Shown in pieces: positions 1 to 64,000 of a stretch of DNA of 64,000 bases. The stretch spans positions 1 to 64,000 of the forward strand of contig NZ_JACCBY010000004.1 of NCBI RefSeq assembly GCF_013409985.1, in the 5' to 3' direction. A program made the translations under genes and the position numbers. The notes beneath the pieces were generated by a model. That model had not been told where the DNA came from and did no database searches. It was given only the letters and a program-made list of their open reading frames with translations. This stretch comes from Sphingomonas melonis. Its GTDB lineage: Bacteria; Pseudomonadota; Alphaproteobacteria; Sphingomonadales; Sphingomonadaceae. Each line of letters begins with the position of its first letter. Within the stretch, counting starts at the first letter, position 1.

Positions 1-18
1 CTCAAAGCCCAAAAGTGT

Positions 19-95
<77 letters not shown>

Positions 96-106
96 TTCAC
101 CACATC

Positions 107-135
107 CGCCGCCCCAAAGGGCGGCGTTGTCGTTT
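107..135 (+). terminator. intrinsic terminator after tRNA-fMet
   Basis: An 8-bp perfect stem (CGCCGCCC at 107-114, GGGCGGCG at 119-126) with a 4-base loop is followed by the T-rich TTGTCGTTT. It lies 11 bases after the tRNA CCA end and before the convergent gene ending at 164. Confidence 0.8.
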
Positions 136-163
136 GTGGCACACGTGCTTTCTGCGCGCGCCG

Positions 164-1198
164 TTACACCTGCTCACGGTGGTCGAGCAGATCATCCGCA
201 GCGGCCCTCCCCCGCAGCCCCGTGTCGAATGGATAAGCGATCTCGACCCATTGCGCTTCCGCGTCGGATGTCCCCGCGTACAGCCGCGTCACCGAGCCGA
301 GGCATTCGATGCCCGACGAGAAGACGACATCGACGAGGTCGGCCCGTTTCGCCGGCCCGGGCGCGAACTGATCGCGCGCTGCTATGATGCGATAGTCGCG
401 CCATTGCCGCGTCGCAGGGTCGAAGACGAACGCCACGGCATAATAGCGCCGTACGCCGTACAGGATGTCGTCAACATAGTAAGCGGCGTGCGCAATGAGG
501 CCGATCTCTCCCGTTTCGAGCAGATGCGCCTCGTTCACTCCGCCCCAATCGAGCGGGTGGAACATGTCCTCCAGCATCGGCGCGGCGTCGATCGCTTCTA
601 TGGTCAGTGCATCCAGCGTCGCGACCTCGGTATAGCCGATCGTGCCGCGGCCGCCCTTCGCGCCACGCGGACGGGTGAAGACGGCGATCCGTCCGTCGGC
701 AAGCTCGCACAGGCGGATGTCCTTCATCCCGATCGGTCCGGAGAAGCACGGCCGCAGCGTGAGGATGTCGCTGCCCCGATAGAAGTTCGTTCTCCAGAAC
801 AGCGTGCCGTCGACATGGCCGACCTCGACGCCGCCGAACACGAGATCGCCGGAAATGTGGGTGACGAACGGGTCTTCCAGCCGGAAGCGCGGCGCGCCGT
901 CGACCGGGTGCCAGATGCCGTCGCGCTCCTCGAAGAAGACGGCGATGGAGTCCTGGCTGTCGCGGGCCTCGACCCGCCCGGCAATGATCCGGCGGCCCGC
1001 GGAGACGAACGGCGCGGTGATGTTGTAGACGTCCCGCCCGTCGACGCCGGCGAAGACGAGCTTGCCGGTTCGCGGCGGCGTCGCTGCCCGGTCGGCGGCG
1101 AACGCCTCGTACAGCGTCTTGACGCGGGTGATGGTGCTGCGATCCACGTGGTCTTCCCCTTGCCGGTCGGCGCCAAAGCCCGTCGCGGCGGCTGTCAT
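164..1198 (-). CDS. DUF1861 family protein (GH130-like beta-propeller, probable glycoside-active enzyme)
   Basis: A 344-residue soluble protein without signal peptide. Blocks such as RLEDPFVTHI, GMKDIRLCELADGRIAVFTR, GGRGTIGYTE, WGGVNEAHLL and DAEAQWVEIA match my memory of DUF1861 proteins. These are predicted five-bladed propellers resembling GH130 mannoside phosphorylases; the activity is not established here. The ATG at 1198 overlaps the stop of the upstream permease in an ATGA, so this is the last gene of a five-gene transporter operon. The context suggests it handles the imported oligosaccharide in the cytoplasm. A longer reading upstream would run inside the permease gene and was rejected. 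Confidence 0.8.
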   Translation of the reverse strand: MTAAATGFGADRQGEDHVDRSTITRVKTLYEAFAADRAATPPRTGKLVFAGVDGRDVYNITAPFVSAGRRIIAGRVEARDSQDSIAVFFEERDGIWHPVDGAPRFRLEDPFVTHISGDLVFGGVEVGHVDGTLFWRTNFYRGSDILTLRPCFSGPIGMKDIRLCELADGRIAVFTRPRGAKGGRGTIGYTEVATLDALTIEAIDAAPMLEDMFHPLDWGGVNEAHLLETGEIGLIAHAAYYVDDILYGVRRYYAVAFVFDPATRQWRDYRIIAARDQFAPGPAKRADLVDVVFSSGIECLGSVTRLYAGTSDAEAQWVEIAYPFDTGLRGRAAADDLLDHREQV

Positions 1199-2052
1199 TT
1201 GAGGGTCAACGCCATACCCTGGAGGAAGTGGCGGCGGAACAGGATGAACAGCATGACGAGCGGTAGCGTCTGGAGCACGGCCCCCGCCATCACCGGGCCG
1301 GCATAGCCGCCATATTGCTTGCTGAACGTCGCCAGCAACACGGACAGCGGCATGCGGTCGGTGTCCGAGATGGTCATCAGCGGCCACAGGAAATTGTCCC
1401 AGGTGCCAGTGAAGGTGAACAGCGCGACGATGGCGATGATCGATGCGTTGAGCGGCACGACGACCTTCATCACCATCTGCCACAGGCTGGCGCGATCGAG
1501 CCGCGCGGCGTCGAGGAACTCCTCCGGCATCGCCTTGAACGACTGCGACATCATGTAGATGCCCCAGCCCGACATCATCGCGGGGAAGATCAGCGCGCCG
1601 AGGGAATTGAGCAGGCTGAGTTGTTTGATGAGGACGAACAGGGGCAGGATGAACAACGTCGTGGGGATGACCATCTGAATCAGCAGAAAATCGCCGAACA
1701 ATCGGCGTCCGGGGAAGCGCAGGCGGGCCAGCGCGAAGGCGATGAAGGCGGAGGTGAGCAGCACCGAGGCGGTGACGCTGAGCGTCACGATCGCGGAAAT
1801 GCCCAGCGCCTGGAGGAACGGACGGTGGAGCTTGTCGGCGGTGGCGAACAGGAAGCGGAAATTGTCGAAGGTGAAATCCCCCTCGAACAAGGCGGTGGTA
1901 TAGATCTGCCCGGTCGGCTTGAGCGACGCCGCGACCATCCAGGCGAAGGGATAGAGCCAGGTCAGCGCCAGCGCGTAGATGGCGACCGTCGCCGCCCAGC
2001 CGCCCGGAGTACGCGAGCGCAGCAGGCGTGTGATCCGATCGCGTGTCATCAT
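1195..2052 (-). CDS. carbohydrate ABC transporter permease (MalG type)
   Basis: A 285-residue inner-membrane protein with about six hydrophobic segments. The cytoplasmic EAA loop appears as PEEFLDAARLDRASLWQMV, followed by the family pattern TWDNFLWPL. It belongs to the MalG-like permeases of CUT1 sugar importers and would pair with the upstream MalF-like permease and the ATPase encoded at 6809-7894. The ATG at 2052 overlaps the stop of the preceding permease by four bases (ATGA). A second ATG directly follows at 2049. The stop overlaps the start of the DUF1861 gene. Confidence 0.93.
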   Translation of the reverse strand: MMTRDRITRLLRSRTPGGWAATVAIYALALTWLYPFAWMVAASLKPTGQIYTTALFEGDFTFDNFRFLFATADKLHRPFLQALGISAIVTLSVTASVLLTSAFIAFALARLRFPGRRLFGDFLLIQMVIPTTLFILPLFVLIKQLSLLNSLGALIFPAMMSGWGIYMMSQSFKAMPEEFLDAARLDRASLWQMVMKVVVPLNASIIAIVALFTFTGTWDNFLWPLMTISDTDRMPLSVLLATFSKQYGGYAGPVMAGAVLQTLPLVMLFILFRRHFLQGMALTLK

Positions 2053-2930
2053 GCCAGCGTGACCTTTCGTTCGAACAGGCGCCGCGCCGCGAGGATCAGC
2101 AGATAGCTGGCGAGCGAGACGAGGATGCTCATCATCGCCGCATGGCTCGGCTGAAGACGGCGGAAGGCGGTTTCGTAGATCATCATCTGCGGCGTCACCG
2201 TGCTGTCGGCGGGACCGCCGCCGGTGATCAGGAAGGGTTCGGTGAACAGCCCGAACGACACCAGGATCGCGAAGATCAGCACCATCATCAGCTGCGGGTT
2301 GATCATCGGCAGCGTGATGCGGACCAGCCGGGTGAGCGGCCGGGCATGATCGAGCCGCGCGGCATCGTAGATCTCGCCGGGGATGGCCAGCAGGCCCGAA
2401 TAGAGGATCAGCCCGTAATAGCCGACGAACTTCCACGCGACGACCAGCGCGATCGCGAGCATCGCCAGCGTCGGATGGTTCGTCCACGGGATGCGGACGC
2501 CGAACCAGCTGGCCATCGTCGCGTTGAGCGGACCCGTCGAACTGAAGATCTTGGTGAACACCAGCGACACCGCGACGCCCGACGACACGTTGGAGAGCAG
2601 GAAGCACAAGGCGATGAACGCCCTGCCCCGCCCGACGTGACGCAGTCCGAAGGCGACGACCAGCGCCCCCCCGAAGGCAAGCGGCAGGTAGAAGCCGAGG
2701 AAACGCACCACGTTCCACATCGCCTGCTGGAATTGCGGGTCCTGCACGGTGACGATCAGGTTGCGCGCGCCGGTGAAGACCGGTTCGTCGAAGAAGCGCC
2801 ATTGCGTCACCGACAGGCGGGCGAGCCAGACGAACGGATAAGCCCAGAAGATCGCCGCGAACACCAGATAGGACAGCGCCAGCGATGCGCCGATTACCGC
2901 CTCGCGCGACCAGCGGACGCGGCGGCTCAT
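2049..2930 (-). CDS. sugar ABC transporter permease (MalF type)
   Basis: A 293-residue membrane protein with about six transmembrane segments. Its EAA-type loop reads PGEIYDAARLDHARPLTRLVRITLP (split here: PGEIYDAARLD then HARPLTRLVRI), followed by a membrane segment and EPFLITGGGP, typical of MalF/UgpA-like CUT1 permeases. It overlaps both neighbours by four bases, so translation is probably coupled from the binding protein through both permeases. The substrate cannot be read from the sequence. Confidence 0.92.
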   Translation of the reverse strand: MSRRVRWSREAVIGASLALSYLVFAAIFWAYPFVWLARLSVTQWRFFDEPVFTGARNLIVTVQDPQFQQAMWNVVRFLGFYLPLAFGGALVVAFGLRHVGRGRAFIALCFLLSNVSSGVAVSLVFTKIFSSTGPLNATMASWFGVRIPWTNHPTLAMLAIALVVAWKFVGYYGLILYSGLLAIPGEIYDAARLDHARPLTRLVRITLPMINPQLMMVLIFAILVSFGLFTEPFLITGGGPADSTVTPQMMIYETAFRRLQPSHAAMMSILVSLASYLLILAARRLFERKVTLA

Positions 2931-4201
2931 GCCTGCACCGCCAGCCTGCGGTCGGTCCGCGCGACCGCGTCGGCGAGCGCCGCGGCGGGCGGCATCCGTC
3001 CGCTCATCAGCGGTTCGACCAGGTTCGTCGTCATGATCTTCTGGATATCGATCGTATGTTCGCTGAGCGCCGGCGGTTTTGCGGTGGCGACATGGTCGGC
3101 ATAGGCGCGCGCGATCGGGTTGGCGCGGTAATAATCGGCGAAGCGCGGGTTGCGGAGCAGGTCGCCGCGTGCCGGCGACAGGCCCGTCCGCCGCAGCCAG
3201 AGCAGATTGAGATCCTCTTCGCCCAACACCCAGGACAGGAAGGCGAAGGCGGCATGCGCGACGCGGCTGCTCTTGAAGATCACGACGCCCTTGCTGTCGG
3301 AGAAGGTCGCGGCGGAGGCGTCGCGCGCGACGATCGGCCCCGCCGCGATCCGCGCCAGCGTGTCGGGATAGATTTTGGCGAACCGCTCGACGTCCCATGG
3401 CCCGCGCACTGCCCCGGCGGCGAGCCCCGAGACGAGCGGTTCCTCCGCGTCGAAGTCCATCGCGGTCCAGCCGCGGCGGAACATGCGGTCCATGAAGCCC
3501 GCCGCCTGCAACCCCGCCGCATTGTCGTACAGCGCATGCGCGCCCTGGAGATACGGCCGCCCGCCCGAGGCGGCATAATAAAAGGAGATGAAGTCGAACC
3601 AGCGGTCCGCCCACGACCGCCCTGCCACCACCTGCATCGCATAACGCTGGCGCGCGACGCCATAGCGTTCGGCGAAGGCATAGACGTCGTCATAGGTCCG
3701 CGGCGGTTCGCCGAAGCCGTGCTGTTCGAGCAGGTCCTTGCGCCACCAGATCAGCGTCGGGCTGGAATAGATCGGCAAGGCGCTGACCCGGCCGTCCTGC
3801 GTCCAGCCGGCCAGCACCGCACCCATGTCGCGCCGCGCGATCAGCGCGTCATAGCCGGGCATCGCCGCCAGGTTCTCGACCTGCCCGAGCGTGGCGAGCT
3901 GGACCGCGAAGCCGGAAAAGACGTTCGTGCACAGATCGGGCTCGGTCCCGGCGACCAGCGCGGACAGGACGGTATCTTCGGAACTGCCCGCGGTGGGGAT
4001 GGTCGTGAAGCTGACCGGCAGGCCGCGGCCGAGCGCATTCCACCGTGCCACGGCGATCGTCCAGAACCCCTCCTCCGCATCGTTGGGCGCGACCCACAGG
4101 CGGATGCGGTCGGTCCGCTTCTCGTTGCGCCCGGACGAACATCCGGCGAGCAACGCAAGGCCGCCGGCGCCGAGCCGCAGCACGCCGCGCCGCGCGATCA
4201 T
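2927..4201 (-). CDS. ABC transporter extracellular sugar-binding lipoprotein
   Basis: A 424-residue family 1 solute-binding protein. The N-terminus MIARRGVLRLGAGGLALLAGC has twin arginines, a hydrophobic stretch and a lipobox LLAGC with Cys21 as lipidation site, suggesting a Tat-exported periplasmic lipoprotein. Internal features such as GTEPDLCTNVFSGFAVQLA, LPIYSSPTLIWWRKDLLEQ and FSDSKGVVIFKSS fit UgpB/MalE-like proteins. It overlaps the downstream MalF-type permease and the upstream enzyme gene by four bases each. It would deliver an oligosaccharide, probably one entering through the nearby TonB receptor. Confidence 0.92.
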   Translation of the reverse strand: MIARRGVLRLGAGGLALLAGCSSGRNEKRTDRIRLWVAPNDAEEGFWTIAVARWNALGRGLPVSFTTIPTAGSSEDTVLSALVAGTEPDLCTNVFSGFAVQLATLGQVENLAAMPGYDALIARRDMGAVLAGWTQDGRVSALPIYSSPTLIWWRKDLLEQHGFGEPPRTYDDVYAFAERYGVARQRYAMQVVAGRSWADRWFDFISFYYAASGGRPYLQGAHALYDNAAGLQAAGFMDRMFRRGWTAMDFDAEEPLVSGLAAGAVRGPWDVERFAKIYPDTLARIAAGPIVARDASAATFSDSKGVVIFKSSRVAHAAFAFLSWVLGEEDLNLLWLRRTGLSPARGDLLRNPRFADYYRANPIARAYADHVATAKPPALSEHTIDIQKIMTTNLVEPLMSGRMPPAAALADAVARTDRRLAVQA

Positions 4202-5577
4202 GGCAATGGCGTCCCGTTGAGCGCGGTCAGCGCGAGCAGGCCCTCCACGGTCGATTCAGCCCCCGAATTGGCGTTCACGGTGGCCGGGTCGGCGATGCCG
4301 TCGAACACGCGGCCGCTGACCGGATCGTAGAGCGGCTGCCCGGCGACGTTGCTGCCCGAGAACCAGGCGAACAGGCGGCGCGCGGTGGCGCGATAATGCG
4401 GCTTGCCGGTGACGCGATACGCCTCCATCGCGGCGAGGACCATCGGGCTGAGCCCATAGGCGATCTGCGGGAAGTGGACGCCCCAGGCCGGATCGAACCG
4501 CCCTCCCCTGCCCCCGTCCGTGCCGCGCTTCACGTCCTCGCCCCCGGTCGTGCCGGGATGCTCCTCCCCGCCCCCCTTCGGGTCGAGCGAGAAGCTGGAG
4601 AGCATGCCGTGTTCGAGCAGATAGGGATAGAAATGGTCGACCTCGCGCAGCGCGCTGGCGGTGAAGTCGGGCCGGTCGAGCAGCGCACCGGCGCGCAGCA
4701 GCGCATAGGCCTGTGCATTGCCCCAGCCGTGCCAGACGTTGCGCCAGCTGCGATAGGCGCCATAGGGGAAGCGCGTGGCGTCCCCCGCCTGCATCCGCAT
4801 CAGTCCCTCGCCGAGTTTCTCGATCAGCGTGCGCGTCCCGGCGGCGCCGGTGCGCTGGTAATGCGCGATCAGGCCGAGCATCGCGGTCGATCCCGCGTCG
4901 GCGCCGGAGCCGAACGGCAGCCAGATCGGCGCGGTGCTGTCGCCGGTCATCGTCGGGTCGGCGGGTTGCGCGGGCAGGTCCACCTCCAGCCTGGCGACGA
5001 GCCGGTCGGCCGCGGCGCGGGCGCGGGCGGCGGTGGGGCCATCCGCGGGCAGCCGCCGCAGCGCCGCCTCCAGCCCCCACAAGGCGCGTAGCGACCACCA
5101 GTTGAGCTCGGCACGCGAGGTCCGGTATTCGCGGTTGATACGCCCGCCGGCCCAGATGAAATTGTGGAAATAGCCGTTGTCCGCCTGCATGCGGACGACG
5201 AAGCGCGTCATCAGGTCGAGCTGGCGCAGGCGCGCCGCATCGAGCGTCGCCGGCGCGGCGAGCAGCACCATGGCGCGCGCGACATCGTCGACACAGGCAT
5301 AGCCCTCGCGCGGCTCGATCGCGAAGCGATAGTCCGGCGCCTCGCTGTAGATGTTGAGCACGCCGACCTGCTCGCCGCCGACCGTTGCCTCGGCAAAGAG
5401 GTGATTGACATGGCGCAGGCTGACGGCGACGGGTGGCTCGGCGACCGCCGCCGAGGACGAGGAGAGGAAGGCGGTGGGCCGCGGCGTGGCGCAGGCGAAG
5501 CACAGCAGAAGGGGAAGCAGCGTCGCGCCCCGCACCATGCGTGCGGCATTCAATCTGGCGTCACGCGCACCGACCAT
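4198..5577 (-). CDS. predicted (alpha/alpha)6-barrel glycosidase-like lipoprotein
   Basis: Up to 459 residues. An internal ATG at 5538 gives MVRGATLLPLLLCFAC, a better signal with a lipobox (LCFAC), and may be the real start. The mature part has the signature GYACVDDVARAMVLLA and repeated helical hairpins (AELNWWSLRALWGLEAAL, NVWHGWGNAQAYALLRAG). It resembles the (alpha/alpha)6 domain with a GHYTxDDNARAL motif found in some glycosyltransferase fusions and glycan-processing proteins. It is first gene of the transporter operon and overlaps the binding-protein gene by four bases. A periplasmic role in trimming or binding the imported glycan is inference. Confidence 0.65.
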   Translation of the reverse strand: MVGARDARLNAARMVRGATLLPLLLCFACATPRPTAFLSSSSAAVAEPPVAVSLRHVNHLFAEATVGGEQVGVLNIYSEAPDYRFAIEPREGYACVDDVARAMVLLAAPATLDAARLRQLDLMTRFVVRMQADNGYFHNFIWAGGRINREYRTSRAELNWWSLRALWGLEAALRRLPADGPTAARARAAADRLVARLEVDLPAQPADPTMTGDSTAPIWLPFGSGADAGSTAMLGLIAHYQRTGAAGTRTLIEKLGEGLMRMQAGDATRFPYGAYRSWRNVWHGWGNAQAYALLRAGALLDRPDFTASALREVDHFYPYLLEHGMLSSFSLDPKGGGEEHPGTTGGEDVKRGTDGGRGGRFDPAWGVHFPQIAYGLSPMVLAAMEAYRVTGKPHYRATARRLFAWFSGSNVAGQPLYDPVSGRVFDGIADPATVNANSGAESTVEGLLALTALNGTPLP

Positions 5578-5620
5578 CCGCTGCGATCATCCTCTCGGGC
5601 CCATGATTAACAAGTGGCTG

Positions 5621-5634
5621 GTTTAACGTTAAAC
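5621..5634. promoter_or_regulatory. LacI-family operator in divergent promoter region
   Basis: A perfect 14-bp palindrome GTTTAACGTTAAAC with the central CG step typical of LacI/PurR operators. It lies between the minus-strand transporter operon (first codon 5577) and the LacI-family gene (5697). A near copy occurs at 7927-7940 before the TonB receptor gene. Confidence 0.75.
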
Positions 5635-5696
5635 AGCGGCGGTTGTGCGTGTCAACCGGCCCCGCTAGGCTGTTGAAAAGCGGGATCGACCACCGA

Positions 5697-6808
5697 ATGG
5701 ATCGACCCGTGGGGAGGATCGGGACGGTGCGGGCGAAGCGGGCAACCTTGAAGTCGATCGCGTCCGACCTCGGCGTGACGCATACCTCCGTCTCCAACGC
5801 CTACAACAATCCCGCCAAGGTGTCGGCAGCGTTGCGCGAGCGCATCTTCGCGCATGCCCGCACCGTGGATTACGACGGCCCCCACCCCGCCGCACGCTCG
5901 CTGCGCACCGGCCGCTGCGGCGCGATCGGCGTCGTGTTCAATGACTCGCTGAGCTACGCCTTCATCGACCCGCACGACATCGCCTTCCTCCGCGGCGTCG
6001 CGACGGTATGCGAGGAGGCGGGCGCGAACATCGTCCTGATCCCGCTCAATGCCAGGGACGCCGGCCGGATCGACACGCTGACCGCGCTGGTCGACGGCTA
6101 TATCTTCAACGCGCCCTATCGCAGCCATCCGGTGATCCGGAAGGCGCTGGCGCGCGGGCTGCCGACCGTGCTGGTCGATTTCGCCGCGCCCGAGGATGCA
6201 CCGGGCCATGCGAGCGTCCTCACCGACGACCGGGCGATGATGCGCGCCGTCGTCGCGCACCTGCTGGCGCTGGGCCATGTCGATGTGGGGATCGTCACCT
6301 TCCCCAGCACGGAGGGGCATGACGCGATCCTCGCGCTCGATGCCGAGGTCTCCGCGGACAATCATGTGGTGTACGAACGGATCATGGGCTGCCGCGACGG
6401 CTTCGACGCCGCGGGGATCGCGCAGGCCGGCGTGCTGGTCTGCGAAACGACGAACAGCGAGGCGGGCGGCCGGGCCGCCGTCGCGCGCCTGCTGGCGCGC
6501 CGCCCGGGCCTGACCGCGCTGGTCTGTTTCTCCGACCGGCTGGCGCGCGGGGTGATCGCGGGATGCGCGGCGCGCGGGCTGGCGGTGCCGCACCGGATGT
6601 CGGTCACCGGCTTCGACGGGATCGAACCGGCCGGCGGCGCGCCGGGGGCGCTGCGCCTGACCACCGTCCGCCAGAACGCGTTCGACAAGGGGCGCAGCGC
6701 CGCCGAATGCCTGTTGCGCGCCGGCGCCGACCCGCGCGCGCAGATCCGCATCGCCGCCGAATTCGTCGTCGGCGAAACCAGTGCCGAAGCGTGGGCGTTG
6801 GACGGGCG

Positions 6809-6812
<4 letters not shown>
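5697..6812 (+). CDS. LacI-family transcriptional repressor
   Basis: A 371-residue regulator. The N-terminal helix-turn-helix (about residues 15-50; ATLKSIASDLGVTHTSVSNA) and hinge (HPAARSLRTGRCGAIGVVF) lead into a periplasmic-binding-like sugar-sensing domain (TALVCFSDRLARGVI, MSVTGFDGIEPA). I chose the ATG at 5697; an in-frame start at 5643 would place the N-terminus almost on the operator. It diverges from the five-gene sugar operon and its stop overlaps the ATPase start (ATGA at 6809-6812), so repressor and ATPase are co-expressed. It probably binds GTTTAACGTTAAAC and is released by an imported sugar. Confidence 0.93.
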
Positions 6813-7894
<1,082 letters not shown>

Positions 7895-7926
7895 GCCGGC
7901 CGATCTGGCGGCTTGCACGCCTTTGT

Positions 7927-7940
7927 GTTGATCGTTAAAC
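7927..7940. promoter_or_regulatory. second LacI-family operator before the TonB receptor gene
   Basis: GTTGATCGTTAAAC matches the palindrome at 5621-5634 in 12 of 14 positions and keeps the half-site CGTTAAAC intact. It is 72 bases upstream of the receptor ATG at 8012, a position suited to repression. Confidence 0.65.
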
Positions 7941-8011
7941 CTAATGATCCGTTGAGGACCTATATTCAAACAATGGATGCGGTCGCCATCGGACAACAGG
8001 GAGAGGGTGGC

Positions 8012-10738
8012 ATGACGGCCGCACAGCGTATGCGTTTGCTTGGCGTGGCCGGGATGGCCACGGTTCTGATCGCGACGATGCCCGCATCGGCGCAGGAGCG
8101 CGAGGCCCCTGCCCCTGTGCCCGCCCCCGCCCCTGCCGAACCTGCACAGGCGCCTGCGCCCGCCGCCGCGGTGCCCGCCGAGGACGGCCAGAGCGGCGAG
8201 ATCGTCGTCACCGGCCTGCGCGAGAGCCTGAAGCGCGCGGTCGATATCAAGCGCGCCGCGCCCAATATCGTCGATTCCATCGTCGCCGACGACATCGGCA
8301 AGCTGCCCGACCAGAATATCGCCGAGGCGATCCAGCGCATCCCCGGCGTCACCATCTCGCGCGACAATGGCGAGGGGCAGTTCATCACCGTCCGCGGCCT
8401 CGGCCCCGCGTTCAGCACCGCGCTCTACAACGGCCGCATCCTCGCCACCGAGAATGCCGGCCGCGAGTTCAGCTTCGACATCCTGCCCGCCGAGCTGATC
8501 AACCGCGTCGACGTGTCCAAGACGCCGACCGCGTCGCAGGTCGAGGGCGGCATCGCCTCGACCGTCGACATGTACACCGCGCGGCCGTTCAACTTCGACG
8601 GCACGAAGGTCGTCGTCTCGGCGCAGGGCAATTACGACCGGCTGCGCGGCCAGGCCTCGCCGCAGGCGTCGGGCCTGTTCAGCACGACGCTGGCCGACGG
8701 CCGGTTCGGCATCCTCGGCGCGATCTCGTACATCGATCGCAAGATCGAGGGGCGCCGCATCTTCACCGACGGATGGGAAGCCAACCAGACGCTCGACGTC
8801 AACAAGGACGGCACCCCCGACTTCCGCGGCGTGTCGATCCCGACCTATGTCGAATATGGCGTCAACAGCACCAGCCGCAAACGCCTGTCTGGCCTGGCGA
8901 CGGTGCAGTGGAAGCCGAGCGACACGCTGCAGCTGACGCTCGACGGCCTGTATTCGAAGCTCGACGTCAACGACGATAACAAGGTGTTCTTCGTCTATGG
9001 CAGCCCGGCGGACGTCACCGCCGCGACCGTCGACAAGAACAACACGGTGACCAGCTACACCGGCATCGGATCGGGGCCGACCATCACCAACCAGGTCCGC
9101 CCGCGCCTCGCCACGACCTATGAGGCGGGCCTCAACCTCGAATGGAAGCCGATGGCGGAGCTGTCCGGCTTCGTCGACCTGTCGTGGTCGCGGGCGACCG
9201 ACGACACCGGCGGCAACCAGGCGTGGTTCGAGTCCAACCTCGCCACCCCCAGCTATTCACCCGCCGCGGTCAAGTTCAACCTCAGCAAGGACGGCCTGCC
9301 GGTCTATACCGGGCTCGGCAATATCCTCGACACGTCGAACGCGCGCGCCGGCTATTCGACGCTGGAAGGCGTCAGCATCGCGGACGAGATCTACCAGCTC
9401 AACTCGCAACTGAAATATGTGGCGGACGCCGGGCTCTTCCGCGGCCTCACCGTCGGCGTGAACTATTCGGACCGCAAGAAGGACCGGTCGTCCTACAAGA
9501 CGCCCGACGCGCTCCAGAGCGTGTTCACCGGCGTGCCCTATCCGCAGAGCGTGTTCGGCAAGCCGGCGGACGCCGCCGACCTGTTCGACGTCGGCATGTT
9601 CCCGGGCGGCTTCCCGGCCTATGCGATCGCCGACCTGCAGACGTATCTGCTGAGCGACACGGCGATCAATGCCACCGCCAACCCGGCCGCGACGCGCGCG
9701 CTGCTGGCGGCGAACGGCGGCGGCTTCGGCGCGGTGCTGGTGCCCGGCAACAGCGGCTCGGCGCAGGAGCGCACGATCGGCACCTTCGTCCAGGCGGCGT
9801 TCGGCGGCGACATCGGCACGCATGCCTGGTCGGGCAACATCGGCCTGCGCTTCACCAAGACCAACGTGGTCTCGCGCGGGTTCGGGCAGGAGATCCTGAG
9901 CATCACCACCCCGCCGGGCCTGGACCCGATCGTCAACCTGTCACCGGCGCAGCCGATCACCGCCAGGGCCTCCTATGCCGAGCTGCTGCCGAGCGCGAAC
10001 GTCAAGATCGACGTCGTCAAGGACGTCGTCTTCCAGGCGGCGGTCGCCAAGACGCTGACGCGCGCGACGTTGAGCGACCTCCTGCTGATCCGCAACATCA
10101 ACCCGCGACCGCGTGAGCGCGCGATCACCGACGGCAATCCCGGCCTCCAGCCGATGATCGGCTGGAACTATGACGCGGCGCTGACCTGGTATCTCGACCG
10201 GTCGAGCTATTTCAGCGTCGCCGCGTTCCAGAAGGATCTGTCGAACCTGAGCGAGACGGTGACCAGCACGATCCAGGTGCTCGGCCTCGACTTCCGTCGC
10301 ACCCGGCCCGAGAATATCGGCGGCCGCTCCTATCGCGGCATCGAATTCTCCGGCCAATATACCTTCACCGGCCTGCCCGCGCCGTTCGACGGGCTCGGCC
10401 TTCAGGCCAACGTCAGCCTCGTGAAGCCGGATGCGACCACCTACAACGTCGTCGGTTTCTACGAAAAGGGCCCGATCCAGCTGCGCCTGGCCTATAATTA
10501 CCGCAACGCCTACCAGCAGACGCTCGCCGGCAATCGCGGCCAGCCGGTCGACGTGGCCGCCTACGGCATCTGGGACGCGAGCTTCAACTATGCGCTCAAC
10601 GACCACGTCACGGTCTTCGCGCAGGGCCTGAACCTGTTCAACGAGAAGACCTTCCAATATTCCGTGTTCGAGGAACGGACGATCACCTACGAGACGTACG
10701 GACCGCGGTTCGCGTTGGGCGTACGGGCCAACTTCTGA
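8012..10738 (+). CDS. TonB-dependent receptor, sugar type (TonB-Xanth-Caul family)
   Basis: A 908-residue outer-membrane receptor. The ATG at 8012 follows the ribosome site GGGAGAGGG and gives a signal peptide ending PASA-Q; an earlier in-frame start at 7913 would add an unlikely extension over the operator. After a Pro/Ala linker come the TonB-box-like EIVVTG and the plug (KLPDQNIAEAIQRIPGV, ITVRGLGPAFSTALYNGR), followed by a 22-stranded-type barrel ending in ...ALGVRANF with terminal Phe. Plug sequence fits the Xanthomonas/Caulobacter oligosaccharide receptor family. It probably carries the glycan across the outer membrane to the binding lipoprotein at 2927-4201. Confidence 0.94.
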   Translation: MTAAQRMRLLGVAGMATVLIATMPASAQEREAPAPVPAPAPAEPAQAPAPAAAVPAEDGQSGEIVVTGLRESLKRAVDIKRAAPNIVDSIVADDIGKLPDQNIAEAIQRIPGVTISRDNGEGQFITVRGLGPAFSTALYNGRILATENAGREFSFDILPAELINRVDVSKTPTASQVEGGIASTVDMYTARPFNFDGTKVVVSAQGNYDRLRGQASPQASGLFSTTLADGRFGILGAISYIDRKIEGRRIFTDGWEANQTLDVNKDGTPDFRGVSIPTYVEYGVNSTSRKRLSGLATVQWKPSDTLQLTLDGLYSKLDVNDDNKVFFVYGSPADVTAATVDKNNTVTSYTGIGSGPTITNQVRPRLATTYEAGLNLEWKPMAELSGFVDLSWSRATDDTGGNQAWFESNLATPSYSPAAVKFNLSKDGLPVYTGLGNILDTSNARAGYSTLEGVSIADEIYQLNSQLKYVADAGLFRGLTVGVNYSDRKKDRSSYKTPDALQSVFTGVPYPQSVFGKPADAADLFDVGMFPGGFPAYAIADLQTYLLSDTAINATANPAATRALLAANGGGFGAVLVPGNSGSAQERTIGTFVQAAFGGDIGTHAWSGNIGLRFTKTNVVSRGFGQEILSITTPPGLDPIVNLSPAQPITARASYAELLPSANVKIDVVKDVVFQAAVAKTLTRATLSDLLLIRNINPRPRERAITDGNPGLQPMIGWNYDAALTWYLDRSSYFSVAAFQKDLSNLSETVTSTIQVLGLDFRRTRPENIGGRSYRGIEFSGQYTFTGLPAPFDGLGLQANVSLVKPDATTYNVVGFYEKGPIQLRLAYNYRNAYQQTLAGNRGQPVDVAAYGIWDASFNYALNDHVTVFAQGLNLFNEKTFQYSVFEERTITYETYGPRFALGVRANF

Positions 10739-10878
10739 GCCGGAATGCCTCAGGCCGGTCGGTGCGATACGGGGTCCGGTGAGAGGATGGTCAAAATCCT
10801 ACGCTAAGCCCGGCGACCGGCCCGATCAGGATCGAGTTTCGGGAATGACCGGGTTTGGTGGTTAGCTGCCGTTGGACA

Positions 10879-11211
10879 TCAATCCGTCCCGCGCTCGAAC
10901 GATGCCACGCGGCCGTGACGATCCAGCTTTATGAACAACCATTCGTTGTCGATGGCGAACATCGAACCATCGTTCCCTAGGACGTAAATCATATCCGCTC
11001 CGCGCCACTTGTACGTCGTTGTGGGTGGCCCGAGAAGGGCGACAACCTGTTGACGCGGCATACCTTTGAGTACGTGTCGCGCGAGAAAGTCGGGCAGCAT
11101 ATCAGCGCGACCACGACCCGTAAGATCAGCACTCCGCCACTTGGCCTGATCGAAGGTTACGCCGGGAGAACAACCGGTCACTAGCAGGGCGGCTAGGATA
11201 AGGGCTCGCAT
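10879..11211 (-). CDS. small lipoprotein, BamE/SmpA-like hypothetical
   Basis: A 110-residue predicted lipoprotein. MRALILAALLVTGC is a short signal with lipobox (VTGC, Cys14). The mature part contains LKGMPRQQVVALLGPPTTTYKW followed by YVLGNDGSMFAIDNEWLFIKLD and a final GRVASFERG. The GMxxxxVxxLLGxP pattern is that of SmpA/OmlA-like folds, though the gene is not bamE itself. The ATG at 11211 is chosen because it begins the signal; longer reading has no support. No operon partner on this strand. Confidence 0.7.
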   Translation of the reverse strand: MRALILAALLVTGCSPGVTFDQAKWRSADLTGRGRADMLPDFLARHVLKGMPRQQVVALLGPPTTTYKWRGADMIYVLGNDGSMFAIDNEWLFIKLDRHGRVASFERGTD

Positions 11212-11236
11212 CGAGGGATGCTCGCACGAGCATTGC

Positions 11237-11270
11237 ATGTCTGCAACTGGGCGGAAGCGGAACGTCCGCT
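11237..11270. repeat. short dispersed intergenic repeat, copy 1
   Basis: This noncoding stretch starts ATGTCTGCAACTGGGCG and continues to GCGGAACGTCC. It matches the stretch at 12606-12637 at roughly 25 of 32 positions. Both copies lie between genes. The function is unknown. Confidence 0.4.
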
Positions 11271-11357
11271 GTGGGGATGGCGACTGCGCATGTTGACGTC
11301 TGATTGTGGTGGAAAGCGGACCTTGCGCCCTTTGTGATCTACCGCCAAAATCCCGGA

Positions 11358-11687
11358 ATGCCAGACGATCAGGTTCGCGTGAGAGCAAGCATCCGGTTTC
11401 TGTCCACGGAAGAGGGCGGAAGAAGCTCATCGCTGTCCGGCGGGGGTAGATACAGGCCAAACCACAACTTCTTCGGCCCGGACGACCGCGATATGTGCAT
11501 TGGTCTGATCGAATTGCCAGAAGGCGAGCAAGTCGCGCCGGGCGATACAATCCAGACGGAAATGACCCTCTGGATTTATCCGGCTGTTAAGGTCGAAATT
11601 GGCGCCGGTCGGCAGTGGCGCATACAAGAAGGCGGCAAGCTGGTGGCGGTGGGCAAAATCCTTGAGGTTCTCGATCCCATCACCTAA
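11358..11687 (+). CDS. stand-alone EF-Tu domain III-like protein
   Basis: A 109-residue protein that corresponds to domain III of elongation factor Tu alone. Visible matches are VRVRASIRFLSTEEGGR (EF-Tu: ...VYVLxKEEGGR), GRYRPNHNF, IGLIELPEGEQVAPGDTI (EF-Tu: GxIELPEGxxMVMPGDN) and WRIQEGGKLVAVGKILEVL (EF-Tu: FAIREGGRTVGAGVV). No GTPase domain or domain II is encoded beside it. The ATG at 11358 begins close to the domain boundary; an in-frame start at 11304 would overlap intergenic sequence. Role unknown: it could bind tRNA or EF-Ts-like partners, or be a remnant kept for another use. Confidence 0.75.
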   Translation: MPDDQVRVRASIRFLSTEEGGRSSSLSGGGRYRPNHNFFGPDDRDMCIGLIELPEGEQVAPGDTIQTEMTLWIYPAVKVEIGAGRQWRIQEGGKLVAVGKILEVLDPIT

Positions 11688-11936
11688 ATGTGCGCAGTTG
11701 GGCGTAAGCAGTCGTGCGCCACGCCAGGCCGCGAATGGCCGATGCTGATAGGTTAGCGGACACCTGTCATCAAGATGGCGATGTCAGCTTTTAGTGAAGG
11801 CCGGAACCAAAACGGCTTACCCTAAGGTGTAACGGCGCTGAAAGCTTGGACGGCGATCACCTCGCGTTGGCATTTGCCAAGACAAACGGCATAACTCCTT
11901 TCCATGCTCGTGCCGAGCATGATGGAGGTAAGAACG

Positions 11937-12581
11937 ATGGGATGGTTTGAAACGGCTTCGATTATCGCGGCGAGTGTGTCTGCACTCTTCGGAGACATAC
12001 AAGCGGAGGAGGCGTCAAGCGCATCAGCGGCTCCGCCTAAGATGATCAGCAATCCGATCGGATTCGAGGACTACCCACAACGAGCTTTGCGAAACAACGA
12101 GGAGGGCTACGTGTCGGTCGACGTTAGCGTCTCAGCGGATGGCGCCCCCTTGTCATGCGAGATTACTGAAAGTGCCGGGCACTCGGCGCTTGACGAGGCG
12201 ACTTGTAGACGGCTGATGAAGGCGCGTTTCGAACCGGCGCGCGACCCGCATGGCGTCGCAGTTGCCGGCAACTTCCATACCTCAGTCGGCTGGAGCATGC
12301 CATCCCCAGGCGTGGTGCCCGACAACCGCGTGTTTGTACCGGTCGCGGCTCTGCCGAACGGCTACGTGGAGGCGACCTCGACCTTTCTGTCGTTCGATGC
12401 CGCTGGCTCTCTGGCCACCTGTGAAATCAAGGCGTCCAGCGGGAGTAAAGCATTTGATGAGATAGCCTGCGATCTTTTGCGCAAGCAGATGAAGATAGCT
12501 CCACCTCACGCCCTCGGGAATGCGCCAGCAGCAGGGTACCGCTACGTCCCCGTCGCGGCTTTCCCGACTTCAAGGCGGTGA
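11937..12581 (+). CDS. secreted TonB C-terminal-like protein
   Basis: A 214-residue protein. The ATG at 11937 has a strong GGAGG 8 bases upstream, so it is preferred over in-frame ATGs at 11904 and 11919. A signal-like N-terminus (ASIIAASVSALFG) leads to a TonB-C-like domain: PQRALRNNEEGYVSVDVSVSADG followed by CEITESAGHSALDEATCRRLMKARFEPA, the classic strand-helix pattern of energy-transducer C-terminal domains. A second, weaker copy follows (GYVEATSTFLSFDAAG, CEIKASSGSKAFDEIACDLL). There is no proline-rich spacer, so it is not a usual TonB. Function unknown. Confidence 0.7.
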   Translation: MGWFETASIIAASVSALFGDIQAEEASSASAAPPKMISNPIGFEDYPQRALRNNEEGYVSVDVSVSADGAPLSCEITESAGHSALDEATCRRLMKARFEPARDPHGVAVAGNFHTSVGWSMPSPGVVPDNRVFVPVAALPNGYVEATSTFLSFDAAGSLATCEIKASSGSKAFDEIACDLLRKQMKIAPPHALGNAPAAGYRYVPVAAFPTSRR

Positions 12582-13027
12582 GTGCGAAGTTTGGAGGCGC
12601 GACGTATGTCCGCAATTGGGCGACTGCGGAACGGCAGCCTTCCCAATTGGGAACGATCATCGAGACGGCCGGAGCGTGGGACAGCCCGCGATCGTAGTGA
12701 CCGACCGGCTTTCCCAAAACCTGTTCCCGGATGCGTTTCCCCGAAACTGCCCGTTGGACATGGAGAAACGGGACGCTCCGCAAACGCGCGTATGTGTGAC
12801 GGAGCGACTGTCCGGCTCGATTGTCATCGAACGGTGTCATCTAACCCGTCACGCGATCTATGCACTCTAATCGGTCCCGGCTCGGGGCGGAATGACACGC
12901 TTGGGACCGATCCTTAGCGTATGATTTTGAACATCTCCTCACCGGCCCCCATACCGGCCGGCGACGGAATCCGACGCGCCGTAAACGGGCGTGCCCGCCC
13001 CCGCCGGAGGACGGTGCCGGTCGGCGA
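12582..13027. other. 446-base stretch without a supported gene
   Basis: Short open frames occur here on the plus strand (12582-12917), but their composition is Arg/Ser-rich and matches nothing I recognise. Copy 2 of a short intergenic repeat lies at 12606-12637. I see no RNA gene or clear terminator. Confidence 0.5.
12606..12637. repeat. short dispersed intergenic repeat, copy 2
   Basis: It starts ATGTCCGCAATTGGGCG and continues GACTGCGGAACGGCAG. It aligns with 11237-11270. Confidence 0.4.
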
Positions 13028-13237
13028 TCAGTCCCGCGGCGCGCGCGCGATCACCGCTTGGGCGAGACGCAGCCGCGCCTTCCAGATCTTCACGGAGGGA
13101 TGGCCGGCGGCCAGACCGGCGAGGCGGCTTTCGATCTGCGCCGCCTCCCGCCGCGCCGCCTCCAGCTCGGTGGCGGTCGGCGCTGGCTGGATATTGGCGC
13201 GCGCATGTGCGCCGGTGCGTCCCTTGCTCTTCGTCAT
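13028..13237 (-). CDS. small hypothetical protein, charged coiled-coil-like
   Basis: A 69-residue protein starting MTKSKGRTGAHARANIQ and rich in Ala, Arg and Glu, with a helical run ATELEAARREAAQIESRL and the block HPSVKIWKARLRLAQAVIA. I infer a short helical, probably nucleic-acid- or protein-binding, cytoplasmic protein; no family is recognised. The ATG at 13237 is chosen over in-frame upstream codons because those run into the divergent FKBP promoter region. Confidence 0.5.
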   Translation of the reverse strand: MTKSKGRTGAHARANIQPAPTATELEAARREAAQIESRLAGLAAGHPSVKIWKARLRLAQAVIARAPRD

Positions 13238-13383
13238 CGACACCCGATGGTCCGAGAGGCGGGCTGCGGTCAATGCACCGCGTCCCGCCGTCCAACCGGA
13301 TGAGACGATTTCGCGCGCGGCGTGATGACCGGCCATGTCGTAGGCAGTGGCGTCCGCCCCCTGCCTTGCATATAGCCGCGCGC

Positions 13384-14004
13384 ATGTCGCTTTTCCCACG
13401 TGCCTCGCACCGCCTTGTCCTCGCCGCACTGCTGCCCGTGCTCGCGGCCCCGCTTCCGGCCAGCGGCGCGGCCGTGCGCCGGCAGGCGGCGCGCAGCGCG
13501 ACGCCGGCCCCCGTTAAACCGAACAACGGGATCATCCCGTTGCCGCTGAATCCGGTGGTGCCGGCCGGTCAGCGCCTGTGCTCGGCGCAGACGCCGTCCG
13601 GGCTGGGCTATACGATGCTGCGCCCCGGCACCGGCGCCAAGCCGGGTCAAAGCGACGTCGTGCTGGTCAATTATATCGGCTATCTCGCCGCGACGGGGGC
13701 GGTATTCGATCAGGGCATGCGCTCGCCCTTGCCGGTCAATGGCGTGATCCCCGGCTTTTCGCAGGGATTGCAGACGATGGCCAGATCCGGCGTGGCGCGG
13801 TTCTGCATTCCCGCCGCGATGGGCTATGGCGCGCAGGCGTCGGGCCCGATCCCCGCCAATGCCGATCTCGTCTTCCAGGTCGAATTGCTCGACTTCAAGA
13901 CCGCCGCCGAGGTGGAGAGCATGAACAGCGCGCAAGCCGCCGAGCCCGCCGCGCAGAAAGCGCCACCGCCACCGTCGCAGCCCCAGGCGCAGCCGCAGCC
14001 GTGA
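13384..14004 (+). CDS. exported FKBP-type peptidyl-prolyl isomerase
   Basis: A 206-residue periplasmic protein. It has a signal peptide (MSLFPRASHRLVLAALLPVLAAPLPASG), a linker, and one FKBP domain from about residue 75 to 170: VVLVNYIGYLAATGAVFDQG, a shortened PLPVNGVIPGFSQGLQTM, then GYGAQASGPIPANADLVFQVELLDF. The C-terminus is a disordered PPPPSQPQAQPQP-like tail. The start at 13384 is the ATG opening the signal peptide; a longer frame from 12991 lacks any signal. Family role is proline isomerisation during envelope protein folding. It appears monocistronic. Confidence 0.92.
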   Translation: MSLFPRASHRLVLAALLPVLAAPLPASGAAVRRQAARSATPAPVKPNNGIIPLPLNPVVPAGQRLCSAQTPSGLGYTMLRPGTGAKPGQSDVVLVNYIGYLAATGAVFDQGMRSPLPVNGVIPGFSQGLQTMARSGVARFCIPAAMGYGAQASGPIPANADLVFQVELLDFKTAAEVESMNSAQAAEPAAQKAPPPPSQPQAQPQP

Positions 14005-14105
14005 TCGCGAAGGTCCGTTAGGGCGACAGCGTGGACGATACCGGGCGGACACGATGATCCATCGGCCCCGGATGCGCGTACCCCGGTCATCTGAGCAGCC
14101 CATCC

Positions 14106-14912
14106 ATGCCGAGCCTCATCGACATCCATGACCCCGCCGATCCGCGGATCGACAGCTATCGCGACATTCGCGAGCGCGACCTGGTCGGGCGCGCCGGGCT
14201 GTTCGTCGCGGAGGGCAAGGTGGTCGTCGAGAAGCTGGTCGACAGTCCGCTGCACGGACTCCTCTCGCTGCTGATCGGCGCAAAGCGTGTCGACGGGCTC
14301 CGTCCGCTGCTGGCGCGGCTTCCCGACGACCTGCCCGTCTACATCGCGGCGCAACCCGTCCTCGACGCGATCGCCGGCTTTGCCGTGCATCGCGGCATCC
14401 TCGCGATCGGCCGCCGCGCCGCGCCGCTTGACGGCGACGCGCTGCTCGCCCGCATCCGCGGCGATGCGAACGTCCTGCTCCTGTCCGGCATCGCCAACCA
14501 TGACAATATGGGCGGCATCTTCCGCAACGCCGCCGCGTTCGGCGCGGCGGCGGTCCTGCTCGATGCCGATTGCTGCGATCCGCTCTACCGCAAGGCGATC
14601 CGCGTGTCGGTGGGGGCGACGCTGCTCGTCCCCACGGCCCGGCTGGCGCACGGCGACGATGCGGTCGCCCTGCTCGAACGCCACGAGTTCACGCCTGCCG
14701 CGCTGAGCCCCGCCGGCGCCACCGCGGTCGCGGACTGGCGGCCGGCGGCGCGCAACGCCGTGCTGCTCGGCGCCGAAGGCCCCGGGCTCTCCCCCGAACT
14801 GCTGCATCGCACGCAGAGCCTGTGCATCGCCATGGCGGCAGGGTTCGACTCGCTGAACGTCGCGACGACATCGGGGATCGTGCTGCACCATCTCGCCACC
14901 GCGCCGCGTTGA
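14106..14912 (+). CDS. SpoU/TrmH-family RNA 2'-O-methyltransferase
   Basis: A 268-residue SPOUT enzyme. The N-terminal part (DLVGRAGLFVAEGKVVVEKLV) resembles the substrate-binding domain of rRNA-modifying members. The knotted SAM-binding domain shows motif 1 NHDNMGGIFRNAAAFG (Asn/Arg), motif 2 LLGAEGPGLS and motif 3 DSLNVATTSGI. It probably methylates a ribose in rRNA or tRNA; the target cannot be told from sequence alone. It converges with the SDR gene downstream, separated by a strong hairpin. Confidence 0.92.
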   Translation: MPSLIDIHDPADPRIDSYRDIRERDLVGRAGLFVAEGKVVVEKLVDSPLHGLLSLLIGAKRVDGLRPLLARLPDDLPVYIAAQPVLDAIAGFAVHRGILAIGRRAAPLDGDALLARIRGDANVLLLSGIANHDNMGGIFRNAAAFGAAAVLLDADCCDPLYRKAIRVSVGATLLVPTARLAHGDDAVALLERHEFTPAALSPAGATAVADWRPAARNAVLLGAEGPGLSPELLHRTQSLCIAMAAGFDSLNVATTSGIVLHHLATAPR

Positions 14913-14913
14913 G

Positions 14914-14937
14914 CCGGCGCCCCGCGGGGGGCGCCGG
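14914..14937. terminator. GC-rich hairpin between convergent genes
   Basis: A perfect 10-bp stem (CCGGCGCCCC and GGGGCGCCGG) with a 4-base loop starts 2 bases after the methyltransferase stop. It lies just before the end of the convergent SDR gene (14943). There is no U tract, so it is a probable bidirectional terminator. Confidence 0.6.
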
Positions 14938-14942
14938 TCGGG

Positions 14943-15707
14943 TCATTCGCCGCGTTCGCGGGCTGCGAAGGCGTTGAGCTGCTGCAAGGTTTCGTCGAAC
15001 CGGCCCTCGGCCTCGGCGCGACGGAGGAAGCCGACGCGCTCCACCAGGATCTCGGGCGGGGTCGGTTGCTGCGACAGCAGCGCCATCACCTCGTCGGCGA
15101 AGGATTCGAGCGGCTGGTAACCCGGCCGGCTCTCCTGACCGGGAGTAAGCGCCGTCTGCACCCCCGGTGGTGCGAGTTCGATCACCTCCACCTTGCCCTT
15201 CAACGCCTCGCGCAGCGTGACGGTGTAGGAATGGATCGCCGCCTTGGTCGCGTTGTAGGTCGGCGTCACGATCAGTGGCACGAATGCGAGGCCGGAGGTG
15301 ACGTTGACGATCACGGCATCGCGCTGCTGCACGAGATGGTCGATCAGCGCGTTGGTCAGCCGGATCGGGCCGAGCAGGTTGGTGGTGATCGTCGCCTCGG
15401 CGTCGGCAAGGTCGCGCGAACGGTCCAGCGCCTCGAAACGCATGATCCCGGCATTGTTGATGAGGACGTTGAGGCCGGGATGTGCGGCGAGCAACCGGCG
15501 GGCGAAGTCGGCGATGCCGTCCGCGCTCTCCACGTCGAGTTCGATCGCGTGCATATGCTCGCGCCCCGCCATCGCCCGATCGAGCGCATCGCGGCGGCGG
15601 CCGGCGACGATCACGGTATTACCCGCGTCGTGCAGACGGTGCGCCAGCGCCTCGCCGATCCCCGAGCCGCCGCCGGTGATGAGGATGGTATTGCCCTGTG
15701 GTGTCAT
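14943..15707 (-). CDS. short-chain dehydrogenase/reductase (DltE-like)
   Basis: A 254-residue classical SDR. It has TGGGSGIG at about residues 11-18, the NNAG motif (VLINNAGIM), the catalytic Ser in NVTSGLAFVP and the YNATKAA Tyr/Lys pair. The block ELAPPGVQTAL replaces the usual PGxxxT segment and recalls DltE/YvaG-like oxidoreductases. Substrate unknown. It diverges from an HxlR regulator 102 bases away, a common pairing in which the regulator controls the reductase. Confidence 0.9.
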   Translation of the reverse strand: MTPQGNTILITGGGSGIGEALAHRLHDAGNTVIVAGRRRDALDRAMAGREHMHAIELDVESADGIADFARRLLAAHPGLNVLINNAGIMRFEALDRSRDLADAEATITTNLLGPIRLTNALIDHLVQQRDAVIVNVTSGLAFVPLIVTPTYNATKAAIHSYTVTLREALKGKVEVIELAPPGVQTALTPGQESRPGYQPLESFADEVMALLSQQPTPPEILVERVGFLRRAEAEGRFDETLQQLNAFAARERGE

Positions 15708-15808
15708 GAGATCTGCTGCTCCTGCTTGGAGCCCGTGATGTAACGCTCTACGCTCGACCGGGAAGAAGGCACTGGAAATATCGATACTTACCAGAAGGAG
15801 AGCGACCC

Positions 15809-16231
15809 GTGTCCGCGCTGCCGTTCCATGATGCCACCCTCCGCAGGACCCGCCGCATCGCGGAGACGGCGCCGCCCGACGGATGCGATCCCAAGGTGGA
15901 GGCGCTGGTCAACGATCTGATCGGGCGCGTCGCCGACAAATGGACGATGATCATCCTGGAGGTGCTGGCCGAGCATGGCGAGCTGCGCTTCACCCAGCTG
16001 TCCCGGCGCGTCGGCGGCATCAGCCAGAAGATGCTGACGCAGACGCTCCGCCAGATGGAGCGCGACGGCATGGTGACGCGCACCGTCCATGCCGTCGTGC
16101 CGCCACGCGTCGACTACCGGCTGACTGACCTTGGCGGGAGCCTCGGCGCGGCCTTCTGCGGCGTCTGGATCTGGGCGGAGGACAATCTGGCGCGCGTCGA
16201 GGCGGCGCGGGCGGCGTTCGACGGGCAATAG
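15809..16231 (+). CDS. HxlR-family winged-helix regulator
   Basis: A 140-residue regulator starting with GTG at 15809, which has an AGAAGGAG ribosome site at 15793-15800. The winged helix shows VADKWTMIILEVLAEHGELRFTQLSRRV and ISQKMLTQTLRQMERDGMVTRTVH, the pattern of HxlR/DUF24 proteins. Cys26 lies N-terminal to the DNA-binding domain, in the place where redox- or aldehyde-sensing HxlR members carry a reactive cysteine. It probably controls the divergent SDR gene and itself. Confidence 0.92.
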   Translation: MSALPFHDATLRRTRRIAETAPPDGCDPKVEALVNDLIGRVADKWTMIILEVLAEHGELRFTQLSRRVGGISQKMLTQTLRQMERDGMVTRTVHAVVPPRVDYRLTDLGGSLGAAFCGVWIWAEDNLARVEAARAAFDGQ

Positions 16232-16240
16232 CCGCGCGCG

Positions 16241-17845
16241 TCAGGCCGCGGCCGCCAGCGCCGTGCCCGGCGCGAGCGTCAGCCGCCGGTCGCACAGCGC
16301 GAGCAGCGCCGGGCGGTGGGTGACCACCACCAGCCCCTGCCCCGTGCGCGCCAGCCGCCGGGCGAGCCGCTCGACCACCGCGCGTTCGGTCGCCGCGTCG
16401 AGCGCCTCGGTCGGCTCGTCGAGCAGCAGCCAGGGCGCCGTGCCGAGATAGGCGCGCGCCAGCGACAGGCGGCGCCGCTCGCCGCCCGACAGCCGGACGC
16501 CATCCTCGCCGATCCAGCCGTCGAGCCCTGCCGGCAGTGCGCGGACGCACGCGTCGAGGCAGGCGTCGGCCAGCGCCTCCCACAGCAGCGCCTCGTCGGC
16601 ATCGGGCCGGGCAAGGCGCAGATTGTCGCGCACCGTGCCGGCGATCAGCTGCGCGTCCTGCGGCGACCAGGCGACATGATCGCGCAGCACCGTGGCGGGC
16701 AGCGTCGCAATGTCGCGCCCGCCGAGCTGGACGCTGCCGGGCGTCGCAGCGCGCAGGCCGACCAGCTGTTCGACCAGCGTCGTCTTGCCCGCGCCCGAGG
16801 GGCCGGTGATCGCGACCCGCGCGCCGGGCGGGAGCGGCGCGAGGCCGGGCAGCCGCAGCACCGGACAGAGGCCGGCAGGCGCCTCCGCCGCCGGCGCCGG
16901 GCGGAACAGCGCGGCGAGCCGTGTCACCGCCGCCTCGGTCGCTCCGGCGGCGGCGCGGTCACGTAGCAGCGGCGCCAGTCCGTCGATCGTCATTGCCGCA
17001 GCCAGCGCGCACAGCGCGGCGACCGCGACGCCGGCGGGCATGGCGGCGAGAAAGGCGAGGAGCGCCGCGATGGCGAGCGTCGTCGCGAGCAGCGCCTCGA
17101 CCAGCCCGAGGACGCGCGCCTGCCGGCGGCGGGCGGCGGCGAGTTCCTCGTCGAGGCGCGCGATCGCGGCGAGCACCCCCTCCTCCATCGCGAAGCAGCG
17201 CAGTTCGGCGGCGGCGGCGAGATGCAGCGCGACCGTCTCGCGCAACGCCCCCTGCAGGTGCTGGATCGCGCGGCCCGGCGCGCGCAGGCGGCGCAGCAGC
17301 CACTCCCCCGCGACCAGCATCGCCAGCGCCGGCAGTACGATGGCGAGCGCCACGCCCCAACCGGCGATCAGGCCCAGCGCCGCGCCGCTGCCGATCGCGG
17401 CGATTGCGCCCCAGCGGGCCGGCCGCCGCGCCACCGCCATTTCGATCGCTGCGACATCGCCGACCAGCCGCGCCGTCGCCTCGCCGCTGGTCAGCGCCAG
17501 CGCCGCGGCGGGCGGGCTCGCGGTGATCGCGCGGTAGAGCGCCGGACGGATATGCGCGAGCACCGCGAAGGCGGCGCCATGGCTCGCCAGCCGCTCGCCG
17601 TAGCGGGCGCCGGTGCGGACGATCGCCAGCAGCCGGATCGCGGCACTCGGCAGCATATAGTTGAACGCCAGTGCCGCGGCCGGACCGGCGAGACCCGCCA
17701 GCCCCGCGGCGACGAGGAACCAGCCCGACAGGCCGAGCAGCAGGACCGTCGCCGCCGCGACCGCCGCGGCGAGCAGCGTCGCCTGCGCCAGCGGCCGGCG
17801 CTGGCGGCGCAGTGCCGCATCGAGGATCGTGGTGAAGTGCGTCAC
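16241..17845 (-). CDS. cydC: ABC exporter subunit CydC
   Basis: A 534-residue ABC half-transporter starting with GTG at 17845, overlapping the cydD stop (GTGA). The membrane part has six hydrophobic segments. The nucleotide-binding domain has Walker A GPSGAGKTT, signature LSGGERRRLSLARA, Walker B LLLDEPTEALD and the switch His in VVVTHRP. With CydD it exports thiols (cysteine/glutathione) and handles heme, needed to assemble cytochrome bd. A far longer open frame continues through cydD on this strand but is not coding there. Pairing with cydABX makes the assignment firm. Confidence 0.93.
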   Translation of the reverse strand: MTHFTTILDAALRRQRRPLAQATLLAAAVAAATVLLLGLSGWFLVAAGLAGLAGPAAALAFNYMLPSAAIRLLAIVRTGARYGERLASHGAAFAVLAHIRPALYRAITASPPAAALALTSGEATARLVGDVAAIEMAVARRPARWGAIAAIGSGAALGLIAGWGVALAIVLPALAMLVAGEWLLRRLRAPGRAIQHLQGALRETVALHLAAAAELRCFAMEEGVLAAIARLDEELAAARRRQARVLGLVEALLATTLAIAALLAFLAAMPAGVAVAALCALAAAMTIDGLAPLLRDRAAAGATEAAVTRLAALFRPAPAAEAPAGLCPVLRLPGLAPLPPGARVAITGPSGAGKTTLVEQLVGLRAATPGSVQLGGRDIATLPATVLRDHVAWSPQDAQLIAGTVRDNLRLARPDADEALLWEALADACLDACVRALPAGLDGWIGEDGVRLSGGERRRLSLARAYLGTAPWLLLDEPTEALDAATERAVVERLARRLARTGQGLVVVTHRPALLALCDRRLTLAPGTALAAAA

Positions 17846-19473
17846 AGTCCGTCTCCGAGGCGGATGACCCGGCCGGCGATCGCGGCGAGCCGGGGCGAAT
17901 GGGTGGCGATGATCGCGGTGCGGCCGGTGCAGGCGCGGGCGAGCGCGGCGACCATCGCCGCCTCCGCCGCCGCGTCGAGATGCGCGGTGGGTTCGTCGAG
18001 CAGCACCAGCGGCGCATCCTTGAGCAGCGCGCGCGCGATGCCGATCCGCCGCCGCTCGCCGCCGGACAGGCCGCCGCCGCGCGCATCGACGGGCGCGTCC
18101 AGTCCGCCAGGCCGCCGCGCCAGCATCGGTCCGAGCCCGGCGGCGGTCGCGACGGTGGCGATCCGCGCGCGGTCCGCCGCCGGATCCGCCAGGCCGATCG
18201 CATCGGCGATCGTACCGAGAAGGATCAGCGGCTGCTGCCCGGCCCATGCCGCGTCCGCCGCGAGGCTCGCGCCCGGTGCGAGCGGCACGCCGTCGACATG
18301 GATGACACCGTCGCAGACCGGGGCGAGGCCGAGCAGCGCATGCAACAGGCTCGTCTTGCCGCTGCCCGACGGGCCAAGCAGCGCGATCGTCTCGCCGGCT
18401 TCGATGGCCAGCGAGAAACGCGCGACGGCGGCGTGGTCGGTGTCGGGATAGCGGATCGTCACCGCGTCGAAGCGGATCGCCGGCGGCGCGATCAGGCGGG
18501 GTGACGCGATGACGGCGGGGGCGACGAGCAGCGGCGCGAGGCGCTCGCTCGCGGTGTCCGCCTGCTGGCGCTCGTGATAGGCGGCGGCGAGCCGGCGCAT
18601 CGGCAGGTAGAATTCCGGCGCGAGCGCCAGCACGAAGAAGGCGCGGCCGAGATCGAGCCGCTCCGGCGCGGGAAAGGGCAGCGCGCCGAGCAGCGCGAAG
18701 CCGCAATAGACCGCGACCAGCGCGACCGACAGCGCCGCGAAGAACTCCAGCGCGCCCGACGACAGGAAGGCGACGCGCAGCACCGCGAGCGTCCGCGCCG
18801 CGAGATCCTCCGACGCGCGTCCGATCGCCGCCGCGGTCCGCGCCTCGGCGCGGAAGGCGAGGACGACGGGCAGCGCGCGGACCCGGTCGGCGAAGGTCTC
18901 GGTGAGCCGCGACAGCGCGACGAACTGGCGGCGCGACCGGTCCGCCGCCGCGCCGCCCGCCAGGATCATCGCCGCGATAAAGGGCACCAGCGTCGCCACC
19001 AGGATCGCCGCCGCCACCGGGCTGGCCCAGGCGATCGCGGCCAGCACGACGAACGGCGCGATGGCCGCCGCCTGCCGCGCCGGCAGGAACCGTGCCGCAT
19101 AGCCGTCGAGCATGTCGACCGCGTCGATCGCGGCGGTCGCCAGCGTCGCGGACCCCGTCACGCCGGGGGGCAGCGCCATGCCGGCGCGCATCACCCGCAG
19201 GCGGACCGCCGCGGTCGCGGCGCGGCCCGCGACCGCGCCGCGATCGGCCACTGCCAGCGCCAGCCCGCCGCGCAGCGCGCCCGCCAGCAAAGCGAGCGCC
19301 AGCCATGGCAGCGCGGCAGCCAGCGGTACGGCATGGACCACCGCGCCCGCCAGCCCGCCGGCAAAGCCGATCGCGGCGACCGCATCGGCGACCCATAGCA
19401 TGGCCGCGGCCCGCACCGACCGCATCGGCAGGGGCAGGGAGCGGAGGGGGCGGCGCGCGGCGGTCGTGGACAT
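17842..19473 (-). CDS. cydD: ABC exporter subunit CydD
   Basis: A 543-residue half-transporter. The N-terminal membrane domain is followed by a nucleotide-binding domain with Walker A GPSGSGKTS, signature LSGGERRRIGIARA, Walker B LVLLDEPTAHLD and the switch His in IIATHSP. MSTTAARRPLR at 19473 is chosen as start; upstream codons in this frame run over the divergent cydA promoter. It forms the CydDC heterodimer with the overlapping downstream gene. It diverges from cydA by 127 bases, which hold a palindromic candidate operator. Confidence 0.92.
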   Translation of the reverse strand: MSTTAARRPLRSLPLPMRSVRAAAMLWVADAVAAIGFAGGLAGAVVHAVPLAAALPWLALALLAGALRGGLALAVADRGAVAGRAATAAVRLRVMRAGMALPPGVTGSATLATAAIDAVDMLDGYAARFLPARQAAAIAPFVVLAAIAWASPVAAAILVATLVPFIAAMILAGGAAADRSRRQFVALSRLTETFADRVRALPVVLAFRAEARTAAAIGRASEDLAARTLAVLRVAFLSSGALEFFAALSVALVAVYCGFALLGALPFPAPERLDLGRAFFVLALAPEFYLPMRRLAAAYHERQQADTASERLAPLLVAPAVIASPRLIAPPAIRFDAVTIRYPDTDHAAVARFSLAIEAGETIALLGPSGSGKTSLLHALLGLAPVCDGVIHVDGVPLAPGASLAADAAWAGQQPLILLGTIADAIGLADPAADRARIATVATAAGLGPMLARRPGGLDAPVDARGGGLSGGERRRIGIARALLKDAPLVLLDEPTAHLDAAAEAAMVAALARACTGRTAIIATHSPRLAAIAGRVIRLGDGL

Positions 19474-19510
19474 GCCGGACCGATACAGGCCGCCGCCGCG
19501 CCGCCGTATA

Positions 19511-19522
19511 CGGGAAATCCCG
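19511..19522. promoter_or_regulatory. palindrome in divergent cydD/cydA promoter
   Basis: CGGGAAATCCCG has 5-base arms around two central bases, flanked by TATA and CATAT, and sits in the 127-bp gap between the cydD and cydA starts. It is a candidate binding site for an oxygen- or redox-responsive regulator; the protein is unknown. Confidence 0.4.
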
Positions 19523-19600
19523 CATATCGACCGGACCGCCCAGCAGCGATGGAGCGACCAGCCCCGCGACGGTTCGCGGGCAAGGGAGGAGACCCGCCCC

Positions 19601-21175
19601 GTGGACCCGTCCGTCATCGACCTGTCGCGGCTGCAATTCGCGCTGACCGCGCTCTATCACTTTCTGTTCGTGCCGCTGACGCTCGGCCTCAGCTTCATGC
19701 TCGTCATCATGGAGGCGATCTATGTGATGACCGGCCGCGCCGTCTGGCGCCAGGTGACCCGCTTCTGGGGCAAGATCTTCGGCATCAATTTCGTGCTGGG
19801 CGTCGCCACCGGCCTCACCATGGAATTCCAGTTCGGCACCAACTGGTCCTATTTCTCGCATTACGTCGGCGACATCTTCGGCGCGCCGCTGGCAATCGAA
19901 GGTCTGATGGCCTTCTTCCTGGAAGCGACGTTCGTCGGCCTGATGTTCTTCGGCTGGGACCGGCTGTCGAAGCTCGGCCATCTCATCGTCACCTTCATGG
20001 TGGCACTCGGCACCAATCTGTCGGCGCTGTGGATCCTGATCGCGAACGGCTGGATGCAGAATCCGGTTGGCAGCAGCTTCAATCCGGCGACGATGCGGAT
20101 GGAGGTGACGGATTTCGGCGCGGTGCTGTTCAATCCCGTCGCGCAGGCCAAGTTCGTCCACACGGTCAGCGCCGGCTATGTCACCGCCAGCGTCGTCGTG
20201 CTCGGCGTGTCCGCTTTCTGGCTGCTCAAGGGCCGCTGGATCCCGGTGGCGCGGCGCTCGATGACCGTCGCCGCCGCCTTCGGCCTCGCCGCGTCTCTGT
20301 CGGTCGTCGTGCTGGGCGACGAGAGCGGCTATGCGCTGACCGACAACCAGAAGATGAAGCTCGCCGCGATCGAGGCGGCCTGGCACACCGCCCCCGCCCC
20401 CGCCGGCCTCACCCTGTTCGGCATGCCGAGCATGGCGACGCACGAGACGCGCTACGAGGTGCAGGTGCCCTGGGTACTCGGGCTGATCGCGACGCGCAGC
20501 CTCGACGGCACCGTCACCGGCATGTCCGAACTGGTGCTGCAGGCGCAGGAGCGGATCACCTCGGGACAGGTCGCCTATGCCGCGGTCCAGCGGCTGAAGG
20601 CCGACGCCGGCGACGCCGCGGCGCGCGCCGCCTTCGAGGCGCACAAGCGCGACCTCGGCTATGCGCTGCTGCTCAAGCGCTACGTCGAGAATCCCGCCGC
20701 GGCCACCCCGCAGCAGATCGAGCGCGCCGCCTGGGACACGGTGCCGAGCGTGCCGCTGATGTTCTGGGCGTTCCGCATCATGGCCGCGATCGGCTTTGCG
20801 ATGATCGCGCTGTTCGCCACCGCCTTCGTCCTGTGTTCGCTGCGCATGCACATGGACGTGCGCTGGTTCCTGCGCTGTGCCGTGGCGGCGATCCCGCTGC
20901 CGTGGATCGCGATCGAGCTCGGCTGGATCGTCGCCGAACTGGGGCGGCAGCCATGGGCGATCGACGGCGTGCTGCCGACCTTCCTGGCGGCGTCCAGCCT
21001 GACCCCGGCGATGGTGATGACCACGATCGCCGGCTTCACGCTGATCTACGGCGCGCTCGCGGTGATCGAGCTGCGGCTGATCCTCGCCGCGATCCGCCAC
21101 GGCCCGATCGAGGACGAGGCGCAGCTGCCCGCCGCCGCCGCCGCCCCCATCCCCGCCCGCCCGCTGACCGCCTGA
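19601..21175 (+). CDS. cydA: cytochrome bd ubiquinol oxidase subunit I
   Basis: A 524-residue inner-membrane oxidase subunit. The GTG at 19601 follows GGGAGGAG with good spacing; earlier in-frame codons have no signal. Heme ligands are visible: His in LTALYHFLFVPLTLG (b595/d ligand), His in KFVHTVSAGY (b558) and Met in PLMFWAFRIMA (b558). The acidic channel residues are in IEGLMAFFLEATFVGLMFFGW. The periplasmic Q loop is the block after GYALTDNQKMKLAAIEAAW. It reduces oxygen to water with quinol at low oxygen tension. Confidence 0.97.
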   Translation: MDPSVIDLSRLQFALTALYHFLFVPLTLGLSFMLVIMEAIYVMTGRAVWRQVTRFWGKIFGINFVLGVATGLTMEFQFGTNWSYFSHYVGDIFGAPLAIEGLMAFFLEATFVGLMFFGWDRLSKLGHLIVTFMVALGTNLSALWILIANGWMQNPVGSSFNPATMRMEVTDFGAVLFNPVAQAKFVHTVSAGYVTASVVVLGVSAFWLLKGRWIPVARRSMTVAAAFGLAASLSVVVLGDESGYALTDNQKMKLAAIEAAWHTAPAPAGLTLFGMPSMATHETRYEVQVPWVLGLIATRSLDGTVTGMSELVLQAQERITSGQVAYAAVQRLKADAGDAAARAAFEAHKRDLGYALLLKRYVENPAAATPQQIERAAWDTVPSVPLMFWAFRIMAAIGFAMIALFATAFVLCSLRMHMDVRWFLRCAVAAIPLPWIAIELGWIVAELGRQPWAIDGVLPTFLAASSLTPAMVMTTIAGFTLIYGALAVIELRLILAAIRHGPIEDEAQLPAAAAAPIPARPLTA

Positions 21176-21188
21176 AGGAGACGCGACG

Positions 21189-22325
21189 ATGTTCGATTAT
21201 GAGATGCTGCGCCTGATCTGGTGGGCGCTGCTCGGCGTGCTGCTGATCGGCTTCGCGCTGACCGACGGCTTCGACCTCGGCGTCGCGGCGCTGCTGCCCT
21301 TCGTCGCCCGGACCGACCCGGAACGGCGGATGGTGATCAACTCGATCGGCGCGACGTGGGAGGGCAACCAGGTGTGGTTCATCCTCGGCGGCGGCGCGAT
21401 CTTCGCGGCCTGGCCGTTCGTCTATGCGGCGAGCTTCTCGGGCTTCTACCTCGCGATGTTCGTCGTGCTCGCGGCGCTGATCCTGCGCCCGGTGGGGTTC
21501 AAATACCGCTCGAAACGGCCCGACCCGGCTTGGCGCAGCCGCTGGGACTGGGCGCTGTTCGTCGGCGGGCTGGTCCCCGCGCTGGTCTTCGGGGTGGCGG
21601 TCGGCAACGTGCTGACCGGTGCGCCCTTCCGCCTCAACAGCGACCTGCGCATCTTCTACGACGGCAGCTTCCTGGCGCTGTTCAGCCCGTTCGCGCTGCT
21701 GGCGGGCCTGCTGTCGGTGGCGATGCTGGTGCTGCACGGCGCGGCCTGGCTGGCGATCAAGGTCGAACACGGCCCGGTCCACGACCGCGCCACCGCTTAT
21801 GGCTTCGCCGCGGGCATGCTGGCGCTGCTGCTGTTCGCGATCGGCGGGCTGCTGATGACCCATATGCTCGGCTGGGAGATCGTCGGCACCGTCGCTACCG
21901 GGGCGCCCTCCAACCCGCTCCATACCGACGCACGGACGGTCGAGGGCGGCTGGCTCACCAATTACGCGCGCCATCCCTGGATGCTGGTCGCTCCCGCCCT
22001 CGGCTTCGCTGGCACCGTGCTGGCGCTGGTCGGCATCTACGGCCGGCGGGGGGCGCTGGCGTTCGGCGGATCGAGCGCGGCGGCGGCGGGGATCATCGCC
22101 ACGGTCGGCTGCTCGATGTTCCCGTTCATCCTGCCGTCCAGCATCGATGCGCATTCCAGCCTCACCGTCTGGAACGCCTCGTCCAGCGAACGGACGCTCG
22201 GCATCATGCTGTTCGTCACCATCGTCTTCCTGCCGATCGTCCTCGCCTACACCGCCTGGGCCTATCGGGTGATGTTCGGCCGGGTCACCACGCAGGCGGT
22301 CACCAGCCACCCCGATTATTACTGA
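21189..22325 (+). CDS. cydB: cytochrome bd ubiquinol oxidase subunit II
   Basis: A 378-residue subunit with about nine membrane segments. It has the family start IWWALLGVLLIGFALTDGFDLG, EGNQVWFILGGGAIFAAWP and RPVGFKYRSK. It lies 13 bases after cydA with AAGGAGACG as ribosome site. It is the structural partner of CydA in the bd oxidase, followed by cydX. Confidence 0.97.
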   Translation: MFDYEMLRLIWWALLGVLLIGFALTDGFDLGVAALLPFVARTDPERRMVINSIGATWEGNQVWFILGGGAIFAAWPFVYAASFSGFYLAMFVVLAALILRPVGFKYRSKRPDPAWRSRWDWALFVGGLVPALVFGVAVGNVLTGAPFRLNSDLRIFYDGSFLALFSPFALLAGLLSVAMLVLHGAAWLAIKVEHGPVHDRATAYGFAAGMLALLLFAIGGLLMTHMLGWEIVGTVATGAPSNPLHTDARTVEGGWLTNYARHPWMLVAPALGFAGTVLALVGIYGRRGALAFGGSSAAAAGIIATVGCSMFPFILPSSIDAHSSLTVWNASSSERTLGIMLFVTIVFLPIVLAYTAWAYRVMFGRVTTQAVTSHPDYY

Positions 22326-22337
22326 AAGGCACGCATC

Positions 22338-22439
22338 ATGTGGTATTTTTCCTGGATCCTCGGCCTCGGACTCGCCGTCGGCTTCGGCATCCTCAACGGC
22401 ATCTGGCACGAATTCCACCTGCCGGCAGACGAGGAATGA
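22338..22439 (+). CDS. cydX: cytochrome bd small subunit CydX
   Basis: A 33-residue single-span membrane peptide beginning MWYFSWILGLGLAVGFGILN and ending in acidic ADEE. The MWYFSWILG start and one transmembrane helix followed by an acidic tail are typical of CydX, which stabilises the hemes of CydAB. It lies 12 bases after cydB and its stop overlaps the hemN-like start (ATGA at 22436-22439). Confidence 0.96.
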   Translation: MWYFSWILGLGLAVGFGILNGIWHEFHLPADEE

Positions 22440-23767
22440 CCGTCTTCCACGCCGATCTCGCGGCGCGCCCGGTGCCGCGCTACACCAGCTACCCGACCGC
22501 GGCGGACTTCACCGCGGCGGTCGGCGCCCGGCAGCAGGGACTCGCGCTGTTCGCGGTCGATCCCGGCACCGCCGTCTCGCTCTACGTCCATGTGCCTTAT
22601 TGTCGCGAGATCTGCTGGTATTGCGGGTGCAATACCGGCGCGGTCGGGCGCGAGGGGCGGCTGGGCCAGTATCGCGAGGCGCTGCGCACGGAGATCGCGA
22701 CCACCGCCGCGCTGATGCGCGGGCGGGTCACCGCGGTGCATTTCGGCGGGGGCAGCCCCAACGTGCTCCCCGCCGCCGACCTGCTCGCGATCGGCGCGGC
22801 GATCCGCGCCGACTTCGACCTTGCCGCCGATGCCGAATGGGCAATGGAGATCGACCCGCGCGGGTTCGATGCGGCGCAGGCCGATGCGCTCGCCGCCACC
22901 GGCATCACCCGCGTCAGCATCGGTGCGCAGACCTTCGCGCCGCATATCCAGCGCGCGATCAACCGCATCCAGCCGTTCGACCGCGTCGCTGCCGCCGCGC
23001 AGGCGCTGCGCGACGCGGGGATCGAGCGGATCAACCTCGATCTGATGTACGGCCTGCCGCACCAGCGCTGCACCGACGTGTCGGAGACGATCGCCGCGGC
23101 GCTGACGCTGGCGCCGTCGCGGGTCGCGATGTTCGGCTATGCGCATCATCCGGCGATGCTGCCGCGCCAGCGGATGATCGACGGCGCGGCCCTGCCCGAC
23201 GCCGCCGAGCGCTTCCGCCAGAGCGCGCTGGCCGACGCTTTGTTCACCGCCGCGGGCTATCGCGCGATCGGCTTTGACCATTTCGCGCGCCCCGACGACA
23301 GCCTTGCCGTGGCCGCGGCGGCGGGACGGCTGCACCGCAACTTCCAGGGCTTCACCGACGATCCGGCGCGGATCGTCGTCGGTCTGGGCGCGTCGGCGAT
23401 CAGCCGCTTCGACACGCTGATCGTCCAGAACGAGAAACATGTCGGCCGCTATCGCGAGACGGTGACGGCGGGCGCACTCGCGGGAGTGCGCGGGGTGCGC
23501 TGCGATGCCGAGGACCGGTTGCGCGGCGCGATCATCGAACGCATCCTGTGCGACGGCGAGGCGGATATCGCCGTCCTCTGCGCCAGCGCGGGGGCCGATC
23601 CGCACCGGTTTGCGGCGGCGATGGGCGCGCTGTCGCCGCTCGCGGCGCGCGCCATCGTCGATCGCCGCGACTGGCAGGTCAGCGTCCCCGCCGCCGCCCG
23701 CCCCTATCGCCGCCTCGTCGCCGCCGCCTTCGACCCGCGCTGGCAGAACCGGGGCAGCGCGCTGTGA
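22436..23767 (+). CDS. hemN: oxygen-independent coproporphyrinogen III oxidase
   Basis: A 443-residue radical SAM enzyme. The cluster motif is Cys56-x3-Cys60-x2-Cys63 in YCREICWYCGC, preceded by RYTSYPTA, the HemN signature. HFGGGSPNVL, RVSIGAQTF, INLDLMYGLPHQ and the C-terminal HemN region follow. It converts coproporphyrinogen III to protoporphyrinogen IX without oxygen. Its coupling to cydX means heme synthesis is induced together with the bd oxidase at low oxygen. A longer in-frame extension upstream lies within cydB and was rejected. Confidence 0.95.
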   Translation: MTVFHADLAARPVPRYTSYPTAADFTAAVGARQQGLALFAVDPGTAVSLYVHVPYCREICWYCGCNTGAVGREGRLGQYREALRTEIATTAALMRGRVTAVHFGGGSPNVLPAADLLAIGAAIRADFDLAADAEWAMEIDPRGFDAAQADALAATGITRVSIGAQTFAPHIQRAINRIQPFDRVAAAAQALRDAGIERINLDLMYGLPHQRCTDVSETIAAALTLAPSRVAMFGYAHHPAMLPRQRMIDGAALPDAAERFRQSALADALFTAAGYRAIGFDHFARPDDSLAVAAAAGRLHRNFQGFTDDPARIVVGLGASAISRFDTLIVQNEKHVGRYRETVTAGALAGVRGVRCDAEDRLRGAIIERILCDGEADIAVLCASAGADPHRFAAAMGALSPLAARAIVDRRDWQVSVPAAARPYRRLVAAAFDPRWQNRGSAL

Positions 23768-23855
23768 CCTGCCGCCGGGCCGATCGTCGCAGCACCGCGG
23801 TGATCGGGCGGATCGGGGAGCGGGTAAGCGACCGCTATCGCCTGGTAGCGGACGC

Positions 23856-24167
23856 TTAACCTGCCTGTTCGGCGTCGCCGTCCGGGAAGCGGCTCTCCAT
23901 TTCGTTGAAGTGCTCGTCGCTCGTAAAGCCGCAACCTAGATCATAGAGATACAGCGTGACCGGGCATCGCTGTCCATTCGCCCATGCTATCGCCTCCTGC
24001 ACCGAGACGGCTTCAAGAGCATCGTAGTCGACGGCGATTGACGGGTCACTTGCTGGTGCTTGGTCGGCATCAGCACAACTGTTGTCGTGCTCCACAGCCT
24101 CTACGATCGCGTTGACCTCTCGCCAGCGATAAGGCCGCGTTCGTTTGTCTATTACGTTCCACAACAT
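23856..24167 (-). CDS. hypothetical protein
   Basis: A 103-residue acidic protein without signal or membrane segment. It contains YRWREVNAIVEAVEHD and a second block SVQEAIAWANGQRCPVTLYLYDLG, both helix-rich, with three cysteines. I do not recognise the family. Codon use and composition look like a real gene rather than an antisense shadow, and no competing gene lies on the other strand. Confidence 0.55.
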   Translation of the reverse strand: MLWNVIDKRTRPYRWREVNAIVEAVEHDNSCADADQAPASDPSIAVDYDALEAVSVQEAIAWANGQRCPVTLYLYDLGCGFTSDEHFNEMESRFPDGDAEQAG

Positions 24168-24440
24168 AAATGGTGTGTAGCGCCAACCAACCGCTCCGCA
24201 ACGTCCGCTTTCCTCCCGGTCCCAGACATTCTCGAAACCCCATCAATTTCAGGAATGCCCGTGCCGTCTTGATCGCCGTTCGTGTGCGAGAATGGCCGCT
24301 TCGGCCCACCAGCAAACTTCTGCTTGATTGTCTTAGCACCCCATATCGCCGCCCAAGTTTGCAGACCGAGGGTGGTTGGACCAGGCCGGGAGATTGACCG
24401 CTGCCGCGGAGCAGTTATTTTGCTCGAAAGGGGATTGACT

Positions 24441-25469
24441 GTGCGCTTGTATAGGGTGCTGCCTTTGGCAGCGATTGCGCTGCTCAGCGCGTGTGGTGGC
24501 GAGGGTGGCACTTCAGGCACTCCTATCACCAGCGGGTCGGCATCGCCTCCAACGTCGCCCCCGGGCCCGACCCCCACGCCGACGACGGGGAGCTTGAACA
24601 CGGGCGAGGTCAAGCCGTCGACCGGAAGCGCTTTCCTAGCCGCTACCATGTCTCTGACCACCCTCGGCGGGGTCAGCCAGACCAATGGAATTATCACGGG
24701 CGGTTTGACGGCTGACAGAACCACCGCGCTCGACACGCCGCAGTTTCAAGCAAGCTATAGCCCGTTCGCTGGTTACTCCCTTTCTGACGCATTCACGTCC
24801 ACCACGTTCGGGAGTGGTCAGCTGTCTGGTGACTCAACCGTTTCAAACGGCAACGGAGTCGTGTCCTTCGCAAGGCTGACAGGTGCGGTTGAAGATTACC
24901 TCGCCCTGTATCAACAATCTACATATACTTCCAGCATCAAGGGCAGCGGCTATACAACGGCGAAGTACGGCGGCACGGCAGGCTGGCAACACACTATCGT
25001 TAACGGATAGACCCGTGCAACAAGATTAAACTATTTCGCTTATGGCGTTCCTACTCCGGTCGCGTCGATGCCGCACACGGGAATCGTAAAATTCGCGATG
25101 CTTTCTTCCGGGAATTACGCGACCGACTCGGATTTATGGTTTCTCTCGAGTGGAAGCGGTAATGTGATTAGCGTCGACTTTGCAACGGGCCAAGTTTCGG
25201 GGCAACTCGGGCTGGGTGGTCAGAACTTCTTCAAGAGCGTCGTTGGGGGGATCGGCGGCATACCTCTGGACGGCTCGATTTCGGGTAACGCTGTCATGAG
25301 CTCTTTCACCAACGCCAGTCTCAGTACGTCCGGTCGGGTAAGTGGGCAGTTCCGCCTCCTCTTTGTCGGCCCCAATGCGGATGAACTGGTACTCACCTTC
25401 GTCGCGAATGACGGGACGCAGGCCGCTGTTGGCGCGGCCATCGGACTCCGCGATCCCTACCTGACCTAG
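24441..25469 (+). pseudogene. transferrin-binding-like beta-barrel lipoprotein, interrupted by amber stop
   Basis: A GTG at 24441 with AAAGGGGA upstream starts MRLYRVLPLAAIALLSACGG, a lipoprotein signal (LLSAC). A Gly/Pro/Thr linker leads to a beta-rich domain. At 25008-25010 an in-frame TAG follows HTIVNG, and the same frame then continues as TRATRLNYFAYGVPTP, MPHTGIVKFAM and FATGQVSGQLGLGG to a stop at 25469. NYFAYG and the GTATFxG-like barrel pattern recall TbpB/factor-H-binding-like beta-barrel domains common in Sphingomonas. The two halves form one reading frame of 343 codons. It could be a recent nonsense mutation or a sequence error. Confidence 0.7.
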
Positions 25470-25473
25470 CTAG

Positions 25474-25522
25474 CACTCTGCGTTCACCTGCGCGGCGCGT
25501 GACCCATGCTGAACGCAGCGTG
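25474..25522. terminator. inverted repeat downstream of interrupted lipoprotein
   Basis: Nine-base perfect arms CTGCGTTCA (25478-25486) and TGAACGCAG (25510-25518) enclose a 23-base GC-rich loop. The repeat starts just after the stop at 25469. It has no T tract, so it may be a terminator or a dispersed repeat. Confidence 0.4.
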
Positions 25523-25667
25523 CCGGTCTGGTCGCGATGCCCCTTTCGACCCAGAACCGGGCATGCGCGAGCCTTTTCTTGTCCTCCGACTCCCGCCATC
25601 CGTTCATGTCGATCTTTGGGCCGCGTTGTAGGCTGCACCGGCTCCCCGACCTAGTATAAAGCCTATA

Positions 25668-26081
25668 TCAAGCCGCCATCTCGGCGGGGAGGATGCGGTC
25701 ACCGACAATGCCGAAACTGTTCCCATCCACCACCACTTGCGGGGAGAGCGGACGGCAGTTGTAGCTCGACGCCATTGCTGCCCCATATGCTCCGGTCGTG
25801 TGAAAAACCGCCAGATCGCCGCGACGCATGCGATCGATGCTCTCCGCCATGCCGAACGTGTCTCCGGTCTCGCAGACCGGCCCGGCAATATTAGCGACCA
25901 TCGTCTCACCCCCTGGACTGACTGCATGGAAACGATGATAGGCATCGTAAAGCGCAGGTCGGGCCAAATCATTCATGGCGGCATCGACGATCACGAATGG
26001 ACAGGTCGGACCTGGCTTGACCCAGATGACGCTGGTGAGCAGCACGCCCGCCGGTCCGGCAATGACGCGCCCGAGGAGCAT
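25668..26081 (-). pseudogene. lysA: C-terminal fragment of diaminopimelate decarboxylase
   Basis: About 137 codons match the C-terminal third of LysA: GRVIAGPAGVLLTSVIWVK, FVIVDAAMNDLARPALYDAYH, the substrate-binding GPVCETGDTFGM and GDLAVFHTTGAYGAAMASSYNCRP. The PLP-binding barrel with its lysine is missing, because the frame upstream of 26081 turns into unrelated sequence (LDAGFYRQTTSK) with no LysA features. An intact lysA must exist elsewhere in a prototroph. This is probably a decayed duplicate. Confidence 0.8.
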
Positions 26082-26191
26082 CGACTTGCTTGTGGTCTGG
26101 CGGTAGAAGCCAGCATCTAGAGGACGCGAGCAGCTGATGAACTGAAATCAGCCAATATGCGATCGACCCGCTTAACAAGCAAACAAGTGGT

Positions 26192-27172
26192 TCAGTGGAA
26201 GTGGAAGACTCCGCCTGCTTCAGCCGCCACGAACCGCTCGTGCGCAATGCCTGCTACCTGTAGTGCCGCGGTCAATTCCTCGACTGCCGCTCCACGCGCC
26301 TCGTCGGTAAGTTGGAACGTCCCCCAGTGGATGCCGAGCGCGCGATCTGCACCGACATGGGAGAAGATCCGCACCGCCTCCGCCGGATCGACGTGTTGCG
26401 CCGCCATGAACCAGCGCGGTGCATAGGCACCGATCGGGATCAGCGCGACATCGGGCGCCCCGAGGCGCGCACGGACCTCGCCGAAGATGCGACCATCGCC
26501 GTAGCCGGTGTCGCCGACGAACCAGATCGCACCGGCAGGCGTCTCCAGATAATGGCCGCCCCACAGCATCATCCGCGTGTCGCTCGGCCAGCGGTTCGAC
26601 CAGTGATAGGCAGGCGTCACTATCGTCCCGATGCCGTCACCAAGCGTTAGCCGGCCCCACCAGTCACCGGTGACGCAACGGGCTGCCGGTACAGCCGCCC
26701 GCACGATCGCATCCTTGCCGAGCGGCATCACCATCAGCGGATCGTGGACCGCGTGCAGCCGCTGCAATGTCGCGATATCGAGATGATCGTAATGGCCGTG
26801 GCTGAGCAGCACGACGTCGATCGGCGGCAGGTCGTCGAACGCGATGCCCGGCGCCGTCACCCGCTTCGGTCCGACCCGGCGGAACGGACTCGCCTGCTCC
26901 GACCAGACCGGATCGGTGAGGATGTTGCGGCCTGCCGCCTGAATCAGCAGTGAGGCATGGCCGACCATCGTGATGCGCAGCCCGTCGACACGCGCCTCGG
27001 GCTTGGCCGGCACGATCGGCATCAAGGCGGGCCATTTCGCCGCACGGCCGCCGGCCTTCCAGCGCAGCATGTCGGAGAGGCTGCGATCGGTGCTTGCCTG
27101 ACCGGGATTGAAGAAGCGGGTGCCGTCGAAATGATCGCTCGGCGGGCCATCGTAGTAGCGATTGCGGGCCAT
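26192..27172 (-). CDS. MBL-fold metallo-hydrolase (NAPE-PLD/RomA-like)
   Basis: A 326-residue metallo-beta-lactamase-fold protein. MVGHASLLIQAAGRNILTDPVW is the UlaG/NAPE-PLD-type start. Metal ligands appear in LLSHGHYDHLD (HxHxDH), then GDTGYG (Asp) and GIHWGTF (His). AYHWSNRWPSDTRMMLWGG resembles N-acylphosphatidylethanolamine phospholipase D-like proteins. Substrate unknown. It starts 3 bases after the stop of the YedK gene, so it is probably the last gene of a three-gene operon divergent from the SOS polymerase cassette. Confidence 0.9.
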   Translation of the reverse strand: MARNRYYDGPPSDHFDGTRFFNPGQASTDRSLSDMLRWKAGGRAAKWPALMPIVPAKPEARVDGLRITMVGHASLLIQAAGRNILTDPVWSEQASPFRRVGPKRVTAPGIAFDDLPPIDVVLLSHGHYDHLDIATLQRLHAVHDPLMVMPLGKDAIVRAAVPAARCVTGDWWGRLTLGDGIGTIVTPAYHWSNRWPSDTRMMLWGGHYLETPAGAIWFVGDTGYGDGRIFGEVRARLGAPDVALIPIGAYAPRWFMAAQHVDPAEAVRIFSHVGADRALGIHWGTFQLTDEARGAAVEELTAALQVAGIAHERFVAAEAGGVFHFH

Positions 27173-27175
27173 CGG

Positions 27176-27802
27176 TCAGGCGACCCGCATCATCTGCGAG
27201 GGATAGGCGGTGAGCATAGTCAACGCCTCCTCGACCGGGGCGGTCAGCCAGCGCTCCTGATCCTCGGCGAGCAGGATCACCGGCATCGCCTTGGGGTGTT
27301 TCGGCGCGACCAGCGGATTGGGCTCGGTCGTGCAGAAAGCATAGACCCGGTCGTGATCGGCATCGACCTTCCACAGACCGGCGAAGCACGGCGCCGGCTG
27401 GTCCTCGACGGTGAACCACCAATTGGTATCGCCCGGACCCTGCCGGTCGGAGACAGCCTTGGGTTCGGCGAAGCGGGTGAAGGGCACGAGGCAGCGATGC
27501 TCGGTCCGCAACAGCCAGGGCTTCCACAAATTGTTGTGCAGATTACGGGCGTTGGTCCACCAGTCGTAGAGGAACGGCAGTTCCCCCTCGCGTGGGGCAC
27601 GCTTGCGGGGCTTGCGCGTCGGAAACCCCCAGCGCATCGTGCTCAGCACCCGCCGGCCATCTTCGTAGCGCACGACATAGCCGGGCTTGCCGGGGGCGGC
27701 ATAGTCCTTCTCGATCCCGAGCACATTGGCCGCGTCGTCGACCGCGGCGAGCGCATCGAAATAGCTGCGCGGATCGACCTTCAAGTTATAGAGATTGCAC
27801 AT
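27176..27802 (-). CDS. yedK: SOS response-associated peptidase / abasic-site crosslinker (YedK/HMCES)
   Basis: A 208-residue SRAP-domain protein. Catalytic Cys2 is exposed after Met removal (MCNLYN). The other active-site residues are visible as Asn in TNARNL (about 84), Glu in RFAEPK (about 113) and His in KHPKAMPVIL (about 169). The family traps abasic sites in single-stranded DNA as thiazolidine crosslinks. It lies between a zinc-ribbon gene (12-base gap) and an MBL-fold gene (3-base gap), divergent from imuA across a LexA box, so DNA-damage induction is likely. Confidence 0.95.
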   Translation of the reverse strand: MCNLYNLKVDPRSYFDALAAVDDAANVLGIEKDYAAPGKPGYVVRYEDGRRVLSTMRWGFPTRKPRKRAPREGELPFLYDWWTNARNLHNNLWKPWLLRTEHRCLVPFTRFAEPKAVSDRQGPGDTNWWFTVEDQPAPCFAGLWKVDADHDRVYAFCTTEPNPLVAPKHPKAMPVILLAEDQERWLTAPVEEALTMLTAYPSQMMRVA

Positions 27803-27814
27803 CTTCGTCTTCGA

Positions 27815-28192
27815 TCACGAGCGATGGCGCGAGACAAGCTTCTTCCACGTCGCCTCGTCCGGATAGGGCAGCGGCGTGCCGGTCGGCGGTTCGCGACCGA
27901 CCGTGACGCGCGGTCGCGCCGTTGCTTTCTGCTCACGGCAGCCGGCGCAGCACAGGCGCGCCGCGACGGCGGGCAGACCATCGTCCCAGCCGCGGCGGTT
28001 GAACATCCACCACAGGCATACCGCATCCAGCACCCGGACATGACCACAACGCGGGCAGGTCAGGCGCAACGTCCGCTTGTACAGCGCACATTGCTCGAGC
28101 GTGCGCAGGCGACGCCCGACATGGTCGTAGTCCGCTCGCGCTGCCCCCGTCGTAGCTGCGGACCCGGCCGCGTCGATCCCGTTTCGGTTCAC
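27815..28192 (-). CDS. zinc-ribbon hypothetical protein of SOS island
   Basis: A 125-residue protein. The GTG at 28192 has GGGAGAG upstream; longer readings of the frame run into imuA on the opposite strand. It has two CxxC pairs: LTCPRCGHVRVLDAVCLWWMF (split: LTCPRCGHVRV, DAVCLWW) and ARLCCAGCREQK, suggesting one zinc ribbon. DYDHVGRRLRTLEQC and the C-terminal DEATWKKLVSRHRS are basic, consistent with nucleic-acid binding. It is first gene of the operon with yedK and the MBL gene, starting 44 bases from the LexA box. Function unknown. Confidence 0.7.
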   Translation of the reverse strand: MNRNGIDAAGSAATTGAARADYDHVGRRLRTLEQCALYKRTLRLTCPRCGHVRVLDAVCLWWMFNRRGWDDGLPAVAARLCCAGCREQKATARPRVTVGREPPTGTPLPYPDEATWKKLVSRHRS

Positions 28193-28235
28193 CGAATCTC
28201 TCCCGTAACGCCTTGACCCTTCGTCAACAATCCTG

Positions 28236-28250
28236 GAACATATAGCGAAC
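28236..28250. promoter_or_regulatory. LexA box (SOS operator)
   Basis: The minus strand reads GTTC-GCTATAT-GTTC, an exact match to the alphaproteobacterial LexA consensus GTTC-N7-GTTC. It lies 18 bases before the imuA start (28269) and 43 bases before the divergent zinc-ribbon start (28192). One site could therefore repress both operons. Confidence 0.88.
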
Positions 28251-28268
28251 AGATGAGTCGCAACAGCC

Positions 28269-29030
28269 ATGTCCGCTAACCCCCAACCCGACGATGCCCT
28301 GGCTCGCTTGCGCGAGGAGCTGGGTGCCGTACGCGGGCCGAAGCTGGCGGTTCTGCCCTTCGACATCGATGCGATCGACACGCGACTCGCCGAGGGCGGA
28401 CTCGTGCTGGGCGGCCTGCACGAGGTGTCGCCGGCGACGCCGACGCTCACCGACGATGCCGCGGCGACGCTGTTTTCGGTCGGCATCGCTGCCCGCGCTG
28501 CCGCGCGGTCCGGCAAGCGCGTGCTCTGGGCGCTGACCCGCTTCGACCTCTACGCCCCCGGTCTGGAGCAGGCCGGGCTCGACCCGGCGACGTTGCTCTT
28601 CGTCGAGGCACGCGACGACAAACAAGTGCTCGCCGTCATGGAAGACGGCCTGCGCCACGGTGGGCTCGCCGCGGTCGTCGGCGAGGTCAAGCGGGCCGAT
28701 ATGGTCGCGACGCGGCGGTTGCAGCTTGCTGCGATGAGCGGCCACGCCCCGGCGCTGCTCGCGCGCCGCTGGCGCAAGGCGGGCGTCGAGCCCCTGTCCG
28801 ATCTCTCGGCGGCGATGACGCGCTGGCGGATCGCCTGCGCGCCCTCCGAGCGGCTGCCGGCACCCGGCGTCGGCCGGGCACGCTGGACCGTCGACCTCGC
28901 GCGCCAGCGCGGCGGTCCTCCCTTCACCCTGCAACTGGAGGCATGCGATGACACGGGTCGCCTCGCTCTACCTGCCGCACCTCGCCATCGAGCGACTGCG
29001 CCGGATAGAGCGACCGCGCGCGCTGCCTGA
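28269..29030 (+). CDS. imuA: translesion mutagenesis protein ImuA
   Basis: A 253-residue RecA-like-fold protein without Walker A. LPFDIDAIDTRLAEGGLVLGGLHEVS is the family N-terminus. GKRVLWALTRFDLYAPGLEQAGLDP and RWRIACAPS with DLARQRGG follow. ImuA partners with ImuB and the polymerase DnaE2 in damage-induced mutagenesis in bacteria lacking UmuDC. It is first gene of imuA-imuB-dnaE2 just downstream of a LexA box. Its last 83 bases overlap imuB in another frame, giving a low-complexity Ala/Arg tail. Confidence 0.93.
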   Translation: MSANPQPDDALARLREELGAVRGPKLAVLPFDIDAIDTRLAEGGLVLGGLHEVSPATPTLTDDAAATLFSVGIAARAAARSGKRVLWALTRFDLYAPGLEQAGLDPATLLFVEARDDKQVLAVMEDGLRHGGLAAVVGEVKRADMVATRRLQLAAMSGHAPALLARRWRKAGVEPLSDLSAAMTRWRIACAPSERLPAPGVGRARWTVDLARQRGGPPFTLQLEACDDTGRLALPAAPRHRATAPDRATARAA

Positions 29031-30737
29031 ACCGCAGCCTGCGCCATTGCTGCCGATCGACGACGACCCCGGTGCCTGCTCGGTACCGCGGGGCGGCGGC
29101 TGGCGCCCGGGCGCGCGATGGGCGCGCGACGACGGCGCACGCGCAGCGATCGAAGAGCAGGCTGCGGCACTGCCGCGCCACCAGCAGCCGACGATGCGCG
29201 AGCTCGGCCGGCGCTCCGAGGCGGCGGATCATCCGTTCAAGCGACCGGTGTCGGCAGGAAGCACGCGCAGCCCGTTGCCGGTGGCCGTGCCGGTTGCGCA
29301 CGCGGTGCCGCTGGTCCTCGCCGAGCAGGCCGGTCAACGCCACGTTATCACCGCCGCCTGTCCCGCCGCGCTTTCGCTCGGCCTGATACCCGGCATGGCG
29401 GTGACGCAGGCGCGCGCGCTGGTGGCAGAGCTTGACGTGCGTGCCGCCGATCCCGCCGCCGATCGCGCTGTGCTCGACAGCCTCGCGCTGCATGCGGTGC
29501 GGCATTGGACACCCACTGCGGCGGCAAGTGGCGCGGACGGGCTGTGGATCGAGCTGACCGGTACGGCGCACCTTCATGGTGGCGAGGCGCGCTTCTGCCA
29601 GCGGCTGGTCCGCTTCTGCCGGCGCTTCGGCTATACCGCACGCGTCGCGGTGGCGGGAACGCCGGGCGCCGCGCACGCCCTCGCACGGTTCGGGCGTGAC
29701 GCGATCAGCGCCATCCCGAACGGCGGCGAGGCGCAGGCGCTCGCCGGACTGCCGCCCGCGGCGCTTCGCCTGACGCCCGAGGCGCTGACCGCCGCGGCGC
29801 GGTTCGGGCTCGACCGGATCGCCGATCTGCTGCCGCTGCCGCGCGGGCCCCTCGCGCGCCGGCTGGGGCTCGCCAGCGTGCGCCGTCTCGACGAGGCGCT
29901 TGGTCGGGTGGCGGAACCGATCGTGCCGGTCGTGCCGGAGGAGACGCCACTGGCCCGTCGCCGCCTGCTCGAGCCGATCGTTACCGCCGAGGCGATCGAA
30001 CAGGTCATCCGCGATCTTCTCACCGATATGATCGGGCTGCTGCAGGAGCGCGGCGCCGGCGCCCGCACGTTGCTGCTCGTCATCGAGCGGATCGACGGCA
30101 GCGAGCAGCGGCTCGCCATCGGTACGTCGCGACCGACGCGCGACGCGGCCCATCTCGCCCGCCTCTTCCACCTAAGGATCGAGACGATCGATCCGGGCGA
30201 CGGCATCGAGACGATGCGGCTCGCCGCCACCCGCACCGATCCGCTCGGCGCGACCGCGCTCGCTGCCAGCCTCGCCGGCGACGATGCGCCGCCGGATGTA
30301 GCGACATTGGTCGACCAGATCGGCGGCCGCGTCGGCGAGGCCGCGCTGTTCACCGCCGCACCGGTAGAGAGCGACGTGCCCGAACGCGCTGTCCGCCGCA
30401 CCGCGCCGCTCGCTGCCCCGACGGGCTGGCCGGCGTGGCGGCGGCCGGTGCGGCTCCTCAATCGGCCCGAGCCGCTTATCGGCGTGCTGGCCTTGCTGCC
30501 GGACGCGCCGCCCCGCCGCTTCACCTGGCGTGGCCGGGTCCATGCCGTCGTTGCCAGTGACGGGCCCGAGCGCATCCACGGCGAATGGTGGCGGCGCGAC
30601 GGCGAGCTATGGGCGGTGCGCGACTATTTCCGCGTCGAGGACGATACCGGCGCGCGCTTCTGGCTGTTCCGCCGCGGCGATGGCGTCGATGGCGCGACCG
30701 GCGACCTCAGCTGGTATTTGCATGGGCTGTTCGGCTG

Positions 30738-30738
<1 letters not shown>
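28948..30738 (+). CDS. imuB: Y-family polymerase-like protein ImuB
   Basis: A 596-residue Y-family homologue starting [19 protein letters not shown]. Polymerase-like sections follow ([50 protein letters not shown]), with [13 protein letters not shown] and the C-terminal [12 protein letters not shown] and [17 protein letters not shown]. As usual for ImuB the acidic catalytic set is not evident, so it is probably an inactive adaptor that links DnaE2 to the clamp. An unusual Pro/Arg-rich insert of about 75 residues (roughly 30-108) follows the first motif. It overlaps imuA by 83 bases and dnaE2 by one. Confidence 0.93.
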
Positions 30739-34010
<3,272 letters not shown>

Positions 34011-34013
34011 TCG

Positions 34014-34277
34014 GTGTCGCGCCATCAGCGGATCATCATCGACTTGTCGCTCCATATCCTCCGCGCCGCCGCTGCGCGGTCGGACAAGGGGAAAGTCGAC
34101 ACGATCGAGGTGCGGCTCGCGCTGCGCTGTCTCGTCGCGCATTGCCCCGAACGCTGGCCGCTCGACATGTTCTGGAACTCCGCTGGGACGGATCATGATA
34201 TCGGGCGGGCGCAGGGCTGCACCGCCGCACTGAATGGCATAGTTCGGCAGGTCGAAGGCGTCTGTCGCTTGTTTTGA
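34014..34277 (+). CDS. hypothetical protein downstream of dnaE2
   Basis: An 87-residue frame starting with GTG at 34014, three bases after the dnaE2 stop. MSRHQRIIIDLSLHILRAA, DTIEVRLALRCLVAHCPERWPL and a short C-terminal helix look like a folded small protein. I do not recognise the family. Its position suggests it is a tail gene of the SOS operon, though no ribosome site is obvious. Confidence 0.5.
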   Translation: MSRHQRIIIDLSLHILRAAAARSDKGKVDTIEVRLALRCLVAHCPERWPLDMFWNSAGTDHDIGRAQGCTAALNGIVRQVEGVCRLF

Positions 34278-34492
34278 CCCGCTTGTGGATATCCAAAGCG
34301 AACGGGTGGCTTTTCAAAGCGGCCGTTTGTTCAACGAGCGATCCGGGGGCCGCGATCTCACGGCCAACGGCCCTAGAACCGAGCCTAGCCCGCTTTGGCC
34401 CCCGTCAGACGTTCCCAGTTTGCGAAGGCGAAACCACGGCGAGCCGTGTCGTCCAAGTCGACGGTTCCGAGGAAGTGACGTGCTCCCCGTTT

Positions 34493-35613
34493 TCAGGCCG
34501 CTGATAAGTTAGCTTCGGTGTCTTCAAGCCCCTGGCGGGGGCGGTTGGTGAACTCGGCGGGTGCCATGCCGCCGAGGCTGCTGTGCGGACGCACGGTGTT
34601 GTAGTCCGTCCGCCATGCCTCGATGATCCGCCTCGCCACAGCCAGCGAGGGGAACAGGTGCTCGTTCAGGCACTCGTCGCGCAAGCGACCATTGAACGAT
34701 TCCACAAAGCCGTTCTGCTGCGGCTTCCCGGGCGCAATGTAATGCCACTCGACGCCAGTGTCCTGACACCAGGCGAGCACGGCATGACTGGTCAGTTCGG
34801 TGCCATTGTCGCTGACGACCATGCACGGCAGCCCGCGACGCTCCGCAATTGTGGTGAGTTCGCGGACGACACGCCGGCCTGACAACGAGGTGTCGACGAT
34901 GCACGCCAGGCATTCCCGGCTGTAGTCGTCGATGACGTTGAGCACGCGGAACCGCCGGCCGCAGGCCAATGCATCCGATACGAAGTCGAGCGACCAGCGC
35001 TGGTTGGGTCCCTGCGGGATTGCCATAGGCGCCCGCGTGCCCAACGCCCGTTTCCGGCCGCCACGCTTGCGCACCGTCAGCCGCTCCTCGCGATACAGCC
35101 GGTACACCTTCTTCAGGTTCATGCCCTTGCCTTCGCGCCTGAGCAGGATCGCCAGCCGGCGATAGCCGAACCGGCGACGCTCGTTGGCGATCTCGCGCAT
35201 CCGCTCGCGGACAGCATCGTCCTTTCCGCGAAGCGGCTCATATTGCCACGCCGACCGGTTGACCCCGACCAGCCTGCAGGCGCGACGCTCGGAGAAGCCG
35301 TGGTCGGTCATCAGCTTCTCCACCGCAGCGTAGCGATCCACAGACCGGGTCAGTTTTTTCCGAGCAGATCCTTCAGCGCCGACACGTCCAGCATCGACTC
35401 CGCCAGAAGCTTCTTCAGTCGCCGGTTCTCGTCCTCCAGCGTGCGCAACCGCGCCGCCTCCGACACGGTCATTCCGCCGTATTTCGCCTTCCAGTTGTAG
35501 AACGTCGCATCGCTGATCCCGTGCTTCCGGCACAGCTCGGCGGTCTTCACGCCAGCCTCGTGCTCACGCAGCACGCCTATGATCTGATCCTCGGTAAATC
35601 GGCCTCGCCGCAT
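34493..35613 (-). CDS. IS3-family transposase OrfAB (frameshift fusion)
   Basis: The catalytic part, fused to OrfA by a -1 shift, ends at 34493. It has HTH_21-like sequence ([20 protein letters not shown]), then the DDE triad: Asp in [10 protein letters not shown], Asp in [10 protein letters not shown] and Glu in [17 protein letters not shown]. The frame joins OrfA at the slippery heptamer A_AAA_AAC (plus-strand GTTTTTT at 35353-35359), giving ...[11 protein letters not shown]. It cuts and joins the element ends. The reading frame is intact, so the element may be active. Confidence 0.9.
35350..35613 (-). CDS. IS3-family OrfA
   Basis: An 87-residue DNA-binding protein starting [21 protein letters not shown]. 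The helix-turn-helix [25 protein letters not shown] and a leucine-zipper-like [17 protein letters not shown] follow, as in HTH_8 OrfA proteins. It ends at TGA directly after the slippery AAAAAAC that makes the OrfAB fusion. Confidence 0.93.
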
Positions 35614-35744
35614 CGCTCGTCTCCATCTGACGAGCTAACTTACCAATGGCATGATTGCCGGGGAGCACGTCAAGCGCCACCGCATTGCCACTCGCCGCCT
35701 GATCAGGCTGACCGTTCTGTCGGCAGCATGATCGGGAACTGTTT

Positions 35745-35772
35745 GCCGGCTGCGCACGCTGCGACAGCCGGC
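35745..35772. terminator. hairpin downstream of HU gene
   Basis: GCCGGCTG-CGCA pairs with TGCG-A-CAGCCGGC around a CGC loop: 12 base pairs with one bulge, starting 8 bases after the HU stop. No T tract follows in the minus direction, so it is a probable but not certain terminator. Confidence 0.5.
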
Positions 35773-35779
35773 ATGCGTA

Positions 35780-36055
35780 TTAGCCGTTGAGTGCGTCCTT
35801 GACCGCCTTGGCGGGGACGAACGTCAGCTTCTTCGAAGCAGCGATCGGGATCGTCTCACCTGTCGAAGGGTTGCGACCTTCGCGCGCAGGGCTGTCCTTG
35901 ACCTTGAACTTGCCAAATCCGGCGAGCGAAACCTCGTCGCCCTTCGAGGCTGCCAAGACGATGGCAGCCAGCAGGCCGTCGACAACCTTGCGGGCGTCTG
36001 CCTTGCTCATGGCGTGGTCGGAAACGAGCGTTTCGGCAAGATCGGCATTATTCAC
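35780..36055 (-). CDS. HU-family DNA-binding protein
   Basis: A 91-residue histone-like protein. ADLAETLVSDHAMSKADARKVVDGL forms the dimerising helices, followed by EVSLAGFGKFKVKDSPAREGRNPSTGETIPI, which is the HU/IHF signature with the beta-arm Pro, and KLTFVPAKAVKDALNG. It lacks the features that separate IHF alpha and beta, so HU is the better call. It bends and compacts DNA. It is monocistronic, with a hairpin after the stop. Confidence 0.95.
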   Translation of the reverse strand: MNNADLAETLVSDHAMSKADARKVVDGLLAAIVLAASKGDEVSLAGFGKFKVKDSPAREGRNPSTGETIPIAASKKLTFVPAKAVKDALNG

Positions 36056-36131
36056 GTTGGTATTCTCTACTTATAACGCGCCGCCCGTAGCGGCTTCGAA
36101 GTGAAATGGCGATTGCTGCCCGATGGCCCGA

Positions 36132-37418
36132 TCAGGCTCTCGACAGCTTGCTCGCAATGTCTTCGATCGCCGCTGCGAGCGCGTCCATCTGCTCTGCACT
36201 GTTGAACAGACCTGGTGTTACGCGAACACAGGAGCCCCGCATCACCCCGCTGCGGTAAACGGTGAAGATCCGATGCTTCTCGAACAGTTGGCGCGCGAGC
36301 GCAGCGTTTGCCGCATCGCTGGTTACGCCATGGAGGCGGAAAGACGTGATGCCCCCATGAAGCTCTGCATCATCCGGCGTTAGGACCTCGACCCGAGGTA
36401 ATCGACGCACACGGCTGACCCACCGGTCGCGCAACATGTTGAGCCGGGCAGCGCGGCGACCAGCGCCTATCGAGCGCTGAAACCTCAGCGCTGCCGGCAA
36501 CGTCAGCTGGGCGGCGAAATCGACGGTGCCGGTGTGCACCCGCGACTGGACGCCGTCACGCATCGTGGCATCGTTGGCCGAATCCGGATCGATGCGATCA
36601 AGCGCCGAGCGCCGTACGTACATCGCGCCGACGCCGAGCGGATTGCCAAGCCACTTGTGGCAGTTGAGGCCAATGAAGTCACAGTCGAGATCAGGAAGGG
36701 CGAAGTCGAGCTGACCCCAGCTGTGGGCGGCATCGACGATGGTGTCGATGCTGCGGGCGCGAGCGGCCGCAGCAATCTCCCTTACTGGTATCACCAAGCC
36801 GGTGCGGTGACTGAGATGGGTCAGCAGCACCAGCCGCATTCTGGGATTAGCATCGAATGCCGCAGTGTAGGCGGCGACCAACGACTGTCTGGTGGCGGGT
36901 TCCGGCAGAGCGATCTTGATCACCGTCACGCCGCGGCGTGCATGAAGGCTCTCCATGCATGCCTGCATGCTGTCATAGTCAAGGTCGGCGTAGAGAACCG
37001 CATCCCCCGGCTTCAGACGGTTATATCCGAGGATCAGCGCCTTCAACGCTTCCGTAGCGTTGCGGGTAAGGGCGACATCCTCCGCGGGCACGCTCAACTC
37101 GGTCGCAAGATCCGCCTTGCCGGCGATTAGATCTCCGACCAAGCCGCGCCTTGCATAGTAGCTGGTGTCGCGGTTCACCCGTTCCACGAGACGCAGATAC
37201 TCGGCCAGCACCGGTCGTGGCATGGTGCCCCAATTGCCGTTCTCGAGCTGGATGACGTCGGATGGCACATCGTATTGTGCCGCGATGCCCTTCCAGAAGG
37301 CTTCATCGGTAGCGGACGATGCCGACGAAGCCGGGGCCATGGACGCCGCGACATGAGCGACGGGCAAGCCGATGGCCGCTCCCATGATGCCGCGGCGTCC
37401 AATGCACAGATCTCGCAT
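36132..37418 (-). CDS. Tat-exported PLP-dependent class V aminotransferase-like enzyme (PvdN/isopenicillin-N-epimerase type)
   Basis: A 428-residue PLP enzyme. The N-terminus LCIGRRGIMGAAIGLPVAHVAASMAPASS has a twin-arginine signal, so it is probably folded in the cytoplasm and exported. The catalytic lysine is in GLNCHKWLGNPLG; TRNATEALKALI, THLSHRTGLVIPV and VDAAHSWGQ hold cofactor contacts. This is the isopenicillin N epimerase-like branch of class V, which includes periplasmic PvdN of pyoverdine maturation. Its start shares an A with the stop of the upstream TonB receptor gene (TGATG), so the two act together. The substrate is unknown; a peptide or siderophore is inferred. Confidence 0.85.
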   Translation of the reverse strand: MRDLCIGRRGIMGAAIGLPVAHVAASMAPASSASSATDEAFWKGIAAQYDVPSDVIQLENGNWGTMPRPVLAEYLRLVERVNRDTSYYARRGLVGDLIAGKADLATELSVPAEDVALTRNATEALKALILGYNRLKPGDAVLYADLDYDSMQACMESLHARRGVTVIKIALPEPATRQSLVAAYTAAFDANPRMRLVLLTHLSHRTGLVIPVREIAAAARARSIDTIVDAAHSWGQLDFALPDLDCDFIGLNCHKWLGNPLGVGAMYVRRSALDRIDPDSANDATMRDGVQSRVHTGTVDFAAQLTLPAALRFQRSIGAGRRAARLNMLRDRWVSRVRRLPRVEVLTPDDAELHGGITSFRLHGVTSDAANAALARQLFEKHRIFTVYRSGVMRGSCVRVTPGLFNSAEQMDALAAAIEDIASKLSRA

Positions 37419-39820
37419 CAGAAGCGCATTCCGATCCGGACGTAGTAGTTGCCGCCGTCCGTGTCGTAAGGCGCATTGCGGGAATAGACGAGACCGCGGG
37501 ACGCCTGGAAAACGGCTTCGTCCGGGTAGGTGTTGAAGACGTTCTCGGCCCCACCGCGGAGCGTGAAGTGATCGTCGAGCCGGATGCTCGCGGATACGTC
37601 CACCATCGTCATCGAGCCGAAGCGCTGGAAGATCGTGCCGGTCGCGTTGCCGGTCGAGTCCTCCCAGCCGCCGTAATAGCGGCCGCGTACCAGCAGCCCG
37701 ACAGGGCCGATATCGTAGCCGGCGGTCGCCACGCCATTGTGCTGTGGCAAACGCTGCTCGAAAATGCGCCGCTGCGCGTCGTTGCCGATGGCTGCGCTCG
37801 CCCCGGTCGTGACCTTGGTCTGGTTGTAATTATAGGCAACGCTCAGGTTAGCCCGACCAGCTCCGATCTGGCGCACATAAGTGAGCACCGCATCGATACC
37901 GCGCGTGCGCGTGTCGAAGTCGTTGGTGAAATAGCTAAGCGAGGTATAGCGCTGCGGATTAGCAAAGGACGCCGGTACCATGAAGGTGCGGGACTCGCTA
38001 AACCGGTCGTCGACCTCGATCTGGTACAGATCGACGCTGCCGCTGAGCCCGATCCTTGTTTGGAATGTGAGGCCCGCGGTCGCCGTTCTCGATGTCTCGG
38101 GCTTCAGCGCCTTGGCACCAAGCGCGATCGCCAGAGGATCGGATGGCGACAGCCTTCCCTGGTTGAAGACCTGCAGCGTGACCGTGTCGAGGCCCTGCGT
38201 TGTGGACGTGGTGTTGAGCTGCGCCGGAGTGGGAGCGCGGAAGCCGGTGGAGTAGGTGGTCCGCGCCGCCAGGCCGGTGATCGGCTCGACACGTGCCGAC
38301 AGCTTGTAGTTGAAGGTATCACCGAAGTTCGAGAAGTCCTCGTACCGCCCCGCCGCGCCCAGCGTCAGCGCAGTGACCGGCTTCCACTCGAGATCGAGAT
38401 ATCCTGCATAGCTCTCCTGGTCCCACTCGCCCGCCCGCTGCGGGCCGAAGCCGGGAAAGCCGTTGGAGCTGGGAGCGAGTCCGAAGGCTGCCCCGGGACC
38501 TATCGCGTAGGATGCAGGATCGCCGAGCCCCACTTGGTAGGTCTCGACCCGCCGCTCGGCGCCGAACGCCACGTTGACCGGTTCCGCGGTGCCGACGGGC
38601 AGGCGATAGACGAAGTCCGCGTTGAGATTGAACTCTCGCTGCTCCAGCCGCCCCAGGTAGAAGCTGGTCGGGCTGACAGGCCCAAGCGACGCGTTGAGAC
38701 TTTCACCCAATGTATATTCAATCCGGCTGCGGCCGAAAGAGGCACTCAGGTCGTAGGTCAACGGCTCCGCGATGGTGCCCTTGGCACCCGTCACTGACTG
38801 GTAGTCGCTGAACGTGGTGCCGAGCCGGGGCGTGAAGCCCAGCGGATAGATGCTGTTGAAGGAAAAGCCAGGGAAGGCCTGTGTCGCGCGATACACGCTC
38901 GCCGTGCCGTCGGGGTTGCGCCAGTTGAAGTCCGTCAGCCCCTCGCCCTGCTGGACGGTGCCGAATGCATACAACGTCAGGGCATCGGCGAAATCGTAAT
39001 GGGCGTTGACGGCACCTTCGACACGCTCTTGGTCGGGCTGCCCCCAGCGTTGAACGGGGTTAGGCAGGGTCAGCTGCGGATGTGCGGCCTGGAAGGCGAT
39101 GGCATCTGGCCGCTGACGCGACCGCGAGGTCGCCTCGGCATGGTCGTACTGACCGGTGAACACCAGGCTGCCACCGTCACCCAGGGCGATCCCGCCACGC
39201 AGGCCGGTCTGATACTCGTCGCCGTCGCCCCGGTAGTATTGGGAATACTGGCCGAACGCCTCCATTCCAGGCTCGGCGTCGAGCACGATGTTGACGACGC
39301 CGGCGATGGCGTCGGAGCCGTATTGCGCCGACGCGCCATCGCGCAGCACTTCGACACGCCCGATCGATAACGGAGGGATGCCAGCGAGATCGGGAGCCTG
39401 CGCACCACGCGTCCCGAGCAAGGCCGAGCGATGGTAGCGTTTGCCGTTGATCAGGACGAGCGTCTGATCCGCGGAGAGACCGCGAAGCGTGGCCGGACGG
39501 ACGAAGGCCTGCCCGTCGGCTGCTGGGAGACGCTGTACATTGAACGATGGCAGCAACTGCGCCAGCGTGTCCGACAGGTCATTGGAGATCGTGGATCCGA
39601 TCGCCTGCCTGGAGAGCACGTCCACTGGTGCAAGGGTGTCGAACTGCGTGCGGCCGCGATCACGGGTGCCGGTCACGACGATTGTGTCGTCCGGTGCCGC
39701 AGCAGTCATTTCATCTGCCGACGGAACTGCCACCGGCTGAGGAGCAAGCGTCTGGGCGTTGGCAGACGAATAGGCGAGCAGCTGCAGCGCGCTGGCTACG
39801 CTGACACTCAATAATTTCAT
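37418..39820 (-). CDS. TonB-dependent receptor
   Basis: An 800-residue outer-membrane receptor. The signal peptide ends SSANA-Q. A TonB-box-like TIVVTGTRD leads to a plug with LAQLLPSFNVQRLP, ATLRGLSADQTLVLINGKRYH and VEVLRDGASAQYGSDAIAGVVNIVL, followed by a beta-barrel ending in RIGMRF with terminal Phe. It belongs to the general Cir-like receptor group rather than the sugar group at 8012. It is co-translated with the exported PLP enzyme. A peptide- or amine-containing ligand is inference. Confidence 0.93.
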   Translation of the reverse strand: MKLLSVSVASALQLLAYSSANAQTLAPQPVAVPSADEMTAAAPDDTIVVTGTRDRGRTQFDTLAPVDVLSRQAIGSTISNDLSDTLAQLLPSFNVQRLPAADGQAFVRPATLRGLSADQTLVLINGKRYHRSALLGTRGAQAPDLAGIPPLSIGRVEVLRDGASAQYGSDAIAGVVNIVLDAEPGMEAFGQYSQYYRGDGDEYQTGLRGGIALGDGGSLVFTGQYDHAEATSRSRQRPDAIAFQAAHPQLTLPNPVQRWGQPDQERVEGAVNAHYDFADALTLYAFGTVQQGEGLTDFNWRNPDGTASVYRATQAFPGFSFNSIYPLGFTPRLGTTFSDYQSVTGAKGTIAEPLTYDLSASFGRSRIEYTLGESLNASLGPVSPTSFYLGRLEQREFNLNADFVYRLPVGTAEPVNVAFGAERRVETYQVGLGDPASYAIGPGAAFGLAPSSNGFPGFGPQRAGEWDQESYAGYLDLEWKPVTALTLGAAGRYEDFSNFGDTFNYKLSARVEPITGLAARTTYSTGFRAPTPAQLNTTSTTQGLDTVTLQVFNQGRLSPSDPLAIALGAKALKPETSRTATAGLTFQTRIGLSGSVDLYQIEVDDRFSESRTFMVPASFANPQRYTSLSYFTNDFDTRTRGIDAVLTYVRQIGAGRANLSVAYNYNQTKVTTGASAAIGNDAQRRIFEQRLPQHNGVATAGYDIGPVGLLVRGRYYGGWEDSTGNATGTIFQRFGSMTMVDVSASIRLDDHFTLRGGAENVFNTYPDEAVFQASRGLVYSRNAPYDTDGGNYYVRIGMRF

Positions 39821-40174
39821 GGTTCCCCCAGGGACGTTCAGGCCTTCGTGGCTCTGAGCGACGCCCTAGGTCGCCGACGTTGCACAGCGGTGACGGCGCT
39901 CTTGCGGATTTAAGTCATACCCCTGACTGCCGGCCCGTCCCGTACGAATCAGGCTGACCCAAAATCGGCCGTTCAGTGCAAGCGTAGCGCTACTCGCAAG
40001 CGGTCGCTCGTTCATGTCCAAGGACCCTTTTCTGGAACAGGCAAACATACCCGGCCCCACCGCCTTCCGGCGTGGACCTAAGGGCCGATCTCCAGCGCCC
40101 GCCAGCCGACAAAGGCCGGGCCCGCGAAGCGATTGTGCTCGTTGAGCTTTCCACAGCGACAAGGCGGAGACGGC
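39821..40174. other. divergent intergenic region, 354 bases
   Basis: It separates the TonB receptor start from the alpha/beta hydrolase start. A 10-bp palindrome GTAGCGCTAC lies at 39984-39993. I see no Fur-box-like sequence and no supported gene; short antisense frames look spurious. Confidence 0.5.
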
Positions 40175-40948
40175 ATGAACACGATTGAGCGAGGCGCTGG
40201 ACGCACGCTGCTTCTGATCCACGGCCTGGGCGGGAGTTGGCAATCGTGGAGCACCGTCTTGGACCCACTCAGCGCCTCGCGAAAGGTCATCGCGGTCGAC
40301 CTTCCCGGCCATGGGGCTACCCATGCCGAGTCCGACAGCGGGACGTTTGATGGTTTGGTCGGCAGCGTCGAGCGTTACATCGCGGAGGCTGGCTTGTCTG
40401 GCGTCGATGTTGTCGGCAGTTCCATGGGCGCGCGGATTGTACTTGAGCTCGCGCGGCGCGGACTCGTCGGCAACGTGGTCGCGCTTGATCCTGGTGGCTT
40501 CTGGCGAGGCTGGGAGCGCACCTTCTTCAGAACCACCATCGGCGCCTCCGGTCGCTTGCTGCGGGCCATTCGGCCCGGCCTGCCGGCGTTGAGCCGGAAC
40601 TTAGCGTCGCGCACGGCGCTGCTCGCTCAGCTCTCTGCGCGTCCTTGGGCGCTTGACGGGGAGACCGTCGCGACTGAGCTGGAAGGTCTCAGTAAGATGC
40701 CGACATTCGATGCGCTGGTCCGGAGCCTTGCCACGGGACCTGAGCAGTCCGGCCCCGCCGCCGCCGGTACCGGCCGGGTCGTCATCGGGTGGGGCAGGCA
40801 CGACCGGCTCTGCCTCCCCAGACAGGCTGCGCGCGCGCAGGCAGCCTTTCCCGGCGCCGAGCTGCACTGGTTTGATGGCAGCGGGCACTTTCCGATGTGG
40901 GACACGCCGGAGGAGACAGTCGCCGTCATTCTCGACGCGACGAGGTAA
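40175..40948 (+). CDS. alpha/beta-hydrolase
   Basis: A 257-residue cytoplasmic hydrolase. The ATG at 40175 follows AAGGCGGAGA. The oxyanion region is in LLLIHGLGGSWQSW, the nucleophile elbow is VVGSSMGARIVLELA (Gly-Ser-Ser-Met-Gly, Ser in the middle), the acid is likely Asp in GWGRHDRLC, and the His is in FDGSGHFPMWDTPEE. The fold and size fit small ester or C-C bond hydrolases (MhpC-like). The substrate is unknown. It is divergent from the TonB receptor and not obviously in an operon. Confidence 0.88.
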   Translation: MNTIERGAGRTLLLIHGLGGSWQSWSTVLDPLSASRKVIAVDLPGHGATHAESDSGTFDGLVGSVERYIAEAGLSGVDVVGSSMGARIVLELARRGLVGNVVALDPGGFWRGWERTFFRTTIGASGRLLRAIRPGLPALSRNLASRTALLAQLSARPWALDGETVATELEGLSKMPTFDALVRSLATGPEQSGPAAAGTGRVVIGWGRHDRLCLPRQAARAQAAFPGAELHWFDGSGHFPMWDTPEETVAVILDATR

Positions 40949-41212
40949 AGCCCACCCGCTGGACGGCTTGATTGCGCGATGATGGCAGCATCGACCCAGA
41001 TTCGGCCGCTCGCTGCCTCTCCAAGGCTTCTCAACTCCGGACATACATTCAGCATTTGCTTTCCAACTCCGGCCCGCAGACCTTCGGTTGGGAGAGAGAG
41101 CGATACCGCACAGGAGCCGATACTGGCGGCCCTCGCCAACGCGATCGCCGATGCGGCTGCGCAGGTGTCGTCAAACTCCGCCTGCGCGAAGGACGACATT
41201 TCAAGGATGGGG

Positions 41213-42100
41213 TCAGTTAGCCGGTGTTGAGAGATGTCTGGATAGCGCCTCCAGAAAGAGGTGGACCTTCCGCGGCACAAGCCTACGCGTCGGCAACACC
41301 GCCCAGATGCCCTGGTCAGGCACGGCACCGTCAGCCAACCTGATCTCTGTGAGCCGTCCGGCAGCCACGTCATCGCGTACGTTCCATTCCGAAAGTTGCA
41401 CGATGCCCAAACCCCGCAAAGCCGCTTCGTGCAGCGCCTCCATGCTGTCAGCGGCGAAGCGGCCGGCCACCGTCTGGCGGACGGCACGCCCCTTGTGCTC
41501 GAAGCTCCACTGGCGGGCGGCCGGAACGGCCAGGCAGTCGTGCTCTCGCAGTTCGACGACTCTTGTCGGGGCAGGATGGCTCGCCAGGTAGGCGGGGGCC
41601 GCGTAAAGGCCGCGTGCATTGTTCGCCAATCGGCGCGCGACGAGAGTGCTATCCTTTAGCTCGCCGAAACGCACTGCAACATCGATACCCTGCGCCGCAA
41701 GGTCGGCGACCGCGTCGCTCAACAACAGTTCTACCTTGAGCCGCTGATGTTCGTTGAGGAAGCCGACGAGCATCGGTGTCAGGATCTTGCGTCCGAACGG
41801 AACCGATGCAGCCACCCGCAGCAGGCCACCCGCTTCCTCGTCTCCGCCAGAAACCGCCGCTCGGCCGTCCTCGGCATGCGCGAGGATCGCCTCGGCGTGG
41901 GGTAGGAACGCCTCACCCTCCGGCGTGAGCGAGAGCGACCGCGTGGTCCGATGGACCAACCTGGCGCCCACCTCGGCCTCCAGCACGGCCAGCCGTCGCG
42001 ACGCTGCAACCGGGGTCAGGCCCAGGCGACGGCCGGCCCCCGACAGGCTGCCCTCCTGCACCGCTTCGATCAGGACGGCGAGGTCGGCGAGATCCAGCAT
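41213..42100 (-). CDS. LysR-family transcriptional regulator
   Basis: A 295-residue regulator when started at the ATG at 42100 (MLDLADLAVLIEAV), which fits the usual LysR start; a TTG at 42157 would add 19 residues. The winged helix is GSLSGAGRRLGLTPVAASRRLAVLEAEVGARLVHRTTRS. The effector domain (LRVAASVPFGRKILTPML) is of the CrgA/DsdC-like group. It diverges from an MFS transporter gene 99 bases away and probably controls it. Confidence 0.9.
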   Translation of the reverse strand: MLDLADLAVLIEAVQEGSLSGAGRRLGLTPVAASRRLAVLEAEVGARLVHRTTRSLSLTPEGEAFLPHAEAILAHAEDGRAAVSGGDEEAGGLLRVAASVPFGRKILTPMLVGFLNEHQRLKVELLLSDAVADLAAQGIDVAVRFGELKDSTLVARRLANNARGLYAAPAYLASHPAPTRVVELREHDCLAVPAARQWSFEHKGRAVRQTVAGRFAADSMEALHEAALRGLGIVQLSEWNVRDDVAAGRLTEIRLADGAVPDQGIWAVLPTRRLVPRKVHLFLEALSRHLSTPAN

Positions 42101-42199
42101 ATCGTGGCCTGATAAGCCGGCATGTCCGGATGCGCTACTTATGCTTTCCACCGACAAGGTCCAGATGGAGTGAGATCACCGCATAACCAGGAGGCCCGC

Positions 42200-43390
42200 A
42201 TGACAACCACAGCACCTGCTGCCGGCGCAGGGTCGGGCCACCGGCTCGGCTCCGCCCTTAACTTTTCGATGGCGGCGGCAGCGGGCATTGCGGTCGCCAA
42301 CATCTACTACAACCAGCCGATGCTCGGCATCATGGAGCGGGACCTCCCCGGCTCTGTCACCAGCCTCGTGCCCACGGCGACGCAGCTCGGATATGCCGCA
42401 GGACTGTTCCTGCTGATCCCGTTGGGTGACCTGATCGAGCGCAAGCGCCTGATCATCATCCAGTTCGGCGGCCTTGCGGTCGCGCTCGCAATCGCCGGGT
42501 CAGCACCCGGCGCGACCATGGTCATTCTCGCCTCGCTGCTAGTCGGTGTTCTCTCGACGGTCGCCCAGCAGATCGTGCCGTTCGCCGCGCACCTGTCCAC
42601 CCCGGAGCGGCGGGGAGCGACCGTGGGCACGGTCATGGCCGGCCTCCTCTGTGGCATCCTCCTCAGCCGCACGCTCGCAGGCTTCATCGCAACCCACGCC
42701 GGCTGGCGCGAGATGTTCTGGCTTGGCGCGCCGATGGCGCTGGGCGCCGGCGCGCTCATGGCGGCGTTGCTGCCGAAGAGCACGCCGGAGACAACCCACA
42801 CCTATGGCTCGTTGATCCGTTCGCTAGGTGGCCTCTGGTCCGAGTTTGCTGCCCTGCGGAAGGCAGCGATCACACAGGCACTGCTGTTCGCTGGCTTCAG
42901 CGCATTCTGGACCATCCTCGCGCTACGCCTGCAGGAGCCGCGCTTCTCGCTGGGTGCCGACGTCGCCGGCCTGTTCGGCATCGTCGGTGCCGTCGGCATT
43001 CTCGCGGCGCCCTTGGCCGGGCGCATCGCCGATCGTCGCGGGCCGCATCTGGTAATCCTGCTCGGCGCTGTCCTGACGCTGGCGGCGTGGGCTGTGTTCG
43101 GCGCATTCGGCACTGTCGCGGGCCTGATCGCGGGCGTCATCCTGCTGGACTTCGGGGTGCAGAGCGCGCTCGTCTCGAACCAACATGTGGTCTACGCCCT
43201 GCGGCCCGAAGCCCGCGCGCGCCTGAATACCATCTTCATGGGCGCCATGTTCCTTGGCGGTGCTGCCGGGTCCGCCGGTGCGACCCTCGCGTGGAACGTC
43301 GGCGGCTGGACGGCGGTGGTCATGCTTGGCATCGTCTTCTCCGCCATCGGCGTGGTGATCCAGTCCGCCGGCCTGAAGCGGGAGGGCTGA
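42200..43390 (+). CDS. MFS transporter, drug-efflux type
   Basis: A 396-residue membrane protein with about 12 hydrophobic segments. The ATG at 42200 follows CAGGAGG. Motif A between helices 2 and 3 appears as PLGDLIERKRLI, and the N-terminal YYNQPMLGIMERDL is typical of the YfmO/YnfM-like exporter group. Substrate unknown. It is divergently paired with a LysR gene, an arrangement usual for inducible efflux. Confidence 0.9.
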   Translation: MTTTAPAAGAGSGHRLGSALNFSMAAAAGIAVANIYYNQPMLGIMERDLPGSVTSLVPTATQLGYAAGLFLLIPLGDLIERKRLIIIQFGGLAVALAIAGSAPGATMVILASLLVGVLSTVAQQIVPFAAHLSTPERRGATVGTVMAGLLCGILLSRTLAGFIATHAGWREMFWLGAPMALGAGALMAALLPKSTPETTHTYGSLIRSLGGLWSEFAALRKAAITQALLFAGFSAFWTILALRLQEPRFSLGADVAGLFGIVGAVGILAAPLAGRIADRRGPHLVILLGAVLTLAAWAVFGAFGTVAGLIAGVILLDFGVQSALVSNQHVVYALRPEARARLNTIFMGAMFLGGAAGSAGATLAWNVGGWTAVVMLGIVFSAIGVVIQSAGLKREG

Positions 43391-43393
43391 ACC

Positions 43394-43516
43394 ATGCGGA
43401 TCGTAACCGCCGGAGGGTCGATGGCTGAACTCTTCGCGGCCGTCCTGTTGCGCCCGGGCAGGCACGCCAGAAACATCGTCGACGCCTCTCTGGTCGAGGT
43501 GTCATGGGGGAACTAG
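43394..43516 (+). pseudogene. N-terminal remnant of FAD-dependent monooxygenase
   Basis: A 40-codon frame starting MRIVTAGGSMAELFAAVLLR. The pattern MRIVxxGGSMAGLFAAxLLRRxGH is the FAD-binding Rossmann start of class A monooxygenases, here with Glu replacing the Gly of SMAGL. The frame then degrades to HARNIVDASLVEVSWGN and stops. No further domain follows. It is probably a decayed gene end left between the MFS and zinc-finger genes. Confidence 0.55.
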
Positions 43517-43583
43517 GTACAGGATCAGGCTGCGGGCGTGGTGCTTGCACTGACGCTGGCGCACCGTTCGCAGTGGAGGACAG

Positions 43584-43886
43584 ATGATGACCTGCAGACA
43601 CGCCGATACGATCCGCACCGTCACGCCAAGCGCGCTCGGCTGCGAGGAATGCTTGAAGATCGGCAGCGAATGGCTTCATTTGCGGCTCTGCCGCGAGTGT
43701 GGCCATGTCGGGTGCTGCGACCAGTCCCCACTCCGTCATGCAACAGCGCACTTCCATGCGACCCACCACCCCATCATCGAAGGCTACGATCCCCCGGAGG
43801 GTTGGGGCTGGTGCTACGTCGACGATGAGTTCATCGACCTACCCGATCAGACGCACCAAACGCGTCCAATCCCACGTTACTACTGA
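43584..43886 (+). CDS. UBP-type zinc-finger protein
   Basis: A 100-residue protein (the ATG at 43587 is better spaced from GGAGG at 43575 and may be the true start). It holds the ubiquitin-hydrolase-type finger: CRHADTI, LGCEECLKIG, LRLCRECGHVGCCDQS, RHATAHFHATHHPII, with Cys and His spaced as in zf-UBP. The C-terminal GWGWCYVDDEFIDL is typical of the bacterial members. In eukaryotes the domain binds the free ubiquitin C-terminus; in bacteria its partner is unknown. Confidence 0.88.
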   Translation: MMTCRHADTIRTVTPSALGCEECLKIGSEWLHLRLCRECGHVGCCDQSPLRHATAHFHATHHPIIEGYDPPEGWGWCYVDDEFIDLPDQTHQTRPIPRYY

Positions 43887-44058
43887 CCGGGTCACCCGTC
43901 GCGATCTGACCGAAGTAGGGCGAGCGATAAGACTCAGAAGTCGACGCCGAGCACGTCTTCGATGCTTCCTGAAGGCGTCCGTTCGTTGAGGTTGTTAGAG
44001 TGTCGGCCCCGCTCTCGCGTGACCGGTCGATCGCACGCGATGATCGTCAAGCTGCTGA

Positions 44059-44952
44059 TCAAGCGGCGAGACTGCGCGCCATGTCGATGAACGCCCGAAA
44101 CGCGGCCGAAGGATTGCGCCGGTTGGCATAGTAAAGGCAAACGGGTGACAAAGGAGGCGTCCAGTCTTCCAGCACCCGAACGAGCCGGCCGGCGTCGATG
44201 TCCTCGGTCACGTCGGACTCCATGGCGTAGGCGATGCCCATGCCATCCAGAACGGCGAACCGCGTGAGACTGGCCTCGTCTAGCGTGATCGGCCCATCGA
44301 CGTCGATCTGTAAGGGTTGTCCGTCCTTCTCGAACTGCCAGCGATGCAGCGCCCCGTTGGGTAGCCGAATGCGCAGGCAGGCGTGGCGCAGGAGATCGGG
44401 TGGGACGCTGGGCTTGCCGTTTGCCTCGAAATAGGCGGGCGTCGCGACCACGGCAAAGCGTCGCGCAGGTCCGATCGGCACCGCGATCATGTCGCTCGGC
44501 ACAAGGTTGGCGCTTCTCAGGCCGAGATCAAACCCGGCGGCGACGATATCAACGATCCGGCCCTCCGTGACGACATCGACGTGGACCTGCGGATAGCGGT
44601 GAAGGAAGGGGAGCAGTAGCGGACGCATGACCTCGCGCGCGCCGGTCGCGAAGGCGTTGATTCGCAGCGTGCCCGAAGGCGTCTCCTGATGCGCGCGCAC
44701 CGTTCCCATCGCCTCGTGCAGCAACCGGACCGCCGGCCGCACCTGGTCGACGAAGGTCTGTCCGGCATCGGTCAAAGAGACGCTGCGGGTCGTTCGATTG
44801 AACAGCCGCACGCCGAGCCGACGCTCCAGCTTGCCGATCAGGTTGCTCAACGCCGTGGTCGACAGCCCGAGTTCCAGCGCCGCGGCGCGGAACGATCCCC
44901 GCCGTGCAATGGCCAGGACTGCGTCGAATTCGATGAGCCCGTGCGTCGCCAT
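44059..44952 (-). CDS. LysR-family transcriptional regulator
   Basis: A 297-residue regulator starting at the ATG at 44952 ([16 protein letters not shown]); an alternative start at 44967 adds five residues. The winged helix is [40 protein letters not shown], followed by an effector domain with [22 protein letters not shown]. It diverges from an NTF2-like pseudogene and an SDR gene 95 bases away and probably controls that operon. Confidence 0.92.
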
Positions 44953-45047
44953 TATCCCACTTTCCACAACGCCGTATGGCGCTTTGCCCTGATTATCAGG
45001 AATGATCGAGCGCGCTAGCTATGTCTCGCCTCGCAAGGAGTCGGAAA

Positions 45048-45375
45048 ATGCCGATCGATCTACCCAAGCCCATCGCCGACTTCGTCGCCGCGAACGCCCG
45101 TCTCGACCTGGACGGGATGGTGAAGCCCTTCACGCCCGACGCCGTCATCGTCGACAATGGCAAGCGCTTCGAGGGACACGCCAGCGCGCGCCCTGTTCGA
45201 GCATGAAGTCGTGCCGGTGAAGGCGATCTTCACGCCCGAGACCGCCCGACACAAGGCGGGACGAGTGGTGGTGGAGGGCCAGGCCCATGGTACGTTCCCG
45301 GGCAGCCCGTTGCGCTTCACCTACGATTTCACGCTCGAGAACGACGCCATCGCCGTGCTGGAGATCAAGCTGTGA
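45048..45375 (+). pseudogene. SnoaL/NTF2-like protein, frameshifted
   Basis: An ATG at 45048 with AAGGAG upstream starts MPIDLPKPIADFVAANARLD, typical of NTF2-like fold proteins. The frame runs to KRFEGHASA near 45185 and then stops at 45206. The neighbouring frame carries the continuation RALFEHEVVPVKAIFTPETA to FDFTLENDAIAVLEIKL-like sequence, stopping at 45375. A one- or two-base indel near 45184-45196, in the run GCGCGCGCC, splits the gene. It could be a real mutation or a sequence error. The stop overlaps the next gene start (GTGA). Confidence 0.8.
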
Positions 45376-46160
45376 GCGTCGTGACCGATCCCAACGAGTT
45401 CGCGGGCAAGCGGGTGCTCGTCAGCGGCGGCACCAAGGGGTTGGGCCGCGCCACTGTCGAGCGCTTCCTGACCGGGGGCGCACGGGTCATCACCGCCGCT
45501 CGCGGTTATGCCGACCCGGTCGGAGACGCGGTCTTCGTACAAGCGGATCTCACGACCGCGGAGGGCAGCAAGGCGCTTGCCGAAACGGCACTCGATCAGA
45601 TGGGCGGGATCGACATCCTAGCGCATGTGATCGGCGGCTCGTCTGCGCCCGGCGGCGGCTTTGCCGCGCTGACCGACGACCACTGGCTGGCCGAGCTGAA
45701 CCTCAACCTCCTCGCCACCGTCCGGCTGGATCGCCTCCTGGTCCCGCAGATGATCGAGCGCGGGGCCGGGGCGGTGGTGCACGTCACCTCGACCCAGTCG
45801 ATCCTGCCCTTGCCGGACTCGACCACCGCGTACGCCGCCGCTAAGGCCGCGCTCCGGACCTACAGCAAGTCCCTCTCCAAGGAGCTGGGTCCCAGGGGCG
45901 TGCGGGTCAACGCGGTCTCTCCCGGCTGGATCATGACCGAGTCCTCGGTCGAGTTTCTTCAGCGCCTGCGCGCCGCGAATGGCGGCACGATCGAGGAAGC
46001 GCGGCAAATGGTGCTTGATGGATTGGGTGGCATCCCGATCGGCCGCGCAGCCGAGCCTCACGAAGTCGCCGACCTCATTGCCTATCTCGCCTCGCGCCGG
46101 GCCGCTGCAATCCACGGCGCAGAGTTCATCATTGATGGCGGAACGGTTCGAACTGTCTAA
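45372..46160 (+). CDS. short-chain dehydrogenase/reductase
   Basis: A 262-residue classical SDR starting with GTG at 45372, overlapping the NTF2-like stop. The NAD(P) motif is SGGTKGLG. The NNAG segment is changed to HVIGGSS, as in the SDR group that precedes an NTF2-like protein. The catalytic set is Ser in HVTSTQS and YAAAKAA. SPGWIMTESS and GAEFIIDGG follow. Coupled to the broken NTF2-like gene, and probably controlled by the divergent LysR. Confidence 0.9.
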   Translation: MSVVTDPNEFAGKRVLVSGGTKGLGRATVERFLTGGARVITAARGYADPVGDAVFVQADLTTAEGSKALAETALDQMGGIDILAHVIGGSSAPGGGFAALTDDHWLAELNLNLLATVRLDRLLVPQMIERGAGAVVHVTSTQSILPLPDSTTAYAAAKAALRTYSKSLSKELGPRGVRVNAVSPGWIMTESSVEFLQRLRAANGGTIEEARQMVLDGLGGIPIGRAAEPHEVADLIAYLASRRAAAIHGAEFIIDGGTVRTV

Positions 46161-46544
46161 CTCTTGGGGCATAAAAATCGGAGAGTTGTCATCGACCCAC
46201 AACTTGCCACTCAGGCTGCCTCACTGGCCTCCCAACCTCGGTCACTCGTTAATTAGCTGACGATCCAGCGGACAGCCTTGTCCAGGTGTCAGAAACAGAG
46301 TCGTCGACGGCCTTCGACGCGGGATTGAAAGTCGCCTCAGTCCCGCTAAACTGGGCATGTCGGAAAAGGCAGGCTTGGTGTGGTCAGCCCAAGCCCTTCT
46401 GGTAACGGAAGCTCTGGTCTTTGGCCTTGGCCGGGATCCCCACGACGAACAACGGACGTCCAAGACGGGCGTTCGGCAGTTCGTCTGCGAGGGTGCCTGG
46501 ACGAGGAACGCTCCGGTCGAACACTCGACTGAGGAGCGCCTGTT
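46161..46544. other. 384-base stretch without supported gene
   Basis: It lies between an SDR gene and the FAD monooxygenase. A roughly 50-codon open frame on the minus strand (containing RLGRPLFVVGIPAKAK) has no recognisable family and no start. I see no RNA gene or repeat. Confidence 0.45.
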
Positions 46545-48113
46545 ATGTCTTCCGATCATGATTCCAAACACAATGTCATCATTGCTGGCGCTGGCCCCGT
46601 CGGCCTGTTCCTGGCGTGCGAGCTGCGGCTTGCCGGCTGCTCGGTGCTCGTGCTCGAGCGCGCTCCTGCGCCGCAATCTCCGCTGAAGGCGCTGCCGTTC
46701 GGGTTGCGCGGCCTGACGCTGCCGACAATGGACAGCCTCGACCGTCGTGACCTTCTTGCGCCTCTGAAGGCCCGGATGAGCGCAAGAGGCACGGCAGCCG
46801 CGGCGCCCTGGACAGTTGGAGCGCGCCGTCCCGCCGGCCATTTCGCTGGCTTGCAGTTTTTCCGCGATCGGGTCGACGATACGGCATGGCCGTGGCGAGC
46901 GGCGGGTTCGTCCGAGCTGCTGGCCGTCGCTTTGGCGGACATCGAAGCGGTGCTGGCGGCACGGGCGACAGCGCTCGGCGTCACGATCCGCTACGATAGT
47001 GGGGTCGACGGGCTCGAACAGGTCGAGGACGGCGTGGTCGTCCATACCGGAACCAAGTGGCTTCGTGCCGGGTGGCTGGTTGGCTGCGACGGCGGCCGCA
47101 GCACAATACGCAAGGCCGCCGGGATCGGCTTTGCCGGCACCGAGCCGGAGTTCACCGGCTATTCAATGTCCCTCCGCCTCGCCGACCCGACCCCGTTGCG
47201 GCCGGGTCGCCAGCACACCGCAACCGGCATGTACACGTTCGCCCCGCCCGGTACGGTCACGATGGTGGATTTCGACGGTGGCACACGCCACCGGGCCGGG
47301 CCGCTGTCGCGCGAGCATGTCGAGACGGTGCTGCGCCGCGTCTCGGGCACCAATGTGACCGTGACGGCCCTCGACCGCGCGACGACGTGGACCGATCGGG
47401 CCTTCCTCGCGACCCAATACCGCAAGGGTCGCGTCCTGCTCGCCGGCGACGCCGCGCACGTGCACGCCCCGCTCGGAGGACAGGGCCTCAACCTCGGGCT
47501 GGGCGACGCGATGAACCTCGGCTGGAAGCTCGCCGCCACGATCGCCAGCCGCGCTCCTGCGACCGTGCTGGACAGTTACGAAGCCGAGCGGCGACCGCAA
47601 GCCGAACTGGTGCTCGACTGGTCACGGGCACAGGTTGCCCTGCTGCGGCCAGACCCGGGTTCGGCGGCGCTTCGATCGATCGTCCGGGCCCTGATGCAAA
47701 CGCGCGATGGCGCCACCTACTTTGCCGGGCGGGTTTGGGGTGCTGGGCTGCGATCCGAAGACGACGGGGCAGTTCATCCGCTGATCGGCCGAAGCGCGCC
47801 CGATGTCGCGCTCATGAACGGGCGACGGCTGAACGACGTCCTGCGTGACGGGCGAGCATGGCTGATCGACCTCGACCCCGCTGAGCCCTTGCGATCGGTC
47901 GCCGCCGGATGGGCGGACCAGCTCGGCTACCTCGCCGGCACGACGACGGCGGTTGTGGATTCCGCCGCCCTGCTGGTCAGACCCGACGGGGTGGTCGCCT
48001 GGGCAGGCAGAGAAGCCGATCGCGCCGGGCTGGTGCCAGCCATCACCCGCTGGCTCGGTGACCCTGCCCAATCCGGCCTGATGGTCGATCAGGCCGCGGC
48101 GCCCGCCGAATAA
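46545..48113 (+). CDS. class A FAD-dependent monooxygenase (PHBH fold)
   Basis: A 522-residue flavoprotein. The Rossmann motif GAGPVG is at about 15-20, the CDGGRST motif at 181-187 and GDAAHVHAPLGGQGLN at 301-316. The C-terminal thioredoxin-like domain (LIGRSAPDVALMNGRRLNDVL) is found in aromatic hydroxylases such as PgaE/MhpA types and in tetracycline-modifying enzymes. It uses NAD(P)H and O2 to hydroxylate an aromatic or polyketide substrate, which is unknown here. It converges with the SDR gene downstream, overlapping tails by 25 bases. Confidence 0.92.
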   Translation: MSSDHDSKHNVIIAGAGPVGLFLACELRLAGCSVLVLERAPAPQSPLKALPFGLRGLTLPTMDSLDRRDLLAPLKARMSARGTAAAAPWTVGARRPAGHFAGLQFFRDRVDDTAWPWRAAGSSELLAVALADIEAVLAARATALGVTIRYDSGVDGLEQVEDGVVVHTGTKWLRAGWLVGCDGGRSTIRKAAGIGFAGTEPEFTGYSMSLRLADPTPLRPGRQHTATGMYTFAPPGTVTMVDFDGGTRHRAGPLSREHVETVLRRVSGTNVTVTALDRATTWTDRAFLATQYRKGRVLLAGDAAHVHAPLGGQGLNLGLGDAMNLGWKLAATIASRAPATVLDSYEAERRPQAELVLDWSRAQVALLRPDPGSAALRSIVRALMQTRDGATYFAGRVWGAGLRSEDDGAVHPLIGRSAPDVALMNGRRLNDVLRDGRAWLIDLDPAEPLRSVAAGWADQLGYLAGTTTAVVDSAALLVRPDGVVAWAGREADRAGLVPAITRWLGDPAQSGLMVDQAAAPAE

Positions 48114-48991
48114 TCCATTGCGGCGAGATCGGTGATCAGATCAGGGCCTGACGGCTCCCAGCCCAATCGCACCCGCGTCCAGGCATTGGACGCGGTCATG
48201 TCGAGCGCGGCAAACGGTGCCATCCAGCCGAAGTATCGCTCGACGTCATCGATCGCAATCGAACGAACAGGAAGCCCGGAGCCCTTGCCGATTGCCTCGG
48301 CGATGGCGCGTGCGGCGATGCCCTCCTCTACCGAAGCATGATAACGCGCACCCGGCTCGCCCCTCTCCAGCGCCAGGACGTAGAGCTTCGCCACATCGCT
48401 GACGTGCGCCGCAGCCCAGCGCGTCTGCCCTTCGCCTACGTACGCCACCGCTCCGGCGCGGCGCGCTTCGGCGACCAGCGGCGTGATCAGCCCGGCCCTC
48501 GTGGTATCGTGCACCTGCGGAAGCCGGATGGTGCGCACGTCTATCCGTTGCGCAATCAGTGCGGCGCCGGCGAGTTCGGTCGCAATGCGCGGATTGGCGT
48601 GGTGCGGGTTGAGCACATCCTCGATTGCCGGCCCGCCCTGGAGCGGCGTGCCGATGCCCACCCCGGACGTAAGGAGGAGCGGCTTGTGCGTCCCCGCCAG
48701 AGCCTCGCCCATCGCGGCGATATTGCGCTCGTCTTTCTTCGTGTTTTCGAAGAAGGTCTCGAAATTGTGGTCAAATGCGCAGTGGATCACCGCATCGGCC
48801 GCCGCAGCGCCGCTGGCCAGCGTCTCGGGGCGCTCCAAGTCGCCGCGATGAACCTCGACGCCAGCCGCTTCGAGTTGCCGGGCACCTGCATCGGAACGGG
48901 TGAGGCCCAGCACGCCGTGGCCGCGGGCGAGCAGTTCGGGGATGATGTGCGAACCGATGAAACCGGTCGCGCCGGTCAGGAACACGCGCAT
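48089..48991 (-). CDS. NAD-dependent epimerase/dehydratase-like SDR
   Basis: A 300-residue extended SDR. The motif is GATGFIGSHI at residues 7-16, followed by VHRGDLERPETL and VIHCAFDHNFETF. The usual YxxxK is not obvious in the catalytic position (the region reads NPHHANPRIATE), so the enzyme may be an atypical reductase or a regulatory NmrA-like member. It diverges from the MmyB-type regulator (96-base gap), a common pairing. Confidence 0.88.
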   Translation of the reverse strand: MRVFLTGATGFIGSHIIPELLARGHGVLGLTRSDAGARQLEAAGVEVHRGDLERPETLASGAAAADAVIHCAFDHNFETFFENTKKDERNIAAMGEALAGTHKPLLLTSGVGIGTPLQGGPAIEDVLNPHHANPRIATELAGAALIAQRIDVRTIRLPQVHDTTRAGLITPLVAEARRAGAVAYVGEGQTRWAAAHVSDVAKLYVLALERGEPGARYHASVEEGIAARAIAEAIGKGSGLPVRSIAIDDVERYFGWMAPFAALDMTASNAWTRVRLGWEPSGPDLITDLAAMDYSAGAAA

Positions 48992-49087
48992 GGAAAGTCT
49001 CCTTCTTGTCCCCGGCTATTTCGCAACACTACGCACCCTGTTAAACTAGTGACCTTATCGTGGTATAACATTCAACAGGATGCGGTC

Positions 49088-49927
49088 ATGGCCAGCAAGG
49101 CACCCAACCAGCTCGGCACGTATCTGCGCGATCGTCGTATTCGGCTCGATCCGGCAGCGTTCGGGTTCGGCGGCGGCCGCCGGCGCACCCCAGGTCTCCG
49201 CCGCGAAGAGGTGGCGAGCCGGGCCAATATCAGCCCCACGTGGTATACCTGGCTGGAACAAGGCCGCGGCGGCGCCCCATCGGCCGACGTGCTCGATCGA
49301 ATCGCCAAGGGCCTGATGCTGACCGAGCCCGAGCGCGAGCACCTCTACATGCTGGGCCTGGGCCGTCCGCCCGAGGCACGCTACCAACCAGTCGACGGCA
49401 TCACGCCGCGTCTGCAGCGCGTGCTCGACGCGATGACGCTGAGCCCCGCGATCATCAAGACGGCGATGTGGGACGTCGTCGGCTGGAACCGGGCGGCGGC
49501 GATCCTGCTGACGGACTATGCCAAGCTGCCGCGCGAGGGACGCAACATCCTCCGGCTTATGTTCGGCAGCGACCATGTCCGCGCACGGAACGAGGATTGG
49601 GACAGCATCGCCCGTTTCGTGGTCGGCGCCTTCCGGGCCGACGTAGCACGTGCGGGCGCCAACAACAGCGCGGAGGCGACAAAGCTGATCGCCGAGCTTT
49701 GCCGGGTCAGTGCCGAATTCGAGGCGCTGTGGCAGGACAATGACGTGGTCGCACACGGGGACGGCGTGAAGCGCATCCACCATCCCGACGCAGGGCTACT
49801 CGCGATGGAATTCTCGTCTTTCGCCGTCGAAGGCAGGCCGGAACTCGGAATGATTATCTACAATCCCGCTTCATCCGACGACGCCGGTCGCCTGCGCGCG
49901 CTGCTGGACGCGCGCCAAGGTGAATGA
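49088..49927 (+). CDS. XRE-family regulator with MmyB-like sensor domain
   Basis: A 279-residue regulator. The N-terminal helix-turn-helix region has TPGLRREEVASRANISPTWYTWLEQGRGG, the pattern of MmyB proteins, followed by LTEPEREHLYMLGLGRPPEA and the ligand-binding domain from about 105 (IIKTAMWDVVGWNRAAAIL to LAMEFSSFAVEGRPELGM). The ATG at 49088 is chosen; longer readings overlap the divergent SDR gene. MmyB-type sensors often control one SDR gene next door, as here. The ligand is likely hydrophobic. Confidence 0.9.
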   Translation: MASKAPNQLGTYLRDRRIRLDPAAFGFGGGRRRTPGLRREEVASRANISPTWYTWLEQGRGGAPSADVLDRIAKGLMLTEPEREHLYMLGLGRPPEARYQPVDGITPRLQRVLDAMTLSPAIIKTAMWDVVGWNRAAAILLTDYAKLPREGRNILRLMFGSDHVRARNEDWDSIARFVVGAFRADVARAGANNSAEATKLIAELCRVSAEFEALWQDNDVVAHGDGVKRIHHPDAGLLAMEFSSFAVEGRPELGMIIYNPASSDDAGRLRALLDARQGE

Positions 49928-50055
49928 TCCTGACGAGCGCTGCTTGGCCTGACCGATCTCAAACCCGCGCTGGTCGCCCTTGTCACCATCTGTTCGGCCA
50001 TCGATGGAGCAACCGCGGCTGCGGCCCGACGTTTACGGCGCAACGGAGATTGCCG

Positions 50056-50403
50056 ATGCTAGCCCTCGCACTTGCCCTTGCCGCCGCCAGTCAACTCGAT
50101 CGATGCCTCAATGAGGGCGAGGCGGCGAGTGGCGTGACCCCGGCCATGTCGGCCTGTTACGTCGCGGACTACCAGCGCGCCGACGCGCAACTGAACGCCA
50201 CGTATAATGCGGCGATGAAGCGCATTCCGGTCGCCCGTCGGGCCGTTCTGCGCGCATCGCAACGCGTGTGGATTAGAAAGCGCGATGCGGCTTGCCCGAT
50301 TGACGATCGCCCCGGCGTTGGCACGATCGAGACGTTGAACCATCCCGCATGCCTGACAAAGCAGACCACCCGCCGGACTAGCTGGCTGACGCGCTTCCGC
50401 TAA
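50056..50403 (+). CDS. LprI-like (DUF1311) secreted protein
   Basis: A 115-residue protein. The ATG at 50056 follows AACGGAGAT and gives a short hydrophobic signal (MLALALALAAAS). The mature region has four cysteines with MSACYVADYQRADAQLNATYNAAMKR and QRVWIRKRDAACP, the DUF1311/LprI lysozyme-inhibitor-like pattern. It probably acts in the periplasm, perhaps against host lysozyme or peptidoglycan enzymes; this is family knowledge. It is monocistronic. Confidence 0.82.
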   Translation: MLALALALAAASQLDRCLNEGEAASGVTPAMSACYVADYQRADAQLNATYNAAMKRIPVARRAVLRASQRVWIRKRDAACPIDDRPGVGTIETLNHPACLTKQTTRRTSWLTRFR

Positions 50404-50602
50404 TTTCGCCGAAGCTCGCCTATGGCCAGACGTGTTGACCCACAACCAGACGTTCAGGCGCATTTCGGCGGTTCCCGGAAGCAGATACTTGTTCATATCA
50501 AAGGCAGGCCCGGTATGATCACCTTCGACGTTCCGCATTGAACGACGTTCAGCGTCATCACGGGCATCCCGAGGGATATGATGCTAAGGGAGTTTGGCCG
50601 GA

Positions 50603-51334
50603 CTAGGCCTGCGCGGTCGGCCTGATCACGATCTCCCCGACGTTCACACCGGCAGGCTGCCCGATGGCGTAGGCAATAGCCTGTGCGATGGTCTCCGGCG
50701 GCATCGCTATCGACCCACCCGCCGCAATGCGCTCCCGCAGAGCTTCGTCACGGATGTGGTCCGCGAAGCCTGTAGCCGTGAACCCGGGCGTCAGCGTGGT
50801 GACGCGGAGCTCTCCCGCCAACTCCTGTCGGAGGCCGTCGCAGATCGCAACGACGGCCGCTTTCGTGCCCGAATAGACCGCCATGTTCGGCACGATCTTG
50901 CGCGCAGCCGTCGACGCCACGGCGATGAAGTGACCGGAACCCTGCTCGCGGAAGATTGGCAGGGCGGCGGCGATGCTCCATAAAACGCCCTTCACGTTCA
51001 CGTCGACCATCGTCTCCCAGTCGTCGAGTGCGAGATCGTCGACCGGACCGATCGGCATGGCGCCTGCGTTGGCGACGAAGACGTCGAGGCGTCCGAAGGT
51101 CGCGACGGCACACTGCGCCAACGCGCGGACGTCCTCCCGGCGGCGTACGTCTACGGGAAGGTGGGTCGCCGCGCCCCCGGCTGAGGTGATCTCCCTGACC
51201 ACATCGCGGAGTCGGTCCCCGTTCCGGGCGCCCAGCACTACTCTGGCGCCCCGCTCCGCGAGGTAGCGCGCGGACGCCTCTCCCATGCCGCCACTCGCGC
51301 CCGTGATCGCCACCACCGCACCGTCGATATTCAT
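50603..51334 (-). CDS. short-chain dehydrogenase/reductase
   Basis: A 243-residue classical SDR. TGASGGMG is at residues 11-18, VANAGAM in the NNAG position, the catalytic Ser in AVASTAAR and YSGTKAAV gives the Tyr/Lys pair; PGFTATGFADH follows. It resembles the YdfG-like, NADP-linked SDRs with broad aldehyde or hydroxy-acid specificity. It lies 58 bases after the second SDR (51393), same strand, so it may be in one operon controlled by the TetR gene. Confidence 0.9.
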   Translation of the reverse strand: MNIDGAVVAITGASGGMGEASARYLAERGARVVLGARNGDRLRDVVREITSAGGAATHLPVDVRRREDVRALAQCAVATFGRLDVFVANAGAMPIGPVDDLALDDWETMVDVNVKGVLWSIAAALPIFREQGSGHFIAVASTAARKIVPNMAVYSGTKAAVVAICDGLRQELAGELRVTTLTPGFTATGFADHIRDEALRERIAAGGSIAMPPETIAQAIAYAIGQPAGVNVGEIVIRPTAQA

Positions 51335-51392
51335 CAGGATTCTCCTTCATTGGCTGCTCGGGATTGTGGACCCGCGGGCCGTCGACCGCGCT

Positions 51393-52328
51393 CTACGCTG
51401 CTGGCGACTGCGAAGCGCTGCGCGGGAAGCTGACGCCGGCAAGCTCCTCGGAAACCTGCCAAAGGCGCGCGGCGACCGCCTCGTTCATCGCCCGCGTCGG
51501 CACCTTCGCGGGCGTCGGGTGGCCGCGCACCTCGGCGATGCCATCCGGTCCGTAGTAGGCGCCGTTAGCCACGTTTAGCGCTGTGGCAGCATAGAGGGTC
51601 GGCAACGCCCCGCGGTCCGCCGGCTGGAACAAGAACGGCAGCAGCGTCCTCGCAAGCCCGTGGGCGCTGCGGCGACCAGGTCCGTTGTGCAGCAGGTCCG
51701 TCCGCGCGATCCCCGGATGTGAGGCGATGCTGCGGATCCCCCAGCCTAACGCGTCGCTTCGCCTCTGCAGCTCCAGCGCGAACATCAGGCAGGCGAGCTT
51801 TGACTGGCTGTATGCCCTCATTGCCGCGTACCTGCGCGCCGAGTTCAGGTCGTCGAAGTCGATGACGCCGGCGCGCGCGGCGACGCTCGACAGCGAGACC
51901 ACCCGCGCGTCCCTGCGCAGCAGCGGCAGGAGATGGGCGGTCAAAGCGAAATGGCCCAGATAGTTCGTTCCGAACTGGAGCTCGAAGCCGTCGGCGGTGA
52001 CCCCGCGACGAGGCGGCACCATTACGCCGGCGTTGTTGACGAGGATATCGACGGCTTCGTGTCGTTCGGAGATGCGGGCGGCGAACGCCGCAATCGAGGT
52101 GAGGCTGGCGAGGTCCAACTGCTCGAAGCAGACCGGCGCCGATGGGACAGCCGCGCAAATCCTGCTCAAGGCTTCAGCGCCCTTGGCTCCGCTCCTACCC
52201 GCAATAACAACCGACGCTCCTGCACGTGTTAGCGCAAGGGCGTCTTCAAACCCCAGCCCCCCGGTGCCGGTCACGATCGCTATCCGGCCATGCTGGGCTG
52301 GTATGTCGGCCTGCGTCCACTTGGTCAT
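51393..52328 (-). CDS. short-chain dehydrogenase (protochlorophyllide reductase-like group)
   Basis: A 311-residue SDR starting at the ATG at 52328 (MTKWTQADIPAQHGR). The NAD(P) motif is the shortened TGTGGLG, then NNAGVM, LSSVAARAG, and the catalytic YSQSKLA. The C-terminal YYGPDGIAEVRGHPTP is typical of this WW-domain-oxidoreductase/RDH-like clade. Substrate unknown. It diverges from a TetR regulator 80 bases away, across two candidate operators. Confidence 0.9.
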   Translation of the reverse strand: MTKWTQADIPAQHGRIAIVTGTGGLGFEDALALTRAGASVVIAGRSGAKGAEALSRICAAVPSAPVCFEQLDLASLTSIAAFAARISERHEAVDILVNNAGVMVPPRRGVTADGFELQFGTNYLGHFALTAHLLPLLRRDARVVSLSSVAARAGVIDFDDLNSARRYAAMRAYSQSKLACLMFALELQRRSDALGWGIRSIASHPGIARTDLLHNGPGRRSAHGLARTLLPFLFQPADRGALPTLYAATALNVANGAYYGPDGIAEVRGHPTPAKVPTRAMNEAVAARLWQVSEELAGVSFPRSASQSPAA

Positions 52329-52349
52329 GATTGCGCCTTTCAACAAATC

Positions 52350-52385
52350 TGCACCCGGTGTAATATGCACTATGCACTCGGTGCA
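52350..52385. promoter_or_regulatory. paired TetR-type operator candidates
   Basis: Two related imperfect palindromes lie between the divergent SDR and TetR genes: TGCACCCGGTGTA (52350-52362) and TGCACTCGGTGCA (52373-52385). Both share TGCAC-N3-GTGYA, and their centres are 23 bases apart. The pair would cover both promoters. Confidence 0.6.
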
Positions 52386-52408
52386 ACTATTTTGTTAAAG
52401 GCTTGCTC

Positions 52409-53023
52409 GTGAACGTTTCCTCTGGTGCATCCCCGTCGCTTGGAGCCCGCGAACGCAAGCGACGTGACACGCTCCGCCGCATCACGGACGCCGGTGTGTG
52501 CCTGTTCATCGAGAAGGGCTTCGAGGGGGCAACCGTGGAGGAAATCGCGGCCGCCTCGGGAATCTCGCGCCGGACCTTCTTTCACTATTTCGACTCCAAG
52601 GACGACATCCTGCTGTCGCTCCAAAGCGACGTTGGCGAGATGATCGCGGCGGAGGTTCGCCGCGCGTCACCGGGCAGCTCTGCCTTCGAACTCGTACGCG
52701 ACGCCGCGTTGAGCGTCTGCGCGTCGATCCCGCACGAAGACATGCTGGCCCTGGACCGCCTGATGCGGGGCAGCGCGTCGGTGCAGGCCCGCAAGCAAGC
52801 GAGCTACCGGCAGCAGGAGGAAGCGCTCTTCTTGGCGCTCAGGGAACGATGGCCCCAGCCCGCGCGCGAGACCAGGCTCCGAGTGCTGGCGATGGTAGCA
52901 GTCGGAGCGACGCGCCTCGCGTCCGAGACGTTTAACCAGGAGGGCGGCGCTCGGCCTTTCGACGAGGTGCTTCGGGGCGCGTTCGACGCGGTCACCGCCG
53001 AGTTCGCCGCCGCCACAACGTGA
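52409..53023 (+). CDS. TetR-family transcriptional regulator
   Basis: A 204-residue repressor. The GTG at 52409 has AAAGG upstream; an in-frame TTG is at 52403. The N-terminal helix-turn-helix has RITDAGVCLFIEKGFEGATVEEIAAASGISRRTFFHYFDSKDD (split: FIEKGFEGATVEEIAAASG, ISRRTFFHYFDSK), typical of AcrR-type proteins. The C-terminal domain is ligand-binding. It probably represses the divergent SDR operon and itself through the paired palindromes. Confidence 0.93.
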   Translation: MNVSSGASPSLGARERKRRDTLRRITDAGVCLFIEKGFEGATVEEIAAASGISRRTFFHYFDSKDDILLSLQSDVGEMIAAEVRRASPGSSAFELVRDAALSVCASIPHEDMLALDRLMRGSASVQARKQASYRQQEEALFLALRERWPQPARETRLRVLAMVAVGATRLASETFNQEGGARPFDEVLRGAFDAVTAEFAAATT

Positions 53024-53187
53024 TCGGGCGTAGTGGCGCGTCCTTACGGCGCGCGCTTCGCCGGGATCCCGCACGATCAGCTCACCGCCAAGTCTTCGTG
53101 ACCCAGAAGCCGCCATTCAATGGCGCTTGGTACCGTCCCGAAATCCGACGCCTGTTCATCTCCGTTTATAAGCCGACGTGTCGGGCA

Positions 53188-54291
53188 TCAATGCGGCGAT
53201 ACAACGATGCTCTGCGGTTCCGAAAAAGCGTACCGACCATCGATCTCGTCCATCGTGTAGCCGAGGGAAGGGGCGACGCGCTGGACGAGCGGCTCCCACT
53301 TGCCGCGGCCGGCGACATAACGCTCTACGCCGTCCGATTGCACCGAAATACCTGCGCGCTCCATGGTCTTGGTTGCGGCTACGTAGCTCTGCCGCCACCG
53401 CCCTGTCTCACGTAAGTTTGCCGCCTGGTTCTTGGTGGATGGCAAGTTTCGGTCGAGCGTCTCCAGCAGCATGAAGGCGCCCTGCCTCAGCGCAAAGACG
53501 GGTGCCGAGCTTACAAGCGTCCTGTAGCGCTGCGGATCAAGCCCGCTGTCGATCAGCGTCGTTAAGTCGAGAATGACAAAGGTAAAGCGCGAGACTGCAT
53601 AACGCGGCTCTTCGAAGCGGAAGTAGAACAGCAGCGGATAGAAATGGTGCGCCTCCTTCGTTGCCGCGAGCGACCGAACGAGGTTGCCGAGCTCGCTCGC
53701 GGCGTCGTCGGCATCGCCGTCCGGCATCAGCCGCGCCAGCATCGCCGCGGCATCACCCGTGCCGTCAGCCATCAGGTCGATCGTCAGCGCCAGCGCATTG
53801 CGCTCCCGAAGTGCCGAGTAGACCTGTACGAGGTAGCTCAGCACGAGGCTCAGCACCGACGCGCCGATAAGCGAGTCGATCAGGAAGAGAATGCGGGTGC
53901 CGGACGTATGTGGAGCATAATCGCCGCCGCCCACGATCGAGAGGCTGTTGCCCGCGACAAGAAGCGCCGTGATGAAGTCGGTCGGGGTGTCACCGCTGGA
54001 TGGACGGATCGAGGTGCCAAGCTCTGGCTGGATGACAAGCGCCGCAGCAGCCGCCAGCCCGAGCGCCCAGAAGCCGATCAGCGACACGACGATGAGCGGA
54101 CCGGCGAGCGACAGAACCGTGCCACGACGTCGGCCGAGCAGCTTCGCAAGGCTGTGCAGCACGGCCCAGATCGCTCGTGTCCAGTATGGCGCGAGCAATC
54201 CCGTTCCAGCCCGCGCGTAAAGCACGGTCAGGAAAATGTCCGTGAGGAACAGCAGCATCAGTGCCGCTCCGATAAGCTGTTCGAACGTCAT
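53188..54291 (-). CDS. ion-channel-like membrane protein (two-TM potassium-channel-related)
   Basis: A 367-residue membrane protein. The first half has three or four hydrophobic segments (TFEQLIGAALMLLFLTDIFL; VLSLAGPLIVVSLIGFWALGLAAA; a later LIGASVLSLVLSYLVQVY). Between them is LLVAGNSLSIVGGGDYAPHT, which aligns with a K+ channel pore loop but reads SIVGGGD in place of the usual TVGYGD filter. The C-terminal half is a cytoplasmic domain of about 190 residues. Selectivity cannot be assumed given the changed filter. No operon partner. Confidence 0.6.
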   Translation of the reverse strand: MTFEQLIGAALMLLFLTDIFLTVLYARAGTGLLAPYWTRAIWAVLHSLAKLLGRRRGTVLSLAGPLIVVSLIGFWALGLAAAAALVIQPELGTSIRPSSGDTPTDFITALLVAGNSLSIVGGGDYAPHTSGTRILFLIDSLIGASVLSLVLSYLVQVYSALRERNALALTIDLMADGTGDAAAMLARLMPDGDADDAASELGNLVRSLAATKEAHHFYPLLFYFRFEEPRYAVSRFTFVILDLTTLIDSGLDPQRYRTLVSSAPVFALRQGAFMLLETLDRNLPSTKNQAANLRETGRWRQSYVAATKTMERAGISVQSDGVERYVAGRGKWEPLVQRVAPSLGYTMDEIDGRYAFSEPQSIVVSPH

Positions 54292-54363
54292 AACCGGCTG
54301 CTCCTCTCGATTGTCTGGATCGTCGCCGTCATGGCGAATGATGAGCGGGGAGCTCGCTTGAGC

Positions 54364-55230
54364 CTACAGCATAGGGAGCCGCCGCGGCCGAGGGCCGAGC
54401 GGGAATGCCGCGTCGATCCGGGCGAGTTCGGCTTCTGTCAGTCGCAGAGCACCAGCGCCCGCGTTGTCGGCGGCGTGCTCGGCGCTAGACGCCTTCGGAA
54501 TCGCGAAAGTTGACGGCCGCCGCACGAGGAAGCGGAGCGCGACCTGACGCATAGTCGCACCGTGGTTTGCCGCGATCTCCGCCAGCACGCGACCGCCGGG
54601 CGAGCGTGGATCGGGGAAGCTGCCGTGACCGAAGGGGCTGTAGGCGACGGTGGCGACGCCATGCTCCTCGCACCAGGGTAGCACGGCGTGCTCGATCGCA
54701 CGCTCCTCCAGATGGTGGAGCACCTGGTTGCAAGCGATGCGTCCTTCCCCGCCCGCTGCCCAGGCCGCTTCGAGATCGGGAACGTCGAAGTTGCTCACCC
54801 CCCAGGACAGGATCTTGCCCCGCTCGCGCAGTCTCTCGAAGGCTCCAAACGTATCCTCCAGCGGATACGAGCCCCGCCAGTGCAGGAGGTAGCAGTCCAG
54901 CCGATCGGTACGTAGGCGCGCGAGCGAGCGCTCGCAGGCGGCAACCTTCCCGGCTCTGGAGGCGTTGCTCGGGAGCACCTTGGAGACGAGAAGCAGCTCG
55001 TCGCGGCGGCCGGCAATCGCCTCGCCCACCACATCCTCGGCATCGCCGTACATCTCGGCGGTGTCGATGTGCGTCATGCCGAGATCGAGGCCCCTGCGCA
55101 GCGCGGCCACGGCGCTGGGCCGGTGCGCGTCGTCGATATACCATGTGCCCTGGCCAATGACCGGAACCTCGCGCACGAGGGCGCCAAACGGGCGTTGCCC
55201 CATGCCCACGCTGTCCTGCGTCGCCGTCAC
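54364..55230 (-). CDS. aldo/keto reductase
   Basis: A 288-residue (beta/alpha)8 reductase. The catalytic tetrad is visible as HIDTAEMYG (Asp and Tyr), LLVSKVLPS (Lys) and YLLHWRG (His). NADPH contacts lie in AIPKASSAEHAADN near the C-terminus. It reduces aldehydes or ketones; the substrate is unknown. Its start overlaps the stop of the upstream beta-propeller gene (ATGA), so the two are coupled, as the last gene of a minus-strand cluster of oxidoreductases. Confidence 0.92.
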   Translation of the reverse strand: MTATQDSVGMGQRPFGALVREVPVIGQGTWYIDDAHRPSAVAALRRGLDLGMTHIDTAEMYGDAEDVVGEAIAGRRDELLLVSKVLPSNASRAGKVAACERSLARLRTDRLDCYLLHWRGSYPLEDTFGAFERLRERGKILSWGVSNFDVPDLEAAWAAGGEGRIACNQVLHHLEERAIEHAVLPWCEEHGVATVAYSPFGHGSFPDPRSPGGRVLAEIAANHGATMRQVALRFLVRRPSTFAIPKASSAEHAADNAGAGALRLTEAELARIDAAFPLGPRPRRLPML

Positions 55231-56363
55231 GGTCGCCCTCCTGCTTCCTCAATGCGCCACAGCTGCGTGTCGAGGCGTGGGCCGTTCTCGGGCTTGAACC
55301 AGCTCATGTCCTGGATGCGAGAACTGGTGACGTAGACGCTTCCGTCCGGTCCCTGCGAGAAGGTATCGGGCCAGCGCAGGCGCTTGTCTTGGACGAGGGT
55401 GGCGATGCGATTCCCGTCGCGTACATGCACCGCGTCCTGCTCGATCGCGCTGAGGTACATGCGCCCGCGGCCGTCGATCCAAAGTCCGTCGGTCGGCTCA
55501 GTCTGGGCGGCGCGCTCCACCCGCGAGGCGAGGGCCTGCTCGGAAAGGCGCGCGTCGTCCAGGACGGCGGTGGCGATGCGGTAGAGCGTGCGGCCGGTTA
55601 GCGCCTTCCAGTAGAGCGTGCGTCCATCGGGGGAGAGCGCGATGCTGTCGGCGGCGAACTCGACCCCGCGCCCATCCGGGCGGCGCAGCTCCCGTCCATC
55701 GGTTTTCACCACCACGTCCTTTTCAGGCTGCGTGCTTGGGTGGCCATCAAGGACGCGCCGCGCCTTTCCGGTCTGCAGGTCGACGACGACGAGCGCGCCT
55801 TTGACTCCGGCATCGGTCAGATACGCATGGCGGCCATCCGGCGAAAACCGCACATCGTTCAGATAGCTGCCCTGCGGAGCCACGGTCTCGTCGAAGCGGA
55901 TCACCTGCGCGACCTTGTTCGTCTTCAGGTCGATCCTGACGAGCTTGGGCCCACCCTGCACAACGGCTGCAGTCGCCGGCGCGGCAGGATCGACGACCCA
56001 AAGATTGCCGCGGGCATCGGCCACAACGCTCTGGACGCACACGAAGTGATCTCCGGCAGACATCTGGTTCTTCTTGGCATTGCGCCAGGCGTTCCATTCG
56101 CCATCGGGGTAGGGCCTGATTTGGCCATCACGCATCACCTCGGCAACCGAGATTGGGGCATCCTCCGTCCACCTAGGGAAGTTGACGAAGACGCGCCCGT
56201 CTTGCGAGACGGTCACCCCGGTCACCTGGTGCTCGAAGCTGGCGACCTGCGTGAGGCGCACTGTTTCCTGGCCTGGAGCGGTCCGCTCCTGTGCAAGGGA
56301 GGCAGTGGCGAGGATCGTCATCGCCACTGCGGCGGACGCGACTGTGAGCCTGGTCATGATCAC
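55227..56363 (-). CDS. secreted beta-propeller protein (Yellow/MRJP or SMP-30-like)
   Basis: A 378-residue exported protein. The signal peptide is AAVAMTILATASLA-Q. VFVNFPRWTEDAPISVAEV, GNLWVVDPAAP, LNDVRFSPDGRHAYLTDAG, IALSPDGRTLYWKALTGR and PTDGLWIDGRGRMYLS are the repeated propeller blades of the major-royal-jelly/Yellow family. The start may be the ATG at 56363 or 56357. Function in bacteria is unknown. It is coupled to the downstream aldo/keto reductase gene and lies 34 bases after a zinc alcohol dehydrogenase. Confidence 0.88.
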   Translation of the reverse strand: MIMTRLTVASAAVAMTILATASLAQERTAPGQETVRLTQVASFEHQVTGVTVSQDGRVFVNFPRWTEDAPISVAEVMRDGQIRPYPDGEWNAWRNAKKNQMSAGDHFVCVQSVVADARGNLWVVDPAAPATAAVVQGGPKLVRIDLKTNKVAQVIRFDETVAPQGSYLNDVRFSPDGRHAYLTDAGVKGALVVVDLQTGKARRVLDGHPSTQPEKDVVVKTDGRELRRPDGRGVEFAADSIALSPDGRTLYWKALTGRTLYRIATAVLDDARLSEQALASRVERAAQTEPTDGLWIDGRGRMYLSAIEQDAVHVRDGNRIATLVQDKRLRWPDTFSQGPDGSVYVTSSRIQDMSWFKPENGPRLDTQLWRIEEAGGRP

Positions 56364-56397
56364 CTCTGCGTGGTTGACTGCATCAGCCGATGAACTC

Positions 56398-57561
56398 TCA
56401 GGGCGCGAAAACAGCGCGCACGCAACCGTCTTCCTTGTGCTTGAACATGTGATACCCCTTGGGGCTGTCCTCGAGCGAGAAGCGGTGCGTAGCGAGGGCA
56501 GCGGGCGTCAGTTCACCGCGCTGCGCGTGTTCGAGCAGACGCGGAACATAGGCTTGTCCGTGTTGCTGCGCAGTCCGAACTGTAACGCCCTTGTTCATGA
56601 GCAGGCCGAGCGGAAACTTGTCCATTACGCCGTAGACGCCGAGGATTACTAGCGTGCCGCCCTTGCGCACCGCCAGCATCGCCTGCCGGAGCGCGGTCCC
56701 GCGATCCGTTTCCATATAGAGCGCCTGCTTCACGCGATCATAGGCGTGCTGCAGCCCGGTGCCGTCCGCTTCCATGCCGACCGCGTCGATGCAGGCGTCC
56801 GGCCCACGGCCGCCGGTCAGTTCCTTCAGCGCGTCTATAACGTCCACCTGCGTATAGTCGAGGGTGGTGGCGCCGAACGCCGCAGCCTGCGCGAGTCGCT
56901 CTGGATAACGATCAATCGCTATCACGCGTTCGGCACCGAGGATCATCGCGCCTTGCTGCGCCATAAGGCCGACACCGCCGCAACCCCAGACCGCGACCAC
57001 ATCACCCCGCTGGATGTTGCAGAAGTCCGCGCCCATGAAGCCCGTCGGTGCGGCGTCGGAGATGAACAGGGCCGCCTCGTCCGACACGCCATCGGGCACC
57101 ACGAAGCAGTCCGTGTTGGCGAACGGCACGCGGACATATTGGGCGTGCGCGCCCGCATAGCCGCCGAAGGCGTGAGAATAAGCGTAGATGCCAGCCGTCG
57201 GATAGCCCAGAAGCGGCTCCTGAAGCTCGGGCTTCGGATGGGTCGTGTCGCACAGCGAGTAGAGATCGTGCGCACAATACCAGCAGTTCCCGCAGGCGAT
57301 GAACGAGGGCACGACGACGCGATCGCCACGTTTCACGTTGGTCACCTCGCGCCCGACATCAACGATCTCGCCCATGAACTCGTGACCGAGAACGTCCCCG
57401 GCTCGCATCGTCGGGATCAGGCCGTCGATCAGGTGCAGGTCCGATCCGCAGGTCGTCGAAAGCCGGACCTTGAGGATCACGTCGTTCGGGTTGATGATCT
57501 CGGGGTCAGCAACCGATTCTACCCGGAGATCGTTGACGCCGTTCCAGCATAATGCGCGCAT
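56398..57561 (-). CDS. zinc-dependent alcohol dehydrogenase (glutathione-independent formaldehyde dehydrogenase-like)
   Basis: A 387-residue MDR enzyme starting MRALCWNGVNDLRVES at 57561. Catalytic zinc ligands are Cys in TTCGSDLH and His-Glu in GHEFMGEIVD; structural-zinc cysteines are in CGNCWYCAHDLYSLCD. The NAD motif is VWGCGGVGLMAQQ. It belongs to the branch close to formaldehyde/threonine dehydrogenases often encoded with SRPBCC proteins in alphaproteobacteria. It oxidises an alcohol or aldehyde adduct; the true substrate is unknown. A related copy is at 58727. Confidence 0.92.
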   Translation of the reverse strand: MRALCWNGVNDLRVESVADPEIINPNDVILKVRLSTTCGSDLHLIDGLIPTMRAGDVLGHEFMGEIVDVGREVTNVKRGDRVVVPSFIACGNCWYCAHDLYSLCDTTHPKPELQEPLLGYPTAGIYAYSHAFGGYAGAHAQYVRVPFANTDCFVVPDGVSDEAALFISDAAPTGFMGADFCNIQRGDVVAVWGCGGVGLMAQQGAMILGAERVIAIDRYPERLAQAAAFGATTLDYTQVDVIDALKELTGGRGPDACIDAVGMEADGTGLQHAYDRVKQALYMETDRGTALRQAMLAVRKGGTLVILGVYGVMDKFPLGLLMNKGVTVRTAQQHGQAYVPRLLEHAQRGELTPAALATHRFSLEDSPKGYHMFKHKEDGCVRAVFAP

Positions 57562-57572
57562 GTGATTGGTTC

Positions 57573-58088
57573 CTACTGGTCGGTGCCGCCGTTGCGGGCA
57601 GCGGGTTGGGGATCGGTGGTCGGGATCTCGCCGGTGAGCGCGAGGGCGCGAAACCTGTAGAGCGCCTTCAGCACGATCTCGCGCGGCACGATGTGGAACA
57701 GCTTGCTGACGGCGTCCCCGACCACGCCTCCCGGAGGATCGAACCGCACGTCGAGGTGCAGTTCCGTCCCGCGATCGCCGGGTGCCGGCCGAAAGGTCAG
57801 GGCGCCGGCATTCGGCACGTCGGCGCCCCCCAGGGTCGACCATCGGACTTCGTCCGGCCTGGTCTCTGCGATCACGGTGCGCCACCGGTATTCTCCTTTT
57901 GCCGGACCGTGGGCGACCCACTCCGCGGTGCGATCGTCCAACGCCGTCACATCGGCGAAATGCGCCCAGACCTTGGCCTGAACATCTGGCCGCAGCCAGA
58001 GTGCGCGAAGTTCGTCGGCGGGCCTGCCGATCGTGATGGCAGTGCGTGCGCCGGCATCAAGCGACGCGTCGGGTGCAACGGCGTTCAT
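57573..58088 (-). CDS. SRPBCC (START-like) family protein
   Basis: A 171-residue protein starting MNAVAPDASLDAGARTAITIGR at 58088 with AAGGA upstream. The block IGRPADELRALWLRPDVQAK, RWRTVIAETRPDEVRWS, and FRPAPGDRGTELHLDVRFDPPGG match polyketide-cyclase/SRPBCC proteins with a helix-grip fold that bind hydrophobic ligands. It lies between two alcohol dehydrogenases, a widespread cluster in sphingomonads and methylobacteria, where it is often annotated as a cyclase. The ligand is unknown. Confidence 0.88.
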   Translation of the reverse strand: MNAVAPDASLDAGARTAITIGRPADELRALWLRPDVQAKVWAHFADVTALDDRTAEWVAHGPAKGEYRWRTVIAETRPDEVRWSTLGGADVPNAGALTFRPAPGDRGTELHLDVRFDPPGGVVGDAVSKLFHIVPREIVLKALYRFRALALTGEIPTTDPQPAARNGGTDQ

Positions 58089-58126
58089 GGGAAATTCCTT
58101 CTGCTGCCACGCAAGAGACGGTGTAG

Positions 58127-58714
58127 CTATGCGGCCACTACGGGGAGCGCGTTCGCAACGGTGCCCTCTGCCCGATAATCCGGTGGCGTCTCGAAGTCCT
58201 TGCGGGCAAGGCCGCGAGAAGCCTGCACGCCCCGTGGCCATCCGCTGCGATCCGAATAGTCGCGGTCGCTGCCGGGCGGCCGGCGGTGCGCGGCCTTCAC
58301 GCCGGTGTAGGCGATGACGTCGAGCAGGGTGATGCCCGCCACCATCGCGGTCGCAACAGCGGCGTTGCGGCGCTTGGGGTTGTCGGGGTGGAGCGCGGTG
58401 GCGAGCGTTGCCAGATCGAGTGCGTCGCCCCCGATCCGGGCGGCAAGCCCTATCGGCTTGTCGACCGACAAGGTCGGGACTGCGCTCGCCAGCTCGCGCG
58501 CGCCGTAAGCTCGTATCAGTCCCTCCTTGCCGTCGAGTCCGAGATTGCGCGCGATGCGGCCCGGCGCGACGAGTTCGGCTACGCCGAGCCCGATCGAGAA
58601 CCAGCCGAGCGCGCGGGCCAGCCGGTCGGCGCCACTGAGCGAGCTTGGGCCTTTGCGCTCGACGCGGGGGTCGCCCTCTGAGCGGGCGATCCTGGTAAGG
58701 TTCGTAAGCGGCAT
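58127..58714 (-). CDS. membrane-associated protein of the ADH/SRPBCC cluster
   Basis: A 195-residue protein starting at the ATG at 58714, spaced from an AAGGAGG (a GTG lies one codon upstream). PLTNLTRIARSEGDPRVERK leads to two or three hydrophobic segments (ALGWFSIGLGVAELVAPG, AAVATAMVAGITLLDVIAY), separated by GLIRAYGARELASAV and RIGGDALDLATL. The C-terminus has YSDRSGWPRGVQASRG and DFETPPDYRAEG. Such proteins are often called cyclase dehydrase with little evidence. It is always found beside SRPBCC and alcohol dehydrogenases in my recollection; the role is unknown. Confidence 0.8.
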   Translation of the reverse strand: MPLTNLTRIARSEGDPRVERKGPSSLSGADRLARALGWFSIGLGVAELVAPGRIARNLGLDGKEGLIRAYGARELASAVPTLSVDKPIGLAARIGGDALDLATLATALHPDNPKRRNAAVATAMVAGITLLDVIAYTGVKAAHRRPPGSDRDYSDRSGWPRGVQASRGLARKDFETPPDYRAEGTVANALPVVAA

Positions 58715-58726
58715 CACGTGCCTCCT

Positions 58727-59902
58727 TCAGGGCTGGAGCATGACCTTGATGCAGCCGTCCGCCTTGTCGCGGAACTTGGCGTACATCTCAGGACCTTGGG
58801 AGAGATCGACCTTGTGGGTGATCACGAAGGACGGATCGATCTGCCCTTCCTCGATCCGGCGCAGCAGGTCTCCCGTCCAGCGCGGGACATGCGCCTGCGC
58901 CATGCGGAAGGTCAGGCCCTTGTTCATCGCCTGCCCCATCGGGATCTTGTCGACTAGGCCAAGGTAGACGCCGATGACCGAAATCACGCCGGCTGGACGA
59001 CAGACGTAGATCATCTCGCGCAGCACGTGAGGCCGATCGTTCTCCATCATCAGCATCTGCTTGGCGCGGTCGAGCACCGTGTCGGGCTGACCGAAGCTGA
59101 CATGACTCTCGGTGCCGACGGCATCGATGCATTTGTGCGGGCCCTGGCCATCGGTCAGTTCGTTGAGCCGGTCGACGACGCTCTCCTCCTTGAAGTTGAT
59201 TGTGATCGCACCGGCCGCCGCCGCCATCGACAGCCGCTCGGGCAGATAGTCGATGGCGACCACCTGCTCGGCGCCGAGAAGGATCGCCGAGCGGATCGCC
59301 ATCTGGCCGACGGGACCGCAGCCCCAGATCGCCACCGTGTCGGTGGGCTGGATGTCTGCCTGCACGGCGGCCTGCCAGCCGGTCGGCAGGATGTCCGACA
59401 GGAACAGCAGCTTCTCGTCGTCGATGCCGTTCGGCACCTTGATGTGCGTGGTGTCGGCGAAGGGGACCCGCAGATATTCGGCCTGCCCGCCGGGATAGCC
59501 ACCGGTCAGGTGCGTATAACCGAACAGGCCTGCCGTCCGGTGGCCGAACGCCTTATCGCCCAGCTCGCCCTTGCGGTTTGTCCGCTGGCACACCGAGAAG
59601 TTGCCGCGCAGGCACTGGTCGCACTCACCGCACTGGATCGTGAATGGGATCACGACGCGGTCGCCCTTCTTGAGCGTGCCCTTCGCGGCGCTGCCCACGT
59701 CGACGACCTCGCCCATGGTCTCATGGCCCATGATGTCGCCGGGCAGCATCGCCGGGACGAGATTGTGGAAGAGGTGAAGATCGGAACCGCAGATTGCGCA
59801 GCTCGTCACCTTGATGATCGCATCACGGGGATGCTCGATAGCCGGATCGGACACCGTGTCGTAACGGATATCCTCCTTGCCGTGCCAGACTAGGGCCTTC
59901 AT
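58727..59902 (-). CDS. zinc-dependent alcohol dehydrogenase
   Basis: A 391-residue MDR enzyme. Catalytic zinc ligands are in SCAICGSDLH and GHETMGEVVD, structural-zinc cysteines in CGECDQCLRGNFSVCQ. The NAD motif is IWGCGPVGQMA, then VVAIDYLPERL, the acidic residue selecting NAD. It is paralogous to 56398-57561; the two share the order MKALVWHGKED/MRALCWNGVND and the C-terminal DGCIKVML/DGCVRAVF. It is first in the minus-strand cluster, divergent from the PAS-LuxR regulator at 60037, so it is the likely target of that regulator. Confidence 0.93.
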   Translation of the reverse strand: MKALVWHGKEDIRYDTVSDPAIEHPRDAIIKVTSCAICGSDLHLFHNLVPAMLPGDIMGHETMGEVVDVGSAAKGTLKKGDRVVIPFTIQCGECDQCLRGNFSVCQRTNRKGELGDKAFGHRTAGLFGYTHLTGGYPGGQAEYLRVPFADTTHIKVPNGIDDEKLLFLSDILPTGWQAAVQADIQPTDTVAIWGCGPVGQMAIRSAILLGAEQVVAIDYLPERLSMAAAAGAITINFKEESVVDRLNELTDGQGPHKCIDAVGTESHVSFGQPDTVLDRAKQMLMMENDRPHVLREMIYVCRPAGVISVIGVYLGLVDKIPMGQAMNKGLTFRMAQAHVPRWTGDLLRRIEEGQIDPSFVITHKVDLSQGPEMYAKFRDKADGCIKVMLQP

Positions 59903-59966
59903 GCCGATCTCCTCGGGTGGACGAGACCACCTTCGGCGGGATGGCGGTCGGCGGGCATACGGACGA

Positions 59967-59976
59967 TCCCTAGGGA
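59967..59976. promoter_or_regulatory. palindrome in divergent ADH/PAS-regulator promoter
   Basis: TCCCTAGGGA is a perfect 10-bp palindrome in the 134-bp gap between the alcohol dehydrogenase and the PAS-LuxR gene. It is followed by a half-site TCCCT at about 59980-59984. It could be the target of the LuxR-type domain. Confidence 0.45.
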
Positions 59977-60036
59977 ACTTCCCTCAGAGCCGAGCCGTTG
60001 CCGCTTCGTCGGCATGACTTAAGGAGAGCCGGCACC

Positions 60037-62328
60037 ATGCCGGACAAGTCGCCGCCAGCGGTCGCATCGAAGGATAGCGAGACAAGGTCCGATGAGGAGG
60101 TGGCTGCACGCCAGCGGGCAGAGCGCGCACTTCACGAGCAGCAAGCATTGCTAGCCTCGGTGCTGGACAACCTTCCGCTGGCAGTCGGCGTCTATGACCG
60201 CGGCGGCGAGCTGATCCATTCAAACCAGCGCCTGCGTGACTATGCCGACCTGACATCCCTCCCCTCACGCGGGCTGGCCGGCTCGCGGCGTTGGCGTGCT
60301 TACGACCGCGACGCTCGCGCGGTCCCCCCAGAAAATTATCCGGAGGCGCGGGCGCTCCGTGGCGAGACGGTTATGCCCGGGATCGACTTCCTCTATGAAG
60401 CCCCGGATGCGGCCGAGCGATGGGTTCGGATCAGTGCGGTGCCGTTTCGTCCCAAGGGCGAGGACGCCGATCAGGCCATCCTCGTCGTTCAGGACGTGGA
60501 TGATCTCAGGCGAGCATCTGAACGGATCGAGGCGGCGGGAGCGGTGCTTGGCCGACAAGCCCGCTTTTTCGAGGCGAAACTGTCGTCGATCCCTGACTTC
60601 GTTTACGCCTTCGACCGCCAGCGTCGCTTCACCTACGCCAATCCTGCGATGTTGGGACTGTTCGGACGCTCAGCCGAGGAGATGCTCGGCAAGACCTTGG
60701 CCAATCTGGATTACCCGCCGGAGCTCGTAGAGCTACTCAACAGCCACATCGACAAGATATTCGAGACAGGCGAGACGGTCGAAGACGAGGTCTACTTCAA
60801 CAGTCCGACCGGCTACGCCGGCTATTTTGCTTACCTGTGGGGCCCTGTCCGCGCCGACGATGGAACGGTCGAGCTGGTCATCGGCGTATCCCGCGACACA
60901 CGTGAACGTCGCGCGTTCGAGGAAGCGCTGAGAGAGAGCGAGGCGCGTTTGCGCGCCGCCACCGATCTCGTCGGCCTTGGAATATACTCATGGAACCCTG
61001 TGACTGGCGATCTCCAGTGGGATGATCGCCTCCGCGCCATGTGGGGCCTCCCCCCGGATGCGGCCGTCGACACCGGCGTATACGAAGCCGGCATCCACCC
61101 GGATGACCTGCCGCGCGTGCAGAGCGCCATTGCCGCATGCATCGACCCGGCAGGTGATGGCCGCTACAATGTAGAATACCGCGTGATCGGGCGCGATGAC
61201 GGCGTCACGCGGAATATCGCCACGTCGGGCCAGGCGACCTTCGCCGACGGGCGGGCGGTCGGCTTCATCGGTGCGGCGATCGACGTCACCGCTCAGCGCC
61301 GCGTCGAAACCGCGATCCGGATCAGCGAAGCCCAGTTCCGCAGCTTTGCCGCGCATAGCAGCAACCTCATCTGGATCGGCGATCCGGCAGAGGGCACGAT
61401 CATCTATCGCAGCGCCGCTTACGAGAGGATCTGGGGCGTGCCTTGTCGAGACGCCCCTAACCGCTTGTCCGAATGGATGAAGGACGTTCACCCCGACGAC
61501 CGGCAACAGGTCGAACATGCCCTCGCAAGCGTGAAGGAAGGCGAGGTCACCCAATTCGAGTACAGGATCATCCGCCCCAGCAATGGCACGATCCGCTGGC
61601 TTCGTGATACCAGCTTCCCCATCCCTAATGACACGGGTGCCGTGACGCGGATCGGCGGGATCACCGAAGACCTGACCCAAGACGACGTCCGCCAAGTTTA
61701 TATCGTAAGCTCCAGGGCGGCAGAGGCGCGCAAGCTGGGGACGCTCGTCCGCACGATTGGTTATCGCGCGCGATCGTTCGAGAGCGCGTCGGCATTTCTG
61801 GACATGGCCGCGGTCCTCTCACCGGGCTGTGTGCTGATCGATCTTCGCAAAGGAAGGAACGACGCGCTTTCGGTTCCCCGAGAGCTGAAGGCGCGCTCGG
61901 TGGCACTGCCGACGATCGCGCTGGACGGTCCGGGCATGGATGCGTCGGCGGCCGTCGGGGCGATGAAGGCGGGCGCGATCGACTATGTCGTTGTGAAGGA
62001 TGAAGCCACGCTCCGCGCGACCCTCGCGAGCGCGATGGCGGAGTGTCATGGAGCAGCGAAGCCGGCGTCGGGTGATGCGATTGCGGGTGCCCGCATTGCC
62101 AGATTGACGACGCGCGAGAGGGAGGTGCTCGTGGGACTGGTCGATGGAGGCACTAACAAGATCATCGGCCAGAAGCTCGGGATCAGCCCACGCACCGTGG
62201 AGATTCACCGAGCGCAGGTGATGAACCGCCTGAACGCACGCAGCCTGACGGAACTCCTCCAGATCGCACTGGCCGCCGGCATCGTGCCCGCTGCTGAAGG
62301 TGGTGAGGACGAGAGCAGGCCTACTTAG
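60037..62328 (+). CDS. multi-PAS protein with degenerate receiver and LuxR-type helix-turn-helix
   Basis: A 763-residue cytoplasmic regulator; the ATG at 60037 follows AAGGAGAG. Four PAS-like domains run from about residue 40 to 550 (VYDRGGELIHSNQRLRDY; YAFDRQRRFTYANPAMLGLFG; GIYSWNPVTGDLQWDDRL; LIWIGDPAEGTIIYRSAAYE). A FixJ-like receiver domain (about 553-665) follows. Its usual acidic pair is replaced by VYIVSS, while CVLIDLRKG keeps the phospho-acceptor Asp position. The C-terminal LuxR domain is LTTREREVLVGLVDGG and ISPRTVEIHRAQVMNRL. There is no histidine kinase domain. It is divergent from the alcohol dehydrogenase cluster. Confidence 0.88.
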   Translation: MPDKSPPAVASKDSETRSDEEVAARQRAERALHEQQALLASVLDNLPLAVGVYDRGGELIHSNQRLRDYADLTSLPSRGLAGSRRWRAYDRDARAVPPENYPEARALRGETVMPGIDFLYEAPDAAERWVRISAVPFRPKGEDADQAILVVQDVDDLRRASERIEAAGAVLGRQARFFEAKLSSIPDFVYAFDRQRRFTYANPAMLGLFGRSAEEMLGKTLANLDYPPELVELLNSHIDKIFETGETVEDEVYFNSPTGYAGYFAYLWGPVRADDGTVELVIGVSRDTRERRAFEEALRESEARLRAATDLVGLGIYSWNPVTGDLQWDDRLRAMWGLPPDAAVDTGVYEAGIHPDDLPRVQSAIAACIDPAGDGRYNVEYRVIGRDDGVTRNIATSGQATFADGRAVGFIGAAIDVTAQRRVETAIRISEAQFRSFAAHSSNLIWIGDPAEGTIIYRSAAYERIWGVPCRDAPNRLSEWMKDVHPDDRQQVEHALASVKEGEVTQFEYRIIRPSNGTIRWLRDTSFPIPNDTGAVTRIGGITEDLTQDDVRQVYIVSSRAAEARKLGTLVRTIGYRARSFESASAFLDMAAVLSPGCVLIDLRKGRNDALSVPRELKARSVALPTIALDGPGMDASAAVGAMKAGAIDYVVVKDEATLRATLASAMAECHGAAKPASGDAIAGARIARLTTREREVLVGLVDGGTNKIIGQKLGISPRTVEIHRAQVMNRLNARSLTELLQIALAAGIVPAAEGGEDESRPT

Positions 62329-62432
62329 GAACCGTCCGGATGCCAGCGCTCGAGGGTCGGAGACATCGATGTTCCTGCCCCGCGCAACCGGCTTCGACCC
62401 GCGGCCGGCCGATGTTCACCCTGGAGGCTGAC

Positions 62433-62651
62433 GTGACCCGCTCGATCTATGATTATCATCAGATCCGCGCGAGAGAAGAGGTCGAACGAGCCGGCTCGGC
62501 TACGAGCGACTGTGCGCGCCATGCCCATCTTGAACTGGCACGGCTTCACGTCGACCGATCAGGGATGGGAGCTGTCGAGGGTCGTAGTTCGTGTCCCCTG
62601 GACGCCGTCCCAGGGGAGAACACCGCCAGCCGCGTACCGGCTGCGCCTTGA
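62433..62651 (+). CDS. small helical hypothetical protein
   Basis: A 72-residue frame starting with GTG at 62433, with GGAGG at 62423-62427. It reads MTRSIYDYHQIRAREEVERAG, then CARHAHLELARLHVD. Small sphingomonad proteins with repeated RAxxExxxAxxAxxxxARxAHxxLAxxY patterns look alike. The C-terminal 30 residues (GMGAVEGRSSCPLDAV) are less regular. No family name is known to me. It lies 105 bases after the PAS regulator. Confidence 0.5.
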   Translation: MTRSIYDYHQIRAREEVERAGSATSDCARHAHLELARLHVDRSGMGAVEGRSSCPLDAVPGENTASRVPAAP

Positions 62652-63066
62652 AAGTCGCTTGAGGTTCCGCACACGTAGCTCGCGGCGTGCTAATCGATTT
62701 ATAGCTGTCGGCTATGACCCAAACCTGGACGCTCCAGACGCTGTTGGAGCTTCCCACTTCCAGCCGTTCGTTCAGGAAGCGAATTGCCAAGCTCCAGGAC
62801 AGTCATTCGGCGTCCAAACGTTCTGCCCTGATCCGATCGATAAGGCGTTGTGCGACAGAATGGCGGACGGCATTTCCGCGCTCGATCTTCTTCAGAGTAT
62901 TGTAGCTTATGCCGAAGCGTTGCTGCAGCGCTTCATCGATGCGACCCGGACATTATTGCTCCAAGTGTACCATGATATCTTGTGGCAAATAACACATAAC
63001 CATAATCAACCTCGATATATCAAGCGGGGCTATTGCGCCTTCGCTGCTGCCATAGCTGTGACTAGC
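62652..63066. other. 415-base stretch with a decayed helix-turn-helix frame
   Basis: On the minus strand, 62803-62952 holds an open frame of about 49 codons reading RIDEALQQRFGISYNTLKKI and HSVAQRLIDRIRAERLDAE. It looks like the C-terminal half of a small helix-turn-helix protein, but an in-frame TAA (62953-62955) and the absence of a start make it a remnant. The rest, including AT-rich 62960-63030, shows nothing recognisable. Confidence 0.45.
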
Positions 63067-63567
63067 CTATTTAGCCGCTGTCGCCTCTATCTCGACGAGA
63101 AAGGCGGGACCCGCGAGAGCGGCGACCTGCACCGTCGATCGAGCAACCGTGCCGGGGTTCTCGGCGGTCCCGAAGAACTGCTTGAAGCCTTCGTTCATGC
63201 CCGCGAAGTCCATCTTGCCGCTCAGCTTGGGATCGCCGGCGACGAATACGGTCAGCTTAATGATGTCGCTCATCGCATAGCCGCGCTGTTTCAGGATCAC
63301 CTTGATCTTGTTCAACACGCTGATCGTCTGGGTCCTGGTATCGCCGAAATCGGCGATTGTCAGTTGCGCCGCCGGGACCTTGCTGGCCGGATCGAGCGGC
63401 GCCGCAAGCTGCCCGCTGAGGTACAACGTCGTCGCACCGGGCTTCACCGTCACCGATTGCAGGATGAGGCCGGCCGGGGTGTTAGCGTGCTTCTCGACCA
63501 GCTGCGCGCCTGCGGGTGCGGCTAACGCGGTGAAAGCGAGGATCGCCACGCGGATAGGATGGGTCAT
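63067..63567 (-). CDS. secreted RidA-family (YjgF) protein
   Basis: A 166-residue protein. The ATG at 63567 gives a signal peptide (MTHPIRVAILAFTALAAPAGA-Q), unusual for RidA. The YjgF/UK114 domain shows TLYLSGQLAAPLD, TRTQTISVLNKIKVILKQRGYAMSDIIKL (split: TISVLNKIKVILK, GYAMSDIIKLTVFV), and ARSTVQVAALAGPAFLVEIEATA with the active-site Arg in ARSTVQV. RidA proteins hydrolyse reactive imines. It lies 58 bases after an amine oxidase gene on the same strand, whose imine product it could process in the periplasm. Confidence 0.88.
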   Translation of the reverse strand: MTHPIRVAILAFTALAAPAGAQLVEKHANTPAGLILQSVTVKPGATTLYLSGQLAAPLDPASKVPAAQLTIADFGDTRTQTISVLNKIKVILKQRGYAMSDIIKLTVFVAGDPKLSGKMDFAGMNEGFKQFFGTAENPGTVARSTVQVAALAGPAFLVEIEATAAK

Positions 63568-63625
63568 GACATCAATTCTCCTTTTAAAGGTCGGGCCCCG
63601 GCAAACGGGGCACCACAAGCATCAC

Positions 63626-64000
63626 TCACGCCGCGCGACCGATCGGGGTCGGCGTCACCAGCGCCTGCGCGGTGACCCGCCTGGCGAGCGCCAGCACCTG
63701 GGCGCGCGCCGACTGGATACCGCCCTCCTGCCAGCCGGGCGTCTGGCTGAGCGCCGCGCTGGCGAAATACACCCGGCCTTCCGGTGCCTGGAGGAAGCGA
63801 TAGGCTTCGGTGTCGATATGCCCCTCCTGCCGGCCATTGGCGCTACCGGCGTTCCAGTCGGGCCACGGACCCAGGCTGTACGGGATCTTGTTCCAATTGA
63901 CCGCGATGCCGTTGACCAGGTCCGCGCCATGCCCCGGATGCAGCTTGTCTATCACGCTGCGGCTGAACGCGATCTGTTCGGCGATTGGTCGCTTCTGGAA
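63626..64000 (-). CDS. flavin monoamine oxidase (C-terminal part, continues beyond window)
   Basis: The last roughly 125 codons of a flavin-containing amine oxidase. The C-terminal FAD/substrate region reads KIPYSLGPWPDWNAGSANGR, RFLQAPEGRVYFASAALS and GWQEGGIQSARAQVLALARRV, the signature found near the end of monoamine oxidases where GWxxGAxxSG is usual. The frame is open to the window edge at 64000. It oxidises an amine to an imine, releasing H2O2. A RidA-type protein encoded just downstream fits this chemistry. Confidence 0.85.
   Translation of the reverse strand, partial: FQKRPIAEQIAFSRSVIDKLHPGHGADLVNGIAVNWNKIPYSLGPWPDWNAGSANGRQEGHIDTEAYRFLQAPEGRVYFASAALSQTPGWQEGGIQSARAQVLALARRVTAQALVTPTPIGRAA

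What the first reader, a model, noticed from the sequence alone, without database searches (positions are those of the whole stretch)
5577..8012. One palindrome links a sugar ABC importer and a TonB receptor to a LacI repressor
The perfect palindrome GTTTAACGTTAAAC lies between the five-gene ABC operon and the LacI gene. A 12-of-14 match is 72 bases before the TonB receptor ATG. Sphingomonads usually pair sugar TonB receptors with MFS permeases; here both layers of import use a complete CUT1 ABC system, with DUF1861 and an (alpha/alpha)6 lipoprotein of unknown activity. This suggests an undescribed oligosaccharide system.
Basis: partly seen in the sequence, partly recalled or inferred. Interest (0 to 1): 0.62.

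Follow-up and report, generated by a model that had tools for sequence, protein, structure and literature searches.

The report
Repressor-controlled sugar uptake operon, probably beta-mannan
A DNA switch shared by an outer-membrane receptor, a sugar importer and their repressor is conserved across many Sphingomonas species, and the neighbouring enzymes suggest that the system feeds on short chains of beta-1,2-linked mannose.

Summary
GTTTAACGTTAAAC (5621-5634) and its 12/14 match (7927-7940) are the only places within 2 mismatches in the 4.41 Mb genome. The same arrangement, TBDR-ATPase-LacI diverging from exported (alpha/alpha)6 protein-SBP-permeases-(GH130)-DUF1861, occurs in 19 further Sphingomonas-type loci. 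The motif lies between LacI and the first operon gene in 20 of 20 loci and before the receptor in 19 of 19 that show it. Of 16,384 palindromic 14-mers it ranks first. Two loci fetched afterwards passed as a held-out test. Shewanella, Yersinia and Serratia orthologues have near-identical LacI helices and similar sites.

The substrate can be predicted. DUF1861 matches the Leishmania MPT/MTP (GT108) beta-1,2-mannan enzymes. The GH130 in most sister clusters is closest to beta-1,2-mannobiose phosphorylase Lin0857. Among 19 judgeable loci either enzyme can be missing, never both. Most likely this is a LacI-repressed, TonB- and ABC-driven beta-1,2-mannooligosaccharide scavenging system. The (alpha/alpha)6 protein's activity is unproven; nothing here is experimental.

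The parts
5621..5634 (.). Operator O1, perfect palindrome GTTTAACGTTAAAC
   Evidence: conserved in 20 of 20 Sphingomonas-type loci; ranks first of 16,384 palindromes
7927..7940 (.). Operator O2, GTTGATCGTTAAAC, before the TonB receptor
   Evidence: conserved in 19 of 19 loci that show the receptor region, 17 within 2 and 2 at 3 mismatches
5650..5655 (-). TTGACA, likely -35 box of the leftward operon; the -10 would fall inside O1
   Evidence: TTGACA ends exactly 15 bases before the operator in 20 of 20 loci; the generic promoter scan found nothing
4198..5577 (-). Exported (alpha/alpha)6-barrel protein, homologue of 7TEM; putative periplasmic glycan-acting enzyme
   Evidence: no Pfam or NCBIfam match
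2927..4201 (-). CUT1 solute-binding protein
   Evidence: SBP_bac_8 / SBP_bac_1; best solved relative Lmo0859, 4GQO
2049..2930 (-). ABC permease 1 (start inferred within the ORF 2049-3614)
   Evidence: BPD_transp_1, UgpA-like
1195..2052 (-). ABC permease 2 (start inferred within the ORF 1195-2802)
   Evidence: BPD_transp_1, GlcU/UgpE-like
164..1147 (-). DUF1861 protein, GT108-like putative beta-1,2-mannoside phosphorylase (GTG start inferred)
   Evidence: PF08950; Leishmania MPT-1, -2, -4; conserved D96 and F161-P164 in 24 relatives
5727..6812 (+). LacI-family repressor (GTG start)
6809..7894 (+). MalK/UgpC-type importer ATPase, overlapping the end of lacI
8012..10738 (+). TonB-dependent receptor
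   Evidence: TIGR01782 596 bits, cut-off 310; Plug and barrel domains

Best explanation
A single-locus LacI regulon for scavenging beta-1,2-linked mannooligosaccharides. Without substrate the LacI protein sits on two operators that overlap the likely -10 regions of the leftward operon and of the receptor gene and keeps both off; O1 may also control lacI-ATPase. When the inducer, probably a beta-mannoside or a product of it, enters the cell, repression is lifted. The receptor brings oligosaccharide through the outer membrane, the exported (alpha/alpha)6 protein trims or remodels it in the periplasm, and the CUT1 ABC importer takes it into the cytoplasm. There the DUF1861 (GT108-like) enzyme, in most sister species together with a GH130, phosphorolyses it to alpha-mannose 1-phosphate and mannose. 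Shown by computation: sites, gene order, families, homologies, co-occurrence. Inferred: repression, inducer, substrate, reaction direction, role of the (alpha/alpha)6 protein.
For: Sites: only two places in the genome within 2 mismatches; present at both positions in the Sphingomonas-type loci (20 of 20 and 19 of 19) and in two held-out loci; first of 16,384 palindromes, 19 of 19 and 16 of 18 regions within 2 mismatches. Outside the locus 16 genomes show 11 matches against 11 for the control, so the regulon looks local. LacI gene and motif co-occur: 11 of 15 against 9 of 186 genomes, Fisher 4.7e-10. TTGACA exactly 15 bases before O1 in 20 of 20 loci. LacI helix THTSVSNA in 19 of 20 Sphingomonas-type loci, THTTVSNA in Shewanella, Serratia and Yersinia with like sites, SKNSVSQA in Fictibacillus L045 without sites. 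Substrate: DUF1861 matches Leishmania MPT-1, -2, -4, which act on mannogen, a beta-1,2-mannan (PMC8950772); the sister GH130 matches Lin0857 at E 8.7e-103, a beta-1,2-mannobiose phosphorylase; the two enzymes seem to stand in for each other. Of 51 loci with the (alpha/alpha)6 gene, 48 have GH130 or DUF1861.
Against: No binding or expression data. The sister loci are related, so conservation partly reflects descent, and the sites seem to double as -10 elements, which alone could conserve them. O2 is an imperfect palindrome. DUF1861 relatives in Leishmania also act as GDP-mannose transferases, so a synthetic role is not excluded. GH130 as a family also holds beta-1,4 and beta-1,3 specificities. 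I know of no reported ligand of Lmo0859, the nearest solved SBP. No mannose kinase or phosphomannomutase was seen in the cluster.
Confidence: 0.72

Rival explanations
1. The regulon is as described but the sugar is another beta-mannoside (beta-1,4, beta-1,3 or a mixed N-glycan or plant mannan fragment).
For: GH130 holds several linkages; Uhgb_MS, the second nearest solved relative of the sister GH130, also uses other acceptors.
Against: Nearest solved relatives of both enzymes act on beta-1,2 links, and beta-1,4 enzymes score far lower: Lin0857 8.7e-103 against 9.3e-33 for the beta-1,4-mannooligosaccharide phosphorylase.
Confidence: 0.17
2. The conserved sequence is a promoter element or the site of another regulator, and LacI acts elsewhere.
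For: The site lies where a -10 box would be, 15 bases after an invariant TTGACA; O2 is not a perfect palindrome.
Against: Symmetric around a central CG; tracks the LacI gene (11 of 15 against 9 of 186 genomes); similar palindromes in Yersinia and Serratia loci in three copies, which a promoter would not need; LacI helices match.
Confidence: 0.06
3. The cluster serves synthesis or turnover of the cell's own beta-mannan, with GT108-like transferase activity, rather than scavenging.
For: Leishmania enzymes of this family are dual transferase-phosphorylases.
Against: A complete importer and a receptor under the same sites point inward; the window has the FTRPR stretch of MPT-4 and not FTHFR of MPT-2 (reading of these residues inferred).
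Confidence: 0.08

Closest known systems
Thermoanaerobacter beta-1,2-mannoside phosphorylase cluster (Teth514_1785-1796; PMC4264767, passages seen)
   Same: ABC sugar importer beside enzymes that phosphorolyse beta-1,2-oligomannan to alpha-mannose 1-phosphate
   Different: Two GH130 enzymes and GDP-mannose genes; in the passages seen no TonB receptor, LacI operator pair, DUF1861 or (alpha/alpha)6 protein is named
Leishmania mannogen MTP/MPT enzymes, CAZy GT108 (6Q4W-6Q50; review PMC8950772, passages seen)
   Same: DUF1861 sequence family; conserved Asp that is mutated in entry 6Q4Z; MPT-4-like FxRPR stretch
   Different: Bacterial, in an uptake operon; activity untested
Lin0857 beta-1,2-mannobiose phosphorylase of Listeria innocua (GH130, 5B0P)
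   Same: closest solved relative of the GH130 in the S. hankookensis sister cluster
   Different: no close homologue in the window or its genome; best hits 33-38% identity
7TEM, putative exported protein YPO2471 of Yersinia
   Same: 39% identity, same fold; other Yersinia species have it with LacI, SBP, permeases, GH130 and DUF1861 (L038, L040, L042)
   Different: I found no reported activity; in those Yersinia loci the sites lie between LacI and the SBP gene and no TonB receptor matched in the fetched stretch
TonB-receptor carbohydrate loci of Xanthomonas/Caulobacter type (PMC1790865, listing and start of abstract only)
   Same: outer-membrane receptor tied to sugar genes
   Different: here the inner-membrane step is a complete CUT1 ABC importer

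Membership tests
LacI-family repressor with palindromic operator | LacI HTH plus periplasmic-binding-like effector domain | tested here: met
   Peripla_BP_3 64 bits (cut-off 26.5), LacI HTH 26.7 bits, E 4.7e-6, just under its cut-off 27; the S. hankookensis orthologue is annotated LacI family
LacI-family repressor with palindromic operator | even palindrome with central CG (pattern recalled) near own gene and targets, conserved with orthologues | tested here: met
LacI-family repressor with palindromic operator | DNA binding and release by an effector | not testable with these tools
   needs protein
CUT1 ABC importer | SBP, two permeases, MalK-type ATPase with OB/TOBE domains | tested here: met
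GT108 / DUF1861 | sequence family of the Leishmania MPTs, with the Asp mutated in entry 6Q4Z | tested here: met
   (D96 invariant in 24 relatives)
GT108 / DUF1861 | beta-1,2-mannan phosphorylase or transferase activity | not testable with these tools
   assay needed
GH130-based mannoside utilisation locus | GH130 (PF04041) in the cluster | tested here: not met
   absent from the window cluster; genome hits only 33-38% identical and on other contigs; present in 16 of 19 judgeable Sphingomonas-type loci
7TEM-type (alpha/alpha)6 family | sequence and fold similarity over the whole domain | tested here: met
   (Z 55.3, rmsd 1.7, 382 aligned)
AGE-type 2-epimerases | catalytic histidine pair (recalled) | tested here: inconclusive
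   fold match Z about 31, rmsd 3.0, about 339 aligned; H56 and H283 are the only histidines listed as kept in 95% or more of 43 relatives; active sites were not superposed
GH76 / GH9 glycoside hydrolases | fold and catalytic acids | tested here: inconclusive
   GH76 Z about 26, GH9-type about 27; catalytic residues not mapped

The most novel reading that the evidence does not exclude
A TonB-dependent, LacI-controlled regulon for beta-1,2-mannooligosaccharides in which a bacterial relative of the Leishmania mannogen enzymes can be the only dedicated phosphorylase, together with an exported (alpha/alpha)6 enzyme family, found from sphingomonads to Bacteroidetes and Anaerolineae, that acts on beta-1,2-mannan and has no assigned glycosidase family.
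Probability: 0.5. Interest if true: 0.68.

Novelty: new variant of a known kind. Interest (0 to 1): 0.55.

Why it matters
It gives a testable function to DUF1861, which Pfam still labels unknown, and to an (alpha/alpha)6 family with a solved structure but no activity that I found. It ties both to beta-1,2-mannan, a polymer known from Candida cell walls and Leishmania stores. It also offers a compact two-operator regulon whose prediction held in two loci not used to make it, and a natural experiment (GH130 lost in some species, DUF1861 in another) on whether two different phosphorylases do the same job.

Tried and rejected
Searching family, class and phylum samples with the (alpha/alpha)6 protein (1 of 298, 1 of 385, 1 of 398 genomes, in each case only the window's own) first suggested a near-private system. 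Those samples held few genomes of the genus. The named scan (where 80 pattern matches gave 51 relatives in 50 loci, so possibly capped) and the genus search with LacI (15 of 201) showed it to be patchy but widespread.

A wider regulon was looked for and not found: 41 matches within 2 mismatches in 16 Sphingomonas-type genomes, 30 in the locus and 11 elsewhere, against 11 for the reversed control. In the four gammaproteobacterial genomes the background is too high to judge (33, 23, 20, 26 against control 22, 4, 19, 26), and four of the five gammaproteobacterial loci (L037, L038, L040, L042) also hold a few 3-mismatch matches elsewhere. Nine of 186 genus genomes without the LacI gene do have a match within 1 mismatch.

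The third window match at 49063 was dropped as chance. The generic promoter scan found no promoter at either site; near O2 it found one terminator-like site on the minus strand, which I did not use. Assigning the (alpha/alpha)6 protein to GH76, GH9 or the 2-epimerases was rejected as unproven: all are distant fold matches.

Rows dropped: L015 (same species and cluster as L004) was left out. L014 and L020 end inside the cluster and were not used to judge GH130/DUF1861 content. In one search the three loci without GH130 or DUF1861 are L014 and L049 (contig ends) and L046, whose GH130 matches of 62-85 bits fell under my 90-bit limit.

Papers: ten of ten searches used. The Leishmania MTP paper (PubMed 31513773) is not held. 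The LacI regulon survey PMC4052901 was searched for terms only; its main text has no hit for Sphingo, Yersinia or TonB. PMC4599007 (GH130 beta-1,2-mannosidases) and PMC2631605 were seen in passages.
Full report
What is in the sequence. Reading outward from O1 (5621-5634): leftwards an exported (alpha/alpha)6 protein, a sugar-binding protein, two permeases and DUF1861, all overlapping or close; rightwards LacI, an overlapping MalK/UgpC-type ATPase, then O2 (7927-7940) and a TonB receptor. The importer is therefore complete, but its ATPase is encoded with the repressor, not with the rest of the importer.

Is it more than chance. A scan of named genomes with the (alpha/alpha)6 protein gave 50 loci, and a plasmid of S. 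hankookensis one more. Window plus L004-L022, 20 Sphingomonas-type loci (L008 is labelled Bacillus; L015 is the same species and cluster as L004; some are cut by contig ends), share the arrangement. The site lies between LacI and the (alpha/alpha)6 gene in 20 of 20 within 2 mismatches, and before the receptor in 19 of 19 that show that region (17 within 2, two at 3). The only other match within 3 mismatches in these 20 sequences is the window's 49063. The only one near it, GTTTATCGATAAAC (17 and 16), is its own 2-letter variant. In the genus, 15 of 201 genomes have the LacI gene at E 1e-80 or better and 20 have a match within 1 mismatch. The overlap is 11 of 15 against 9 of 186 (Fisher 4.7e-10; genomes are related, and several are the same as the named loci). 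Two of the four LacI genomes without such a match were new to me. Fetched as L066 and L067, each holds exactly two matches within 3 mismatches, at the two expected places. The other two correspond by coordinates to L007 and L009, whose LacI-side sites have 2 mismatches.

How the switch probably works. On the leftward strand a TTGACA ends exactly 15 bases before the operator in 20 of 20 loci, so a -10 element 17-18 bases on falls inside it; before the receptor a TTG-type element stands similarly (by eye). A LacI protein bound there would block RNA polymerase. Shewanella L030 has one site between LacI and the (alpha/alpha)6 gene and two just before the region that aligns with a TonB receptor. 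One Serratia and three Yersinia loci have three sites, 32 and 67-72 bases apart, between LacI and the SBP gene, besides a few weaker matches elsewhere. What I take, from recall, as the LacI recognition helix reads THTSVSNA in 19 of 20 Sphingomonas-type loci (PTSVSNA in L007) and THTTVSNA in these Gammaproteobacteria. In Fictibacillus L045 it reads SKNSVSQA, and that locus has no site. Outside the locus the motif is at background in 16 genomes, so the regulon looks local.

What it eats. Most sister clusters have one gene that the window lacks, a GH130 between the permeases and DUF1861. For the S. hankookensis one the closest solved relative is Lin0857 (E 8.7e-103), then the mannoside synthase Uhgb_MS (1e-73) and 1,2-beta-oligomannan phosphorylase (4e-47); the beta-1,4-mannooligosaccharide phosphorylase is at 9e-33. 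DUF1861, called unknown in Pfam, matches Leishmania MPT-2, MPT-4 and MPT-1 at E 1.1e-48 to 1.3e-45. A review seen in passages (PMC8950772) places these in GT108, dual transferase-phosphorylases of mannogen, a beta-1,2-mannan, with the same five-bladed fold and mechanism as GH130. The Asp changed in the MPT-2 D94N entry is kept in the window (D96), and the window's FTRPR resembles MPT-4 (phosphate complex) rather than MPT-2 (FTHFR). D96 and FTRP are invariant in 24 relatives, while the last Arg is Gln in the 7 from outside Sphingomonas. The functional reading of these residues is inference. GH130 is missing from the window, S. aracearum (L005) and S. corticis (L010), on two separate branches, with no close GH130 elsewhere in those genomes (best 32-38% identity). 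L067 has the GH130 and no DUF1861 in its genome. Of 19 loci that can be judged (window, L004-L013, L016-L019, L021, L022, L066, L067), 15 have both, 3 only DUF1861, 1 only GH130, none neither. That is what overlapping functions would give. The precedent is Thermoanaerobacter, where an ABC importer and two GH130 beta-1,2-mannoside phosphorylases form one cluster and the same uptake-and-phosphorolysis route was proposed (PMC4264767, passages).

The exported protein. It has no Pfam or NCBIfam match. It is a homologue of 7TEM (E 5.5e-73), and the model (pLDDT 85) matches 7TEM at Z 55, then 2-epimerases at about 31, then GH9-type and GH76 enzymes at 26-27. Of 51 loci with its gene, 48 have GH130 or DUF1861 nearby and 41 an SBP plus two permeases. 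In Anaerolineae L050 it is fused to a CBM9-like domain. A periplasmic enzyme that trims beta-1,2-mannan is the likeliest role (my estimate 0.55); an isomerising or binding role is open.

Known or new. Each kind of part is known. The combination (LacI operators at importer and TonB receptor, CUT1 importer, GT108-type enzyme, 7TEM-type protein) did not turn up in my ten searches of open-access papers, a library that lacks most subscription journals. I file it as a new variant of a known kind, phosphorolytic mannoside uptake. My confidence in the LacI link is about 0.93, and in beta-1,2-mannooligosaccharide as substrate about 0.75.

Noticed in passing
L058:1243-4890 (own genome, contig C3): A GT4 glycosyltransferase with an (alpha/alpha)6-like C-terminal part is followed by a GH130. 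A Devosia neptuniae plasmid (L060:3218-7597) has the same pair behind a mannose-6-phosphate isomerase. Possibly a separate mannoside synthesis or turnover module.
   Followed up: partly
L023-L029, L031-L033, L035 (Bacteroidetes loci): These carry the (alpha/alpha)6 gene with one to three GH130 matches and, in all but L026, an SBP and two permeases of ABC type, which I recall as unusual for that phylum.
   Followed up: no
L048, L050, L051: In Anaerolineae the (alpha/alpha)6 protein is 804-851 aa long; in L050 the extension holds a CBM9-like domain.
   Followed up: partly
L004: In S. hankookensis SZ.B2R2 the whole cluster lies on a 90 kb plasmid.
   Followed up: no
L008: A contig labelled Bacillus sp. 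2B10 carries the cluster at Sphingomonas-like identity; probably mislabelled.
   Followed up: no
L037, L038, L040, L042: Three site copies spaced 32 and 67-72 bases between LacI and SBP genes suggest multiple binding on one face of the helix in Serratia and Yersinia.
   Followed up: partly
L057:1462-2583 (own genome, contig C1): Another GH130, distantly like Lin0857 (E 8e-27), lies beside an ORF that looks like an alpha-glucosidase by eye; it might supply a second mannoside phosphorylase.
   Followed up: partly
window 1-163: The window starts at base 1 of contig C4, 163 bases after the DUF1861 stop, so whatever follows this operon is not seen.
   Followed up: no
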